Shown one piece after another: positions 1-64,000 of a DNA stretch of 64,000 nt. The stretch lies in NCBI GenBank assembly GCA_036924085.1, contig JAVGWX010000002.1, positions 45,254,666 to 45,318,665 on the forward strand. Direction: 5' to 3'. The notes beneath the pieces are model-generated. The model searched no databases. It was not told where the DNA came from and saw nothing but the letters and a program-made list of their open reading frames with translations. The DNA comes from Ariolimax columbianus (taxonomy: Eukaryota > Mollusca > Gastropoda > Stylommatophora > Arionidae). A program made the translations under genes and the position numbers. Numbering within the stretch: position 1 is the stretch's first letter; each line of letters begins with the position of its first letter.

Positions 1-439
1 AATGCGGAACAGTCGCAGAGAGTTTTTCAAGTGAACTATACATTTAACAAAGGAATGAAAATTTTGTCAGAGGATAATTAGACCACTTCAAAGTAGATAG
101 TGCGCTCTGCTACTACATAAAATGTTGGGCCATACCACACGCAAGAACTCAGTTTGTTTTGACAAAAACGATGTATGAATCAATACCTTTCTTGCTGAAA
201 AACATCGCCTGTACAGTTCCCACAAAAATTACCACTCTTCAGCACCAAAATAAAGCAGCTTTTACCAATATGTAAAATTTAATCCAGAATCAGGTTAGAA
301 ACTTGCAAGAATCTTGGCAACAAATGATTAAAAGCGATTGTATACTGCATTGAAAGTCATAATATTTTTTTTCGTGGTCCATTAACACGGTCCTAGGCGG
401 TTGCCAAGATTAGAACCCACGAGCCTCTCTCTTCAATTA
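1..439. other. unannotated flank
   Basis: No gene, RNA or repeat family recognised here. The reading frames are short and closed. Confidence 0.4.
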
Positions 440-876
440 TACTGTGCTCCCTGCTATGTGCTGCGGGGCTGAGACATGGACACTATCAAAATCACTGGAG
501 GACAAATTGAGAGTAACTCAGGCCTCTATTGAGAGACACTTGGTCGGAATCACTCTCCGGAACCTACGTATACAAAAGCTCTACAATTCCGACAGACGAC
601 CATTGTCCTTGGTGAATGACGCGGTAATCTATACAGACAAGGCAAAACATGGATGGGCAAGTCACATGTTGCGATGAAACGGTGGTCGATGGAGCATAGC
701 GACAGCAATCTGGTACCCGCGAGGTAACAAACAAACCGCAGGGAAGAACTCCAATGCGTCGCTCAGACTCCTTTGCTGTACACAACATCTGAGACGCCTC
801 TGGAGGAGGGCTATTCGTGCACTGGACTTCCAGGGCCCAAGACAGGGTCCGCTGGAGACGAGGTTGGGACCCTCAG
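440..876 (+). pseudogene. LINE reverse transcriptase C-terminal fragment
   Basis: A conceptual translation from about 444 gives a run containing CCGAETWTLSKSLEDKLRVT, then a stop near 677, and the similarity continues in the same register with GGRWSIATAIW and a basic tail. The order 'ETWTL ... LRVTQ.S.ER.L.GI ... GWA.H ... RW' is the familiar tail of reverse transcriptases from RTE/Jockey-type non-LTR retrotransposons, after the palm domain. The palm and endonuclease are absent, so this is a 3' remnant. It ends against an AT microsatellite. I cannot assign a clade. It has no host function that I can infer. Confidence 0.7.

Positions 877-877
<1 letters not shown>

Positions 878-940
<63 letters not shown>
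878..940. repeat. (AT)n microsatellite
   Basis: About 31 uninterrupted AT dinucleotides, abutting the 3' end of the preceding retrotransposon fragment. Long YIYIYI reading frames across it are artefacts of the repeat. Confidence 0.95.
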
Positions 941-942
<2 letters not shown>

Positions 943-1380
943 TGTTTTGGCTCTTGTTGATAAACATTAAGATCAAGCAAACGAACATCGAGGATTATGA
1001 TATTGGTTGCACAAGAAGTCACATAATCTTCATTGCGTCTTTTTACATCGATAATTATTAATATACTGCTATAAATTAAATTCAGAACATTGTTGGAGAG
1101 CTATCATGTAGAATAATTATTTATAAGAGCATTTGTGCGTGCTACATAACTCATAGTGCGCGGCGGATGTATTTGATGTGCGCCGATGCATTAGCGATCA
1201 TCTTTGATGGAGCAGTGCCCGAGTCTCCAGGACGTGGCTTTCTTTCTTTCTTTCTCTCCTCTCTCTTTCTCTCTTCTCTTTCAAATACACATACTCACTT
1301 ATACTCATACATAACTCTCTATTTCCCTCTACCACACTTACGTATGCACGCACCCGGGCACACACACACACACACACGCC

Positions 1381-1436
<56 letters not shown>

Positions 1437-1495
1437 CACGCACATACACATATATCTACTGTCTTGATCATGCTCAGGTTCATTACAATGAAATA
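941..1495. repeat. microsatellite-rich spacer
   Basis: No gene recognised. A pyrimidine-rich CT/CTTT tract lies at about 1238-1282 and a compound (CA)n-(TA)n tract at about 1360-1438. Confidence 0.8.
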
Positions 1496-1499
1496 ACTG

Positions 1500-1822
1500 A
1501 CATATCGACTTCAAAAACACCAATGCGAGGGATGGTCGAAAAGTTGTGCAATTTTGTATGAATGGAACAAAGCACTTACTTGTCTTCACTTCTATGTATT
1601 CACTCTGCAAGGTGATACACTTCTGCCTTCTATTCTTCACCTTCCTGATGCCCTGATGGTAGAACTCCTTCATCTAGGCCCAGAACCAGATCTCAAGTTT
1701 AGTAGTCTAGTCATGGACGCCAGATAAAACTACGTCCACGAAGCCGATTTTCCATGTTTGTGACAGGAAGAAGTCACTAGGTGTCAAGTCCGTTGATTAC
1801 GGTGAATGGGGCTCGGTTTCAT
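1500..1822 (-). pseudogene. mariner-like transposase C-terminal fragment
   Basis: Reading the minus strand downward from about 1822 gives, with one stop, SP-STDLTPSDFFLSQ, then EFYHQGIRKVKNRRQKCI followed by LQSEYIEV. The order 'YSPDL.PSDFFLF ... FY..GI.KL..RW.KCI...GDY.E' is the end of mariner transposases, including the catalytic-region motif YSPDLAPSD. The N-terminal helix-turn-helix and the first catalytic aspartates are missing and the frame is broken, so this copy cannot be active. A second fragment of a similar transposase lies just downstream in the opposite orientation. Confidence 0.75.
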
Positions 1823-1837
1823 ATCCGCTCGTTTTTC

Positions 1838-2000
1838 TGACGTCAGGAACTTGATAACTGAACTGAAGACGTGGTTCCGGGCTCAGACGTAATAGTTCTA
1901 CAACCGGGGCATCAGGAAGGCGAATAATAGATGGGAGAAGTGTATCGACTTGCAGGGTGAATACAAAGAGATGGACTACAGTTCACACCAATTTTCAGGT
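1838..2000 (+). pseudogene. mariner-like transposase C-terminal fragment (second copy)
   Basis: The plus strand reads ITELKTWFRAQ, two stops, FYNRGIRKANNRWEKCIDLQ and then GEYKEMDY. This is the last fifty or so residues of a mariner transposase. It resembles the minus-strand fragment at 1500-1822, so the two C-termini face each other about 20 bp apart. No terminal inverted repeats were identified. Inactive relic. Confidence 0.7.
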
Positions 2001-2085
2001 AAGTATTTTAACTCCTTCATCCTCAAGTTTACAACTGTTCGAACATTCTTCGTCCTGAAATGGATAAGGAGGACACTATTAAAAC

Positions 2086-2445
2086 AGTTGTTGTTGTTTG
2101 CGAATGCCCACAATGAGTAGGTTACTCTTGTGTGCGCCTGAAAAAGGGCGTTAAGTGGTTGATTGTCGTATCTTCCCTCACATCGCGAGCGTGCTGATGA
2201 AGGTGGACCAAGATCCTCCAGGCAGTTGTGCTATGATTGGCTTCATCTGCGTGTCGCTCATTATTACGGGGATCACGTCAAACCTCACCTTGTTAACCAG
2301 ACTGTTGTCCTCGACTACAGCCCGTTCCCAGGACGACCATCGAGGAGGTCAGGTGAGGGTCTTGGCCAGTATATTTCTCCTGACCCTGGCTAAGATTGTT
2401 TGATCGGTGTGTTTTGCCTGACCAGACGTTAGCCTCATCGTCCCC
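2086..2445 (-). mobile_element. dispersed retroposon, family A (CAA-tailed)
   Basis: This block recurs at 13288-13445, 16608-16855, 18885-18985, 37275-37620 and 59010-59365. Diagnostic words are TTTGCGAATGCCCACAATGA, CTTTTGTGCGCCCTGAAAA, GGCTTCATCTGCGTGTCGCT and repeated TTGGCCAGTATATTT-like stretches. At its left edge the plus strand has (GTT)n, so on the minus strand the unit ends in (CAA)n, which suggests a SINE or a LINE 3' end read on the minus strand. I see no clear Pol III boxes and no long ORF. Family name unknown to me. Confidence 0.8.
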
Positions 2446-2767
2446 ATTAAAACAGCTAATGATTACATTTTTAACGAGGATTCTAAAGGCGATGAATCAG
2501 TAAACTACAGATTGCAGAGTTTAAAATCAAATGTGATTCCAGCAGTACGGGGTGTCTGAAAGTTGGATCTGAAGCTTATACAACCGATGAACTACGAGAA
2601 CCTTCAGTGTTCATACGTTTTTAAGTTTCTGAATGAGGCCAAGTACCTATGGGTTTTCATGGAGAGCAGAGATGTCGAATTTGTATAACATATTATATGA
2701 TCGTGTATTCCTCATCCTTTTCCCTTAAACTTTTGTGTACCTCACTTTCCTGTTTTATGTGTGAGCT
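2446..2767. other. unannotated spacer
   Basis: No gene or repeat recognised. It ends at the target-site duplication of the LINE insertion that follows. Confidence 0.4.
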
Positions 2768-2780
2768 GAGTCGTTTACAT
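2768..2780. repeat. target-site duplication, left copy of insertion 1
   Basis: GAGTCGTTTACAT, repeated exactly at 5277-5289. The two copies bracket the truncated LINE exactly. Confidence 0.85.
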
Positions 2781-5265
2781 TATACACAGGCAGAGTGAGA
2801 TCAGTTTTGGAATACGGCATTACAGCCTGGTTCACGGCATTCAAATCAAACTTTGACAAAATAGGGCGCACCCAGAACCAAGCAGCCCGTATCATAACAG
2901 GGGCCCTGAAGTCTGGGCGCACCCAGAACCAAGCAGCCCGTTTCATAACAGGAACAATGAAGTCTGGGCGCACCCAGAACCAAGCAGTCCGTATCATAAC
3001 ATAAGCCCTGAAGTCTGGGCGCACCCAGAACCAAGCAGCCCGTATCATAACAGGAACCCTGAAGTCTGGGCGCACCCAGAACCAAGCAGCCCGTATCATA
3101 ACAGGGGCCCTGAAGTCTGGGCGCACCCAGAACTAAGTAGCCCGCATTATAACAGGAGCCCTAAAGTCTGGGCCCACCCAGAACCAAGCAGCCCGTATCA
3201 TAACAGGGGCCCTGAAGTCTAGGCGCACCCAGAACCAAACAGCCCGTATCATAACAGGAGCCCTGAAGTGTGGGCGCACTCAGAACCAAGCAGCCAGTAT
3301 CATAACAGGGGCCCTGAAGTCTGGGCGCACCCAGAACCAAGCAGCCCGTATCATAACAGGAGCCCTGAAGTCTGGGCGCACTCAGAACCAAGCAGCCCAT
3401 ATCATAACAGGAGCCCTGAAGTCTGGGCGCACCCAGAACCAAGCAGCCCGTATCATAACAGGGGCCCTAAAGTCTGGGCGCACCCAGAACCAAGCAGCCC
3501 GTATCATAACAGGAGCCCTGAAGTCTGGGCGCACCCAGAACCAAGCAGCCCGTATCATAACAGGGGCCCTGACTCTGGGCGCACCCAGAACCAAGCAGCC
3601 CGTATCATAACAGGAACCATGAAGTCTGGGCGCACCCAGAACCAAGCAGCCCGTATCATAACAGGAGCCCTGAAGTCTGGGCGCACCCAGAACCAAGCAG
3701 CCCGTATCATAACAGGGGCCCTAAAGTCTGGGCGCACCCAGCAGCCCATATCATAACAGGAGCCCTGAAGTCTGGGGGCACCCAGAACCAAGCAGCCCGC
3801 ATCATAACAGGAACCCTGAAGTCTGGGCGCACCCAGAACCAAGCAGCCCGTATCATAACAGGAACCATGAAGCCTCGGCGCACCCAGAACCATGCAGCCC
3901 GTATCATAAAAGGAACCATGAAGTCTGGGCGCACCCAGAACCAAGCAGCCCGTTTCATAACAGGAACCCTGAAGTCTGGGCGCACCCAGAACCAAGCAGC
4001 CCGTATCATAACATGAACCCCGAAGTCTGGGCGCACCCAGAACCAAGCAGCCCGTATCATAACAGGGGCCATGAAGTCCACCCAAATAAAAGATCTGGAA
4101 GCTATGACTGAGCTACAGCCAATGGAAGACCGCAGAGACTGCAGAATCCTACAGCAAGCGGAACAATTCAAAAGAATCATGGACCACTCGATGCATCACA
4201 GACTAAATGGGTTGGGACGCGGCAGGCTAAAAAAGAAAGGTTTTACAGTCCAGGCAAAAGTAAAGATTAAAAACAATGCTGCACTCTCAAATGAAAAAAT
4301 AAAGCCAATACCAGCATGCTCCATCCGCTGCCTCTGGAAAAGAAGACTCTTACCTGATATTATATGCAATATCCCCAACATCGAAGACAAAAAGACACAA
4401 ACAAAGGAACAGAAAAAACACATAGTTATAAATTACATCAACCAAAAATTCCCACCAACAGCCTGGACGCACGCCTATACGGATGGCTCAGCCAAAGATG
4501 CCATTGGAAACGGGGGAGGAGGCATCACTATAAAACTAAAAAACAAAGTATACTCAACAGCATTTGCCACTGGGAGACGCTGCAGCAACTTCAGTGCCGA
4601 AGCGAGTACTATGAGACAAGCAGCTGAAACCCTTATAGACCATAAGGAGCAGGCAGAAAAGCAAGTCGCCATTTTCACAGACGCCCTCGCAGTGTTAATG
4701 GCGCTCAAGAACCAACACAACAATGAACTTGGTGCTCTGGCAGACTCGCTCGAGCGACTGTCCCAGTGCTTAAAAAAAAAGCACAGTCCAGTGGATACCA
4801 ACCCAATGTAGCATTCCAGGCAACGAGGAGGCAGACAGACTCGCCAGTGAGGGAGGAATGCTGCAGCAGAGTGATACAGAAATCACATATAATGAGACAA
4901 AAGCATTCATCAGGGCAACATACAGTGCAAAATGAAAAAAAGACCACCCTGGCCACATAGAAAGCGATGCCTACCATCAACTCTCCAGGCGAAACCAGGT
5001 GATAATTCTCCGGCTACGCATAGGTCACAACAGAGTTAGATGCCATCTGTACAACAAGTTCAAGATTGGCACTACAGACCTTTGTACTTGCGGCACAGCC
5101 CCCATGAAGGCAGAACACATTTTGTAGTCATATTCACTGTATATCGACAAAAGAAGTGACATTTGGCAACAGCCAGTGTCCTTCCACGAGAAGCTGTACG
5201 GTAGCGCACAGAGCCTTGAGTCGACTGCTGCCTTTGTTAGAGTCATTGAAGTTGAGGTCTGAAGA
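2781..5265 (+). pseudogene. LINE RT/RNase H polyprotein remnant
   Basis: The translation runs from the RT thumb region through the repeat array into a linker (LEAMTELQPMEDRRDCRILQ, comparable to LEKITKLQSMTDRRDCRAQL in the complete LINE) and then RNase H. The RNase H part shows WTHAYTDGSAKDA, FSAEASTMR and IFTDALAVL, with catalytic Asp, Glu and Asp present. The frame stops at about 4809, and the last RNase H motif (IPGNEEADRLASEG) follows in another frame. The C-terminal LCTCGTAPMKAEHIL stretch is also present. Stops also occur inside the array, for example near 3001. Not functional, and lacking endonuclease and RT palm. Confidence 0.85.
2864..4079 (+). repeat. 51-bp minisatellite derived from RT coding sequence, about 24 copies
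   Basis: The unit begins GGGCGCACCCAGAACCAAGC and encodes the 17 residues GRTQNQAARIITGALKS. The corresponding segment of the complete LINE is NKLQNQAMRIITGGMKS, also 17 residues, so the unit is one RT segment amplified head-to-tail in frame. Most copies are 51 bp. A 1-bp loss near 3570 and a deletion near 3740 shift the frame, and one copy near 3000 carries a TAA. Copies differ by a few substitutions (Arg/His, GAL/GTM/GTL). Flanking RT sequence on both sides is single copy. Confidence 0.93.
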
Positions 5266-5276
5266 CGAACGAGAAA

Positions 5277-5289
5277 GAGTCGTTTACAT
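5277..5289. repeat. target-site duplication, right copy of insertion 1
   Basis: GAGTCGTTTACAT, identical to 2768-2780. A single C separates it from the next insertion's TSD at 5291. Confidence 0.85.
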
Positions 5290-5290
5290 C

Positions 5291-5301
5291 AGGTGCAACA
5301 T
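5291..5301. repeat. target-site duplication, left copy of insertion 2
   Basis: AGGTGCAACAT, repeated exactly at 12658-12668, immediately after the (AAG)n tail of the complete LINE. This places the 5' boundary of the retroposed block upstream of the rDNA spacer. Confidence 0.75.
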
Positions 5302-5932
5302 CTGGGGTAGTTGTCTCGCCGCAGCGACTCAATTTCATCCAGTGTTCGTAAAGCGATCTCAGTCCCGCCAGGCGGAGCGATAGCGCGGGCTTGCGGAAAA
5401 CGCTCGCCTGCCTTTCCCCGTAGTGCGAATTGGGTGCGGTTTGTGGTAGTGGCTCCTCCACCGAGGTGCGCTAGTCTGGTCCGTATCAGGAAACGTGGTC
5501 CGTCCCTGGTGATTTATCTAAGGCTTATAGCAGAGCTCGACAGTACGTCTCGCTGGTGGTCCGACTCTCGCAAAGAGCTTGGGACCGGCAAATGGAAAGC
5601 AGGAATCGTTGCCTCGAGGCCCTGCGTTCTCTCCCTACGGAGAAGAAGGGCAGGCCAAATTGTGTCTCTAGTCCCAGTGAAATTCGTCGCCGAGGTCGTT
5701 GGGATCCGTTCTGCACAGAGCGCTGCCATCCCTCCTCGAGCGAGCCCGGTCGGTCGGTCGTCTGGTGCGTGTGGGAGGCCCCTGTCAGGCGGTCCTAGGT
5801 CGACGGAGTGAGGGACGGGTGGAACAACCGTCCGTCCGTCCCGTCAGTCGGTCCCTGCGGCCGTCCCAGTGAGGCTTTTTACACACCCTTCCTCCGCCGA
5901 CCGGTGTGCGCAGTACGTACGTCTCCGACAGA
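5302..5932 (+). other. apparent rRNA 5' external transcribed spacer
   Basis: This GC-rich segment with GGTCGGTCGGTCG and CCGTCCGTCCGTCCCGTC runs directly into the 18S rRNA start, where an rDNA unit carries its 5' ETS. There is no protein-like frame. The identification rests on position and composition, not on a recognised ETS sequence. If position 5302 equals the Pol I start site, this is a full-length ETS of about 630 nt. A short stretch at 5364-5390 resembles DNA at 8827-8852 in the LINE ORF. Confidence 0.6.
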
Positions 5933-7099
5933 TATCTGGTTGATCCTGCCAGTAGTCATATGCTTGTCTCAAAGATTAAGCCATGCATGTCTAAGTTCAC
6001 ACTGTCTCACGGTGAAACCGCGAATGGCTCATTAAATCAGTCGAGGTTCCTTAGATGACACGATCCTACTTGGATAACGGTGGCAATTCTAGAGCTAATA
6101 CATGCTTACCAAGCTCCGACCCTCGCGGAAAGAGCGCTTTTATTAGTTCAAAACCAATCGTCGTTTCCCCTCGCGGGGTTGCGGCGTCCCCACTGGTGAC
6201 TCTGGATAACTTTGTGCTGATCGCATGGCCTCATGTGCCGGCGACGCATCTTTCAAATGTCTGCCCTATCAAATGTCGATGGTACGTGACATGCCTACCA
6301 TGTTTGTAACGGGTAACGGGGAATCAGGGTTCGATTCCGGAGAGGGAGCATGAGAAACGGCTACCACATCCAAGGAAGGCAGCAGGCGCGCAACTTACCC
6401 ACTCCCGGCACGGGGAGGTAGTGACGAAAAATAACAATACGGGACTCTTTCGAGGCCCCGTAATTGGAATGAGTACACTTTAAACCCTTTAACGAGGATC
6501 TATTGGAGGGCAAGTCTGGTGCCAGCAGCCGCGGTAATTCCAGCTCCAATAGCGTATATTAAAGTTGTTGCAGTTAAAAAGCTCGTAGTTGGATCTCAGG
6601 CGCAGGCGGGCGGTCCGGTTCGCGCCGGTTCACTGCCCGTTGTCTCCTGCCCTACCGTCTGCCGGCTCTCTCCCACGGGTGCTCTTCGCTGAGCGTCCTG
6701 GGTGGCCGGCGCGTTTACTTTGAAAAAATTAGAGTGTTCAAAGCAGGCCTCGGCTGCCTGAATAATGGTGCATGGAATAATGGAATAGGACGTCGGTTCT
6801 ATTTTGTTGGTTTTCGGAACTGGAGGTAATGATTAACAGGGACAAACGGGGGCATTCGTATTGCGGCGTTAGAGGTGAAATTCTTGGATCGCCGCAAGAC
6901 GAGCTACTGCGAAAGCATTTGTCAAGAATGTTTTCATTAATCAAGAACGAAAGTCAGAGGCGCGAAGACGATCAGATACCGTCGTAGTTCTGACCATAAA
7001 CGATGCCGACTAGCGATCCGCAGGAGTTGCTTCGATGACTCTGCGGGCAGCTTCCGGGAAACCAAAGTGTTTGGGTTCCGGGGGAAGTATGGTTGCAAA

Positions 7100-7148
<49 letters not shown>

Positions 7149-7172
7149 GCGGCTTAATTTGACTCAACACGG
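5933..7172 (+). rRNA. 18S rRNA, 3'-truncated (pseudogene fragment)
   Basis: The segment opens TATCTGGTTGATCCTGCCAG and holds the universal landmarks: GCATGTCTAAG, GGGTTCGATTCCGGAGAGGG, GTGCCAGCAGCCGCGGTAAT at about 6520, AGGTGAAATTCTTGGA, and AAAGGAATTGACGGAAGGGC at about 7110. It ends in GACTCAACACGG, losing roughly the last third of a normal 1.8-kb 18S. No 5.8S or 28S follows. Sequence up to the break is close to canonical, with small differences such as an extra C near 6189, so the copy looks young. The variable regions look molluscan to me, probably gastropod. It cannot give a working ribosomal subunit RNA. Confidence 0.93.
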
Positions 7173-7700
7173 CCAACACTGAAATGATTGACATGCCGAG
7201 ACCACTCTTCTGGAGTCTAATATGGAACTGGTGCTGGACTTAGACCCCCAGAAATCTGGGGTTATGTCCCCTGTGGCTCGGTTTTGTCTGCATCCAGTGT
7301 TTGATAAAGGAATTGACGGAAGAGCACTATCAGGAGTGGAGCCTGAGACCTAAGTTAACTTACCACGCCAATACTGCAGAATGACTATCAAAAAGTACAC
7401 CTTAGTGGGGTCTAATAGAGAACATGTGCTGGAATTAGACCCTCGAAAATCTTTGGGGCTACCCTTTAAGAAACTTGACTATCTCGCTAAGGGAATTGAC
7501 GAAAGGGCACCACCAGGTGTGGAACCTGCGGCTTAATTTGACTGAACACGCCAATGCTGTAGAACAACTGACAAATTGAGAGCGCTGCCGTTTGGGTCTA
7601 ATAATGAACGTACGCTGGTATTAGACTCACGGACGACAAGTCAGCTCAAATGAAAGAACGCTACGGAAATCGTGTTTAACTCCGCAGATTTCAAATACCT
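7173..7700 (+). repeat. LINE leader subrepeats with degenerate 18S segments
   Basis: A unit of about 190 bp is repeated. The 18S word GGAATTGACGGAAGGGCACC occurs in the true 18S, then degenerated at about 7310 and again at about 7493, each followed by an 'AGTGGAGCCTGCGGCTTAAT'-like stretch. All three copies then share an ACACTG...GATTGACA stretch resembling 18S sequence further on, but with the same internal loss of about 16-19 nt. They next share non-rRNA text such as GTCTAATA, GTGCTGGA and TTAGACCC. Copies two and three are much more diverged than the 18S, so they are older. Confidence 0.72.
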
Positions 7701-8726
7701 GGTCATTGACAAACAAAAGCCCTCAATAAATTCGTCTGACCAAATAGTGAACGGGTGCTGGAAATAGATCTGAAGACAGGTCAGTTTTACCCTACAAATG
7801 ACAGGGCGTTGCTACGGAAAACCAGCTCAAATCGAGAGGAGCCGCAGACACTTTGGTTCACGTACCAGGCTGATAAGCCAAGGGCGCGAGGCTACCATGT
7901 GGGGGATTACGGCCGAACCCTTGAAAGCCGCAATCCCGCCCAAAATCTCAGCACCACTGCAATGGGAGGCTCCTACATGCTCGGGACCTGGGGCTTGCGC
8001 CCCAGCCCTATCAGGTAGAGCCACAGTAAGAGGTCCTTGCCGCCCGCAAATCAAAGCGGGCGGAAAACTGCTTGATACTCACCCTATACGGCGATGGGGT
8101 GCGAAAAACACCAACCAAAGACTTAGAACCTGGTCGGGGTGTCGAAAACAGTAGAGCAGCCACCACACTGTGAACTGTCAAGACTCAACCACTGACCATG
8201 AGAGTTGTCCGCACACCAGGCGATCAACATCTCTGTGACATTACCAGGCTTGTCCTCTGGCTAAATGCACTCCGGTTACGATATCTACCTCTGTACGTTA
8301 TCAGCCATAACTATCATGCTGGACGCAGAAGAGATGCAGACCAGCGGACATTGCACACCTGCCCCACTGTGTCAACACCCCAGGTGGCGGGGAATGCTAG
8401 GCGTACCATCCCTGCATAGAAGCCAAGAAAATAAAGGGAAAAAGAGATACCCCACTCACATGCAAATGCTACGTTTCTGGCAGGACGTGACGATCCTGGG
8501 ATACAGACACACTGGACTGCCTCTCTTCCGGGTAAACCAGTCCATCTCATATATCACATACCATCATTGCACCCTATAGACACGAGTAGTGAAGACTCGA
8601 TAGTCTTGAAAGACAACTTCCATAGGAGAGAAAACTCTGATCGTAAACAACTGCTGCCTTGCAGATAGGCTGGGGACAGCCAAAGGCTAAGGAGGGCATC
8701 CCTACAGAAACGCCTGTTGAAATCGG
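7701..8726 (+). other. LINE 5' untranslated leader
   Basis: About 1 kb without a convincing ORF1: the open frames here are short and show no CCHC zinc knuckles. Words from the subrepeats recur, such as GTGCTGGAAATAGATC at about 7756 and GCTACGGAAAACCAGCTC at about 7810. Near the end, TTGAAATCGGATGCACGGGG (8718) resembles the conserved body of SINE B (CTGAAGTCGGATGYR...), and GGCTAAGGAG (8684) also occurs in SINE B. No self-cleaving ribozyme fold could be recognised by eye. Confidence 0.5.
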
Positions 8727-11700
8727 ATGCACGGGGCCGCAAGCCTAACAAAACAGTGCAACGTAAATCACAGTATGATGGCAGCACAACCTATTCGAAA
8801 AACGTATGGCGCTCATCCTGAGGAGACCCGCCAGGCAGCGATAGCGCCGGGCCCCACGCCTCGAAGGGGCCCACCCTTGACTACTGGTGGTCACCCACCC
8901 ATGTGTCGTGGAGTCAAGGCACATGGCTATGGGGAAACGACTATTGGCCAAAACCTCAAGACCCTCAGAATATTACAGTGGAATGCGGAGGGAGTCATTA
9001 ACAAAAAACTTTCCCTAACACATCACCTGCATGAAGGTAAGATTGACGTGGCATGTATCCAGGAAACGCACCTCAACAAAAACCATAAATTCTCAATCAG
9101 AGGATACCAGACTTTCCGTCTAGATAGAGAAGGCCACAAAGGAGGGGTCCTGATACTGACCAGAAACAGCATACCGAGTAGCGCGGTACCTGTCAATCAC
9201 ACCGGACAAGCAGAAATTGTAGGAGTTGACATAATGGCTCAAGAGACGAAGCTCCGCATTTTCAATCTGTACGGACCACCAAACAGAGACCTATCGCTCT
9301 CGAGTATGGAGGTCAGAGACTCCAACTGCATAGTGGTTGGAGATTTCAACAGCCACTCGGAGAGATGGGGATACTCTGACACAGACAGCAGAGGTGACGA
9401 AGTGGAAGATTGGGAGATAGATGCAAATCTCTCCCTAATCAATAGGCCGGAGGATAGCCCTAGCTTCTATTCAAGAACATGGCATACCACCTCGACTCCA
9501 GATTTGGCCTTCTCCACACAGGACATACACTATAAAATAGACCGCCAGGTGCTAAACCAACTGGCAGGTAGCGACCACAGGCCGATCAGGCTAACCATTG
9601 ACATGGAAGTAGGCCCACAGGAAACAAAACCGCTCCCACGTTGGAATTACAAACGAGCCGACTGGGACAGATTTGCAATCCTGACAGATGGGCTGTGTGA
9701 AACCATCAACACACGAAACACCAAAATGAAGCCCATGGTAGAGAGCCTAAGCAAGGCAATAATGCAAGCCGCCACTGAAACCATCCCAAGAGGAGCTAGG
9801 AAAAACTATAAGCCCTACTGGAATGATGAGTTACAGAAAGTGGAAGATGCAGTAACAAATGCTAGGAACATGGCAGAACGAGAAAAATCCGTGGAGGCAA
9901 ACATCGCCCTCAAAGCCGCCGCGGCGAAGTACAAACACACTCTCAAGCAAACAGCAAGAGAAAGTTGGAAAAATAAAACGGAAAGTTTAAACCTGGACAA
10001 AGAAGGGAACAAGCTATGGAAGCTAGTCAGAGCCATGAACGACGAAACCCCGTCAAATAAACAAATTACTATCAAGCAAGGCGAGAACTTGATCACAGGT
10101 AAGAAAGCCGCAAACGCCTTTGTCGATCACTATGCCAGAGCAAACCACATCGAGGTCCCTGCAGATAAGCATACAGACATTAGCGAAGAGCTAAAGGGGC
10201 ACGAAAACATAAATACGGCTCCTGAAGAGCACATGATGGCCAAACTAACAATGCGCGAAATGGAAGAGGCTATGAGAACACTAAAGAGAAGGAAATCTCC
10301 CGGAAAAGACGGGATAACAAACGAAATGCTGATGGGGCTGGGCCAAACAGCGAAGGAAAAACTACTATCAGTCCTGAACCAAAGCTGGAAAAGGGGTATT
10401 GTACCCCAGGCATGGAAAGATGCAATACTGGTACCAGTACCAAAAACAGGAAAGGACAAAACAGATCCGAATGGATACAGGCCCATAAGCCTACTGAGCT
10501 GTGTCGGCAAGCTGATGGAACGGATGATAAACACCAGACTGATGTGGCATCTGGAAGAAAAACGAATACTAATTCCACAGCAAGCCGGCTTTAGACAGCA
10601 CAGATCCACTGAGGACCAGGTCATCCTCATAGCCCAGGAGATAGAAGATGCCTACCAGGCACAGAAACACACAGTAGCTGTTTGGGTGAATCTGGAAAAG
10701 GCATTTGACAAAGTCTGGAAGGATGGACTTAGAGTCAAGCTAAGAAGAAGTGATGTTTGTGGGAAGATGTACAAGTGGATCAACCACTACCTCAAACAAA
10801 GAACGGCCAGAGTCCAAGTACAAGGGCAGATGAGCAAAAAGGTGACACTCGAGCAGGGAGTACCCCAAGGGGGAGTACTGTCACCCACACTCTTCCTGGT
10901 ATATATAAACGATATTACAGAGAATATACCAAGAAGAGTCCATAGCTCAATGTTTGCAGACGATCTGGCTATGTGGACCTCTGAAAAGAATCTCACCATA
11001 GCAAGAAATCGGATGCAAACGGCCCTAACATCGCTGGAAGAGTGGGCGAACTCATGGCTGGTCAAAATAAACGAGGAGAAAACCACGTGCACAATATTCT
11101 CGCTCTCATTAAAACCCCAAAGTACCAAATTAAGCCTAAATGGCAAAATCCTGCAGCCAAACGACAACCCAACCTATCTGGGAGTCACATTTGATCGGCG
11201 CATGACATGGAAAAGTCAGATTGAGAGAAACCGAATGAAAGCCAGAGAAAGAATGGCGATCATGAGGAAACTTGCTGGCACAAGCTGGGGAGCAGACGAA
11301 GGCATACTAAAGAAACTGTACACTGGAAGAGTGAGACCAGTTCTCGAGTATGGCATCGCGGCATGGACAACAGCAGCGAAGGCGAACTTCGATAAAGTTA
11401 ACAAACTTCAAAACCAAGCCATGAGAATCATAACTGGTGGCATGAAGTCAACGCCAATTGTAGAACTTGAAAAGATTACAAAACTGCAATCCATGACCGA
11501 CAGAAGAGACTGCAGAGCCCAGCTGCAGTCAGAGAAACTCCGAAGACTGACGGACCATCCAATGTACCAGAGGCTAAACAATTTGGGAACTGGGAAACTA
11601 AAGCGGAGAAACTTTGCAGAAATAGCCAAAGCAAAGATGCACGAAGATCCCATAAACGCACTAACAACACCAAAACCCATCACTACTGTACGAAAACCTA

Positions 11701-12635
11701 CTTGGAGGCAGGATATATTTCCAGAGGTGGTAGAAAATATACCAGGTATTGCAAACAAAAACTGCCAGACCGAAAAAGAAAGGAGAGACACTACCTTAAG
11801 CTTCATAACGAAAAGCTACCCAAGCATGGACTGGACCCATGCATACACCGACGGTTCTGTAACAAACACTACACAGAACGGAGGGGCAGGAGCATTCCTG
11901 AACCTACCAAATGGCAGAAAAATAACACTGTCATTCGCTACTGGTAAGTACACGAGCAATTTCAGAGCAGAGGCAGAGGCACTGAGGGCGGCAGTGGAAG
12001 AAATGGTAACACACAGTGAAAATGAGAGCCATATAGTCCTGCTGACAGATGCTCTCGAAGTAGTCACAGCGCTAAAAAGCCAGAAAAACACTGAGCTTAA
12101 TGACTTAAGAGCAGCACTCTGCAAACTGTGCCAACAGTCCGCACCAAAAAGGGTAGTGGTACAGTGGGTTCCGTCACACTGCAACATCCAAGGCAACGAG
12201 GAGGCAGACAGACTGGCAAAAGAAGGTGCAAGGCTACCACAAATAGATACCAGTATGACGTACGAAGAGTCAAAACGGCTTATCAAAGCCAGGTACATGT
12301 CCAAATGGGAAACCGAACATACTGGTTACACCAAAAACGATGCCTTTTACCAGTTGAACCGAAGAGAGCAGGTCGTTGTCTTCAGACTTCGCACTGGCCA
12401 CAACAGACTGAGGTACCACCTCTTCAACAAATTGAAGATAGGGTGTACCGACGAATGCCCGTGCGGTACTGGTAAAATGACCACTGAACATCTGCTGCAG
12501 AACTGCCCGACATACGAGGATCAGAGAGAGCAGATGTGGCCATTGCCAGTGGAACTGCAAGACAAGCTCTATGGTAGTGGCGAGAGTCTCAGGATGACCG
12601 CCGCTTTTTTCGAGAAAATAATGGTTACTGTCTGA
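8727..12635 (+). CDS. I-like LINE ORF2: AP endonuclease, reverse transcriptase, RNase H
   Basis: The ORF has 1302 residues and is uninterrupted. Residues about 80-290 form an apurinic-type endonuclease: ILQWNAEG with Asn86, IQETH with Glu113, Tyr182, VGDFNSH with Asp206/Asn208 and GSDHRPI with Asp283/His284. RT spans about 500-800, with SPGKDGI, AGFRQHRSTEDQ, GVPQGGVLSPTLF and FADD at 743-746. Motif A reads VNLEKAFD: Asn655 stands where non-LTR RTs carry the first catalytic Asp. RNase H (about 1030-1170) keeps Asp1042, Glu1082/1084, Asp1108 and Asp1161. A cysteine-rich CTDECPCGTG...H...C motif starts at 1240. The domain set fits the I group of LINEs; ORF1 is absent. The start codon is the first Met of the frame, and the true start could be the nearby Met at 8775 or 8778. 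Probably catalytically dead because of Asn655. Confidence 0.93.
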   Translation: MHGAASLTKQCNVNHSMMAAQPIRKTYGAHPEETRQAAIAPGPTPRRGPPLTTGGHPPMCRGVKAHGYGETTIGQNLKTLRILQWNAEGVINKKLSLTHHLHEGKIDVACIQETHLNKNHKFSIRGYQTFRLDREGHKGGVLILTRNSIPSSAVPVNHTGQAEIVGVDIMAQETKLRIFNLYGPPNRDLSLSSMEVRDSNCIVVGDFNSHSERWGYSDTDSRGDEVEDWEIDANLSLINRPEDSPSFYSRTWHTTSTPDLAFSTQDIHYKIDRQVLNQLAGSDHRPIRLTIDMEVGPQETKPLPRWNYKRADWDRFAILTDGLCETINTRNTKMKPMVESLSKAIMQAATETIPRGARKNYKPYWNDELQKVEDAVTNARNMAEREKSVEANIALKAAAAKYKHTLKQTARESWKNKTESLNLDKEGNKLWKLVRAMNDETPSNKQITIKQGENLITGKKAANAFVDHYARANHIEVPADKHTDISEELKGHENINTAPEEHMMAKLTMREMEEAMRTLKRRKSPGKDGITNEMLMGLGQTAKEKLLSVLNQSWKRGIVPQAWKDAILVPVPKTGKDKTDPNGYRPISLLSCVGKLMERMINTRLMWHLEEKRILIPQQAGFRQHRSTEDQVILIAQEIEDAYQAQKHTVAVWVNLEKAFDKVWKDGLRVKLRRSDVCGKMYKWINHYLKQRTARVQVQGQMSKKVTLEQGVPQGGVLSPTLFLVYINDITENIPRRVHSSMFADDLAMWTSEKNLTIARNRMQTALTSLEEWANSWLVKINEEKTTCTIFSLSLKPQSTKLSLNGKILQPNDNPTYLGVTFDRRMTWKSQIERNRMKARERMAIMRKLAGTSWGADEGILKKLYTGRVRPVLEYGIAAWTTAAKANFDKVNKLQNQAMRIITGGMKSTPIVELEKITKLQSMTDRRDCRAQLQSEKLRRLTDHPMYQRLNNLGTGKLKRRNFAEIAKAKMHEDPINALTTPKPITTVRKPTWRQDIFPEVVENIPGIANKNCQTEKERRDTTLSFITKSYPSMDWTHAYTDGSVTNTTQNGGAGAFLNLPNGRKITLSFATGKYTSNFRAEAEALRAAVEEMVTHSENESHIVLLTDALEVVTALKSQKNTELNDLRAALCKLCQQSAPKRVVVQWVPSHCNIQGNEEADRLAKEGARLPQIDTSMTYEESKRLIKARYMSKWETEHTGYTKNDAFYQLNRREQVVVFRLRTGHNRLRYHLFNKLKIGCTDECPCGTGKMTTEHLLQNCPTYEDQREQMWPLPVELQDKLYGSGESLRMTAAFFEKIMVTV

Positions 12636-12668
12636 CTGTGTACGCAGAAGAAGAAGAAGGTGCAACAT
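12636..12668 (+). other. LINE 3' end: (AAG)n tail and right TSD
   Basis: The stop codon is followed by about 20 nt and GCAGAAGAAGAAGA, then AGGTGCAACAT (12658-12668), the second copy of the 5291-5301 duplication. A truncated relative at 56826-57910 ends in the same kind of (GAA)n tail, so this is the family's natural 3' terminus. Confidence 0.8.
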
Positions 12669-12850
12669 ACATTTTCTTGTTCTTGCTTTTCTCGTTTTCT
12701 TTTTCTTCTTCTTTTGTTCTACTTCTTTTTGTTTTCTTATTATTATTATTATCCTTCTCTTCCTCTTTCTCCTAATTGTCCTGCTCCCTCTTCTACTCAT
12801 ATTCTTCATCATCTTCCTCCTCTTCTTCTTCTTCTTCTTCTTCTTCTTTT
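12669..12850. repeat. pyrimidine-rich (CTT)n low-complexity tract
   Basis: CTT/TTCTT-rich sequence with a final (TTC)n run near 12818-12848. No coding signal. Confidence 0.85.
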
Positions 12851-13287
12851 GATCACATCTCTGGTGTTTACAACGTTAGACGCGTTCCCGTGATGAACTT
12901 AACCATTGCTTGAAACTCCTCTTTAACTCTACAATTTTGAGTCCTGTTGAATTATCAGCCCTGTGCAACGTCCTTAACTGGCCGTACAAGGGACAGACCG
13001 GTAACATATGCTCCGCAGTGTGTTTGTTTAGTCCATATGTGCACAGTGGCGAAACGGACAGTCGAAGCGTGTAGGTGTGTTTGTTCTGCCCTACCCTTGG
13101 GTAAGGAATGGTGACCTGCCCCTGCTCTCAAGGGTGTGATAGTCGTGGCTTGGTTGGCCTTGTTCTTTTCTGCCACCCTGGGTAGCTCACTTTTCAAAGT
13201 ATGTGCTTTCAATGTCTTCTTGTTCATAGCAACCACCCCTTTTAAAAAAAACCCTATCTACATTCTTGTTCCCCAGTACGGCACAAT
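12851..13287. other. unannotated spacer
   Basis: A minus-strand frame (about 12955-13236) has RNase-H-LINE-like composition, but I find no diagnostic motif and make no call. Confidence 0.35.
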
Positions 13288-13445
13288 AGTTGTTGTTTCG
13301 AATGCCCACAATGAGTAGGTTTACTCTTTTGTGCGCCCTGAAAATGACGTTAAGTGGCGGGTTGCAGTAGCTTACCTCACATCCCGAGCGTGCTGATGAC
13401 GGTGGACCGGGATTGCTCAAGCTGGCTGTGATATGCTTGGCTTCA
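13288..13445 (-). mobile_element. family A retroposon fragment fused to RT fragment
   Basis: It contains TCGAATGCCCACAATGAGTA, TTTGTGCGCCCTGAAAATGA and ATCCCGAGCGTGCTGATGA, as at 2086. It carries only the (CAA)n-proximal half. At about 13445 it changes abruptly into minus-strand RT coding sequence, so on the minus strand the RT fragment is upstream and family A forms the 3' end. Confidence 0.75.
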
Positions 13446-13870
13446 TTTGCATACTCCTGACCGTCATGCAGCATTGTACCTTTCCTGCCCACATGAAAGA
13501 CCTAATCGTGCTCAGTAGTTTAGGTGGGCAGCCAACTTTAGACAATACTTTAAAAAGACCATCTCTGTTTACCAGGTCGAATGCCTTGGTGAGGTCGCGA
13601 AGACAAGAAATGGTGGTCTCTGTTGCTCTCTGCATTTTTCTTGCAATTGTCTCAGTGAAAAGACCATATCAAAGGTGGACCTTTCTGAGCGAAAACCACA
13701 CTGAGACTCCAAGTACAACCTAGTGGCCAGCTTTCGCAGCCTGCTCAGAATGATGCGAGAATATACTTTGCCTGTGGTGTTAAGGAGCGATATTCTCCTG
13801 TAATTGTTGCAGTCTCCTCCGTCTCCCTTTTTCTTATAAAGGGTGATTATGTTGGCGTCTCTCATGTCCT
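13446..13870 (-). pseudogene. RTE-like reverse transcriptase fragment
   Basis: The minus strand gives MRDANIITLYKKKGDGGDCN, NYRRISLLNTTGKVYSRI, ESQCGFRSERSTFDMVFSLR, QLQEKCREQQRP and, after a frameshift near 13600, LTKAFDLVNRDGLFKVLSKV with GCPPKLLSTIRSF. These are RT fingers and palm motifs 0 to A of a common invertebrate non-LTR family. The FADD motif and everything after it are missing. Broken frame, inactive. Confidence 0.85.
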
Positions 13871-13926
13871 GTGATACCCCCTTCCCCCCCCCTTTCCCCC
13901 ATCTATCTCAACAATAACTATTAGAC

Positions 13927-13930
<4 letters not shown>

Positions 13931-13961
<31 letters not shown>

Positions 13962-13979
13962 TATATATATATATGTATA
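13931..13979. repeat. (TA)n microsatellite
   Basis: Two TA runs separated by a short AAATA interruption. Confidence 0.9.
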
Positions 13980-13982
13980 TAT

Positions 13983-14320
13983 AAATCTGAAATTTGGAAG
14001 ACATCAAAGTCGTTAACAAAGCAGATTTATACATTCGTAAATAGATGCCTACGGATAACACGTGGTTTGAAATCGTTCGATAAGGTCACCAGTGTCGACC
14101 TGCTGGAAAGATTAAATTAGATCTAAGTGGAACGTGACGTAAAGAGAAGACAGTGATGCTGGGTAAAGCACACAATGCGAAATGAGCCTGACGACATTGC
14201 AAAACAGATTCTGTGCTGGAACTGAAAGGACAAGTGGTTAGGGGTAGACCAAAACACTAGAAAGCGACCTGGAGTCTAACTAGAGTCTTAATTGGTGAAG
14301 GGAGCAGGGTACAGACAGAC
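13983..14320 (+). pseudogene. LINE C-terminal fragment
   Basis: The plus strand reads SEIWKTSKSLTKQIYTFVNR, CLRITRGLKSFDKVTSVDLL and, after stops and frame changes, KHTMRNEPDDIAKQIL then a GRPK-like end. The order 'ETWK ... L..FVNRCLR ... D....DL ... GHTLRKP...I..QAL.WNP' belongs to the terminal part of a family of non-LTR RTs. Only the tail is left. The adjoining TA repeat marks its 5' break. Confidence 0.65.
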
Positions 14321-14363
14321 TTGGAGATTGTTGGTTGAGGAATCATTAAGCGTTTTTAACATG

Positions 14364-14924
14364 TATACACCCACACACACACACACATACACACACACAT
14401 ACACGCACACACCGACCGAGTGGTTTTCTGGGCAACCATAAAAGAACCGCAGCTTCATTCCATGCATGTTGTATGTAAGAAGCGACAAGAGGAGGTTGTT
14501 CATGGGGTTCGTAACCACAGCATGAAGAAAAAAAAAACGCATTGCAACAGAACCGCAATGCAAATGATTGCAATCAGGATCTCCTAACACTAATGGGGCG
14601 ACGGATAAAGAAGATATTATATATATATATATATATATAAACACACATACACAATCACATACACACAATCACATACACACACAATGCATACACACAATCA
14701 CATACACAAAATGACATGCATACACACAATCACATACACACAATCACATACACACACAATGCATACACACAATCACATACACACAATCATAAACACACAA
14801 TCACATACACACAAAATGCATACACACAATCACATACACACACAATCACATACACACAATCGCATACACACAAGCACACACACAATCCCATACACACAAT
14901 TACATACACACAATCACATTAGAA
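14364..14924. repeat. (CA)n, (TA)n and 14-bp ACACAATCACATAC-type array
   Basis: (CA)n at 14364-14414, unique sequence to about 14608, (TA)n at 14615-14640, then about 285 bp of a degenerate unit based on CACAATCACATACA with CACAATGCATACA variants. Confidence 0.9.
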
Positions 14925-15175
14925 CTTATCAAGCTGTCTGTGGTACATAGATCTACATCAACTATATGCCATGATCTCCGGATCTGAGATTTGATCTACC
15001 ACTTCTTAATTGCCATTAGAATTCCAGAGCAGAGACTCCGTATCAACTAGTCTACTTAATTCGCAATGCACGTCATATGCGTTTCAATCTCCTACACACA
15101 CCCTATTAATATTATGTATATATACATAAGAGATGTGTTCAAAATGTATCCGATCTTTGGGCCGGTAAAATGCAA
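14925..15175. other. unannotated spacer
   Basis: Nothing recognised. Confidence 0.4.
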
Positions 15176-16595
15176 TTACTCACCTAAATGTTTGAAACAA
15201 TAATCACCCTCAAAGTACTCTTCTTGGGAGAATACCAACTTTTTCCAGGGGCCCTGCCATTGTTAGAAGCATTCCAGGAAGGTCTCGTTGAGAAGGGAGT
15301 ACCCACGCATTGCGCATAATGTCCTATTCTAACTAAAACCGGGTCCATTTCAGCAGAATTTGCAGCTTGGGGAACAGCCGAGAATCGCAAGTAGCCATGT
15401 CGGGAGAATAGGGACCCTGGCGAACCAGAGGAATGTTGTGTTTGATCATAGGGACACTGGCGAACTAGAGGAATGTTGTGTTTGATCATAGGGACACTGG
15501 CGAACTAGAGGGATGTTGTGTTTGGTCATAGGGACACTGGCGAACTAGAGGAATGTTGTGTTTGGTCATAGCGACACTGGCGAACTAGAGGAATGTTGTG
15601 TTTGATCATAGGGACACTGGCGAACTAGAGGAATGTTGTGTTTGGTCATAGGGACACTGGCGAACTAGAGGAATGTTGTGTTTGGTCATTGGGACCCTGG
15701 CGAACTAGAGGAATGTTGTGTTTGGTCATAGCGACACTGGCGAACTAGAGGAATGTTGTGTTTGGTCATAGGGACACTGGCGAACTAGAGGAATGTTGTG
15801 TTTGGTCATAGGGACACTGGCGAACTAGAGGGATGTTGTGTTTGGTCATAGGGACACTGGCGAACTAGAGGAATGTTGTGTTTGGTCATAGGGACACTGG
15901 CGAACTAGAGGGATGTTGTGTTTGGTCATAGGGACACTGGCGAACTAGAGGAATGTTGTGTTTGGTCATAGGGACACTGGCGAACTAGAGGAATGTTGTG
16001 TTTGGTCATAGCGACACTGGCGAACTAGAGGAATGTTGTGTTTGATCATTGGGACACTGGCGAACTAGAGGAATGTTGTGTTTGGTCATAGGGACACTGG
16101 CGAACTAGAGGAATGTTGTGTTTGGTCATAGGGACACTGGCGAACTAGAGGGATGTTGTGTTTGATCAAGAAAGTCTGAATCCGATGCAAAGAATGGGCG
16201 GTTGCATTGTCACGATGGAGTTGTCAATTTCCCGTTGTCCACATTTTCGGTCATTTGCATTAAACAACATCACGACGGCGACGGATGACCTCCAGGTGGT
16301 ACTCTTTGATAATGTTTTGACCTTGTGGTGGATACTCGTGATGCACAACCCCACGATAGTTACAGAAAACGGTCAACATGTCTTTTAGATTGCTGCACAG
16401 CTGCCTCGCTTTTTTCTGCCTCGGGAATCATGCATGTCTCCACTCTGACTATTGCAGCCTGCTGTTTCCGGGTCATACCCATAAACCCAGGGCTCATCAC
16501 CAGTTATCACAGTGTTCCGGAAGTCTGGATCCCAGCCATAAAGGGGTACCTGACCTCCCGTTTAGGGAAAGAGAAGACAACGTGCTGTGACTTGC
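15176..16595 (-). pseudogene. mariner-like transposase pseudogene interrupted by its own minisatellite
   Basis: Minus strand, from about 16570 downward: ITGDEPWVYGYDPET (first catalytic Asp), then VTIVGL/MLTVFCNYRGVVHHEYPPQG, KEYHLEVIRRRRDVV, LHRDNATAHSLHRIQTFLIK (second catalytic region) and HNIPLV. After about 19 tandem 40-bp units, the protein resumes with QGPYSPDMATCDSRLFPKLQ (third catalytic Asp region), then PLEKVGILPRRVL. Stops and frame changes are present. The order of motifs is that of mariner-type DD(34)D transposases. Terminal inverted repeats were not identified. Inactive. Confidence 0.85.
15411..16168 (-). repeat. 40-bp minisatellite from transposase coding sequence, about 19 copies
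   Basis: The unit includes GGGACACTGGCGAACTAGAG and GAATGTTGTGTTTGGTCATA on the plus strand. On the minus strand the unit reads KHNIPLVRQ and PYD, the same residues that flank the array on both sides (IKHNIPLVRQ...GPYSPDM). Because 40 is not a multiple of three, each copy shifts the frame. Copies are highly uniform, with only a few variable sites. Confidence 0.93.
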
Positions 16596-16607
16596 TGTGA
16601 CTCAAGG

Positions 16608-16855
16608 CGATTGTGCTATGCTTGGCTTCATCTGCGTGACGCTCACTACTTGGGGGATCACGTCGGTTCACATCTCGGCAGCCAGACTGCCTTGAAAACA
16701 GCCTGATTCCACGGAACGCTACATGGAAGAGAGATAGTGGTCTTGGTCAGTATATTGGTCACGACCCTGACTCGACGTCCTGGTCAGTATATTGTGCCTG
16801 ACCGGACTAGCGTCTCAGTACCCCAGCTATTACTTAATATACTGACATCTCTAAC
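16608..16855 (-). mobile_element. family A retroposon fragment
   Basis: TGTGCTATGCTTGGCTTCAT, CTGCGTGACGCTCACTACTT, GGGGATCACGTC and two GGTCAGTATATTG stretches match the distal half of the 2086 copy. It lacks the (CAA)n end and begins next to the mariner remnant. Confidence 0.7.
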
Positions 16856-17610
16856 ATATCATTCCCAAAACTGCGGTTAAGTCTGCTGGAGGACTCCATT
16901 TACCGTATACATATACATTACAAACACATCACATATACATTACATTTACATTACAGATATATATTCAGATTGTAATATCATCTAACGTATACAAGGCAGA
17001 ACTGAGCAGAGAGCAATCTATTAGCCAGGTATATTATAATAACACTGCCCGACATCGTGTGGTTAGGATAAACACAGTCTACGTTAATTAGTTGTTCAGC
17101 CTAAACATCAATCAAATCGGTACCGGCGACATAACAGAACCAAGTAGCCAACACAAATACTAGGAATGTAGGCTGGTCCTGGGGGATTCGGGATACCCAT
17201 TATCGCAGAGCAGGTTAATTGGGCAGCTCAGAAAATATACAAGGTGGACACAGTCAACCTGAATGTGACACTTATGCGCGCACATTACTCGTTCTTGCTC
17301 GTGCATTCAACCACACGGATGCATGCGCGCGCTCACACACACACACACACGCACACACAATTAACTTGTCCTCTTACATATGTACTATGCTGATTAGCAT
17401 AGAGGATATGAATCTCCACAAACTTATTCCTTCAGTTCTGTTTCTTAATGTTGTTGTTTATTTTATCCCTTGATCGCATTTTAAACTGTTCAGCTTTTTC
17501 TCACTTTGTCATTCCCTGTTATTTATCAACGCGATTTATTGCAAACAAAGACAGCAAACGATAGTACCAAGACTGCAGAAATGGTTGTCATATTAAGTAA
17601 ACTAGATGCA
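16856..17610. other. unannotated spacer with a (CA)n tract
   Basis: No gene recognised. Short ACATTACA repeats at 16905-16950 and (CA)n at about 17334-17358. Confidence 0.4.
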
Positions 17611-17875
17611 GGGGGACGCCGTGGCCTAGTGGTTAAGTGGCACGGCTCACAATCCGAAGGTGCTGGGTTCGATCCCCATCACAACACCGGCCGTTACCCC
17701 TGGGAAGCAAACCCTTAGAAAAATGCAGGAGGAAGCAGACCCTTACATAAAATGCATGCTGAAGTCGGATGCACTGGGCCGACAGGCGCAAAATAAAAAC
17801 CACAGTGCAACGCACACCGCCTTGGGGATTAGAGAAATAAGGCGAACAAAAAAACCCACAAAAAAACCAAACAAT
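17611..17875 (+). mobile_element. tRNA-derived SINE
   Basis: The 5' end has a Pol III box A-like GTGGCCTAGTGGTTAAGTGG (17621-17640) and a box B GGGTTCGATCCCC (17665-17677), spaced as in a tRNA head. The body includes GCTGAAGTCGGATGCACTGG and CACAGTGCAACGCACACCGC, shared with SINE B and the LINE leader at 8718. The end is A-rich. Possible 9-bp TSD with one mismatch: TAGATGCAG (17602-17610) and TAGGTGCAG (17876-17884). Not a real tRNA gene: there is no credible acceptor stem pairing and the body continues for 190 bp. Confidence 0.8.
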
Positions 17876-18097
17876 TAGGTGCAGTACCCGGCGTTGCCCG
17901 GGACAGTTATGTAAACATTAAACTTGCAGAGCCTTCTTACCAGGACTGCTACTTATCTTTACAATGCCGACTGTACTTCCTCCCAGTCCCCATAAGGTGT
18001 GACATTTCACAGTATTTCAGGTTATGCCCATCTGTCTCCCTTTCCCATACCTCCGCCCCACGTCAACAATCGATTTTCCCGCCCATCTTTAATTTTA
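17876..18097. other. spacer with CCCGGCGTTGCCCGGG hairpin
   Basis: A short GC-rich imperfect palindrome (about 17887-17902) sits in otherwise unremarkable DNA. No gene recognised. Confidence 0.4.
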
Positions 18098-18712
18098 AAC
18101 TCATCCCCCTCAAACTCATCCCCTTCAAACTCACTCACCCCCCTCAAACTCATCCCCCACAAATTTAACCCACTCAAACTCAACCCCTCAAACTCACCCC
18201 CTCAAACTCATCCCCCTCACTCATCCCCCTCAAACTCATCCCCCTCAAACTTATCCCACTCAAACTCACCCCCCCTCAAACTCATCCCCCTCAAACTCAT
18301 CCCCCTCAAACTCACCCCCCTCAAACTCATCCCCCTCACTCATCCCCCTCAAACTCATCCCCCTCAAACTCATCCCCATCAAACTCATCCCTCTCACTCA
18401 TCCCCCTCTCACTCATCCCCCTCTCACTCATCCCATTCTCACTCATCCCCCTCTCACTCATCCCCCTCTCACTCATCCCCCTTAAACTCATTCCCCTCAA
18501 ACTCATCCCCCTCAAACGGATCGCTCTCAAACTCATCCCCCTCACTCATTCCCCCTCATACTCATCCCCCTCACTCATCCCCCTCAAACTCATCCCCCTC
18601 ACTCATCCCCCTCAAACTTACCCCCCTCAAACTTACCCCCTTCAAACTTACCCCCTTCAAACTTTACCCCCTTCAAACTTACCCCTTTCAAACTTACCCT
18701 CCTCAAACTCTT
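18098..18712. repeat. 15-bp CTCAAACTCATCCCC-type array
   Basis: About 600 bp of a CTCAAACTCATCCCC unit, with shorter CTCACTCATCCCC variants in the middle and CTTCAAACTTACCCC variants near the end. The open frame across it is a by-product of a 15-bp, stop-free unit. Confidence 0.92.
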
Positions 18713-18884
18713 CCCTATGAAATAATCTCTCCCACCTGTCAACCTATACATCCCCTGTCCATTATTTCCCCCAACCCACCTACTTCCCGTCCATCTCTTC
18801 ACTCCTCAATCCCTCTGCATCTCCAGACCACCTCTCTCAATAATCCAAGACAAAAGCAGTTCCTATGTGTCAAGATGGGATATG
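18713..18884. other. pyrimidine-rich spacer
   Basis: Nothing recognised beyond composition. Confidence 0.35.
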
Positions 18885-18985
18885 AAGCGATGCAGGGATG
18901 TAGGAAAGCTACTGCAATCAGCCCCATAACGCCCTTTTCATGGCGCACACAAGAGTAAACACATTCATTCAACAACAACAATGTC
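18885..18985 (+). mobile_element. family A retroposon, tail fragment
   Basis: The segment holds a CGCCCTTTTCATGGCGCACA-like word and ends CATTCAACAACAACAATG, the reverse complement of the 2086 copy's left edge. It is therefore in the opposite orientation, with its (CAA)n tail at the right. Confidence 0.65.
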
Positions 18986-19660
18986 ATGTTGCACCCTAGT
19001 CTCTCGTCATGCTGCTAAAGGATTTCTAGAAATTTCTGGTAAATGTCTGGCTTACTGTTTCGTAGAAAGGTTATGGTCAATTGTTGAAAAGCATTCCAAG
19101 CTAACTTTTCATCAACTGTGAGGATATTATTAAAACGCTTATCTCGAAATATGCGGCGTATCTGACAAATATACGTACCTTGATTTTGACCGCATTGAGT
19201 CTTGGAAATTTCTCACGAAGGTAGAACAATCCTGCCCCCTTTCGATTCATGGCCTTTGCACAATTTTTCATTACTCCACATATGATGTGCAGATACGAGA
19301 GAACAAGTTCTTGCTGGATTCTACAAGCGGTTTGTTAAGAACATTCATTGTCCCCTGTTCAAGTGGTTGTCGTGGAGGCCTATAATTTTTCTTACAAAAA
19401 AAAAAGGAAGTCCTGGCTCGGCTGTTCCAGAGACAGGTGAAACAGCAAAACGTTGTGTAACCCTGCTGTAGCCCCACCAGTATGGCAATTACCTTCAGGT
19501 CACCACAAATATGACATTTATACTTGTCATAATTGATGACGTGTAACAGTTTCATGTTGTTATAAATTTCTTTCGTGTAGACTGCATACCCGAGTGGAAC
19601 AGATGGCAAAGCGTTGCCATTATGGAGCAGCACTGCCAGCTGTTAAGCTCAACTTGGACG
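18986..19660 (-). pseudogene. transposon-type ORF fragment, superfamily not named
   Basis: The minus strand reads LLHNGNALPSVPLGYAVYTK, NMKLLHVINYDKYKCHICGD, LKVIAILVGLQQGYTTFCCF, then TCLWNSRARTSF, REKFPRLNAVKIK and LTVDEKLAWNAFQQLTITFL, with several stops. This arrangement (ICGDLKV...GLQ.GYTKFCCFLC.WDSRA, then YLREKFP) is a protein I recognise as widely repeated in invertebrate genomes, probably transposon-encoded. I cannot name the superfamily with confidence. It is broken and partial. Confidence 0.6.
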
Positions 19661-19675
19661 AATCAGTGAAAAGTC

Positions 19676-19885
19676 TCGTCTTCTTCTTCTTCTTCTTCTT
19701 CTTCTTCTTCTTCTTCTTCTGCTTCTTCTTCTCCGTTCGTTCTCAATCTTCTGCTACCAGCCATGAACAGAGCTTGGCAAGTAGCAGGATGTAGTTCGGA
19801 GAACGGAATGCGTTTTGTCGTTAGTTTACACCTTGAATGCGATAATTGCACCTTTAGGTCCGACACATCCGTCTTCGACGAATAA
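19676..19885 (-). mobile_element. SINE B, 3' fragment
   Basis: (CTT)n at 19679-19728 is the reverse of a (GAA)n tail. It is followed by CGTTCGTTCTCAATCTTC, GCAGGATGTAGTTCGGAGAA and CGGAATGCGTTTTGTCG, the reverse complement of the 3' half of SINE B at 23530 and 39075. Confidence 0.8.
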
Positions 19886-21029
19886 CAGTCTCAAATCGTC
19901 GTCATTGTAGTCGATTTGTATTGCTGACATTAGACCCCAATATCAAAACAACCAAACAGGTTTTCTACCATCTTGAAAAATGGAAGCAGTTTTACTTTTT
20001 GCTAACTACGAAACATCAAAACACACAAACACACACACACACAAACAGAGATGCGCGCGCACGCACACGCACGCATTCTCTTTTAAAAGATTCCATCGCT
20101 GCAACCTGGACCACAGCAGATCTACTGAACATTTTGGCAACTCCAGATCTCTTAGATTATTCGAATCACTATCGGTAATTTTATGTGGTTGTGTAATAGC
20201 TACAAAATCAGGATTTCTTGGTATTGATTGTTTCATAGGTGATGGGTGTTCACTGGATTTACTTTTGTCTTCCCAGAGAATAAGAATCTTGTGAGTCAGG
20301 CACACGAATGCCTTTCAAATGAGGCACTTGGTGCATAGCAGAAGGAATTTTCGTATTGGTCTAAAGCTCCCCATTTTCTTTTTAGAAATAACCTTATCCA
20401 ATTGGAGAAATCTGTCATGCAAAAGTAACAATCATTAAGACGATTTGTCGGTCTGCTCCACACCGCTGGAATTACAAACAGCATTGATCGTCTTCTTTCG
20501 GTTCAAAGCAGCATCGCATAATCGTTGCGTAAGATTGACAACATATGTGTGGGGCCCAATACTTGTCCTGGTCACCGATCTCACAAGCAAAATACAAACT
20601 GTAAGCTTTCTTTATCATCTGTATAATGGGTTACCTTTGTGACAGCAAAGTAATTTGTTAGTAAATATAGCAAACACCACCCGTACTGTTCACTCATTCA
20701 CGAGACACATTGTCTGCACTCACAAAGAAAATAATGACAAGAAGGAAATATCGCGACAGCTGCGACAGATGATGTTCTCCAAATGACGCTCAAAGTTGTC
20801 AGTCCCCTGAGAAATTCCGCGCTTGATTTATTGAACTTCAGCCCATTCATTCCCGCCTAATCAAAATCCTAAACCCTCCCCTTCTCCCAATACCGACACC
20901 CCCCCCCCTTTTCCCCCACACCCCCCTCCCCTTACGTATATTCGTGATCACCATGTCACGTCTAAGTGTGTTTTAAAAATACAATATGAAATAACTCTTG
21001 TGAATTTTTCCCAGACTTCGCCAGATTCT
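19886..21029. other. unannotated spacer
   Basis: A (CA)n tract at about 20028-20044 with GC alternation following, and C-rich homopolymers at 20899-20930. No gene recognised. Confidence 0.35.
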
Positions 21030-21175
21030 CATTAACAGATGGGTCGGGTCGACTGGAAGAAGGAGTCAAACCATCACAAAACCTACGACATGCCCTGTCT
21101 GTTAAACCGAACCCGTCGTGACTTGAGACTGCACGTTGGGTTTGTAAACCAAGCTGCCAACCTCTTGACCCCCCC
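21030..21175 (-). mobile_element. tRNA-like SINE fragment, family D
   Basis: The words GGGTCGGGTCGACTGGAAGA, CGACATGCCCTGTCTGTTAA and CGTCGTGACTTGAGACTGC recur at about 40530-40590 and 46370-46460. The 46.4-kb copy contains GTGATTCGAACCTG, whose reverse complement CAGGTTCGAATCAC is box-B like. The head would therefore lie at the right end on the minus strand. A poly-C tract abuts it. Confidence 0.5.
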
Positions 21176-21775
21176 CCCCCCACCCCCCTCCTCACTCCCA
21201 AAAAGAGAAAGTCAGTAAAGAGAGAAGAAGTTAGATATAATTGTAAAATAAAATGTGGCAGATAATGAAGGTGACTGAATATTTAAAAGTATAAAAATGT
21301 TACAAAACTGTCAGTTACAACTGAAACAGTTTCAAGTATCTTATCTACACACTCAGAAGATTGCAGATCTACGGCAATAGTTGTAATGACTGCCACAATA
21401 GACTAATAGCATTCTTCACTTATATGTGGGTACGCCTCTAAATCTTCTACTTCTATGCCCTTGTATCGTTAGATCCCGCGAGAAGGGTATAGTTTCTAGT
21501 GCGTGCCAAACGTTTCGCCAATGATGATGTCGCTCCATATTTCTACAGTATCTCACTTACACTTTGTATCCATCATTTTCTGTTTCCTTCTTGTCTGGTG
21601 TATATCCGTACAGCAGTTAGATTTGGTTAAGTATATTTCTGAGGTTGCAGCAAAGATGGTGATACAACCGGCTGCGGGTCTACATTGCTCTGCTGTTTCA
21701 GTTCACTATGGATGCCTCCACACCACGGATTTGCCTTTAATTCACCTTAGTCGACGACTTACACGTGTGTACTAT
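21176..21775. other. spacer upstream of the 27-bp array
   Basis: No gene recognised. CATCACCTTAGTCGACGACTTACAC-type sequence (about 21738-21765) resembles 43410-43440, a short dispersed match. Confidence 0.35.
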
Positions 21776-21779
21776 TTAG

Positions 21780-22107
21780 GGAGAGTTGGTATACAAGTAC
21801 TATTTAAGAGAGTTGGTATAAAAGTACTATTTAAGAGTGTTGGTATAAAAGTACTATTTAAGAGAGTGGGTATAAAAGTACTATTTAATAGAGTTGGTAT
21901 AAAAGTACTATTTAAGAGAGTTGGTATAAAAGTACTATTTAAGAGAGTGGGTATAAAAGTACTATTTAATAGAGTTGGTATAAAAGTACTATTTAAGAGA
22001 GTTGGTATAAAAGTACTATTTAAGAGAGTGGGTATAAAAGTACTATTTAATAGAGTTGGTATAAAAGTACTATTCAAGAGAGTTGATAAAAAAGTACTAT
22101 TTATCAA
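21780..22107. repeat. 27-bp array, 12 copies, with higher-order structure
   Basis: The unit is GTTGGTATAAAAGTACTATT plus TAAGAGA. One frame reads VGIKVLFKR in every copy. In the middle, the order KR, KR (GTGGGT variant), NR repeats three times, an 81-bp higher-order period. The 218-residue open frame spanning it (21503-22159) starts in non-repetitive DNA but resembles no protein family I know. Confidence 0.92.
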
Positions 22108-22378
22108 TAATCTTGTCTTCACTGTGATGTCTGTGTGTTTTAATAATGGTAAGAGTTGATAGGAAACTGTATTTACTTTCTGGATTCTCTAAAATAATGA
22201 GCTAAACAATACAAAGATAAATGAGCTAAGCGGATTGTCCTGTACAAAGTGTCACAGGTTCCAAAGAACTGTGGGGCAGTGGATTCCGTATAATTGCCAC
22301 ATTCATGTCAACGAATAAGTCGATACAGTGTCAAAAGAGGGTGTCAAGTTATCTGAACCTGATTTTTATAAATAATTT

Positions 22379-22484
22379 ACGAAGAGTTTAACAGGTTCAC
22401 GAAGAGTTTAACAGGTTCACGAAGAGTTTAACAGGTTCACGAAGAGTTTAACAGGTTCACGAAGAGTTTAACAGGTTCACGAAG
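22379..22484. repeat. 20-bp array, five copies
   Basis: The unit CGAAGAGTTTAACAGGTTCA is repeated five times almost without change; the sixth is truncated. Confidence 0.93.
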
Positions 22485-23529
22485 AGTATATACAACAAAA
22501 CAAGAACAAGTGCAATACAGAGCATTAAGACACAGCCAACTCTAAAGTAGACCATGATCCAGGTTACCAATAAATGGTGCATATTTTCAGTGAGTGAATA
22601 GCCACGGGTGGTCGAGTGGTTTAAATATATCGGGTCTCTTTGTCAATGTGGCATGAGTTCACAAATTCTGTAAGACCTATATTATTTTAATATCAGAGAT
22701 AAAATAAGAAACATTGGCTGCACATTGCTTGGCGACTGTCTTGACAAATGGCCCTTTATTACTCAGCCTTATAAATCTCCACGGCAGGATCTATCATTGT
22801 GAATAAAAGCTAAATTATAGGCCTTCAAAATATAGTTTTATTACTGACACAACAGAAGAGACCATTACTGAACTTCAAAAGCAAAGAATGAGAAGGCCAA
22901 AGAAAAACACATGGCAAAGAACAATGGAGGCTAAGGTAACTGGAGTTTCGTAGGCGGAGACCGAGAAGGTATGTATATATACCTAAAAATGTTAGCTTGA
23001 CGAGAAAAAAAAAATCAATTTTAAATCGTTACTACATAACGACTCACGCACGATTTGTAATATTACGGTTCGAATAGATTGTACATATTAATCTAAATGA
23101 ACCTCCACTGCCACAATTTAAACCTACTAAGGCCATCGATATTAAATGTGCTAAAATTACCACGAATGTTCAAAGACACAAACGCCATGCCTCTGACAGC
23201 AGTGCATTTTCTCTCAAGAAGAAATATACTAATACTCTGGCAGTAATACATACATTTTGGCTTGGTAAGCATTGTTATGCAGAAATAAAGGTGCATTACT
23301 GCCTAGTTTAAATTTCTTAACATAAATTGCATGACTGTAGTCCGACTGGTGAAATTGTTGACTGACTGGTAAACCACCTTAAAATTTGTCACGCCCGGTA
23401 TATATATATATATAAATCCGCAGCTGAGTAACATTTGCAGCTGTATATTTCTATGGAATATAAATGTACACGTGCAATGAAGTGATTAAAGTCCAAGACT
23501 TTGACAATAAACGCAAGGAAGGGATCAAG
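22485..23529. other. AT-rich spacer with one tRNA-like segment
   Basis: At about 22606-22670, GGTGGTCGAGTGGTTTAAAT resembles box A and GAGTTCACAAATTC is a poor box B, perhaps a decayed SINE head. (TA)n at 23400-23414. No gene recognised. Confidence 0.4.
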
Positions 23530-23865
23530 GTGCTGAGCTGCAGTGGTCAGCAACCCATAGCTGACTGCTAGCGTCAGGGCCAGCGAACCAGAGCTGCCAA
23601 GACCCTTCTACACCTCCACGCGGTGATCCTGGATAACAGGCTGCAGCAGGGCAGACTGGCTAAGGAGAAGGGATCGAAGAGGGAATGATAACCCGGCACT
23701 CAAAATATTCTTGCTGAAGTCGGATGTGTTGGACCGAAAGGTACAGATATCTACGACACAACGCATTCCGTTCTCTGGACTACATTCTGCTACTTAAGCC
23801 CTTTCATGGTTTGGTAGTGGGAGATTGAGAACGAACGAAGAAGAAGAAGAAAGAAGAAACGCAAG
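23530..23865 (+). mobile_element. SINE B copy, (GAA)n tailed
   Basis: Near-identical to 39075-39415 over about 330 bp. It holds CAGTGGTCAGCAACCCATAG, CCTCCACGCGGTGATCCTGG, GCTGAAGTCGGATGTGTTGG and GGACTACATTCTGCTACTTA, then (GAA)n. The 39.1-kb copy includes a 13-bp CAGTCAAGCTGTA stretch that is missing here. No obvious Pol III boxes at the left edge, so the 5' end is uncertain. Confidence 0.85.
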
Positions 23866-24094
23866 GAAAAGAAATCAGAGTCAAAAGAGATGCGATTCTT
23901 AAGAAAGGAGAAACAAATATCCGCGTCTGGTCAGAAAATCAATGGAGGACTTTCTCAAGGAAGGAAGCTGGCAATTTATCATCAAGATGAGACATGGACT
24001 TCCCAAGGTGGATAATAAATTGAGAACTGTTACAAGGTAGTGTAACAAATATCACATTCAAAGAAACAAAATTAGAAATACAGATAGACATATC
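23866..24094. other. unannotated spacer
   Basis: Nothing recognised. Confidence 0.35.
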
Positions 24095-26720
24095 GGTACA
24101 CAATAATCGGCAGATAGACTGATTGGAATGGAAGACAGATCGACAGAAAGATCGACGGACAGGCAGACAGACCGGCAGACGGAAGCCAGACAGACCGGCA
24201 GGCAGACAGACAGACAGATCGACACACAAACAGATCGACAGACAGACAGACGGATCGGCAGACAGATAGGCAGGAAAACAGATCGTCAGACAGACAGATA
24301 GACTGAGTGGTACAGATACACACATATAATAAGACGGACGGGCAGGTCAGCACACACACACATAGATCGGCAGAAATATATGCTGACAGACACAACGACC
24401 GACCGACCGACAGAAAAGCAGACAGATGACAGATCGACAGACTGATCGACAGACTGATCGACGGACTGATCGACGGACTGATCGACGGACGGATCGACTG
24501 ACGGATCGACTGACGGATCGACGGACGGATCGGCGGACGGATCGACAGACATATTGACTGACAGACAGACAAACACATTGATTGATTGACTGATAGACAG
24601 ACAGATTAACTGACATACATGTTGATCGACAGACATATTGACCTACAGATATATTGACCGACAGACATATTGACCGACAGAGATTTTGGTAGATAGAGAT
24701 ATTGGCAGACAAACATATTGGCATACAGACGGGTTGACAGACAGAATGACAGACTGACAGACAGACAGACAGACTGACAGACAGACAGATTGACAGACAG
24801 ATTGACAGATAGATTGACAGACAGACAGATAGATAGACAGACAAATAGACAGACAGACATATCAACAGACAGACATACATACATATCGACAGACACAGCC
24901 AGACATATCGACAGACAGATTGACAGTCTTAAATATCGACAGACAGACATATCGACAGCCATATCGACAGCCATATCGACAGACATATCGACAGACATAT
25001 CGACAGAAATATCGACAGAAATATCGACAGATACATCGTCAGATATATCGTCAGACACAAACAGACGTATCGACAGACACAGTCAGACGTATCGACAGAC
25101 AGACATATCAACAGACTGACATATCAACAGACACAGACAGAGATATCGACAGAAACAGGCAGCCATATCGACATTCAGATTGCCAAACCGACATATCGAC
25201 AGACAGACATATATCGACAGACATAGAAAGACATATCGACAGTCACATTGACAGACAGACGTTTCGTCAGAAACAGACACACATATCGGCAAACAGAAAT
25301 ATCGACAGACATACAAATCGACAGACAGACAGACATATCTACAGACAGACATATTAGCATACAGACAAATTGACAGATATACATATTGACAGACAGACAC
25401 ATTGACAGACAGACACATTGACAGACAGCCAAATCAACAGACAGACATGAATATTGACAGACAGACAGACATATCGACAGACAGGTATACATCGACATAC
25501 AGTCATATATCGACAGACAGTCATAAATCGACATACAGACATATCGATATATCGACTTAAATAAAGCAGATAGACAGACAGGGAGACAGACAGGCAGATA
25601 GACTGGCAGTCTTGCAGACAGGCAGGCAGACAGGCAGGCAGGCAGATAGGCGGACAGACATATATATCCAGATTGACGGACAGACATCCAGATTGACAGA
25701 CATCCAGATTGACAGACATACATATTTACAGACAGATTGATAGGCAGATTTACATACATATCGACAGACGGGTCGACAGAGGGAATGACAGGCGAAATTA
25801 CCGACAGGATGACAGACGGAATTACAGACAGTTCGACAGCCAGATTTACAGCCAAATACGTATACAGATAGACAGATATATTGTCAGACAGACATATCAA
25901 CAGATACAAACAGACATATCGACAGACAGATTGACAGTCTTAAATATCGACAGACAGACATATTGTCAGACATACATATCGAAAGACACAAACAGACGTA
26001 TCGACAAACATATCGACAGACACAAAAAGATGTAGCGACAAACAAACATATAGACAGTTCGACAGACACAGACAGACATATCGACAGATAGACACAGACA
26101 GTCATATCGGACAAACATATCGACAGACACAAAAAGATGTAGCGACAAACAAACATATAGACAGTTCGACAGACACAGACAGACATATCGACAGATAGAC
26201 ACAGACAGTCATATCGACAGACACAGACATACATATCGACAGACATACATATCTACAGACATACATATTGACAGACAGACATATTGACAGACATACAAAT
26301 TGACAGACATACAAATTGACAGACATACACATTGACAGACATACATATTGACAGACAAACACATTGACAGACAGGCACATTGGCAGACAGACACATTGAC
26401 AGACAGACACATTGACAGACAGCCACATCGACAGATAGACATATATCGACAGACAGACATATCGACAGACAGACATATCGACAGATCAACATAAGGCAGG
26501 TAGACATACACGGAGACAGACCGGCATATAGACTGGCAGTCTTGCAGACAGGCAGTCTTGCAGACAGGCAGATAGACGGACAGACAGACAGACAGATAGG
26601 CATCTCAACATATAGGCAGATAGGCATATCTACAGATATGCATATAGGCAGATATGCAGATAGGTATGTCGACAGATATGCAGAAAGACAGACATATCGA
26701 CTGACTTACTGACTGACTGC
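24095..26720. repeat. 2.6-kb GACA/GATA-type satellite
   Basis: Continuous degenerate repeats built from GACAGACAGACATATCGACA-like words, with local variants: GATCGACGGACT near 24450-24540, GACAGCCATATC near 24950, and ACATTGACAGAC near 26300-26420. A segment of about 100 bp at 25990-26090 is repeated at 26110-26210. All cysteine-rich or CLSV-type frames across it are repeat artefacts. Confidence 0.95.
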
Positions 26721-26744
26721 ATTGCGTGCATACATAATTAAGAT

Positions 26745-27440
26745 TGCCTTATCCGCATACATACACTCACATACACACACGTACATGCACACACACACAC
26801 ACACACTTACACACACATACATGCTCGCAGACACACACACACGTACATGCACGCCCACACACAAGTACATGCATGCACACACACACGTACATGCACATAC
26901 ACATACACACACATATGCACGCACACACATACATGCACACACACATACATGCACACACATACATGCACACACACATACATGCACACATACATGCACACAC
27001 ACATATATGCATGAACACACAAGCACGCACACACATGCACGCACACACAAACACACACGTACATGCACACGTACGCACACATGCACGCACACGCACACAC
27101 ACACACGTACATGCACACACACATTCACACACACATACATGCATGCACAAACACACACATAAATGCGCACACACACACATACATGCACACACACTTACAT
27201 ACATATCAGCACATACAAACATATCAGCACACGATACATATCAGAACACACATACATATCAGCACACACATGCATATCAGCAAACACAGACATATCAGCA
27301 CACACAGACATATCAGCACACACAGACATATCAGCACACACAGGCATATCAGCACACACAGGCATATCAGCACACACAGGCATATCAGCACACACAGACC
27401 GATCGGCTCACAGAAAGATCGGCTCACATTCAGACCGGCA
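26745..27440. repeat. (CA)-rich ACACATACATGC array and 18-bp ACATATCAGCACACACAG array
   Basis: 26750-27195 consists of CACACACATACATGCACA-like words. From about 27200 a regular 18-bp unit ACATATCAGCACACACAG takes over for roughly 12 copies, grading into CGGCTCACAG variants near 27410. Confidence 0.93.
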
Positions 27441-27552
27441 CACAGACATGTACAAAGATAGTTCCTACAACATTATATGAATATAAATTTAGAAAATGTG
27501 GTACAACCAACACATTGTATGTAAAATTAAGGTTGCAAGAGCCAGCTTGAAT
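27441..27552. other. short non-repetitive spacer
   Basis: Nothing recognised. Confidence 0.35.
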
Positions 27553-27899
27553 CGTAGATATATAGTGAGAGAGGCAGCTAGACTCGTAGATAGATAGTGG
27601 GAGAGGCAGACTCGTAGACAGATAGTGGGAGAGACAGACTCGTAGATATATAGTGGGAGAGGCAGCTAGACTCGTAGATAGATAGTGGGAGAGGCAGACT
27701 TGTAGACAGATAGTGGGAGAGACAGACTCGTAGATAGATAGTAAGAGCGGCAGCTAGACTCGTAGATAGATAGTGGGAGAGGCAGACTCGTAGATAGATA
27801 GTGGGAGAGGCAGACTTGTAGATATATAATGGGAGAGGCAGACTCGTAGATAGTTAGTGGGAGAGGCAGTTAGACTCGTAGATAGAGAGAGACAGACTC
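27553..27899. repeat. 28-bp array, left part
   Basis: The unit is based on GACTCGTAGATAGATAGTGG followed by GAGAGGCA, with a variant carrying an extra GCTA. The array stops at 27899 and resumes at 30995 on the far side of a LINE. Confidence 0.92.
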
Positions 27900-30800
27900 T
27901 TAACTTAACTTAACGTCTTTATACTGGTTTAGAAGACTCTGCAGAGTCTGTATACAACCATTTCCATTAACATCACATTGCTCTAAAAGCTGTACGCATC
28001 CAATTTATTCTTAAATGCATTAACCGTCCCAGGCTCCACTAGCTCTTTTGGCAATGCATTACAAGCATTCACAACTCTCTGGCTAAAAAAATACTTCCTA
28101 ATATCTAATCTGGACTTCTCCTTGGTCAACTTGTAGCTGTGCCCTCTTGTTCTTGTTGGTGGTTGTATTTTTAAAAAACAATTTGTTATAGTCTAATTTG
28201 TCCATTCTTCTGATCATCTTATACACCTGTATTAAGTCACCACGAATTCTTCTGTCTTCTAGACACTGTAAGCCGGTTTTTAAAAATCTTTCTTCATAAC
28301 TGTAATTCTAGAATCCCACTATCAGATTTGTCGCTTTTTTTTGGTATTCTTTCCAGCATGTTTATATCCCCTCTCTGATAAGGACTCCACACCTGTACAC
28401 AGTACTCCAATCTAGATCTAACTAATGCTTTATACAGTTTGACTATCACTTCCTTGCTCCTATATTTAATATTTCTTTTTATCATCCCTAACATTGCATT
28501 TGCCTTTTTTTACTGCTACCTTAACTTGCTCACTCACCTTACATGTAGGATCTATTATAACCCCTAAGTCCCTTTCTTTATCTATCTTTCTAATATTGTT
28601 CTCACCCATTCTGTAATTATGTTCCATATTGGATCTACCCATGTGCATGACTGTACATTTATCTACATTAAACTCCATTTGCCAGATTTCAGACCATTCT
28701 CGAATTTGATCTAAATCCGACCTCAATATATCCACTTCTGCTTTAGATGAGACACTACTGCATAGTTTTGTGTCATCAGCAAATTTTGCAATCATGGATC
28801 CAATACCTATGTCCAAATCATTTATATATATCAAGAATAAAATTGGTCCCAAAACCGAGCTCTGTGGCACTCCACTTTTCACTTCACACCACTCAGAGTA
28901 CTCCTTATTTATACCCACCCTTTGCCTTCTTCCCGTTATCCAATTTTCAATTTAATTGGCAACTTCCCCACCTATTCTATGTCATTTTAACTTTCTAAAT
29001 AATCTTTGACGAGGTACTCTTTTAAAGGCCTTTGCGAAATCCAGATAAATAACGTCCACTGGCTCCCCCTATCTAACATTTTGGTAACCTCCTCCATGAA
29101 TTATAATAGATTTGTTAAGCATGATCTCCCCCTGGTAAACCCATGCTGACTATTTCTAATTATATTAAATTTGTCTAAATGCATTACAATGTTTTCTTTG
29201 GTTATTGACTCTAACAATTTACAGACTATGCTCGTTAAGCTCACAGGTCTGTAGTTTGCTGGATCTGCTTTTTTGCCCTTTTTGAATAAGGGGATCACTT
29301 CCGCATCTTTCCAATCCCGTGGAACAATCCCTTGTGCAAGTGATTGAGAACATAATATAGCCAATGGTTTTGCTAATTGGTCTCTAATTTCAAACAGCAA
29401 TTTTGGATGAATACCATCTTGACCTGGACATTTATCCACTTTCAACCCCTCCAATTTTTAAAAAACCATTTCCTCTGTAATACAGATTGATCCTAATCCT
29501 GCTGTATCCATGTCTCTTTGAAAAATATCTACAGGCTCATGGATCTTGGAGCAGTCCTCTTTTGTGTACACTGTGCCAAAGTAGTGATTGAATAGATTTG
29601 CTGCCTCTCTATTTTCACTTATTTTTTTCCCTGTGCTGTCTATGAGAGGGCCTACTTTGTCCTTCGATCTCTGTTTATTTCTAATATAAGAGAAGAAGCT
29701 TTTACTATCAGTCTTGATCATATGAGCAAGTTTCTTTTCGAAGTCTATTTTTGCTGTTTTATTCACTTTCTGAGATATGTATTGCTTGTCTAAATATTTT
29801 AAATATGTTTCTTTTGATTTACCTGCCTCTATATATTTTTTCCATGCTTTAGTTTTAGCTCTTCTACATTTAACAACAATTCTAGTTATCCACTGTTTAC
29901 GCTTGAGTTTTACCTCCCTATATGGAACACATTCCTCTTTTAACGTTCCGATAACTATTTTAAAACTCTCCCCCTCCTGTTCAAAACCTGTTCCTTCGAC
30001 AATATCTTCCCAGATTGTGTGGTTCGCTGCTTCTTTCATCCTCTTAACATCTGTCTTAGAGTAGTCATATGTTCGCGTGTTTATGTTTACTTCTTTCCCT
30101 GCAATAAGATCCCATCGGATGATTTAATGGTCACTTGAGCCAAACAGTTCGCCAACGGTTACGTTTTCAATCATATTTTCCTCTGTTGTAAAAACTAGGT
30201 CGAGTATGTTTTTGCCTCTGGTGGCTGCTTCTTCATGTTGAATTAAAAAATTGTCAGTTATGCACTTAACAAAAGGTTTTGACTCTACAAGTGCTTCTGC
30301 CATATCCCATTTTATTTCTGGAAAGTTGAAATCCCCCATTAATAATAATTTCCTATCACTTGCCTTTGTTATGCTACTAATCAGCTCCTCATCTTCCTCC
30401 TTTTGACTTGATGGACATCTATAGCATTCTCCAATCACTGTTTTTTCACAACCACTTTCTATTTCACCCCATACACTTTAATTTTTGTTACCACATGATA
30501 AATCCTCTCTGCTCGTTATATTAACATAATTTATACAGTATAATAAAACACCCCCCACGCCCCTTAGCCTTGTCTCCAACTATCCTATCCTTCCTTAACA
30601 TTGTATATCCCTCTATTTCAAATTCACCATCTGCAGTGTCCTCATATGCCCATGATTCTGTTAACCCTATTATATCTGGTTTTTCTTCCTCTACATACAG
30701 TTCCAACTCTTCTCTTTTATTTACTATGCTTTTCACATTTGCATAAAAACATTTTAGTTTGCAATTTTGTTGTTTTTCCACTTTTTGCTTTTGCTGCATC

Positions 30801-30994
30801 ATTTTAATATTTGTTTTTCCACTACTTAATTCCCACTTCTCTGATCCAAACTCTCCCATTTGCTACATCCTCTATAACACCCTATTGTAGGCCTATCTTT
30901 AGTCTCATACTTTGTGCGCAACTGTGTTGACTGGACGGAGAGTGTGTTGACCAAGGTCCATATGGGATTCAGAGAGGGAACCCTGTACTCCCCT
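27900..30994 (-). mobile_element. CR1-group LINE, nearly complete, inserted into the 28-bp array
   Basis: The minus strand starts near 30994 and ends at 27900 in (TTAAG)n, after ACTGGTTTAGAAGACTC-like sequence. The left and right edges carry the same 27-bp sequence with one mismatch (27873-27899, 30995-31021). These could be a target-site duplication or simply array periodicity. The related copies at 52290-54112, 61795-62578 and 62587-63025 end or overlap consistently. The length of about 3.1 kb, with endonuclease and RT both present, suggests near full length. Confidence 0.88.
28250..30862 (-). pseudogene. CR1-group LINE endonuclease/RT, frame-broken
   Basis: Minus strand, in order. Endonuclease start CFYANVKSIVNKREEL...DIIGLTESWA (30780-30640) and end KLLLMGDFNFPEIKW...GSSDH (30350-30124). 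Linker to about 29460. RT with KCPGQDGIHPKLLFEI, RDWKDAEVIPLFKKG, NYRPVSLTSIVCKLLE and SQHGFTRGRSCLTNLL (to 29101), then GVPQSSVLGPILFLIYINDL and KFADDTKLCSS (28890-28740), WQMEFNVDKCTVMHMGRSN, and the thumb LYKALVRSRLEYCVQVWSPY. Stops and shifts lie near 30440, 30124, 29457, 29100 and 28480. In the paralogue at 52.9 kb, motif A reads VIYLDFAKVFD, so the family is of the LDFAKAFD type. Dead copy. CR1/L2/Rex1 group by motif pattern. Confidence 0.88.
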
Positions 30995-31048
30995 GACTCG
31001 TAGATAGAGAGAGGCAGACTCGTAGATAGAAAGAGAGGCAGCTAATAG
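30995..31048. repeat. 28-bp array, right part
   Basis: GACTCGTAGATAGAGAGAGG and one further partial unit, continuing the array interrupted at 27899. Confidence 0.85.
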
Positions 31049-31939
31049 ATAGATTGGTGTTTTAATTGATAAACTGATAAAGAAAAGAAAGGAACAGATT
31101 GTATTTTTTTAAAACAGCTTTAACCACCAGTGACCGAGGGAAGTAGAGAAAAATGACTGGTCAACATCTGTAGGTATGCTTGACACTTGAAAAGGTATCA
31201 GAAGTGCGATATGAAGCATGCTGTCATGATTTATATGGATATCATAAAGTTAACACAAACACATATACTATGAGTGTATATTTGAACACCAATGAAACCT
31301 TCCATTTAATTTTATGTAATTACCCGGTGTTCTCGGGGTAAATGTCATTATGTTCTGAAACTCCGTGCAAAGGTCATTATACAATATTGGCAGACTGGTG
31401 TGTAGACAGTCAATACTGATACCACTGCCAAGCGTCCATAGACATCTATAGAATTTTGACAATAGAGCGTGCGTGTTTCTAGAGGGCTGAATTGAGATAA
31501 CTCAAGATCGGAGTTCCAAACCTTTTTTTACGGTAACCTTTGTGCTTCATTGTGAAACATAGACCACCACCGCAGTTGGCCCATTTTAAAGGATGCCTGT
31601 TTCCAAGCATTTGTAATCACTTACTGTTTCGCTCAAATGTGAAGTATAGGTTTTAACTGCAGCCAGTACCTTCATAGAAAACCTGTATTCCAGCTTTGGC
31701 AGCGGCTGATTATAGTGGCCATGTTGTTTTGTTTTTTTACATAATGCGTTTACTAGCTCCAAGTACATCCGTATTTAGTCATCTTTTACGACATGTTACG
31801 AAGGTGACAATAGTCTTATTATTTTCATCTCCGGGGCACCCTTCCCTTTAAGACTTTGATAAAGCTTTCCCTCAGTTCTGAGTCATTTAAGAAACCATCC
31901 CGCCTCTTTTGTCTTTTAATTAATATTCCTGTATGCACT
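31049..31939. other. unannotated spacer
   Basis: No gene or repeat family recognised. Confidence 0.35.
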
Positions 31940-32185
31940 TGGTTTTTAGTAAACATTCGTATAACATTTTAGCTTTATAGAGTAAACCTGCATGCGCCTC
32001 TTTGGCCTAAGAGTTTGGGTTAACCTTCATGTACCTCTTTGGCTTTATAGTTTTAGTAAACATTCGTATACTTCTTTGGTTTATAATTTTAGTAAACATT
32101 CGTGTACTTATTTGGATTATAATTTTATTTTAACAATCGTGTCTCTTTGGTTTATACTTTTAGTAAACATTCATTTAGCCTCTTG
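31940..32185. repeat. degenerate repeat of about 45 bp
   Basis: TTTTAGTAAACATTCGTATA and CTCTTTGG...TTATA recur five or six times with strong divergence. Confidence 0.65.
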
Positions 32186-32289
32186 TCTTTCTTTGTTCAT
32201 CATGCACCATATTGACCCTTAGTAAAATTGTTAGAAAATCTCATCATATCCTACAAGGTTTTAGTAAACTTACCTGCGCCTCATTGGCT

Positions 32290-32605
32290 GTAAATATGCC
32301 TTCATATATAAATATATGTAAATATACCTTCTCGTATATAAATATATGTAAATATAACTTCTCGTATATAAATATAAGTATATATCTTCTCGTATATAAA
32401 TATAAGTAAATATACCTTCTGGTATATAAATATAAGTAAATATACCTTCTCGTATATAAATATATGTAAATATACCTTCTCGTATATAAATATAAGTAAA
32501 TATACCTTCTCGTATATAAATATATGTAAATATACCTTTTTTGTATATAAATATAAGTAAATATACCTTCTTGTATATAAATATATGTAAATATTCCTTT
32601 TCGTA
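32290..32605. repeat. 30-bp AT-rich array, about 10 copies
   Basis: Unit words are TATACCTTCTCGTATATAAA and TATAAGTAAA, alternating with TATATGTAAA. Tyrosine/isoleucine-rich frames here are artefacts. Confidence 0.92.
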
Positions 32606-33400
32606 CCCACATGCTGTTAACTTTATTTTTCTGTCTCTGGGATAACGAGTTTTTCCTCTTCTTTGTACCACGAAGTGGAGCGTACATGTTCTCTGAAGTT
32701 GTTTTGTATCTCCTTATAGGGTTTTGGTGATGGAAGGATTTTGTTGTGTTCGCAGTTATGAAAATGATGGACAATCCAGAAGATGGAGTTTCATTGTTTT
32801 CTCTTGTCAGTCGCAGGGCTTGCAATATGATGAATGGTTTGCCGCTACTCAATGTAAACGTTTGTTCCACGGTACATGTTTTGTTCGTGGCCTGAACAGT
32901 GTAGTCTGGTCTCATCAGTTCAGATTGTTGATGCAATCTTTGTAAATGGGTTGGACGTGCCTACATACAGAACTCTTGCAGTCACACCTGTAGCCCATCT
33001 GTTCATTCATTGTTCACTCTAGTTGCAGATTTTGGTTTTTGTGTGCAGTTCTTTCGCTTGTGGAGATTTAGGGTTCGACTTGTTCAGTCCTGCTCGTGTC
33101 AGTTAATCGGCACTTTCATGGCAACAGATGTATGTGTGATCCGGTATGCACGGCAGGGTGACAGTGATGTCATATAATAGAAGTACTGCTATAAATTTAA
33201 GAATATGTGTAACTGTTGTCTCCGATATTGGGATCCAGTTTTCAAGGACCCTGTGAATGGATATGAAATCTTAGAAAATGACTCGTTTTGTTGGGTGTAT
33301 TTTTATGTTCTTGTATTTTGAAATGATGTTGTGGTTTCTGATATTGCTTGGATCTCTGCATCACGGTTTGAGGAGACGGATTTACAAGGTGCCTTGTTTG
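32606..33400. other. unannotated spacer
   Basis: Possibly decayed LINE RNase H sequence downstream of the fragment at 33400-33510, but no motif is convincing. Confidence 0.3.
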
Positions 33401-33510
33401 GTCTTGATACATTATATTGGCTCAATTTCTTGCGTTTATGATAGTAGTAAAGGCTGAGCCATCTGTATATGCATAGATCCAGTCACTGGGTTCGGACTGA
33501 ATGGTTTAAA
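33400..33510 (-). pseudogene. LINE RNase H fragment
   Basis: The minus strand reads DWIYAYTDGSAFTT, matching the start of the retrotransposon RNase H domain with its first catalytic Asp (compare WTHAYTDGS in the complete LINE). The continuation is broken by stops and no second catalytic motif is found. Confidence 0.6.
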
Positions 33511-33759
33511 TTGCGCAGAGTTTTAATATGTTGGGGTCGGTTGAGTTATTCGCTGGGTAGTTCATGAGGTTAGTGTTTACTTGGAGCCATGGGAATGTTG
33601 AATTGAGTGGGCAGTTGGACAATTGTTATTGTTCCTTTCTCTTTGAGTAGATGGTACTTGGCAATTAGTTCTTCTGCTATGATTATTTGAGATTTTGTTG
33701 ACTCTTATTTTTGTGTAAGTCAATTTGTCGACTGGTTTTCTGTTGGTGTGGTTTTGGGG

Positions 33760-34205
33760 AAAGTGTTTCAATTTAATCATCGAGTACCATACAGAGAAAT
33801 CAAGAACATCATCAGAAATCAGTATATACACCAATGGAGAGAAGACAGAAACATAAGCAGTACACCAGACCCAATTCACCAACTCAAAAGAAATCAACAA
33901 ACTACCTTATTTCGCCTTAGAACTGGACACTGCAGGCTATTATAACATCGTTACCGACTGAAGATCTCACACACCGATGAGTGTGTTTGTGGAACAGGAT
34001 GCCAGAACCCTGAGCATATTCTATAGGAATGCCCAATCTATAGGGAAATGAGATGCCAGACCTGGTCAGAGGTTGCGGAGCTGAGACAAACGCTGTGGGG
34101 CAGCCGCTCCGACCTGGTGAAGGCTGCAGACTTCATCATGGTGACTGGCCTGCTGATAAAGCATGACAGAAAGATCCTGAACGCAAAAAAGAAGAGGAAA
34201 AAACA
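33760..34205 (+). pseudogene. I-like LINE C-terminal fragment
   Basis: The plus strand reads NHRVPYREIKNIIRNQYIHQ, HQLKRNQQTTLFRLRTGHCR, then SHTDECVCGTGCQNPEHIL and CPIYREMR. This is the region after RNase H, including the CxCG...H...C motif also present at residue 1240 of the complete LINE and in the truncated LINE at 5090. It is a separate family member with several stops. A (CA)n tract follows at 34200-34232. Confidence 0.75.
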
Positions 34206-34234
34206 CACACACACACATACACACACACACACGT

Positions 34235-34545
34235 ACGTGTCATTTGGGAAGAATGCAGTTACACACGCAGACAAGGTAAAGCATCGCTGGACTGGTCATC
34301 TGCTTCGGAGAACCGATGACCGTTGGAGCACCGCGACAGCAGTCTGGTACCGACAAGAGAGAAAACGACAAAGGAGAAGACCCCCTACGCGCTGGTCCGA
34401 CTCCCCCGAACTCAGAAACAACACCCACGATGCTACAGACTGGACACTTATCACCTACTGGTTCACCGTAGCCCAACACAAAGGACAATAGAAGCGAAGT
34501 TGGGACCCAACGCCTCTGAGGAATGGGTTGTCCACTGAATCCAGA
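34235..34545 (+). pseudogene. LINE C-terminal fragment (GRPPTRW type)
   Basis: HADKVKHRWTGHLLRRTDDR, WSTATAVWYRQERKRQRRRP and PTRWSD match the extreme C-terminus of RTE/Jockey-type RTs (W.GH..R..D.RW...W.P...R..GRP..RW.D). It continues as DATDWTLITYWFTVAQHK, the usual final helix. Confidence 0.7.
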
Positions 34546-34639
34546 CACACACGTATAATATAATATGGTACTTACGTGATAGTGTCTGAAAATGTGTCAC
34601 GTAGCCACTGAGGTTTTCATTTACCTGAGCAGAAAATAA

Positions 34640-35145
34640 AACTCCGATGGGCGAGGCTACCTGGACAGAATTCGAAGAATCGGCCTGGCTGCCACATCTA
34701 TGGACGCCTTGCTCTGAGTCTCGAACCAGAAGATGCTTTCACTGAAAACCAAGCAACGAATTTACCTAACCTGTGTCGTCCACATCCTGGTGTACGGTTC
34801 CAAAACCTGGACTATTCCGCGGAGCGATCAGAAGTGTATTGAAGTCTTCAACATGTGCAGCCAGAGGCTCATTTTTGTGATCCACTGGTATGGCCGCGTC
34901 TTTAGCGACGAATCACCCGACGGACAGGTTTCGAAAGCACACTCGCCACGCTAAACTGTCGCCGTGTGGCCTCATGTGGGCCACCTTGCCGAGGACTTCC
35001 GCCAAACAACTTTTTATTTACGCCACGGGTATCAAGATTGAGAAATGCACCTGCGCCCGTCCACGCACCACTTGGCTAGGTCAAATCAGAAAAACATCAC
35101 TATAACTGCACGCAACCTTGGATTCAGCCACTCATCGTGCTCAAG
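34640..35145 (+). pseudogene. LINE RT thumb/C-terminal fragment
   Basis: The translation gives MLSLKTKQRIYLTCVVHILV, YGSKTWTIPRSDQKCIEVFN, MCSQRLIFVIHW, then, after a frameshift near 34925, RKHTRHAKLSPCGLMWATLP and a CACARPRTTWLGQIRK-like end. This is the part after FADD in a common non-LTR RT. Partial and shifted. Confidence 0.75.
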
Positions 35146-35764
35146 GGCGGTTGACGTAATTTGCCCTTGTCACCTATGCGGACTACCTACATACTTAACT
35201 ACTTACTTCTCTACCTACATACCTGCACCTACCTAACTACCCCCGTATCCTTGAGTAAATCGACATTGAACAGGCGCCTTATAATACATGCGGTTGCGAA
35301 CAGCTTCAATTTCAACCATATTTGACAAATCGAAGATAAGGGCCCGATGCAACATCTGCCCTTCTATATACCTTTACATTCTACAACGAGAACCCGAACT
35401 TTCTATTTATACAATAGTGGTCGAACTGGTTTTCTGTCCTGTGATCCGACGACACCAATGTTGCTTCATGTTTATGTCTGTGTTCAAACATGCTGCCCGG
35501 AATAACCATTTGGCTGGAAGCAAAGAAGTCAATAAATAATTCCCCGTTATTATTTCGAGTCACAATTTCATGCCTGACTATGATTTAATCAAAATCAGTA
35601 TTGTCATTACCAACTTTCGCATTTGACCCTCTTTTCCCCATTAAAACCGTGATCCCCCACCGGTTGTCCATGCTATTATGAAGGTCCAGTAGAAGCTTTC
35701 ATTTACAAAGTCCCTTCTGTCGTGTCTGACCAAGGGATATGGATCGCAGTGAGAATGTCAGCTG
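35146..35764. other. unannotated spacer
   Basis: A short CCTACCTAC-type repeat at 35185-35235; nothing else recognised. Confidence 0.35.
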
Positions 35765-35862
35765 AAATTGGATGTGTCGGGCCGAAAGGCGCCTATATCA
35801 CAGCCTCTGACGTAAACTGCGATGCAATGTCCTTTTCGTGACGAACGCTGAAGAAGAAGAAT
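35765..35862 (+). mobile_element. SINE 3' fragment with (GAA)n end
   Basis: GAAATTGGATGTGTCGGGCC, GAAAGGCGCCTATATCACAG and GATGCAATGTCC, then GAAGAAGAAGAA. This is a divergent copy of the SINE B 3' segment. Confidence 0.65.
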
Positions 35863-37274
35863 AATTCTTCACCTTTTTGTTCTCATTGGTCGTATTTGCA
35901 CGTGAAGTCTAGTTCTCTGGATAAAGGTCGCTGTGGTAAAGAGTTCGTAATGCTCCCAAATAGTTTTGGGTGGAGGGCTGTCTCCGTGGATCAGAACTCT
36001 ATACGGGCTTGATGTTTCATTGATTGATTTTGTTATTGGTTTCGAAATTGCTCGTATTGAGTTCTTCGTCCTTAAGAAATTATCTGGTAGCGAGTTTTCG
36101 TTGGCTTTTCTTACATTCTGTCGCATACCGAAGTATGTGGACCTCGGTCCTCCTCGTCGTAGTACACTGCAAGACTTCTAATCAGACTTAAACTAAGGGG
36201 ATCGCAATGTGGATACCTACACCGTTGGCCAGGTTACTGTAACGCTGCATGTTTTTAGGGAAATGGCGTAGGGGTAAAGTAGGGTCGTGGTCAGTTTGTT
36301 ACATTTCACCCTAAAATTTGCCTCTGCAACCTACATACCACTCCGATTCACGCATGTCTAAAGTCTGCTGGGTGTGGAGTAGAAACTTCTGGGTTTAAAA
36401 GAAAACTCTGGAAACATACACCGTATGATACAGTAATAAAAGAGCATACTTGGTGTTCACGTAGACAGGAAAGGGAGAAGAAGGATAATGTTGGTATGTC
36501 AACTTGTGGTTTGTTTCCTTGTAATTAACAAAAAATATATACGCCAGACATTAAAATACAATACAATACGAAACAAAACTAACATGCTCATGTCTTTTTA
36601 ACGGACGTTGCCTAATATAGATTATTTGTAATTCGATGAAAGCAATGAAATGTCAAGATATCACAGAATGCGCAAGCAGCTTTGCCATTACTGGCGAGAT
36701 CAAATTAGAAGACTTCTGGATGTGGTTAGGATTGAATTAGCTAAGGATGTGCATAACTACATATAGTATCGCATATCCCTAGAAGTTTGCTCTGCATGAG
36801 GAGAACATGGACAGTATAAAGGAATACATAAAGAACGAGAAGAAGAGAAAGTATAGAGCAGTTGCAGTTATGCCTAATCTAAATATGGCTGACCTGCAGA
36901 ACACAAATTCAAATGAACACCCACAACAACAAAACACTAAAACGAAAACAATAACAATTTGCAGCGCCTAAAACGGCGATACAAAGCCTGATTTGATTTC
37001 AGTTTTCTCTGCTCATCATTTCCCTGCTCAGATTGGATTATTCTTTTCGAGCCTAATATAATATATGTCCTATGACATGCTAGGAAACATGTCATGCATA
37101 CCACACAAACTGCTGACCTTCACCGCAAAACAGATACATCTGATGTGTAAGTTATATTAAATTATCAGAAATAACCAAATAGTTCCGATTTCGAATTATA
37201 AGCTAATAGACAAAATCTGTCATGAAAAGACTCGCTTTTTGGACACTAGGAATTAGCAGCAATGTTAAAGAAAT
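35863..37274. other. unannotated AT-rich region
   Basis: No gene, RNA or repeat family recognised in 1.4 kb. Confidence 0.35.
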
Positions 37275-37620
37275 AAGACTAACGTCTGGTTAAGCAAAAT
37301 ATACTGATCAGAAATGTTAGTCAGGTACAAGCAAAACATTCTGGACTAGACTCTCCCTACTTCCTAGTGGCACGCCTTGGAAACGGGTGTTTTCACGGTA
37401 GCTTGACTAACAAGGCGATGGATCGACGTGCTCTCCGTAGTAATGAGCGACACGCAGATAAAGCCAAGCATAGCACAACCGCCTGAAAAACAGCTGTCCA
37501 CCTTCATCAGCACGCTCGGGATGTGAGAAAAGCTACAACAACCCGCCACTTAACGTTCTTTTTAGGGCGCACAGACGAGTAATCCTACTCATTGTGTGCA
37601 TTCAACAACAACAGCAATGT
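37275..37620 (+). mobile_element. family A retroposon, (CAA)n-tailed
   Basis: The reverse complement of the 2086 copy over nearly its full length: ACGCAGATAAAGCCAAGCAT, CACGCTCGGGATGTGAG, CCGCCACTTAACGTTC, then CATTCAACAACAACAGCAAT at the right end, which serves as the 3' tail. Confidence 0.8.
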
Positions 37621-37829
37621 TTATTAAATTTAAAAAAACACACAAAAAACGCTTAGAAAGAAAATCAATTTATTGAAGTACTTGAACAGATCAACCATAC
37701 ATTTACTGTGACTCATATAAATGAGTTCATGAATGTTAGAAGACTGTTAATGTCACACAGGAGAAGGCACAGGACTGAAATTGTCGCGGGTGTGCAGAGC
37801 AAGCTGGGAAATTCATTTAAATAGTGTAC
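37621..37829. other. unannotated spacer
   Basis: Nothing recognised. Confidence 0.35.
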
Positions 37830-38590
37830 AGTAACATTGGGGTCAGGTGAAACATACTGGTCAAGGTGGGAGCGAAGAGTAACATCAGGGTCAGATGAGG
37901 CATACTGGTCAAGGTGGGAGCGAAGAGTAACATCAGGGTCAGGTGAGACATACTGGTCAAGGTTTGAGCGAAGAGTAACATCAGGGTCAGGTTAAACATA
38001 CTGGTCAAGGTGGAAGCGAAGAGTAACATCAGGGTCAGGTGAAACATACTGGTCAAGGTTTGAGCGAAGAGTAACATCAGGGTCAGGTGAGACATACTGG
38101 TCAAGGTGGGAGTGAAGAGTAACATCAGGGTCAGGTGAAACATACTGGTCAAGGTTTGAGCGAAGAGTAACATCAGGGTCAGGTGAGACATACTGGTCAA
38201 GGTTTGAGCGAAGAGTAACATCAGGGTCAGGTGAGACATACTGATCAAGGTGGGAGTGAAGAGTAACATCAGGGTCAGGTGAAACATACTGGTCAAGGTT
38301 TGAGCGAAGAGTAACATCAGGGTCAGGTGAGACATACTGGTCAAGATGGAAGCGAAGAGTAACACCAGGGTCAGGTGAAACATACTGATCAAGATGGAAG
38401 CGAAGAGTAACATCAGGGTCAGGTGAAACATACTGGTCAAGATGGAAGCGAAGAGTAACATCAGGGTCAGGTGAAACATACTGGTCAAGATGGAAGCGAA
38501 GAGTAACATCAGGGTCAGGTGAGACATACTGATCAAGGTGAGAAAGAAGAGGAACATCGTTGTCAGGTAAAACATATCGGTCATGACCCC
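37830..38590 (-). repeat. 48-bp minisatellite, about 15 copies, open in one frame
   Basis: The unit includes GAAGAGTAACATCAGGGTCA and GGTGAAACATACTGGTCAAG. Because 48 is divisible by three, the minus strand stays open over the whole array (38602-37817, 261 residues) as repeats of LTSMSHLTLMLLFAQT. Variants alternate GGTTTGAGC, GGTGGGAGT and GATGGAAGC blocks. Hydrophobic and repetitive; I recognise no protein family and treat it as a satellite rather than a gene. Confidence 0.9.
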
Positions 38591-38834
38591 AACCTCCCTC
38601 ACTTCCTGATATGGCTTCTGGATACAGGCTGGGTCACATCAGCTTTACCAACGAGTTGGGGATCGACACTGTAATGTTAGTGGTAAGATTGCTGAGAAGC
38701 ATCGCGCTGCACTACAACCATATGGAAAGGTTCACCTTCTGAAGTACGCTTCGGGTTATTTGAAGAGCCACTGTAACCCGCCATCAAACGCTAAAATAGC
38801 AGTACTATTGGCATCCAATAACAAGAAAATTTCT
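38591..38834. other. unannotated spacer
   Basis: Nothing recognised. Confidence 0.35.
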
Positions 38835-38965
38835 CAATTTATTCTTCCCCAAAACAAACTAAAACTATTTTTTTAAAACTGACGTCATGTAATTTCAAAA
38901 CACTATTCTTGACGGTTAGAAAGTTGATGTATTAAGATTTATATCTACAAGAATTAACAAAACAT
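38835..38965 (+). repeat. dispersed repeat, shared with 41655-41795
   Basis: TTCTTCCCCAAAACAAACTA, GACGTCATGTAATTTC and GAAAGTTGATGT occur in the same order in both copies. Type unknown. Confidence 0.7.
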
Positions 38966-39074
38966 ACCTTCTTGTTGAAGACAATACTGAAGGGTAGGGT
39001 GGAAGACAGTCGTTCAAGAAGCAGACAACGTTTTAAGAGGGTGGATAACATCATAGGATCAAAACATTGAGCAG

Positions 39075-39415
39075 CGCATGAGCTGCAGTGGTCAGCGACC
39101 CATAGCTGACTGCTAGCATCACAGCCAGCGAACCAGAGCTGCCAAGACCCTTCTACACCTCCACGCGGTGATCCTGGATAACAGGCTGCAGCAGGGCAGA
39201 CTGGCTAAGGAGAAGGAATCGAAGAGGGAATGATAACCCGGTACTAAACAAATGCTTGCTGAAGTCGGATGTGTTGGACCGAAAGGTGCAAATATCGCAG
39301 TCAAGCTGTAAACTACGACACAACGCATTCCGTTCTCTGGACTACATTCTGCTACTTAAGCCGTTTCAGGGTTTGATAGTGGGAAAATTGAGAACGAACG
39401 AAGAAGAAGAAGAAC
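39075..39415 (+). mobile_element. SINE B copy, (GAA)n tailed
   Basis: Near-identical to 23530-23865. It contains GCTGCAGTGGTCAGCGACCC, CGGTGATCCTGGATAACAGG, AAGTCGGATGTGTTGGACCG and ACAACGCATTCCGTTCTCTG, then GAAGAAGAAGAA. It carries the extra CAGTCAAGCTGTA segment. Confidence 0.85.
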
Positions 39416-39500
39416 GGCAAGAGATAGTGAACACTGGATATCCATTGCAACCGACCTTCGATGCGGAGATGGCACCTAAACTGAACTGAAAGGATAGTTC
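39416..39500 (+). repeat. short dispersed repeat, shared with about 63890-63990
   Basis: CCGACCTTCGATGCGGAGAT and GGCACCTAAACTGAACTGAA match the reverse complement at the end of the window. It directly follows the SINE B tail here. Confidence 0.65.
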
Positions 39501-39599
39501 TTTATTTACATATTGTGATGCAGTTGGGATATGTACGAGGGATAGTTACAAAATAACAGCAATTTTATTAACATTTTTACAAATGTTCGAACCAGAAAT

Positions 39600-40560
39600 T
39601 GTGTGTGTCTTATTTTTCAACATATTTTACCTGCCTTGCAACACACTTTGTCCACCTGTCCCAAATCTTGTGGATGCTATCTAGATAGAAAAAGAGTAAT
39701 TTGGTGTGACATTTAACCAGTTTTGCACCGCCTCTATTACCTCGTTGTCATCTGTAAACCTCTGAGTCCGCAAACGTTTTTCGTGGGTCCAAACAAGTGA
39801 AAGTCAGATGGCGCAAGTTAGTACGGCATGCTGGATGTTTCAAGACCCCAAATTTCAGAAAACGAACTGTATCTACTGTATGCGCGACCGTATGTGGGAA
39901 GGCGTTGCTGTGCAGCAACAATATTCGTTTTGAAAGAAGTTTCCGACGTTCAAATTATAGCGCGGGCTTCAGTCTTTCCCTAGCATGCCACTGTATCGAA
40001 CACTAATGATCACCCCTTTCCTGGAAATGCACACATATACGGCCATTAATATTCCAAATGATGGTCGACATGACTTTCCCAATCGGAAGCCAGTATTTTG
40101 ATTTTTTTTTCTTAGCCGTGGACAACGGGTGCTTCATTGACATCGACTGTCTCTTACTTTCTTGTCCGTAATGGGGCAGACATGGCTCGTCTCTGTCACA
40201 ATTTGACGGAAACAAATATCGCCATGAGCATGACCGTCCAAATGCTTCTGACAAATCGTTTGCAGTGCACGTTTGTGATCGTCGGACAGCAACCTTGGGA
40301 TCCATCTACTACATACTTTTTGTAAAACCGAGTTCATCATGACCGTGACTTGTGTTAAAATCTACGGCTATTTCATCAATAGTGACTCGCCTGTTGCCAC
40401 ATACTAACTGGTCGATCTGCTGTTTCACTGTGTCAGTTATCACACTTGCTGGTCTCCCATGCCCCGGTTCATCACTGGAGTTTTGTCTTCCGTTTTAAAA
40501 TCTTTCTGCACATTGATTCACTCGCGACATGCCTAGTCTGTCAAACCGAACGTGACGTGA
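39600..40560 (-). pseudogene. mariner-like transposase pseudogene
   Basis: From about 40540 downward the minus strand reads HVRPASVITDTVKQQID-like sequence, NRRVTIDEIAVDFNTS (helix-turn-helix), MNSVLQKVCSRWIPRLLSDD, HAHGDICFRQIVTETS, then SMSMKHPLSTAKKKKSKYWL, PIGKVMSTIIWNINGRICVH. The order matches a mariner transposase from the HTH to about the middle of the catalytic domain; frames change several times. The right end near 40530-40590 overlaps a family D-like segment. Confidence 0.7.
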
Positions 40561-40590
40561 TTTGAACCTGCTACACTGGAACTGTAAACC

Positions 40591-41654
40591 AAGGACACAA
40601 CCCATAGGTCACACGCTAAGAGTGTCAGCCTTCAATAAAGAGTTGCATCACAACAGATTAAAAACGTTAAATGTGTTGTCCTATTTTCTAATATCTGATT
40701 CTGCATACATTTTAAGTTTACTGCTTTTTTTTATCACTGGGAGAACGTATTATTCTCTGTTTAAATTCCAAATTGTATTTCCAATATTGTTTCTTGAGCT
40801 TCCTTTGAAACTCAAAGAAGGCTACTTAACATTTGGCATGTGCAGTGCCATGCATTTTTAGAGCTTTCTACCTTAGAGGGGTTACAACCACAGAGTTAAA
40901 AATGCGGCAATCACTTAATTGAAGGTAGGTCAATCGCGTGTCTCCTTAGAACAAAGAAAACGAGACTGTTAGAGGAACAGTGGACATATAATAAGAGATG
41001 CTGTATGGATATCTTTTCTAATCATCTCAGTTATTCTTTCTCTGTGTAGAGGGTTGCACTTCACTTTTATTTAAGTATTGTTTCTCTGTGTGCGTGGAAA
41101 AGTCAAGATGCACGCTTGCACTTCAGTTTATGTCAAGCTTTTAAATTGATATTGATCGCTGAACATAGTGCAACATTTATGTCAAGTATGTCAAGTGTTA
41201 TTTTAAAGAATAAATTCCAGGTATGGGGTCACCTAGACCCTTTGGTGGAAAATCTGCTAAAGCGTCTCCTACTTTCATTGGTTAGTAAATTGAACAGAAG
41301 CAATGCAATTACAAATGTAATATAGAACAAGAATGTAGCAGGCATGCTCGAATTCTTGTCTAGAAAAGAGCACAAAGATGTCTTTGTTAATGCTGTTTTC
41401 ATCATCTGTGTTTCATGATCGCCCTATGGACATCAACTATTTATTTCCAGAATGTAAAGATGGAGCGCGCGGGAATGAATGTGACATGCTCAAGGGAGCT
41501 TATTGACTGTAGATGTAAGACAATCGTCTGGTCCGACAGCAGCATGTAAACAATGGGCTGCTTGATTTCCCTCCCTTCTGCGGTTGATCGATTAGCCGTA
41601 TTATTTATTATGGATTTCATAAAATTCTTCTCTTTTTTTAACAGTTAGGGGCTG
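40591..41654. other. unannotated region
   Basis: No gene recognised in about 1 kb. Confidence 0.35.
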
Positions 41655-41795
41655 TGCTCAATTTCTTCTTCCCCAAAACAAACTAAAAAAATATTTTTTA
41701 TTTTAAAATGGACGTCATGTAATTTCGAAACATTGTTGACGGCGAGAAAGTTGATGTGGGAAAATGTATATCTATAAGAATATTTAAAGGATATT
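41655..41795 (+). repeat. dispersed repeat, second copy of 38835-38965
   Basis: TTCTTCCCCAAAACAAACTA, GGACGTCATGTAATTTCGAA and GAAAGTTGATGTGGG, same order and orientation as the first copy. Confidence 0.7.
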
Positions 41796-43639
41796 AAAAA
41801 CCTGTTCTTATGTTTGTGGTTGTTGTTCGTTGTAATTTATTATACAGAAACAGATTTGTCTGAACTTTAAATTTAAAATTACACTTTTCTGTTGAATTAA
41901 AAAAAATTTTGGTCAGACTCTGTCAGAACTTCTAACTTAATTCACCTTTTTAAAGGGAAAAATGAGTATGAGGGAAAGCTGTAAAATTGTGATCCAAATG
42001 TCGATAATAACATAAATAGTTGTAGTCAGTTATTACAAATTACAAGGGTACAAAGTCAAAAACAAACAACGTTTCGGCCAAAAGGTCATTCATCAGAGAC
42101 CAAGGACAAAACCAAAGGAGTGATATGCAGCCGGGCGGAACTAGTGAAATCATCGTCCCTTATCAGTAGTGGCTCACTGATCAAGAAAGATCTGGCCAAT
42201 GACAACCCCAGATCCATCAGCCTAGACTACTACAGTGCCAGCTTGGCTGCCCGGGGGTGACCGGAGGACATGAACATCCCCATCGTAAGGAGGTCACTTT
42301 GTGACGGAACTGCTGCACGACTGGAATGTAACACTGGTTGTCTACAGACTCTGCGGAAACGTCTGGTGGTCGTAGGGGTCCAGAGGTCTGGCACTCGCCT
42401 ATCAAAGAGATGAACAGAAACGGTGGACTATCGAATCCTACAAGTTCTAAAGTGACCCCTGGTCTCACGGGAGGTGGGACCGGAGTGCCTGCATCTTGAG
42501 TTGCTTCAAGTCGTCTTGACTTATGTCTTGCCACTGGTCAAAGGTAGCTCGGGACCAGAGAGTGAGGTCGATGACAAACGTAGTTTCTTACTCACTATAA
42601 TCCAAAATACAGCGCAAGTTACATCATCAAGACAAAACTGTCTGATGATATCTCAAACATCGCTCGCGACGGACAAGAAAAATAAATGAGGACAAAACAA
42701 ATGAAAATGTTATTCATTGTTTAGGGTTACTCTCGAGTTCTCATCAAAATATTTCAATTCGCATCTTTATCGTATATGATACGTTTATTCCTACATGTCG
42801 TCTTTGACTACAAGGCCAAAGTGCAAAAACAACATTCTTTGCGACAACATTGTGCACCAAAAGAGAACACATGAAAATATAATCTATTAAGTAGAATAAC
42901 TCATAAGTGTTTATCTAAGTGTTTAATTCCTCATTCATATTATCCTTATCGTTGGTAAGAGACTTCCATTTGTGTGTTCCTTGATAACAACGATACTGGT
43001 ATCAATGTAATTATAACCCCATTAGTCACGTGAACACGTTCATGCAACGCCACTGGGTAGACTCCATTTAAAACAAGGGTCTCAAACTCAAATGACGACG
43101 ATGCTGCATGACATGTGTTTGATAACGTACTGTACCAATACAAATATGTATTCTCTTTTTTCCTTCTTCCTCGTCACCTAAGATATTGTTTTGACATGAA
43201 ATCTTATAATATGATGAATTGTCTCTTATTAATGTTCGAAAAACAAAATTTCGTGCCTTGACAAAAGCGTGTTTTGTCATCGGTAGTGTTTCCTCTATCG
43301 TTTTCCAGTGATGACATCATACGTCGTTTTTTAGACTCAAAAGGAGCAGTAATGATGGTGCCTAAAAGGCCACGCGTCTTTATGGATGCGGCAGGCCACA
43401 GATTTGACTGGAATTCACATTAGTCGATGACTTACACTTGTGTCCACGAAAACGTTATGCGGTTTTCCATTTGGATTACTTAGTTCGTCCATTTTGTGGT
43501 GTGTATCCTGGCATGGTCATCGGCTGTTTGGAAATTGTATTTCGGTTACCCCGTGTTGTATCTCACGATCCGGTACACACCGCTGGATTTCATGAACAAA
43601 TGAAGAATGGTGTCCACTTTGTTTGCTGACAGTGCCGGT
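41796..43639. other. unannotated region with one possible PLE-like word
   Basis: At about 42069-42100, ACAACGTTTCGGCCAAAAGG resembles a stretch I associate with Penelope-like element ends, but no RT is visible. 43370-43440 shares a short segment with 21700-21765. No gene recognised. Confidence 0.3.
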
Positions 43640-43873
43640 TTTTGTATGGCTGAGAAATGTACATAGGGACCAGTAATGGGCTATCACATCGTCCAGGCCC
43701 TGTTCCAGTTAGCAATATGCCCAAGACACATCACTCACACGCTGAGTTCTGCCCGTATGACTCTTTTAGAGTTACGGGATGGACAAGACAAGTCAAGAAG
43801 TTGAAGAAACTGGTTGTATACAGACTGCATCGTCTTCTAAACGGATACAATTACATTAAGTTAAGTTAAGTTA
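43640..43873 (+). mobile_element. SINE with CR1-group LINE tail
   Basis: The 3' end from 43823 reads AACTGGTTGTATACAGACTG, then TCGTCTTCTAAAC and TTAAGTTAAGTTAAG, the same end as the LINE copies at 27900 and 54112. The upstream part (CATAGGGACCAGTAATGGGC and onward) is unrelated to the LINE body, so this looks like a short element borrowing the LINE's 3' tail. No clear tRNA boxes at its left edge. Confidence 0.65.
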
Positions 43874-43924
43874 GTGGTGACAAACATTATCTTTTAGAAA
43901 CATTATCTGAACTTCTAAAGACAC

Positions 43925-44480
43925 GTTACGTACCGACATGAGAGAATGTCTTGCTATTTGTTTTCCAACATAGTTTACAGTTAACCTTAAATTTATTCTG
44001 CAAAGCCTTTTTTTTTTCTACTAGTTTTGAATGGCGCCATTTCTTGCACGCTTTCTTTGTTTCAAGTTGGTGGTAGTGAACCCAGCTTTTATCTTCAGTA
44101 ACAATTCTTGCTAGGAAACCATCACCTCCTGGCCCAAAGCTCCGCAAAACTGGTGTGCTGAACTTTGACTGGCTGATGTCGAGATGTACGGCAATTTCGT
44201 TCATAGTCAATTGGTGATTTTCCTTTACGGGGCGGTCAACGGCTGTAATCGACTCTGAGGTCACCACTCGGTGTGCCTGACCATGTCATTAACAATCTGA
44301 CATAGAACTCACGTCGTTATGAAACTTCAAACTCCACTCATATATTTACTGGAGTGAAAAGCATGCATCTCCGTACAGCACCTTCATTCGCCGATGAATG
44401 TCTACAGGTTTCACTTATAGAAAATAGATAACAGAACGGTGCTCCTCTTTGGTGCATGTCAATAGTGGGGCGGCCATCTT
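43925..44480 (-). pseudogene. mariner-like transposase pseudogene
   Basis: The minus strand reads ENHQLTMNEIAVHLDISQSK (helix-turn-helix), GGDGFLARIVTEDKSWVHYH (first catalytic region, with Glu-Asp where D is expected), QLETKKACKKWRH and KALQNKFKVN. Only the middle third of the protein is present. The C-terminus is missing at the left. Confidence 0.78.
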
Positions 44481-44628
44481 TTAGCTACAATTATGTTCGT
44501 CTGCACCGAGGTGGCACGTGCAGGACACTCTTGACATCCTTAGCAAGCATATTAACAAGTTTCAATACAATGATTTTTCAAATGTCTATCCCATTTTCAA
44601 GGTTTTAATTTGAATGTGAAGCCCACTA

Positions 44629-44760
44629 GTGTGTGTGTATGTGTGTGTGTGTATTTATGTGTGTGTGTGTACGTATGTGTGTGTGTATGTAGGTGGGATT
44701 GGATGTGTGGGAGGGTTGGTGTGTGTGTGTGGGGGGGGGGGGGGGTTGTGTGGGTGTAAA
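44629..44760. repeat. (GT)n and poly-G tract
   Basis: Irregular GT repeats and a run of G at 44731-44745. Confidence 0.9.
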
Positions 44761-44943
44761 TATATATATGTAATGTGCAATGAACTCTGGTCGCAGGCCT
44801 CATAAAATGACATCGCTGACCACAAGCGACTCCACGGCCGCGAGTTTGAGGCTCCTGTCTTAGAGTTATTGAACTTGCATGCCCAGATAATTAATGTACA
44901 CTTTCCTCAGATTTGTTTGTTTTTCTTTTTCTCTTTGTTGCAG

Positions 44944-45095
44944 GTCTCCGGTTTTTGAGGGCCCTCCGGTTAATGTCCATCCCAGACATCCTGACATATT
45001 TAAATGTGTTGAGGACAAGTACAGTCATACGCCTAGTACAGTTGGTCGTCTCATTCATTTCCCTATGGTTTACAGCGGCTGGATTCCTGCACCTG
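44944..45095 (+). CDS. slo: Slo1/BK-like channel, exon encoding S4 to S5
   Basis: A pyrimidine tract and TTGCAG end at 44943. The exon enters in phase 1 (a preceding G is needed for Gly) and reads [20 protein letters not shown], then [20 protein letters not shown] and [10 protein letters not shown]. The S4 core LRFLRALR with its arginines is the BK voltage sensor; the rest is the S4-S5 linker and S5. BK channels are calcium- and voltage-gated potassium channels of the plasma membrane. Alignment with BK proteins makes this exon end at HL (45095), exactly where the pore exon at 54658 resumes. The donor there is GTTCTC, which is weak. Upstream exons (S0-S3) were not found in the window. Confidence 0.9.
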
Positions 45096-45479
45096 GTTCT
45101 CATTTTTTTTTTTAACTTTGTGACGTCTGAATGGTCTGTCTATGCGATTGAACTCAGCCAAACCTCAGAAATGAGGATTATTATTGGTGGGGAAAGGGGA
45201 GGGGGAAGAGATGGGGATTAATGAGTCGCTATGGCAAGGATAATTCAAATGAACTACTATTTAAAAGATTTAAGGGTAGACTTGGACGTTTTAAAATAAC
45301 CCCGCCTTGCTTTAATTGGGTCTCGCCCTCATGCTCCAGTCGAACCCTACATTTGCAGCTGCCGATTCTGTCTGTGGAAAATTGATCCATATGTATGTGC
45401 TTGCAAGAGACGTCTGTGTACATGTATTATGTGCAGAATGGAGGATCGGAGAATTCCAAAAGATATACTCTACAGAGAG
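45096..45479. other. first part of a 9.6-kb BK intron
   Basis: Begins with the weak donor. Poly-T at 45105-45115 and GGGGAGGGGG at 45196-45210. Nothing else recognised up to the LINE fragment. Confidence 0.4.
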
Positions 45480-45665
45480 CTGACAACCGGCAATGATGTT
45501 TACAATGGATGTTTACAAGCGTGACTTGAAAGCGTTGGATATGAACACCTGCAACTGGGAGGAACTTGCCAAAGACAGACATAGCTGGAGGCAGGCTTTG
45601 TGTGCTGGCCTGCAGGCGGGGGAAAACAAGATGCAGACGCCAAACGTGTGAAGCGATAGCAAGGG
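45480..45665 (+). pseudogene. LINE C-terminal fragment (KRDLKA type)
   Basis: FTMDVYKRDLKALDMNTCNW, EELAKDRHSWRQALCAGLQA and GENKMQT match the conserved end of non-LTR RTs (R.KDV.KRDMK......W...A.DR..WR). Isolated inside the BK intron. A similar segment is at 63040-63300. Confidence 0.75.
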
Positions 45666-46339
45666 CAACAACTAGCTAAGACCCATCTCTAGCGTGATGT
45701 CCATTGTCTCTCTAGACTGACCGGGTGTCAATCATGATCCTGTATCAAAAGCAGTTATATTCGTCATGCAATTATGGTTTCTGTAAACATTCTTTTTACA
45801 TGTGAAGTTGCTACCGTCATGGTTAATCGTCTTCAGTTGCTTTTTGCGATTGCTTGGAGGTTTAATCGTTTCTCCGTGTGTACCACAAATGTAGTACGGA
45901 AAGATCACCAATAAGAGTTTAAGAGTTTCTACTTCTCTACTGGAGAGTAATGATCATGTCTTAGGCTATATGACCTGTCAGAATTCGGACACGTTTCATT
46001 CTGTTCGTCTAGCCTCGTGTCGTTATAAAAATCTGAAGCAGAGAATGAAGTTAAACAGATAATTGACAATGCTCAGGATGATGATGCTCTTGAATATAAT
46101 GGATGGACTGGCATGCGATAACAGTACAAGACTACTCTTCTAGTGTAAGATGAAACGTCGTAGCCAAGTAGAGTTGTGGCCATTTGACACCAATCTCCGT
46201 AATGAGAGTAAGAAAATGGAAAATGGCTCATAGAACATACTTCATTGCACGTGGACCCATATATGCTCAGTCCCTTTCATTGCTGTAAGTGCCGTCGGCA
46301 GAGCACGAACTCAGTAGTTCCCGCAGCGGTTCCAAAATT
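45666..46339. other. intron sequence, unannotated
   Basis: Nothing recognised. Confidence 0.35.
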
Positions 46340-46490
46340 TGCACCTGACTTCACCATATACCCATTTACAACTGGGTCGACTGGAAGAAACTGTCTTACC
46401 ATGAAAAAAACCCACGGCATACACTCTCTGTCAATCTGAGCACACCGTGATTCGAACCTGGTAAGGAGATTGTGATAGAGGCTTCAGTTC
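46340..46490 (-). mobile_element. tRNA-like SINE fragment, family D
   Basis: ACTGGGTCGACTGGAAGAAA, GGCATACACTCTCTGTCAAT and CGTGATTCGAACCTGGTAAG. The reverse complement holds CAGGTTCGAATCACG, a good box B. Shared words with 21030-21175 and 40530-40590. Confidence 0.55.
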
Positions 46491-46814
46491 TGAGATGGTT
46501 ATCTGTAATCTCAGGGCGATATTGTGTCGGGCTCTCATTCCTTCTTTGAAAGCTATAGAAGTCACGGTATGAGTAGACAACAGCCCTCCAATAGGTTCTT
46601 CAAATCTTCAAGGGCTCTACTATTCATTTTTGGGCTCATTTCAATGGAGCGCTCGCATCCTAACTTGGGGAAAAAAACTGCTTTTGGAGAGATTATATAC
46701 GAATTGGAGGGGGAGTATAGATGTTAGTGGCAGTGCAGGCCACAGCATAGCTATTTAAAGTAGGCCATGGGTAGACACACTGAAATTAATACATATCTGC
46801 ATGTTATTTGATGA
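46491..46814. other. intron sequence, unannotated
   Basis: Nothing recognised. Confidence 0.35.
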
Positions 46815-46892
46815 CAATGCAATCGATGAATCAACCAATCACAAACTGCAAGAGTTTGATATCAACCAATCACAGACTGCAAGAGTTTGATC
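46815..46892. repeat. 34-bp tandem duplication
   Basis: ATCAACCAATCACAAACTGC followed by AAGAGTTTGAT occurs twice in direct succession with a one-base difference. Confidence 0.85.
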
Positions 46893-47140
46893 ATCGTCAT
46901 CAGGTGCCCTTATTGTTTGCATTTGCGATCATGGACCTCAAGCCACTTCTATCATGTGTGTCGTTTACCAACTCTGTTGTTGATTGTCGCCCATGCCATT
47001 TATTCAGACTGCCCAACATCTTCTCTCTCGGTCTTCCTCTGTCTTTCTTACCTGCTATATTTCTCGTTGTCACAACGTGCTCCAAGCCGCCTCTTCTCAT
47101 ACCATGCCCGAAAAAGGATGACTGTCTTGTTCTGTTCTAA
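46893..47140 (-). pseudogene. LINE C-terminal fragment (GRPREKM type)
   Basis: The minus strand reads MRRGGLEHVVTTRNIAGKKD, RGRPREKMLGSLNKWHGRQS, TTELVNDTHDRSGLRSMIAN and ANNKGT, the highly repeated terminal segment of an invertebrate non-LTR RT. No RT palm is present. Confidence 0.75.
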
Positions 47141-47423
47141 TGCAGACTACCAGCAAACTACAAATCATCATCCATACCTTCGCCATTTACTGAAAGAGAC
47201 TACACCGCATTGGTTTTGCCCGGAGTATAATAATGTCGTTTCTGCATAACATAACAAAAACATCACTGTATAGATATATCTGACGTACCTGTGGTCTTTA
47301 GTTTATCTCATTTTGCTTGTAATCATTTTAGTTTTTCCTAAACACCAGATCTATCTATTATACCAGGACACAATTTCCAAATACAGAGCGATCTAAACCC
47401 GTTGTTCCTAAGATGATGATTAC
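47141..47423. other. intron sequence, unannotated
   Basis: Nothing recognised. Confidence 0.35.
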
Positions 47424-47595
47424 ATGGTCAAGTCAGACATGAAACTTAGTTCCAACTCTTGACTATCGCTTTAAATCACAGCTCATTCAACTCGTTTCTT
47501 AGTTCTACATGCTCAAGTCAGACATGAAACTTATCTCGAACTCTTGACTATCGCTTTAAATCACAGCTCATTCAACTCTCTTCTTAGTCCTACAT
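47424..47595. repeat. 85-bp tandem duplication
   Basis: CAAGTCAGACATGAAACTTA and CTTGACTATCGCTTTAAATC, CACAGCTCATTCAACTC occur twice head-to-tail with a few differences. Confidence 0.9.
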
Positions 47596-47935
47596 GCGAA
47601 AGAAATGATTTGATTGAGAAATAAAATAGTGTTACCACTGTTTGAGATACCGCAACCATAGATTGAATTAGCTCTACCACAGACTGGGCAAGTTCTTCCA
47701 AAGATTGGGTAATAGGGCTCGATGAAGACAATGTGGTAGATGGATGTTAAAATCCTACAACAACAAGTGCCTGCAGCAATCAACGTAGCACACTTGGCCC
47801 ACCAAGCCATATAACTTCAGCTCCTCAAGCCACTTCGCGGCCGTATTTGATAGGAAAAGTAAAGTAAGTTAGGACTGAAAACCATCATATGCAAAGCCTC
47901 TTCTACGGCATTACAGCTGTGCTTTTGTCATATAT
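47596..47935. other. intron sequence, unannotated
   Basis: Nothing recognised. Confidence 0.35.
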
Positions 47936-48186
47936 CAAATAGTTGGATCAAGAAATATGCAGATATATAGCTAACGTGACTCTATCTGTGGTTGAGGTGT
48001 TCTAAATCGGATCAAGAAATGTGCACAGGTATAGCCAACATGACCTTATCTTAGGTTGAGATGTTCTAAAATGGATCAAGAAAGGTGCACGTAAAGACAG
48101 CGTGACCCTAACTCAGGTTGAGAAGTTCTAAATTGGATCAAGAAATGTGCACAGTTATAGCCAATGTGACCCTATCTGTGACCCTA
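47936..48186. repeat. 63-bp tandem repeat, four copies
   Basis: GGATCAAGAAATGTGCACAG, ATAGCCAAYRTGACC and GGTTGAGRTGTTCTAAAT recur four times; the third copy is the most diverged. Confidence 0.88.
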
Positions 48187-49439
48187 AGTATGCCTTCCCT
48201 AAATTAAAACTAACGTTACTGATTAACTAAATCAGGCCACGTGGACGCAAAATATGTGTGCTATCGCGCGTAGCATCTTGCACGCTGTCAACGCAGCACA
48301 TCTAAGATAGCTGACACGCCTAGCATTATAATTTAGTAATTTTTTAAAATTACTAATAGATTATTTAATACACAGGAGGTGCTTTTGTTCAGCTCAGCTA
48401 TCCAAGCGAACTGGAAGATAGAAGTGAATACACATAAGGGCCCAATCGAAACAATGAGTCGTGCTGCCAACCGCTGGTCCAAGTTGTGAATATTTTATAG
48501 TGTCTGGGCGCTTGGACGTCTTCCAGGTCATGCACGTCCGTTGGCGCTGCCTTATGCGTCATTTCTAAATAGTAGGGTCACGAAGATATATCTTAATAGC
48601 ATGAGAAATGAGAAGTAGCTCATGATAGTTGTTGATAAAAGACAGTGGGAACAAAATTTGTCTGCACATAATTATGAAATGTTTTATAAAACAAACCATA
48701 ATTTTTTTCGGTTGCACATACAACTTGTTAGCAACGAAGCAAGTTGCAATTTAGAATGGAATTTGGATGCAATGAGAAAGACTGGCAATAGTTATATTCA
48801 CAAAGATCATATTTGGCTAAGAATGGAAGAAAGACATGTCCAACATATCTTAGAGCATCGTTTAGTTAACAATACAATTAGTTCGAAGTTTTAAGTAATT
48901 TATCAAGAAAACATATTTTAAAGAATGATATATTTTACATTCTTACAAATGTGTGGAAGACATTTCGAGAATTCAGAAGTAAATATGTAATTCTATTTTC
49001 CGATATCTTACCTATCATCAATTAGTTTTGCATTCAAATCAGTTAAAATTTTAAGCACCTTAGTAAAATATGCACTAACTCTAATTTTACGAAAAAGAAA
49101 ATAGGAGTTTGACATTCTCACTGGTGAATTAAATTTACGAATTTCAAACATAGAGAAAAGAGACAAGTGAAAAATGTCATGTAAAATCTAGAGCTGAGGC
49201 GAAACATAATTAGGAAGATTAAACGTTGATCACTTACAACAATAAGAAGCTACAGTTTTCTCCTAGTAAAAAGTAAGTTCTACACAAATATAAAAAGCAA
49301 TTCTTTTTTGTTGCATGAAAACAGGGTAGATAACTAAAAAAGTATCACTTCTAGACTGCAATCGTTGATTAACATGTCTCCTTTACGTACCTCGTGTTAG
49401 ATGACCAAATGTAGGATCAAATATATATCTTATCTTCAG
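48187..49439. other. AT-rich intron sequence
   Basis: A 90-residue plus-strand frame (48622-48894) resembles nothing I know. No repeat family recognised. Confidence 0.35.
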
Positions 49440-49499
49440 TCCACTTATGTCGTTAGACGTCGTGGTGAGGTGTGACCTCCTTTGTTTCATATTTTTTGG

Positions 49500-49995
49500 C
49501 AGGTGACTATCCGCTGGTGACTTGCCAGGTCAATCCCAGCATATGTTAGCCACTGGAACATATGATCGCCCGTTCTTGGGACTGGTGGTGGTGGAAGCGT
49601 AGATTAGAGCAATGTGGACCAGCAGTCTGTCAGGCGCCCATATGTGTTGCTCTGCTAACCACATAACCAATACCTGATGTTTTAGCCACACAGTCCCCTT
49701 TTTGCGACATATTCTCTGTGGAGCGAAAATCCCTAGAATAATTCTAGAAGATTTTAAACTATGAATTTTACCCGAGCAGCGGCCGTTAAGCCTACTCTTT
49801 TCGATTTCCAACTGCTAAAGTATTTTTAACGTGCGCGCCGCTGAACGCGGGTGTCTGATCTCACTACTCAGAGATCAGGGGAAATATTTACCTGATGATC
49901 CACGTGAAAAAATCATGGTCTCCACCGGGATTTGAACACGCGACCTCCAGCACCTGAGGCAAACACATTACCCCGAGACCACTATGCCAAACATA
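49500..49995 (-). mobile_element. tRNA-headed repeat (SINE-like)
   Basis: At the right end the reverse complement reads GGCATAGTGGTCTCGGGGTA (box A-like) and GTGTTCAAATCCCGGTGGAG (box B), spaced like a tRNA. Downstream on the minus strand, TTTTAACGTGCGCGCCGCTG and a CGGCCGCTGCTCGGG-like word lead into a body of perhaps 400 bp with no coding frame. The head resembles that of the SINE at 60695 (CTCAGTGGTCTTGAGGTAAG). The 3' end is not defined. Confidence 0.6.
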
Positions 49996-50274
49996 ATCTT
50001 AGTAAAGAACAATTACAAAATAGCTGGAGAATGAATTGAATGATAAAAAGAATCATATTGATAAGTCACACTCTCATGACTCTCATACTAGTTGCCTATA
50101 GCAAGCGAAGATGACGACAGCATAAGACTTATGTGTGATATATCATCGCAAATAGATGTAAAGATCTATCATGAAACCAGATGTGCTACTGCACCTGGAA
50201 AACACACACATTCACATACACACAGACACACACACATGGGCCGGGGTGAATATGTAGTTGTTCTGCTTTATATT

Positions 50275-52145
50275 CTGCGATTTTGATCGCTGCACTTTTT
50301 CTGAACCTCGGCAATTATATTCCGCTCAGCGATATGAGCTTCTTGTATGATTGTAGTGCGCCAGGCAAAGCAGTCCCGTGCAAGCGTGTCCCGGGAGGTG
50401 ACATCATTGTTAAAACTGGTCAGATACACTTTTAATGAGTCTGTAGATTGTTGTGTCTGTTCCCCTGACAGTGTGCTTGTTCTGAGTTCCCTGCACAGCA
50501 CCTGCCTTTTTAGGCGTTTATTGCATATCTGAACCACATGTCCAGTCCATCTTAAATGAATTTTCTGCAGAAGCATATAGAAAATCGAGCGTACTGTTTT
50601 GTTGAAAACTTCAGATTTGGGTATTATATCATGCCCACTGTTCCTGAGCATCATGGGGAGACAGTTCCCGCGGAAATTGGTTGAGTTCTCTGACATGTCT
50701 GATATAGACTGCTAATGTTTCGCAAGCATACAGAAGGGTAAAGTGTGTTAGAATTTCACCTTTGGTACAATACTGATTCCTTGTCGGTCCCAAACATAGG
50801 CTCACAGCTGTTTAAAAATAGCATTTTCCTTGTCACTCTTGCTGTGTACCTCAAGAGCCAATATTAGCTTAGCTGCTGAAAGTAATGCCTAAGTAGGTCA
50901 AACTGTCAACTGCTTGGAGATGTTGATGCTGTACGGGGATGTTTAGTTCGTGGTTCATTGCTTCCGTTTTTTCGTGATGAAATTAATGTATGCCGCATAC
51001 GCATCCACGGCAGCATGTCCTGTTTTGTGAAAACGCGTTCATTTGGTCTGCATGTCATATTCTTAACATTGGTTAATTACGCTGTCATCAATAAACAGAA
51101 GATCTAAGATTTGTTTCATTCCCCTTAGTGAAGGACGGTCAGTGCCTCAGAGTGTATAGCTTTCCCATCGTCACATATCTGATATGTACACCAGCGACAG
51201 TGCTATGTGTAGCATCAGAAAAAGTGGTAGGGTGAGCACGCACCCATTTTTGGCTCTATTTATGACTGGTAAGGATTCAGTCATTTCTCCGCCATTCCGT
51301 ACACAAGCCATCATATTAGTAAAAAAAAATGTGATGAAATTTCAAGGCAATCAAATTTTGCAATGGTTTTCAATAGTCAATCCCTTTTCACAGTGTGTCA
51401 GAAAGCCTGACTCAGATCATCAAAAGTTGTGGTTAAGCACAATTTGAGCTAGAATTATGCCAGCGATTGATAAGGAGGAGACTCCCTTGTGACCATTACA
51501 GGATTAACCATTTCTTTGAGCACGTACATGTGTACAATGATGGCATCTTTCAGTTCCTGCCATATTTGTCCTTCATTCAAAATTGAGCAAAATAAATGTT
51601 ATCTTGAGAAACATCAAAGTGCACTTGCTTTGTAGACCTCAACAGAAATAGCATCTGACACAGGGACTGTTTTCTTCTACCTCCACAACTCGGGTTGGGG
51701 TGTCAAACCTATAGTTGATTGCGTCTTGTGGCATGCATGCATATGTTCGCGGATGGTTGAAGAATCATTTAGAAGTTCTCTGTCCTATCTTCAAAGTGTG
51801 ACCCTTGCCAGTGAGCAGTGCTATTCTATCAGCGTTGAGAACTAGAGATGGGTGTTATTCATAGTATCATCAAGTGAGTCATTTATACATGTTTTATCTG
51901 CATTGCATCCGCTTTGTTGCTCAGCCAGGGATCTTGTGGGATTTTTCTGAACAATTTTGCGAAGATTATTGAAGGCTGCTGGAAGTTGAAGATTGTTTAT
52001 TTTTGTGGAATGTTTTACAGTCAGCAGGGACTGAATATCTTCATCCTTCTCATCAAACCAGTTAGAGTTCTTGCGTGTTATATGTTCCAGAACTTTTGTA
52101 GCTGTAGATTGCACAGTATTTTTTAAGAGTGGATTATTTTTCATC
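50275..52145 (-). pseudogene. degenerate LINE (RTE-like) ORF
   Basis: At the right, the minus strand reads KVLEHITRKNSNWFDEKDED, IQSLLTVKH and AAFNNLRKIVQKN, the linker between endonuclease and RT. At the left it reads MSENSTNFRGNCLPMMLRNS, LQKIHLRWTGHVVQICNKRL, KRQVLCREL and FAWRTTIIQEA, the C-terminus. Between, an ASIVH-like stretch and other palm pieces are recognisable only in short runs. It is one old copy spanning about 1.9 kb, unlike the other LINE families in the window. Confidence 0.72.
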
Positions 52146-52289
52146 CACTGTAGTCAGGCAGAAAGTTCATTCTTCAGCCGGCAGACAGATCCCTGGAAAA
52201 AGGTTTATGACGATTTATAACAAAATAACTAGACATGCATTGGTTTGGAACTCACGGCTGTATAAAACAGTAGGATTAAATAAAATCTG

Positions 52290-54112
52290 GTAAAATTAAC
52301 TTCGAAAAAAAACTCCAGCGTATCAAGACTGATAGTAAAAGCTTATTTTCTTATTCTAGAAATAAACAAAGAACGAACGACAAAGTAGGCCCTCTAATAG
52401 ACAGCACAGGAAAAATAATGTGTGAGAAGAGGGAGGCAGCTAATCTACTCAATCAGTACTTTGGCACAGTCTACACAAAAGAGAACTGCTCCAAGATCCC
52501 AGAGCCTATAGATATTTTTCAAAGAGACATGGATACAGCGGGATTAAGATCAATATGTATTACAGAGAAAATGGTTTTTAAGATTTTGGAGGGGTTGAAC
52601 GTTGATAAATGTCCAGGTCAAGATGGTATTCATCCAAAATTGCTGTTTGAAATTAGATACCAACTAACAAAACTATTGGCTATATTATGTTCTCAATCAC
52701 TTGTAAAAGGGAGTGTTCCACGGGATTGAAAAGGTGCAGGAGCGATACACTTTTTCAAAAATCAGATCCAGCGAATTATAGATCGGTGAGCATAGTTTGT
52801 AAACTGTTAGAGTCAATAATCTAAGAAAACATTGAAATGCATTTTGACAAATTTAATCTAATTAGAAACAGTCAGCATAGGTTTAGTAGATTGAGATCGT
52901 GCTTAACAAATCTATTAGAATTCGTGGAAGAGGTTACCAAAATGATAGATAAAGGGGGGCCAGTGGACGTTATTTATCTAGATTTTGCAAAGGTTTTTGA
53001 TAGAGTACCTCATCAAAGATCAGTTAGAAAGTTAAAATCACAAAGAATAGGATGGGAAGTTGCCAAATGGATAGAAAATTGGTTTACGGGAAGAAGGCAG
53101 AGGGTGGGCATAAATAAGGAGTACTCTGAGTGGTGTGAAGTGAAAAGTGAAGTGCCACAGGGCTCGGTTTTGGGACAAATTGTGTTCCTCACATATATAA
53201 ATGATTTAGACATTGATATGGGATCCATGATTGCAAAATTTGCTGATGACACAAAACTATGCAGTAGTGTCTCTTCTAAAGCGGAAGTGGATATATTGAG
53301 GTCGGATTTAGATAAAATTCGAAAAGGGTCTGTAAGCTGGCAGATGGAGTTTAATGTAGATAAATGTACAGTCATCCACATGGGTAGATTCAATATGGAA
53401 CATAATTACAGAATGGGAGAGAACAATATTAGAAAGATAGATAAGGAAAGGGACCTATGGGTTAAAATAGAGCATACAGGTAATGTGAGTGATCAAGTCA
53501 AGGTAGCAGTGAAAAAGGCAAATGCAATGTTAGGGATGATAAAAAGAAATATTAAACATAGGAGCAAGGAAGTGATAGTCAAACTGTATAAAGCATTAGT
53601 TAGACCTAGATTGGAGTACTGTGTATAGGTGTAGAGTCCTTATCATAGAGGGGATATGAACATGCTAGAAAGAATACAAAAAAGACAAAGCTGATAGTGG
53701 GATTCCAGAATTACAGTTATGAGGAAAGCCTAGAAAAACCGGCCTTCATTGTCTAGAAGTGAGAAGAATCCAAGGTGACTTAATACAGGTTTATAAGATG
53801 ATCAGAGGAATTGATAAATTAGACTATAACAATTTTTTTTTAAAAATACAGTCACCCACAAGAACAAGAGGACATAGCTACAAATTAACTAAAGAGAGGT
53901 CCAGATTAGATATTAGGAAATATTTTTTAGTCAGAGAGTCGTGGAATGCATTGCCACGGGTTGGTAGTGGAGGCAGGTACAGTTAATGCTTTTAAAAATA
54001 AATTAGATGGGCATAGCTTTTAGAGCAAGGTGATGTAAATGAAACTGGTTGTATACAGAGTCTGCAGAGTCTTCTAAACCAGTATAAAGACGTTAAGTTA
54101 AGTTAAGTCAAG
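52290..54112 (+). mobile_element. CR1-group LINE, 5'-truncated copy
   Basis: Begins in the linker upstream of RT (KTDSKSFFSY-like DNA at about 52320) and ends with ACTGGTTGTATACAGAGTCT, CAGTATAAAGACG and TTAAGTTAAGTTAAGTC, the family 3' end. Lies in the first BK intron in the sense orientation. Roughly 1.8 kb. No convincing TSD found. Confidence 0.85.
52418..53990 (+). pseudogene. CR1-group LINE reverse transcriptase, broken
   Basis: Reads VDKCPGQDGIHPKLLFEIRY up to a stop at about 52728. The frame then resumes with SQHRFSRLRSCLTNLLEFVE, GGPVDVIYLDFAKVFDRVPH (motif A, catalytic Asp intact), SEVPQGSVLGQIVFLTYIND, AKFADDTKLCSSVSS (motif C), QMEFNVDKCTVIHMGR and LYKALVRPRLEYCV, stopping near 53628. 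The tail continues in other frames to RGHSYKLTKERSRLDIRKYF. It is a paralogue of the minus-strand copy at 27900-30994. Confidence 0.87.
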
Positions 54113-54657
54113 ACGAGAAACGCCCTGTCATATCTGCTGAAAAATACAACTAAACAGCATTATGCATAAAACTAGCGACCTCATTACGTAAAATAAAGTA
54201 CAACAGAAACTATCACTGCATACGTACATAAATAGTGTGGTCAATGAGGCAATCTGAAGAGGTGGTTCTAGGACTTTAATGGATGGAAAATTGAAGTAGA
54301 TAATGACTAGATCAATTCAATGAACATTTGTAGATAGAAATTATGACCACTCTATCAGTTTGGACGCTCACATTTAGCAATATTAATTATATCTTAAAAT
54401 AATCTAATTTTTCAGATCATTACTTCATCCACCATAAGACAAATGTCAATGAGATTATAGACACAATTTCATGTTATTGGTGCATGTTTGCACATTAAAT
54501 GGACAGAATTGGAAAAATGTCACAGAATGTATGTTTAAAGGATAATTGTTAAAATTACGTATGAGCCTGTTTTTTTTAGACAGTTACTGTTTATAATATT
54601 AGATTTTTATTTAGCAGAAGGACCATAAATATTTATATCTTCATCATTTTATTTCAG
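54113..54657. other. intron sequence before the pore exon
   Basis: AT-rich, ending in a good acceptor (TCATCATTTTATTTCAG). Confidence 0.5.
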
Positions 54658-54828
54658 CTGGAAAATTCTGGTGACCCTTTTTACAACTTCACTAACAGCC
54701 AGCATCTGTCTTACTGGGAATGCCTTTATTTTCTCATGGTCACCATGTCAACAGTGGGTTTTGGAGACATCTGTGCTACGACAATCCTGGGCAGGACTTT
54801 TGTTGTCGTATTCATCATGATATTCATT
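54658..54828 (+). CDS. slo: Slo1/BK-like channel, exon encoding pore and S6
   Basis: Exactly 57 codons, phase 0 at both ends, with acceptor TTTCAG and donor GTAAGA. It reads [20 protein letters not shown], then [20 protein letters not shown] and [28 protein letters not shown] and LMVTMSTVG are BK hallmarks. The selectivity filter is GFGD; BK proteins normally have GYGD. The S6 residues at the place of the conserved GG hinge are Ile-Phe. The length up to the PEI motif in the next exon is unchanged, so these are substitutions and not an indel. It forms the ion-conducting pore, probably as a tetramer. Confidence 0.95.
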
Positions 54829-55570
54829 GTAAGATTTGTGATTATGCAGCATTTTACTCACATTTTATATGTTCAGATTTTTCATAGACCTGGCAAATGG
54901 TTAATGACCCTGGGGGAGTCTTAAGTTGTAATGTTCATCACGTTTACTTTATTTAAATTTTTGGAAGAAATGAAACCAACCAACACATTTGTTTAAAAAC
55001 CTGGAAAAAAATTATAAGATGAATAATTCAGAACATAAAGAAGAACGAGAAACACAAGTCTGAGGAATGAAACAACAAAATAGGGGGAATAGAACTACAA
55101 CATTATGAGAGATGTAGTTGAGGATATCTCATCTAAATCTCATCTCATCTAAAGGCATGGGAACCATTATGAAAGGATATGGCGAATTATGACCCAAATT
55201 AAGCTACAATCATAACGAATATAAACTGATTTTGATCCAAATTGGGGTGAATGTTGTGACAAAAAATTAATAACTTTTTTATGCATAGGGGGCCTTTTGG
55301 ACTGGAAGTTATAAGAAGTAAAAAAAGATTTTCTGACTCAAATTGAACTGAAAGTTATGAGAGAAAAAGAAGGTTTATGATACAGATTGCATTGGAAGTT
55401 ATGAGAGGAGAAGAGAGACTGTACTGAAAGTTATGAGAGGAGATGAACTTGAAATGAGTGTTATGAAAGAAGATCATAGACTTTTAATTCAAATTGTTTT
55501 TATTTGCAGCAGTATTAAAAATGTATGGCAGTGTTATATATGTACTTTGCTTTGTTTTCCATTGTTTCAG
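54829..55570. other. BK intron, 0.74 kb
   Basis: AT-rich with a degenerate GAACTGAAAGTTATGAGAG-like motif repeated around 55300-55460. Acceptor CATTGTTTCAG. Confidence 0.6.
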
Positions 55571-55662
55571 GGTTTTTTTGCAAGTTTTGTTCCTGAAATT
55601 GCAGAATTTTTGGTCAACAGATCAAAATATGGAGGCAGCTACAAGAAGAAGAGAGGCAAGAG
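55571..55662 (+). CDS. slo: Slo1/BK-like channel, exon encoding S6 end and RCK1 linker
   Basis: Enters in phase 0 and leaves after two bases of a codon; donor GTAATC. It reads [20 protein letters not shown], then [10 protein letters not shown] and part of Arg. FASFVPEI with the following AEF keeps both glutamates that form the inner-pore charge ring of BK channels (PEI-xE in the human protein). NRSKYGGSY is the short linker that joins the gate to the cytoplasmic gating ring. The KKKRGKR stretch is more basic than I expect for BK. Confidence 0.93.
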
Positions 55663-56094
55663 GTAATCGTCTTTTAGCATCCATTCATTAAAATCAATTT
55701 AGTTATTTCCTGGTCATAACTGAACTCATTTCACAGAAGATCATGCACATTGTTGACAACATAGTAATATGCTGAGATAAGACAAATAAAATAGCATATA
55801 CTTCAGATGATATGTGTGGCGTAATGGTTACAAAAATAAGCTAGGGCTTTACCAAATTACGATAGATTGTCTTGGCACTAATTCCACCTTGCAGAAAGCC
55901 TGTACTAAAGTACTGATGTGCTCTTGCAGTTGCAGTTTCTGGAGTACTCTTGTTTTGTATGATGAGGTTGTCAGGAAATTGATGATTAACACTTTTTAGT
56001 GACACACATAGCAGGTGAAATGGTTCAATTCTGTCCTAAACAATAAAGAACTCAAAGATTCACGCGTGATTGAGGGGAGTGGACAAACACATTG

Positions 56095-56270
56095 TTTCTT
56101 CTTCTTCTTCTGCACTCTTTCTCAATCTCATGCTAATAAGACCTGAACAGGACTTTGCAAGTAACAGGATGTAGTCCGGAGAACGGAATGCGTTGTGTCG
56201 CTAGTTTACAGCTTGACTGCAATATTTGCACCTTTCAGCCCTACACATCAGTCTTTGGCAGAAAACACGT
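56095..56270 (-). mobile_element. SINE B, 3' fragment
   Basis: TTCTTCTTCTTCTTCTGCAC, then CAGGATGTAGTCCGGAGAAC, GGAATGCGTTGTGTCGCTAG and TACAGCTTGACTGCAATATT, the reverse complement of the SINE B 3' half including its tail. Antisense in the BK intron. Confidence 0.8.
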
Positions 56271-56561
56271 TGCAATTAGAATCGAGGTATTCGTTGAGGT
56301 AGATCAATTTGTGCCTGATGCTAGGTAGCCATAAGCTGTTCAAATTTATTACAGTCTTTTGTCTTAGAATACTATTTTCAACCAAGAGCTTAACTCGGTC
56401 CATCTCTCCACCTCATTGATGGATGACCGTGTGGGCACATAGTTTTAAGGGCACTAGAATGTCCTTTTCCACATCAATTTATTGTAAGATGTGCAAATCA
56501 CATTTCAAGCTTATTTGTGTTTTATAAATAAAACAGTATCTATGGCGTTCTTTCATGAAGG

Positions 56562-56635
56562 TAGAATTTACATGTTATGAATTTGATCCATTAGAGAGAT
56601 CTGTACTGTTCTTTGTTCATAACATGTAAATTCTA
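56562..56635. repeat. perfect 20-bp inverted repeat with 34-nt loop
   Basis: TAGAATTTACATGTTATGAA at 56562-56581 and its exact reverse complement at 56616-56635. In a transcript it would form a 20-bp hairpin inside the intron. No element around it was identified. Confidence 0.9.
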
Positions 56636-56816
56636 ACTGAAGCTTCTCTACATCATTTTACAAATGCTCCATACTTCACAGACATATGTCATTGTTAAAA
56701 TAATAATAATAATAGCTGCCCCCCGCAAACAAAGATGTTAGAATAACCATGTTATTAAGTGTCAGCTCCTTGCTTTAATGTTTTTCATCTATTGAAACAT
56801 TGGTCAATTGCCATTG

Positions 56817-57919
56817 GAACTGTGTGATTCTTCTTCTTCTTCGTACGCTGTCAGACGTCAACCTTTATTTTTTAGAAAAAAGCAGCGGTCATCCTGAGGC
56901 TGTCGACACTGCCATTGAGTTTGTCTAGTATTGCCACTGGTGATGGCCACATCTGCTTTCTCTGATCCTCGTATGTCGGGCAGTTTTGCAGCAGATGTTC
57001 AGCGGTCATTTTCCCGGTACCGCATGTGCATTCGTCAGTGCCACCTATCTTCAATTTATTGAATAGGTGGTACCTCAGTCTATTGTGGCCAGTTTGAAGT
57101 CTGAAGACCACAACCTGCTCTCTTCTGTGCAACTGATAATAGGCATCGTTTTTTGTGTAGCCAGTATGTTCTGTTTCTCATTTGGTCATGTATCTAGCTC
57201 TAATAAGCCTTTTTGACTCTTCGTATGTCACACGACGGTCTGGTTGTGGTAGTCTTGCACCTTCTTTTGCCAGTCTGTCTGCCTCCTCGTTGCCTTGGAT
57301 GTTACAGTGGGGTGGAACCCACTGTACCACTACTCTTTTTGGTGCGGACTGCTGGCATAGTTAACAGAGTACTGCACTTAAATCATTAAGTTCAGTATTT
57401 TTCTGGCTTTTTAGTGCTGTGACTACGGCCAGGGCATCTGTAAACAGGACTACATGGCTTTCATCTCTTTTGCATGTCACCATTTCTTCTACTGCAGCCC
57501 TCAGTGCCTCTGCCTCCGCTCTGAAATTGCTTGAGTATTTTCCAGTTGCCACTGATAGTGTTGTTTTTCTACCATTTGGTAGGCTCAGGAATACCCCTGC
57601 CCCTCCATTCTGTGTTGTGTTTGTTACAGAGCCGTCGGTGTATGCATGGGTCCAGTCCATGCTTGGGTAGTTTTTCGTTATGTACCTCAGGGTTATGTCT
57701 CTTCTTTCTTTTTCAGTCTGGCTGTTCTTGTTTCCAATACCTGGTATATTTTCTACCACCTCTGGAAATATATGATGCCTCCAGGTAGGTTTGCGTACAG
57801 TAGGGATGGGCTTTGGTGTTGTTAGTGCGTTCATAGGGTCTTCGTGCATCTTTGCTTTGGCTATTTCTGCAAAGTTTCTCCGCTTTAGTTTCCCATTTTC
57901 AAAATTATTTGAACTGTGT
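56817..57919 (-). mobile_element. 5'-truncated copy of the I-like LINE, with TSD
   Basis: GAACTGTGT at 56817-56825 and 57911-57919 flank the insert. On the minus strand it begins near 57898 at the 'NGKLKRRNFAEIAKAKM' region of the complete LINE, passes through RNase H and ends near the stop followed by (GAA)n at about 56826-56842. It shares the 3' end of the 8727-12635 element, so that family also lands outside rDNA with ordinary 5' truncation. Confidence 0.88.
56872..57900 (-). pseudogene. I-like LINE RNase H and C-terminus, broken
   Basis: Minus strand: TYPSMDWTHAYTDGS-like start (YPSMDWTHAYTDGSVTNTTQ), SSNFRAEAEALRAAVEEMVT, VVLFTDALAVVTALKSQKNT, then after a stop near 57361 GNEEADRLAKEGARL and, after a second stop near 57180, HRREQVVVFRLQTGHNRLRY and CTCGTGKMTAEHLLQNC. 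It is clearly the same family as the complete ORF2 at 8727, with few differences and a handful of stops. Confidence 0.88.
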
Positions 57920-58493
57920 CATTCAAGTGCTTTTATTCATGAAACTCATGATTTACTGCCTGCATGTTGCTGAATTCTTGGCATAGATAAATGTACCAAT
58001 TCTCATTTCAGTTATATGGTTATGTTGATTGGTTGAGTAAAAATGTACAGCCTTCATTTATTTTTTATATCAACAGAGTGTAATTTTCTTCAATGCATTG
58101 GTTTCTCAGAGCATTTATCACTGAAGTCATTTTAATGTTCTCAAAGATTTTTTTCATAATCTGCAAAAACAAGACACATGGAAACAAATACTTCCTGTGT
58201 TTTCTTCATTAACTGGTTGATTATATGCATAGAGTCAGCTCAGTAGGGATTGAGTAGCATTTGCTTTTGTTGCCAGCTCTTCTAGCTTCCTTAACAAAAT
58301 AATTTTAGTAATTAAATAAATAAAGTAAAATACTGCTCTTGAAAATAGACCACAAGACTAGTGCATTAATTCTCTACTTATTTAAGCATTTGTGCAATGT
58401 TATTAGGAGATGAAAACTATGTAAAAGTTGCTGCAGTAAAGAGCGAAGTTACAAAAATAAAATATATATATTTTTCTTATTTCTTCCATTTAG

Positions 58494-58604
58494 GCATGTT
58501 GTAGTGTGTGGACACATCACATTTTACTCTGTGTCAAATTTTCTGAAAGACTTCCTTCATAAAGACAGAGAAGATGTTGATGTAGAGATTGTGTTTATCC
58601 ACAA
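58494..58604 (+). CDS. slo: Slo1/BK-like channel, exon encoding start of RCK1
   Basis: Acceptor TTCCATTTAG. It enters with one base completing Arg and leaves with two bases; the donor GTAAGT is ideal. It reads [20 protein letters not shown], then [17 protein letters not shown]. This is the first beta strand and helix of the RCK1 domain of the gating ring. By alignment, the two Asp of the RCK1 calcium site (LKDFLHKD) and the first Glu of the Mg2+ site (VEIVF) are kept. ITFYS replaces the usual Glu of ITLES/ITYES by Tyr. Confidence 0.96.
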
Positions 58605-59009
58605 GTAAGTTTTTTTCTATTCTTTGCTCTTATCATCTCCATTTTTAAACTTTCTCTTTTCAATCTCCAGCTGTATTGGTCTGTTGTCTTGTTTACATCA
58701 GAGGCTTGATTTATTTGTATACCTAGCCATTTGAATTTTGTAATGGTTGACATTTGTATTTATTGATACTGACAAGAAAAGGTGTTCATCTATGTGCTTG
58801 AATTTGCTAGTTAATGGAACATCTACCTAACTGGACCACCGTACAAAGAATTTCTGTGGACTGAACAATGTGGAGAGAGTTTGTTGCTGCCCTGAAAGAT
58901 GCCAACAGGGTCACTAACTACTTCATCAGTAGTCAGCCCAAGGATTCAGGAAGAAGTAACTAAGCTCAGTGTTGTAAGAATATTTCTTCTGAGGCAGATC
59001 ACAGATCAA

Positions 59010-59365
59010 GATGTTGTTGTTGTTTGCGAATGCCCACAATGAGTAAGTTACTCTTTTGTGCGCCCTGAAAAGGACGTTAAGTGGTGGGTTCCAGTAGCTT
59101 TCCTCACATCCCGATGAAGGTGGACTGGGGTCCTACAGGTGGTTGTGCTATGCTTGGCTTCATCTGCTTGTCACTCACTGCTAAAGGGATCATGTTGATC
59201 CCTCACCTCATTAGCCAGGCTGCCATGAAAACAGACCGTTTCCAGGGAAGGCTACTAGAAAGATGAGGTGAGGGTCTTGGCCAGTATGTTTTGCCTGACC
59301 CTGACTAACAGGTCTGATCAGTATATTTTGCTTGACCAGTCGTTAGTCTTCCTCCCCAGATCAAG
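59010..59365 (-). mobile_element. family A retroposon copy
   Basis: TGTTGTTGTTTGCGAATGCC, CTTTTGTGCGCCCTGAAAAG, GCTATGCTTGGCTTCATCTG, AGGGTCTTGGCCAGTATGTT. The best-preserved full-length copy with 2086 and 37275. Its (CAA)n tail points left, antisense to the channel gene. Confidence 0.82.
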
Positions 59366-60694
59366 ATGTAGTTTTGGAATAAAAATAACATGTAAGATGG
59401 CATTACTACATAGGCAGATAACATGAAGCTTACGAATGTAAAATAAAAGAATGGGCCAATGTCATGTAACAATTCTCTAAGGGCTGGTTTTGACAGGTAA
59501 CAGCATCCTGTTGATTTTCATTAACAACCACAGATGTTAAAAGAAAGTAATCTAGAAGTGATGCATAGACCACAATAATAACTCCATATAAGGGGCAAAT
59601 TGAAGATGTTGTTGTTCTTGTTATTGTCCCACAGCTGCTGAGCAAACCTCTCTTGGCAGCCCAATGCCATTATTATATAGATACAAAATCATGTTTTATG
59701 AACATGTTATGAGAAGAGCACAGATGGAGCACACTGTAATGGCATGCAAGACATTCTGAAAAAGGGAACACTACAAATTGAGTGAGAAAAATACTTGGTG
59801 GTTTAACATCATTGAGCAGAAGATGGCCAATGGTAGGATTAATAAACAACACTCAGGAGGGGAGAAAGTTGGTGAGATTCAGTCAGTATGGCACATAATG
59901 ATCATGATCCCAGAAGTATGTGCAGCAAGTCAATGGAAGTATGAAATATAATTTGTCAGTGCTAAACAGAACCAATCCTGTCATATGGTATATCTTCAGC
60001 AATGCATCATTGACAAGGAATCATTAAAAGTCACAGAGTTTGAGGTTTAGAAAAACACTAAAGAGAATTTGTTAAAGGAAGTTATAACACAAATGGAAAC
60101 CAAATATACACATGCAAAAAATTCAAAGCAGAAAAAGTGTTATAAGAAGCAAGTGTTAGAGCACACCTTTATCACAAGCAAAATTACTAGAAAAATGTAC
60201 AGACAAAAAACAATGAGATAAAGATACTGGACACTTTAACATCATAAAATAAAAGAAAGTCTACAACAGCATTTACAAACTGCACTAGGGACATTAAGTT
60301 GCATAGAGTTATGATCATCTACATTAGTTGGCATGGCACATGAAAGAGTTGAAAAAGAAAGTTGATGAGATGTATGCATTCCAACTAAATGCTTTGGTAC
60401 ATCCCTAAAGTCAAATGAAAAATAGAATAAGCAGCAAATATTTGTGGAGCAGAATTAACCAAATTTCAATTTTAAAAGTAATAGGGAAAGGCAAATGAAA
60501 ATGGATAGACAAAACTCTCAGAAGGCCTCACAATAAATAAGCCCGTTAAGATTGAACACACAAGAAAAGATCAAAGTGAGGCGACCAATGAATACATGGA
60601 AGATCTACACACATAGAAAAAAGTTGGAAAGATTAAAAATAAAATACAGCACCAAAGAGAAATGCTAGAAGAATTTTTGCAGAAAATATGCCTA

Positions 60695-60960
60695 ATGGGG
60701 GACTCAGTGGTCTTGAGGTAAGGTGTCCACCTCAAGTAGGCTTAACGGCTGTTGTCTGGATAAGATTCAAGCTAAAAATCTACCAAAGTTATTTGTACCT
60801 TTCCCCAGGTGGTTTGTTAGAGCAGCTATAGATGGCGCCTAACTGGCTGCAGGTCTACTTAGCTCTAGTGTTTGAGTCTATTAAGATAAACTCACACATT
60901 GGTTAAACCACCCTCTAAGAAACTGGTTGTATACAGACTCTGTATAAGTTAAGTTAATCA
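60695..60960 (+). mobile_element. SINE with tRNA-like head and CR1-group LINE tail
   Basis: The head reads GGGGGACTCAGTGGTCTTGA, then a poor box B (AAGATTCAAGC). The 3' end reads AAGAAACTGGTTGTATACAG, ACTCTGTATAAG and TTAAGTTAA, the same terminus as the CR1-group LINEs at 27900, 54112 and 43873. A tRNA head joined to a LINE tail is the standard SINE plan, so the LINE is the probable partner. Confidence 0.75.
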
Positions 60961-61231
60961 GAAGCCAGCTTACTAAATCAAGTAGTGATACACATTGTTG
61001 CAGACACAAATACGGTACTTATATTCTTTTACTTGATAATGGTTTTTGTGCAAGCTCCTTTGTAAAGTGTTCAAGACAGCAGAACAATTATTTGGTATCA
61101 AGATATGATTTTTATTTTAATTCTGTCATGCGATCATACAATAATTGAAATCCTGTTTGTTTTACCCTTCTGACACTGTTTATTATAGTAATTTCTATTT
61201 TTAGTAAGTCTGTTTTCTCTTTCTGTTTTAG

Positions 61232-61337
61232 GGGGTTGCCCGGGCTTGAGTTGGAAGGATTATTTAAACGACTAATCACTCAGGTTGAATTTTTTCAAGG
61301 TTCAGTAATGGATGCAAATGATTTGGAGAGAGTTAGG
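61232..61337 (+). CDS. slo: Slo1/BK-like channel, exon continuing RCK1
   Basis: Acceptor TTCTGTTTTAG. The first base completes Lys; the end is phase 0, with donor GTGAGT. It reads [20 protein letters not shown], then [24 protein letters not shown] and QVEFFQGS are nearly invariant in invertebrate BK channels, and QVEF supplies the second Glu of the Mg2+ site. The next exon (starting near the EADACLVLANKY motif in known BK proteins) was not found before 64000. Confidence 0.95.
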
Positions 61338-61794
61338 GTGAGTTTACAAAATTGTTTAGAATAGTCAGTTTGGTAATGAATGTGTGAGCTATTTTACAAA
61401 ATGATAAGTTTTTAGATAAAAGCTACAGAAGGTTGTGAAGTCATGTAGCTTCAATCTAAGATTAATAGATAATTGCTTGTGAATGGAACTCACTTCTAAC
61501 AGCTTTATAAAGACATATTTCATAAAGTTGATATTGCTGAGGCAAGGTGTTCATTAGATTTTAAAACTTTATTTATTTTAAAAAATGTTTTTAGCATCCA
61601 CAAGTCACTCCTTTTCTATCACAGGGTGGACAGGATTTCTTTACTTCTTCTTGTGGTTTATTGCCTTATTTTACTAGCTAATAAACTTAACAATTCATTG
61701 TGACATTTGACAAGATGATACAATTTCCCCAAAACATGTTCACAGTAGTACACAAGGAAAATTTTAGACTAGCAAATTGAGAAACTGAAAGTAT
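61338..61794. other. start of next BK intron
   Basis: AT-rich, nothing recognised. Confidence 0.45.
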
Positions 61795-62578
61795 TAGGTT
61801 GTATTTTGAAAAACTTGTTATAGTCTAATTAATCCGTTTTTTTGATTATCTTATAAATCTGTATTAAGTCACCTAAAATTCTTCTCTTTTCTAGACACTG
61901 TAGGCTGATTTTTCGGAGTCTTTCTTCGTAATTGTAATTCTGGAATCCCACTATCAGCTTTGTTGCTCTGTTTTGCATCCTTTCCAGCATGTTTATATCC
62001 CCTCTATGATAAGGACTCCACACCTGTACACAGTACCCCAATCTAGGTCTAACTAATGCTATATACAGTTTGACTATCACTTCCTTGCTCCTTTGTTTAA
62101 CATTTCTTTTTATCATACCTAACATTGCATTTGTCTTTTTCACTGCCACCTTGACTTGCTCACTCACCTTACCTGTGTGATCTATTATAACCTCTAGGTC
62201 CCTTTCCTTTTATATCTTTCTAATATTGTTCTCGCCCATTCTGTAATTATGTTCTATATTGGATCTACCCATGTGGATGACTGTATATTTATCTACATTA
62301 AACTCCATTTGCCAGCTTACAGATCATTCTCGAATTTTATCTAAATCTAACCTCAATATATCCACTTATGCTTTAGATGAGACACTATTGCATAGCTTTG
62401 TGTAATCAGCGAATTTTGCAATCATGGATCCCATATCAATGTTCAAATCATTTATATATATCAAGAACAAAATTTGTCCCAAAACCGAGCCCTGTGGCAC
62501 TTTACTTTTTACTGCACACCACTCTGTGTACTCCTTATTTATGCCCACTTTCTGCCTTCTTCCCATATACCAATTTTA
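61795..62578 (-). pseudogene. CR1-group LINE fragment, RT palm to thumb
   Basis: Minus strand: INKEYTEWCAVKSKVPQGSV, LGQILFLIYINDLNIDMGSM, IAKFADYTKLCNSVSS (second Asp of FADD replaced by Tyr), then SEQVKVAVKKTNAMLGMIKR, LYIALVRPRLGYCVQVWSPY and ATKLIVGFQNYNYEERLRK. It stops at the left about 250 bp before the family 3' end. Inactive. Confidence 0.85.
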
Positions 62579-62586
62579 AATCCATT

Positions 62587-63025
62587 TAACTTAACTGAAC
62601 GTTTTTTATACTGGTTTAGAAGACTCATCAGAGTCTGTAGACAACCAGTTACATTTGCATTACTCTGCTCTAAAAGCTATGCGCATCCAATCTATTCTTA
62701 AATGCATTAACTGTCTCTGCCTCCACTACCTCTTGGGACAATGCATTCCCAAGCATTCACCACTCTCTGACTAAAATAATATTTCCTAATATTCAATCTT
62801 GACCTTTTTTTTTAAGCTAATTAATATTTGTGCCCTCTTGTTATAGTTGTTCGTTGCATTTTGAAAAACTGATTATAGTCTAATTTAACCTTTCCTGTGT
62901 TTATCTTATAAACCTGTATTAAGTCACCTAGAATTCTTCTCTTTTCAATGCACTGTAAGCCGGTTTTTCTGAGTCTTTTCTCATAACTGTAGTTCTGGGA
63001 TCCCCCTATCAGTTTCGTCGCTCTT
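62587..63025 (-). pseudogene. CR1-group LINE 3'-end fragment
   Basis: Starts at the left with TTAACTTAACTGAACG, the reversed (TTAAG)n end, then CTGGTTTAGAAGACTCATCA and the thumb/C-terminus to about 63025 (RATKLIGGSQNYSYEKRLRK, LQCIEKRRILGDLIQVYKIN on the minus strand). It abuts the previous fragment, so the 3' end of one copy sits directly upstream of the RT of another. Confidence 0.82.
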
Positions 63026-63039
63026 CTTTGTATCCAGCC

Positions 63040-63300
63040 CATCCCACTTTTCGTACAACCATGCTGAGGAGGTTGACTTGCCGGGGTGTCCGCCAATCTC
63101 TTCAGTCTTTTTCTTTTCTCTGCAGCCAGAAGGCCTCTATGAGCATCATCAGCCACTATGTCCCTTCTAACTGACTGTCTCCAAACAGCTCGATCCTGAG
63201 CAATAGTTTTCCAGCCTTCAGATGGGTTATCGCATGACTTCATGTCCCTCTTGTATACATCCACGAATCGAAGTGTGGGGCTGCCGATTCTTCTCACAAC
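63040..63300 (-). pseudogene. LINE C-terminal fragment (KRDMKS type)
   Basis: Minus strand: RRIGSPTLRFVDVYKRDMKS, WKTIAQDRAVWRQSVRRDIV, HRGLLAAEKRKRLKRLADTP. This is the end of a different non-LTR family, fused directly to the CR1-group fragment at about 63035. Confidence 0.75.
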
Positions 63301-63889
63301 ATGTGATAAACAGTATATTTATGTTGACTCTGTGCTTGCTTACTTGGTTGTTTCTCTTCTACCATGAGGTTTAGAGGTCAACTCTGTGCACCAGTGCCAA
63401 ACATGATCCCTGTCCAAGGCGTTTGACAGCAGCATTTCAACGTGTGATTTGAAGTGTTTGAGAAAGATCATGGGTGTTACCAGGAAAGATAATTCGAAAT
63501 GAAGACATTCGAAGTATGGTCGGCGCAATCGTGTGTGCAGAGTGCATTTCCAGGCATAAAATGAGAATACACCTCATGAGAATACACCTTTATCATCTTT
63601 CACTGTTGGCTTACAACACTTTTAAATCTGGCTACAGAGTATGATGACTGTCGTAAGGCAGGTGGATAGATGCATTAGAATGACTGTACAATGACACGAG
63701 ATTACAATGATCGTCGCAGGGCACCTGGCACATGACAGGCTATTTAAGATCCCCCACAACACTCAGTGACATGAATGGAAAGAAAACTAACTATTGTAAA
63801 AAGACACATGAAGTTTACAATTCGATGTTGCTATACTAATGTCATCGATGCTGACATGCCTCCTAGAGGTGATTATGGGAAATGTTTAG
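63301..63889. other. unannotated intron sequence
   Basis: Nothing recognised. A GAGAATACACCTCAT word is repeated at 63562-63592. Confidence 0.35.
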
Positions 63890-63995
63890 AGAAAGACTTC
63901 GGTTCAGCTCAAGTGCCATCTCCGCATCAAAGGTCGGCTGCAATGGATCTCCAGTGTACTCTTATCTCTTGCCATAATGGTTGCAATCTGACATA
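63890..63995 (-). repeat. short dispersed repeat, second copy of 39416-39500
   Basis: The reverse complement reads GATCCATTGCAGCCGACCTT, TGATGCGGAGATGGCACTTG and AGCTGAACCG, as at 39440-39490. Confidence 0.65.
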
Positions 63996-64000
63996 CTTTT

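What the first reader, a model, noticed from the sequence alone, without database searches (positions are those of the whole stretch)
5291..12668. Retroposed rRNA-LINE chimera: ETS + 18S + retrotransposon inserted as one unit
Seen: AGGTGCAACAT at 5291-5301 recurs exactly at 12658-12668, immediately after the LINE's (AAG)n tail. Between the two copies lie apparent 5' ETS, 18S nucleotides 1-1240, leader, an intact 1302-codon ORF and tail. Known: LINEs make target-site duplications around the newly inserted cDNA, and several non-LTR families live in rRNA genes and are co-transcribed with rRNA. Inference: a Pol I transcript that began at the rDNA promoter ran through 18S into a LINE lodged there, and the full transcript was copied into a non-rDNA site. 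If so, position 5302 marks the rRNA transcription start. The alternative is equally interesting: a LINE lineage that has permanently captured rDNA 5' sequence, possibly a Pol I leader.
Basis: partly seen in the sequence, partly recalled or inferred. Interest (0 to 1): 0.92.

Follow-up and report, generated by a model that had tools for sequence, protein, structure and literature searches.

The report
LINE wearing a ribosomal-RNA head
In this animal genome (probably a mollusc's), a family of jumping genes present in dozens of near-identical scattered copies carries the front half of the ribosomal-RNA precursor as its own front end, likely picked up again and again when its copying enzyme hopped onto that RNA, which would make it a mobile element that borrows its 5' end from one of the host's most abundant transcripts.

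Summary
In detail: ETS, 18S nt 1-1240, leader, LINE ORF and (AAG)n tail form one insertion with a target-site duplication. The 5' end is 5300, not 5302, and it is not a single event: the genome holds at least 79 mapped places with this junction or ETS. Of 18 independent copies fetched, 11 start within 8 nt of 5300; 9 of 11 testable full-length units (window included) have their own TSD. Native rDNA matches from exactly 5300. The leader is a mosaic of old, diverged 18S and 28S pieces ending at the 28S 3' end. Other subfamilies join other pre-rRNA positions to diverged LINE bodies; heads show fewer mismatches to rDNA than bodies to the window body in 12 of 12. ETS types reassort against LINE bodies, and no 18S variant is shared between copies. 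Best reading: the reverse transcriptase repeatedly switched from the LINE leader onto pre-rRNA and ran off its 5' end. A LINE lodged in 18S was not seen (5 of 20 sampled units readable). The window copy has an RT motif-A D-to-N change and is probably inactive.

The parts
2781..5276 (+). LINE A: older, 5'-truncated LINE of the same clade (43-73% protein identity in three pieces), beside whose 3' end the chimera inserted; its own TSD GAGTCGTTTACAT lies at 2768-2780 and 5277-5289
5291..5301 (+). left target-site duplication AGGTGCAACAT (AT at 5300-5301 is also the element's first two bases)
5300..5932 (+). 5' ETS of the host pre-rRNA, starting at the likely Pol I +1
   Evidence: 11 of 18 independent copies start here or within 8 nt
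5933..7172 (+). 18S rRNA nt 1-1240, with three window-only changes (6079, 6619, 6792)
7173..7304 (+). leader unit 1: diverged 18S (resuming after a gap relative to host 18S) plus a 28S-like fragment
7305..7487 (+). leader unit 2: diverged 18S (from TAAAGGAATTGACGG) plus a 28S-like fragment
7488..7700 (+). leader unit 3: diverged 18S plus a 28S-like fragment; right border approximate
7701..8212 (+). diverged 3' part of 28S rRNA running to the mature 28S 3' end (left border approximate; alignment firm from 7743)
   Evidence: (LSU 3005-3399, 66.9 bits)
8213..8726 (+). LINE leader without recognised rRNA
   Evidence: shared with older subfamilies
8727..12635 (+). LINE ORF: APE endonuclease, RT, RNase H; family alignment suggests a start at the MM of about 8775; residue 655 (RT motif A) is N where the 18 other copies have D
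12636..12659 (+). 3' end and (AAG)n tail
12658..12668 (+). right target-site duplication AGGTGCAACAT (first two bases shared with the tail)

Best explanation
The unit at 5300-12659 is one copy of an amplified LINE family whose 5' leader opens with host pre-rRNA (5' ETS from the likely Pol I start, then 18S nt 1-1240), a head that was likely acquired, and is likely renewed, by the LINE reverse transcriptase switching template from its own rRNA-like leader onto pre-rRNA. Shown: amplification, TSDs, a common 5' end at 5300, near-identity of the head to native rDNA, unrelated sequence upstream of 5300 in the full-length copies read, several different pre-rRNA/LINE junctions in other subfamilies, heads less diverged than bodies, and reassortment of ETS types against bodies. 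Inferred: during target-primed reverse transcription the enzyme copies ORF and leader, meets the old 18S-like monomers, hops onto an 18S/pre-rRNA molecule, runs to its 5' terminus and stops, so new copies end at +1. An older jump onto the 3' end of mature 28S would have founded the leader; tandem duplication or further jumps would have made the 18S-28S monomers. Once 18S nt 1-1240 was on board, it would serve as a long homology bridge for seamless renewal of the 5' part. Not known: where the body RNA starts, and whether Pol I ever transcribes a LINE copy.
For: Junction query 7000-7400: 40 of 40 scored places 100% identical over 401 nt (1163 first-look candidates). ETS query 5300-5700: 40 of 40 scored places at 100% as printed (2065 candidates), beginning at query base 1 (38), 2 or 3, on 17 contigs. 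20 of the 40 junction copies fetched (18 independent after merging one duplicated trio): 11 of 18 begin within 8 nt of 5300, 7 are 5'-truncated. TSD of 7 bp or more abutting the ends: 9 of 18 tested units, window included, against 4 of 306 mismatched flank pairs; 9 of 11 full-length, 0 of 7 truncated. rDNA contig end L054 matches 5300-7172 at 99.2% and diverges upstream of 5300, where it reads GGAATGTATATT|ATCTGGGG; seven readable array units share that border. Two copies fuse ITS1 onto the base at 5300, as if it were an RNA end (L051 exactly; L083 with one ambiguous base). Mismatch rates, head to rDNA vs body to window body: L043 0.46/3.24%, L044 1.07/8.63, L040 0.90/15.80, L045 1.08/6.73, L047 0.35/2.92, L049 0.59/2.77, L046 0.42/2.14; head lower in 12 of 12 copies, less than half the body rate in 11 of 12, with differing junctions. 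Sites variant in two or more copies: 18S 0 of 1240, ETS 8/633, mosaic 7/1040, leader 5/514, ORF 29/3909, while singletons are similar everywhere (0.13-0.23%). Four-gamete conflicts: ETS x ETS 0/28, ETS x mosaic 42/56, ETS x ORF 142/232, leader x ORF 12/145, ORF x ORF 43/406.
Against: The 7172/7173 junction is the same in every window-type copy read, so that junction itself is inherited (the copies were found by a query across it). ETS types H2 and H3 (H3 is the window's) were not seen in the eight native rDNA ETSs read, all H1, so some heads may be inherited in the LINE lineage and exchanged between LINE RNAs rather than taken fresh. Bodies also recombine internally (mosaic x ORF 92 of 203). 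The copies were found by searching for 18S or ITS1, which favours young heads; in L052 the head (3.77%) is not below half the body rate (5.69%), and by percent identity including gaps L049 (95.0/95.0), L050 (97.6-99.6/97.9), L051 (94.9-98.8/97.1) and L052 (92.6/94.3) show no clear head advantage. Much of the arrays reads N, so donor units or lodged LINEs there cannot be excluded. 14 of 18 copies lack in-frame stops, so a recent burst from few sources explains part of the uniformity. L029 and L033 are full-length without an abutting TSD. No RNA data.
Confidence: 0.66

Rival explanations
1. One permanent capture: a single switch onto pre-rRNA founded the window-type lineage; heads are then inherited, transcription starts at 5300 from an internal promoter, and head/body reassortment comes from template switching between LINE RNAs.
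For: Constant junction in the window-type copies; ETS types H2 and H3 not seen in the rDNA units read; recombination is also visible inside the body (mosaic x ORF 92 of 203 four-gamete pairs).
Against: No shared variant in 1240 nt of 18S although mutations there accumulate after insertion at about the common rate; the copies' majority state differs from rDNA unit L054 at only 3 of 1873 positions, one of them in 18S; other subfamilies have other junctions and heads younger than their bodies; L019, L020 and L034 have the ETS type of the rDNA read.
Confidence: 0.22
2. One reading: the LINE sits in an 18S gene, is co-transcribed by Pol I, and such transcripts were retroposed elsewhere.
For: It gives the right 5' end and sense order; ETS/body reassortment would follow from recombination among rDNA units; 15 of 20 sampled stretches read N, so lodged copies cannot be excluded.
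Against: 5 of 5 readable units at 18S:1240 are uninterrupted; sequence after 7172 is itself old 18S resuming the 18S alignment, so it does not look like an insertion border; the other junctions (ITS1, 28S, 5.8S, other 18S points) would each need another lodged LINE; rRNA-to-rRNA fusions at the start base suggest jumping.
Confidence: 0.08
3. DNA-level gene conversion: dispersed copies got their heads renewed by recombination with rDNA after insertion.
For: It would also homogenise the 18S part.
Against: Heads of the full-length copies read end at 5300, mostly with a TSD abutting; singletons in 18S are not cleared (26 in 20,175 aligned bases).
Confidence: 0.03
4. Assembly join of rDNA and LINE reads.
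For: Only that repeats are involved.
Against: 40 of 40 scored places carry the same junction on three large contigs, with separate flanks and TSDs in those fetched.
Confidence: 0.01

Closest known systems
LINE-1 bipartite chimeras with U6, U3, 5S, 28S and other RNAs (catalogue in PMC13174262, passages read)
   Same: RNA joined 5' of a LINE in one insertion, often TSD-flanked; sense orientation prevails for 28S; template switching or RNA ligation proposed.
   Different: There the chimeras are catalogued as single insertions with short rRNA pieces (28S: 18 cases, median 269 nt). Here a 1.9 kb pre-rRNA head from the likely +1 is a standing part of an amplified family, and similar heads recur in several subfamilies. 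The term 18S does not occur in that paper's main text.
R2, R8, R9 rDNA-specific non-LTR elements (PMC5035012, two passages read); R1, R7 recalled
   Same: Intimate link with rRNA genes; co-transcription puts rRNA upstream of the element.
   Different: They insert at fixed rDNA sites; these copies lie at unrelated dispersed sites with different TSDs.
rRNA-headed SINEs (5S- and 28S-derived SINEs are mentioned in passages of PMC13174262; details recalled)
   Same: A host non-coding RNA forms the 5' head of a retroposon.
   Different: Here the element codes for its own enzyme, the head is half a pre-rRNA, and it brings no visible promoter.
Mouse L1 tandem 5' monomers (recalled)
   Same: Leader built of tandem monomers.
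   Different: Monomers here derive from 18S and 28S rRNA.

Membership tests
Non-LTR retrotransposon (LINE) | ORF with endonuclease and RT | tested here: met
   Exo_endo_phos, RVT_1, RNase_H in Pfam
Non-LTR retrotransposon (LINE) | TSDs, 5' truncations, simple 3' tail | tested here: met
   9 of 18 units with an abutting TSD of 7 bp or more, 7 of 18 copies truncated, (AAG)n tail
Ingi/I-type clade within LINEs | RT phylogeny | not tested
   Single-ORF APE-RT-RNase H layout recalled as Ingi-like; no tree built
rDNA-specific R elements | insertion at a fixed rDNA site | tested here: not met
   Dispersed sites with different flanks; 5 of 5 readable rDNA units empty at 18S:1240, 15 of 20 unreadable
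LINE/ncRNA bipartite chimera | RNA joined to the LINE 5' end inside one TSD | tested here: met
LINE/ncRNA bipartite chimera | isolated event that does not itself spread | tested here: not met
   40 of 40 scored places share the junction
rRNA-derived SINE | short and non-coding | tested here: not met
   7.36 kb with a 1302-codon ORF
rRNA-derived SINE | internal promoter in the head | not testable with these tools
   no transcript data

The most novel reading that the evidence does not exclude
A retrotransposon with a borrowed, self-renewing 5' end: captured 18S works as a landing pad that guides the reverse transcriptase, cycle after cycle, onto nascent Pol I pre-rRNA, so that even truncated LINE RNAs yield complete insertions ending at the rRNA start site. 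The element thereby needs no 5' end of its own and leaves a dated archive of host pre-rRNA across the genome.
Probability: 0.4. Interest if true: 0.93.

Novelty: new variant of a known kind. Interest (0 to 1): 0.85.

Why it matters
How LINEs gain and replace 5' leaders is an open question. This genome holds several stages at once: an old 28S-3'-end capture, 18S-28S monomers, and fresh pre-rRNA heads with several junctions. It makes template switching as a route to a new 5' end testable by counting. The common start at 5300, with two fusions at that base, also predicts the Pol I start of an animal from genomic fossils. Dispersed near-complete 18S copies could mislead barcoding and rDNA assembly in this species.

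Tried and rejected
LINE relatives in viral and bacterial collections: no viral locus; 9 bacterial-record contigs, apparently contaminating animal LINEs at 26-31% identity, without rRNA at Rfam thresholds. No 18S by exact pattern in viral contigs. My first idea that the 18S part is decayed (odd bases at positions I recalled as universal) was wrong: the native rDNA has the same bases. Leader unit 2 shows no detectable 18S continuation past CACG (492 of 1000 shuffles as good), unlike units 1 (0 of 1000) and 3 (4 of 1000); against recalled human 18S none of the units 1-3 beat all shuffles there. Junction and copy counts by exact pattern, and a test whether ETS type H2 occurs in rDNA, could not be run. 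No report of a LINE family with an ETS-18S head appeared in the listings of searches (open-licence library only; titles and abstract starts seen).
Full report
OBSERVATION. The 11-bp repeat is real and flanks one unit. The site is not rDNA: in 64 kb Rfam finds rRNA (gathering threshold) only inside the unit. The chimera inserted beside the 3' end of an older, truncated LINE that has its own 13-bp TSD.

WHAT THE LEADER IS. Between 7173 and 8212 the leader is largely old rRNA. Three monomers of about 183-196 bp each start with the 18S motif TAAAGGAATTGACGG or a variant. The third still scores as 18S (27.4 bits, below the gathering score of 50). Against recalled human 28S, units 2, 3 and 4 beat all 200 shuffles for the tail reference; unit 1 does so for one of two overlapping references (36 against a shuffle maximum of 33, and 36 against 37). 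7803-8206 is the 28S 3' end (66.9 bits), reaching the mature 3' terminus. After 7172 the sequence does not become foreign. Host 18S reads CACGGGAAAACTCACCCGGTCCGGACACTGTAAGG, the leader CACGGCCAACACTGAAATG: the same 18S resumed after a gap. Against the host's own 18S, unit 1 beats 1000 of 1000 shuffles, unit 3 996 of 1000, unit 2 only 508 of 1000. The joint is thus native 18S meeting old 18S.

NOT ONE COPY BUT A FAMILY. The genome search was first answered. The junction is present at 40 of 40 scored places at 100% over 401 nt, and the ETS at 40 of 40 scored places. By coordinates the two lists share only the window, giving 79 places, a lower bound since only the best 40 candidates are scored; two ETS places lie 766 bp apart. 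I fetched 20 of the 40 junction copies; three share flanks and TSD and count as one. Identity over 7.36 kb is 99.06-99.67% for the nine full-length copies that align in one block. Eleven of 18 independent copies begin within 8 nt of 5300 (ten with ATCTGGGG, L037 eight bases inside); seven are truncated. TSDs of 7 bp or more abut 9 of 11 testable full-length units and 0 of 7 truncated ones (L027 not testable; L029 and L035 have 8-9 bp repeats that do not abut). Fourteen of 18 lack in-frame stops (insertions not counted, L027 partial).

NATIVE rDNA. Contig C222 ends in ETS-18S-ITS1 (L054). It matches the element from 5300 to 7172 (99.2%) and differs from the copies' majority state at 3 of 1873 positions, one of them in 18S; it departs upstream, reading TGACCCCCGGAATGTATATT|ATCTGGGG. 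That upstream stretch recurs, 100% identical, in 40 of 40 scored places (140 candidates), on contigs C50 (23) and C67 (17), many neighbours 12.15-12.3 kb apart: the rDNA arrays. Of 20 array stretches at 18S:1240, 5 were readable (all C50) and normal; 15 read N. Of 8 ETS stretches, 7 were readable.

THE START SITE. Base 5300 is where rDNA and the full-length copies part company, and where two other copies fuse ITS1 sequence onto ATCTGGGG (L051 exactly, L083 with one ambiguous base). An RNA end at the A of 5300 explains all three. That it is the Pol I +1 is inferred; no transcript was mapped.

HOW THE HEAD CAME. Other dispersed copies join pre-rRNA to LINE bodies elsewhere: L043 and L040 from late 18S (L040 with about 30 nt between), L044 and L050 from ITS1, L045 and L042 from mid 18S, L047 and L049 from 28S, L041/L046 (one locus) from 5.8S into 18S near 6375, L039 from 18S nt 345 to 7194. 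Counting mismatches only, heads differ from rDNA by 0.35-1.11% in ten copies and 3.8-4.1% in L052 and L053, bodies from the window body by 1.6-21%; the head rate is lower in 12 of 12 copies and below half in 11 of 12. If one head had been captured before the bodies split and then drifted, it should have at least about half the body distance. These copies were found through 18S or ITS1, so young heads are over-represented; with gaps counted, four of them (L049-L052) show no clear head advantage. Within the window type, ETS sites never conflict among themselves (0 of 28 pairs), but conflict with mosaic (42 of 56) and ORF (142 of 232) sites, far more than leader with ORF (12 of 145); mosaic with ORF is also high (92 of 203). 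No 18S variant is shared by two copies, although 49 such sites lie in the other 6.1 kb. Counting clustered sites once (about 26 events by my own grouping of the list), about 5 would be expected in 18S. Each ETS type (H1: L019, L020, L034; H2: L023, L025, L027, L030; H3: window, L024, L028, L029, L031; L033 and L037 intermediate) occurs with more than one body type.

MECHANISM. I commit to template switching during target-primed reverse transcription, from the leader onto pre-rRNA, with run-off at the RNA 5' end. It accounts for the fixed end, the missing promoter, the sense order, the different junctions and the reassortment. What it does not settle is whether window-type heads are renewed from rRNA in most cycles or mostly exchanged between LINE RNAs: H2 and H3 were not found in the eight rDNA ETSs read.

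STATE OF THE WINDOW COPY. Residue 655, the aspartate of RT motif A (motif naming recalled), is N here and D in the 18 other copies and in all 19 aligned relatives (leave-one-out list); the copy is probably inactive. Its ORF is otherwise open.

HOST. Not named. The named LINE proteins among the hits are from Littorina saxatilis and Batillaria attramentaria, so a mollusc is likely; the assembly is 2.29 Gb in 401 contigs.

LITERATURE. PMC13174262 (passages) reviews U1-U6 and 5S chimeras with LINE-1 and adds, among others, 18 insertions with 28S pieces, invoking RNA ligation or template switching; the term 18S has 0 occurrences in its main text. PMC5035012 (two passages) states that R8 of hydra inserts in 18S genes. 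The listings of searches showed no LINE family with an ETS-18S head; most subscription papers are not covered.

Noticed in passing
2864-4078: A 51-bp (17-codon) tandem array of about 24 copies lies inside LINE A, apparently built from the LINE's own coding segment downstream of the RT core (QNQAARIITGALKS-like).
   Followed up: no
10689 (residue 655 of P0001): Window-only replacement of the RT motif-A aspartate by asparagine; the 18 other copies keep D.
   Followed up: yes
L051 around 1988; L083: rRNA-rRNA fusions: ITS1 joined to the predicted +1 base, suggesting end-to-end template jumping.
   Followed up: partly
G000 C50 and C67: rDNA arrays with about 12.2 kb spacing and two ETS length forms (4 of 7 readable units carry a deletion relative to the window around 5620-5641).
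   Followed up: partly
L018 (6377) and L041 (about 6375): An inverted 5' joint in one copy and a 5.8S-to-18S jump in another fall at nearly the same 18S position, a possible RT stop or switch hotspot.
   Followed up: no
G000:C11:54494366-54494766 and 54495132-54495532: Two near-identical ETS starts 766 bp apart on one chromosome, perhaps a head concatemer.
   Followed up: no
L001-L009: Bacterial genome records, several of them mollusc symbionts, contain contigs coding for animal-type LINE proteins, probably host contamination.
   Followed up: no
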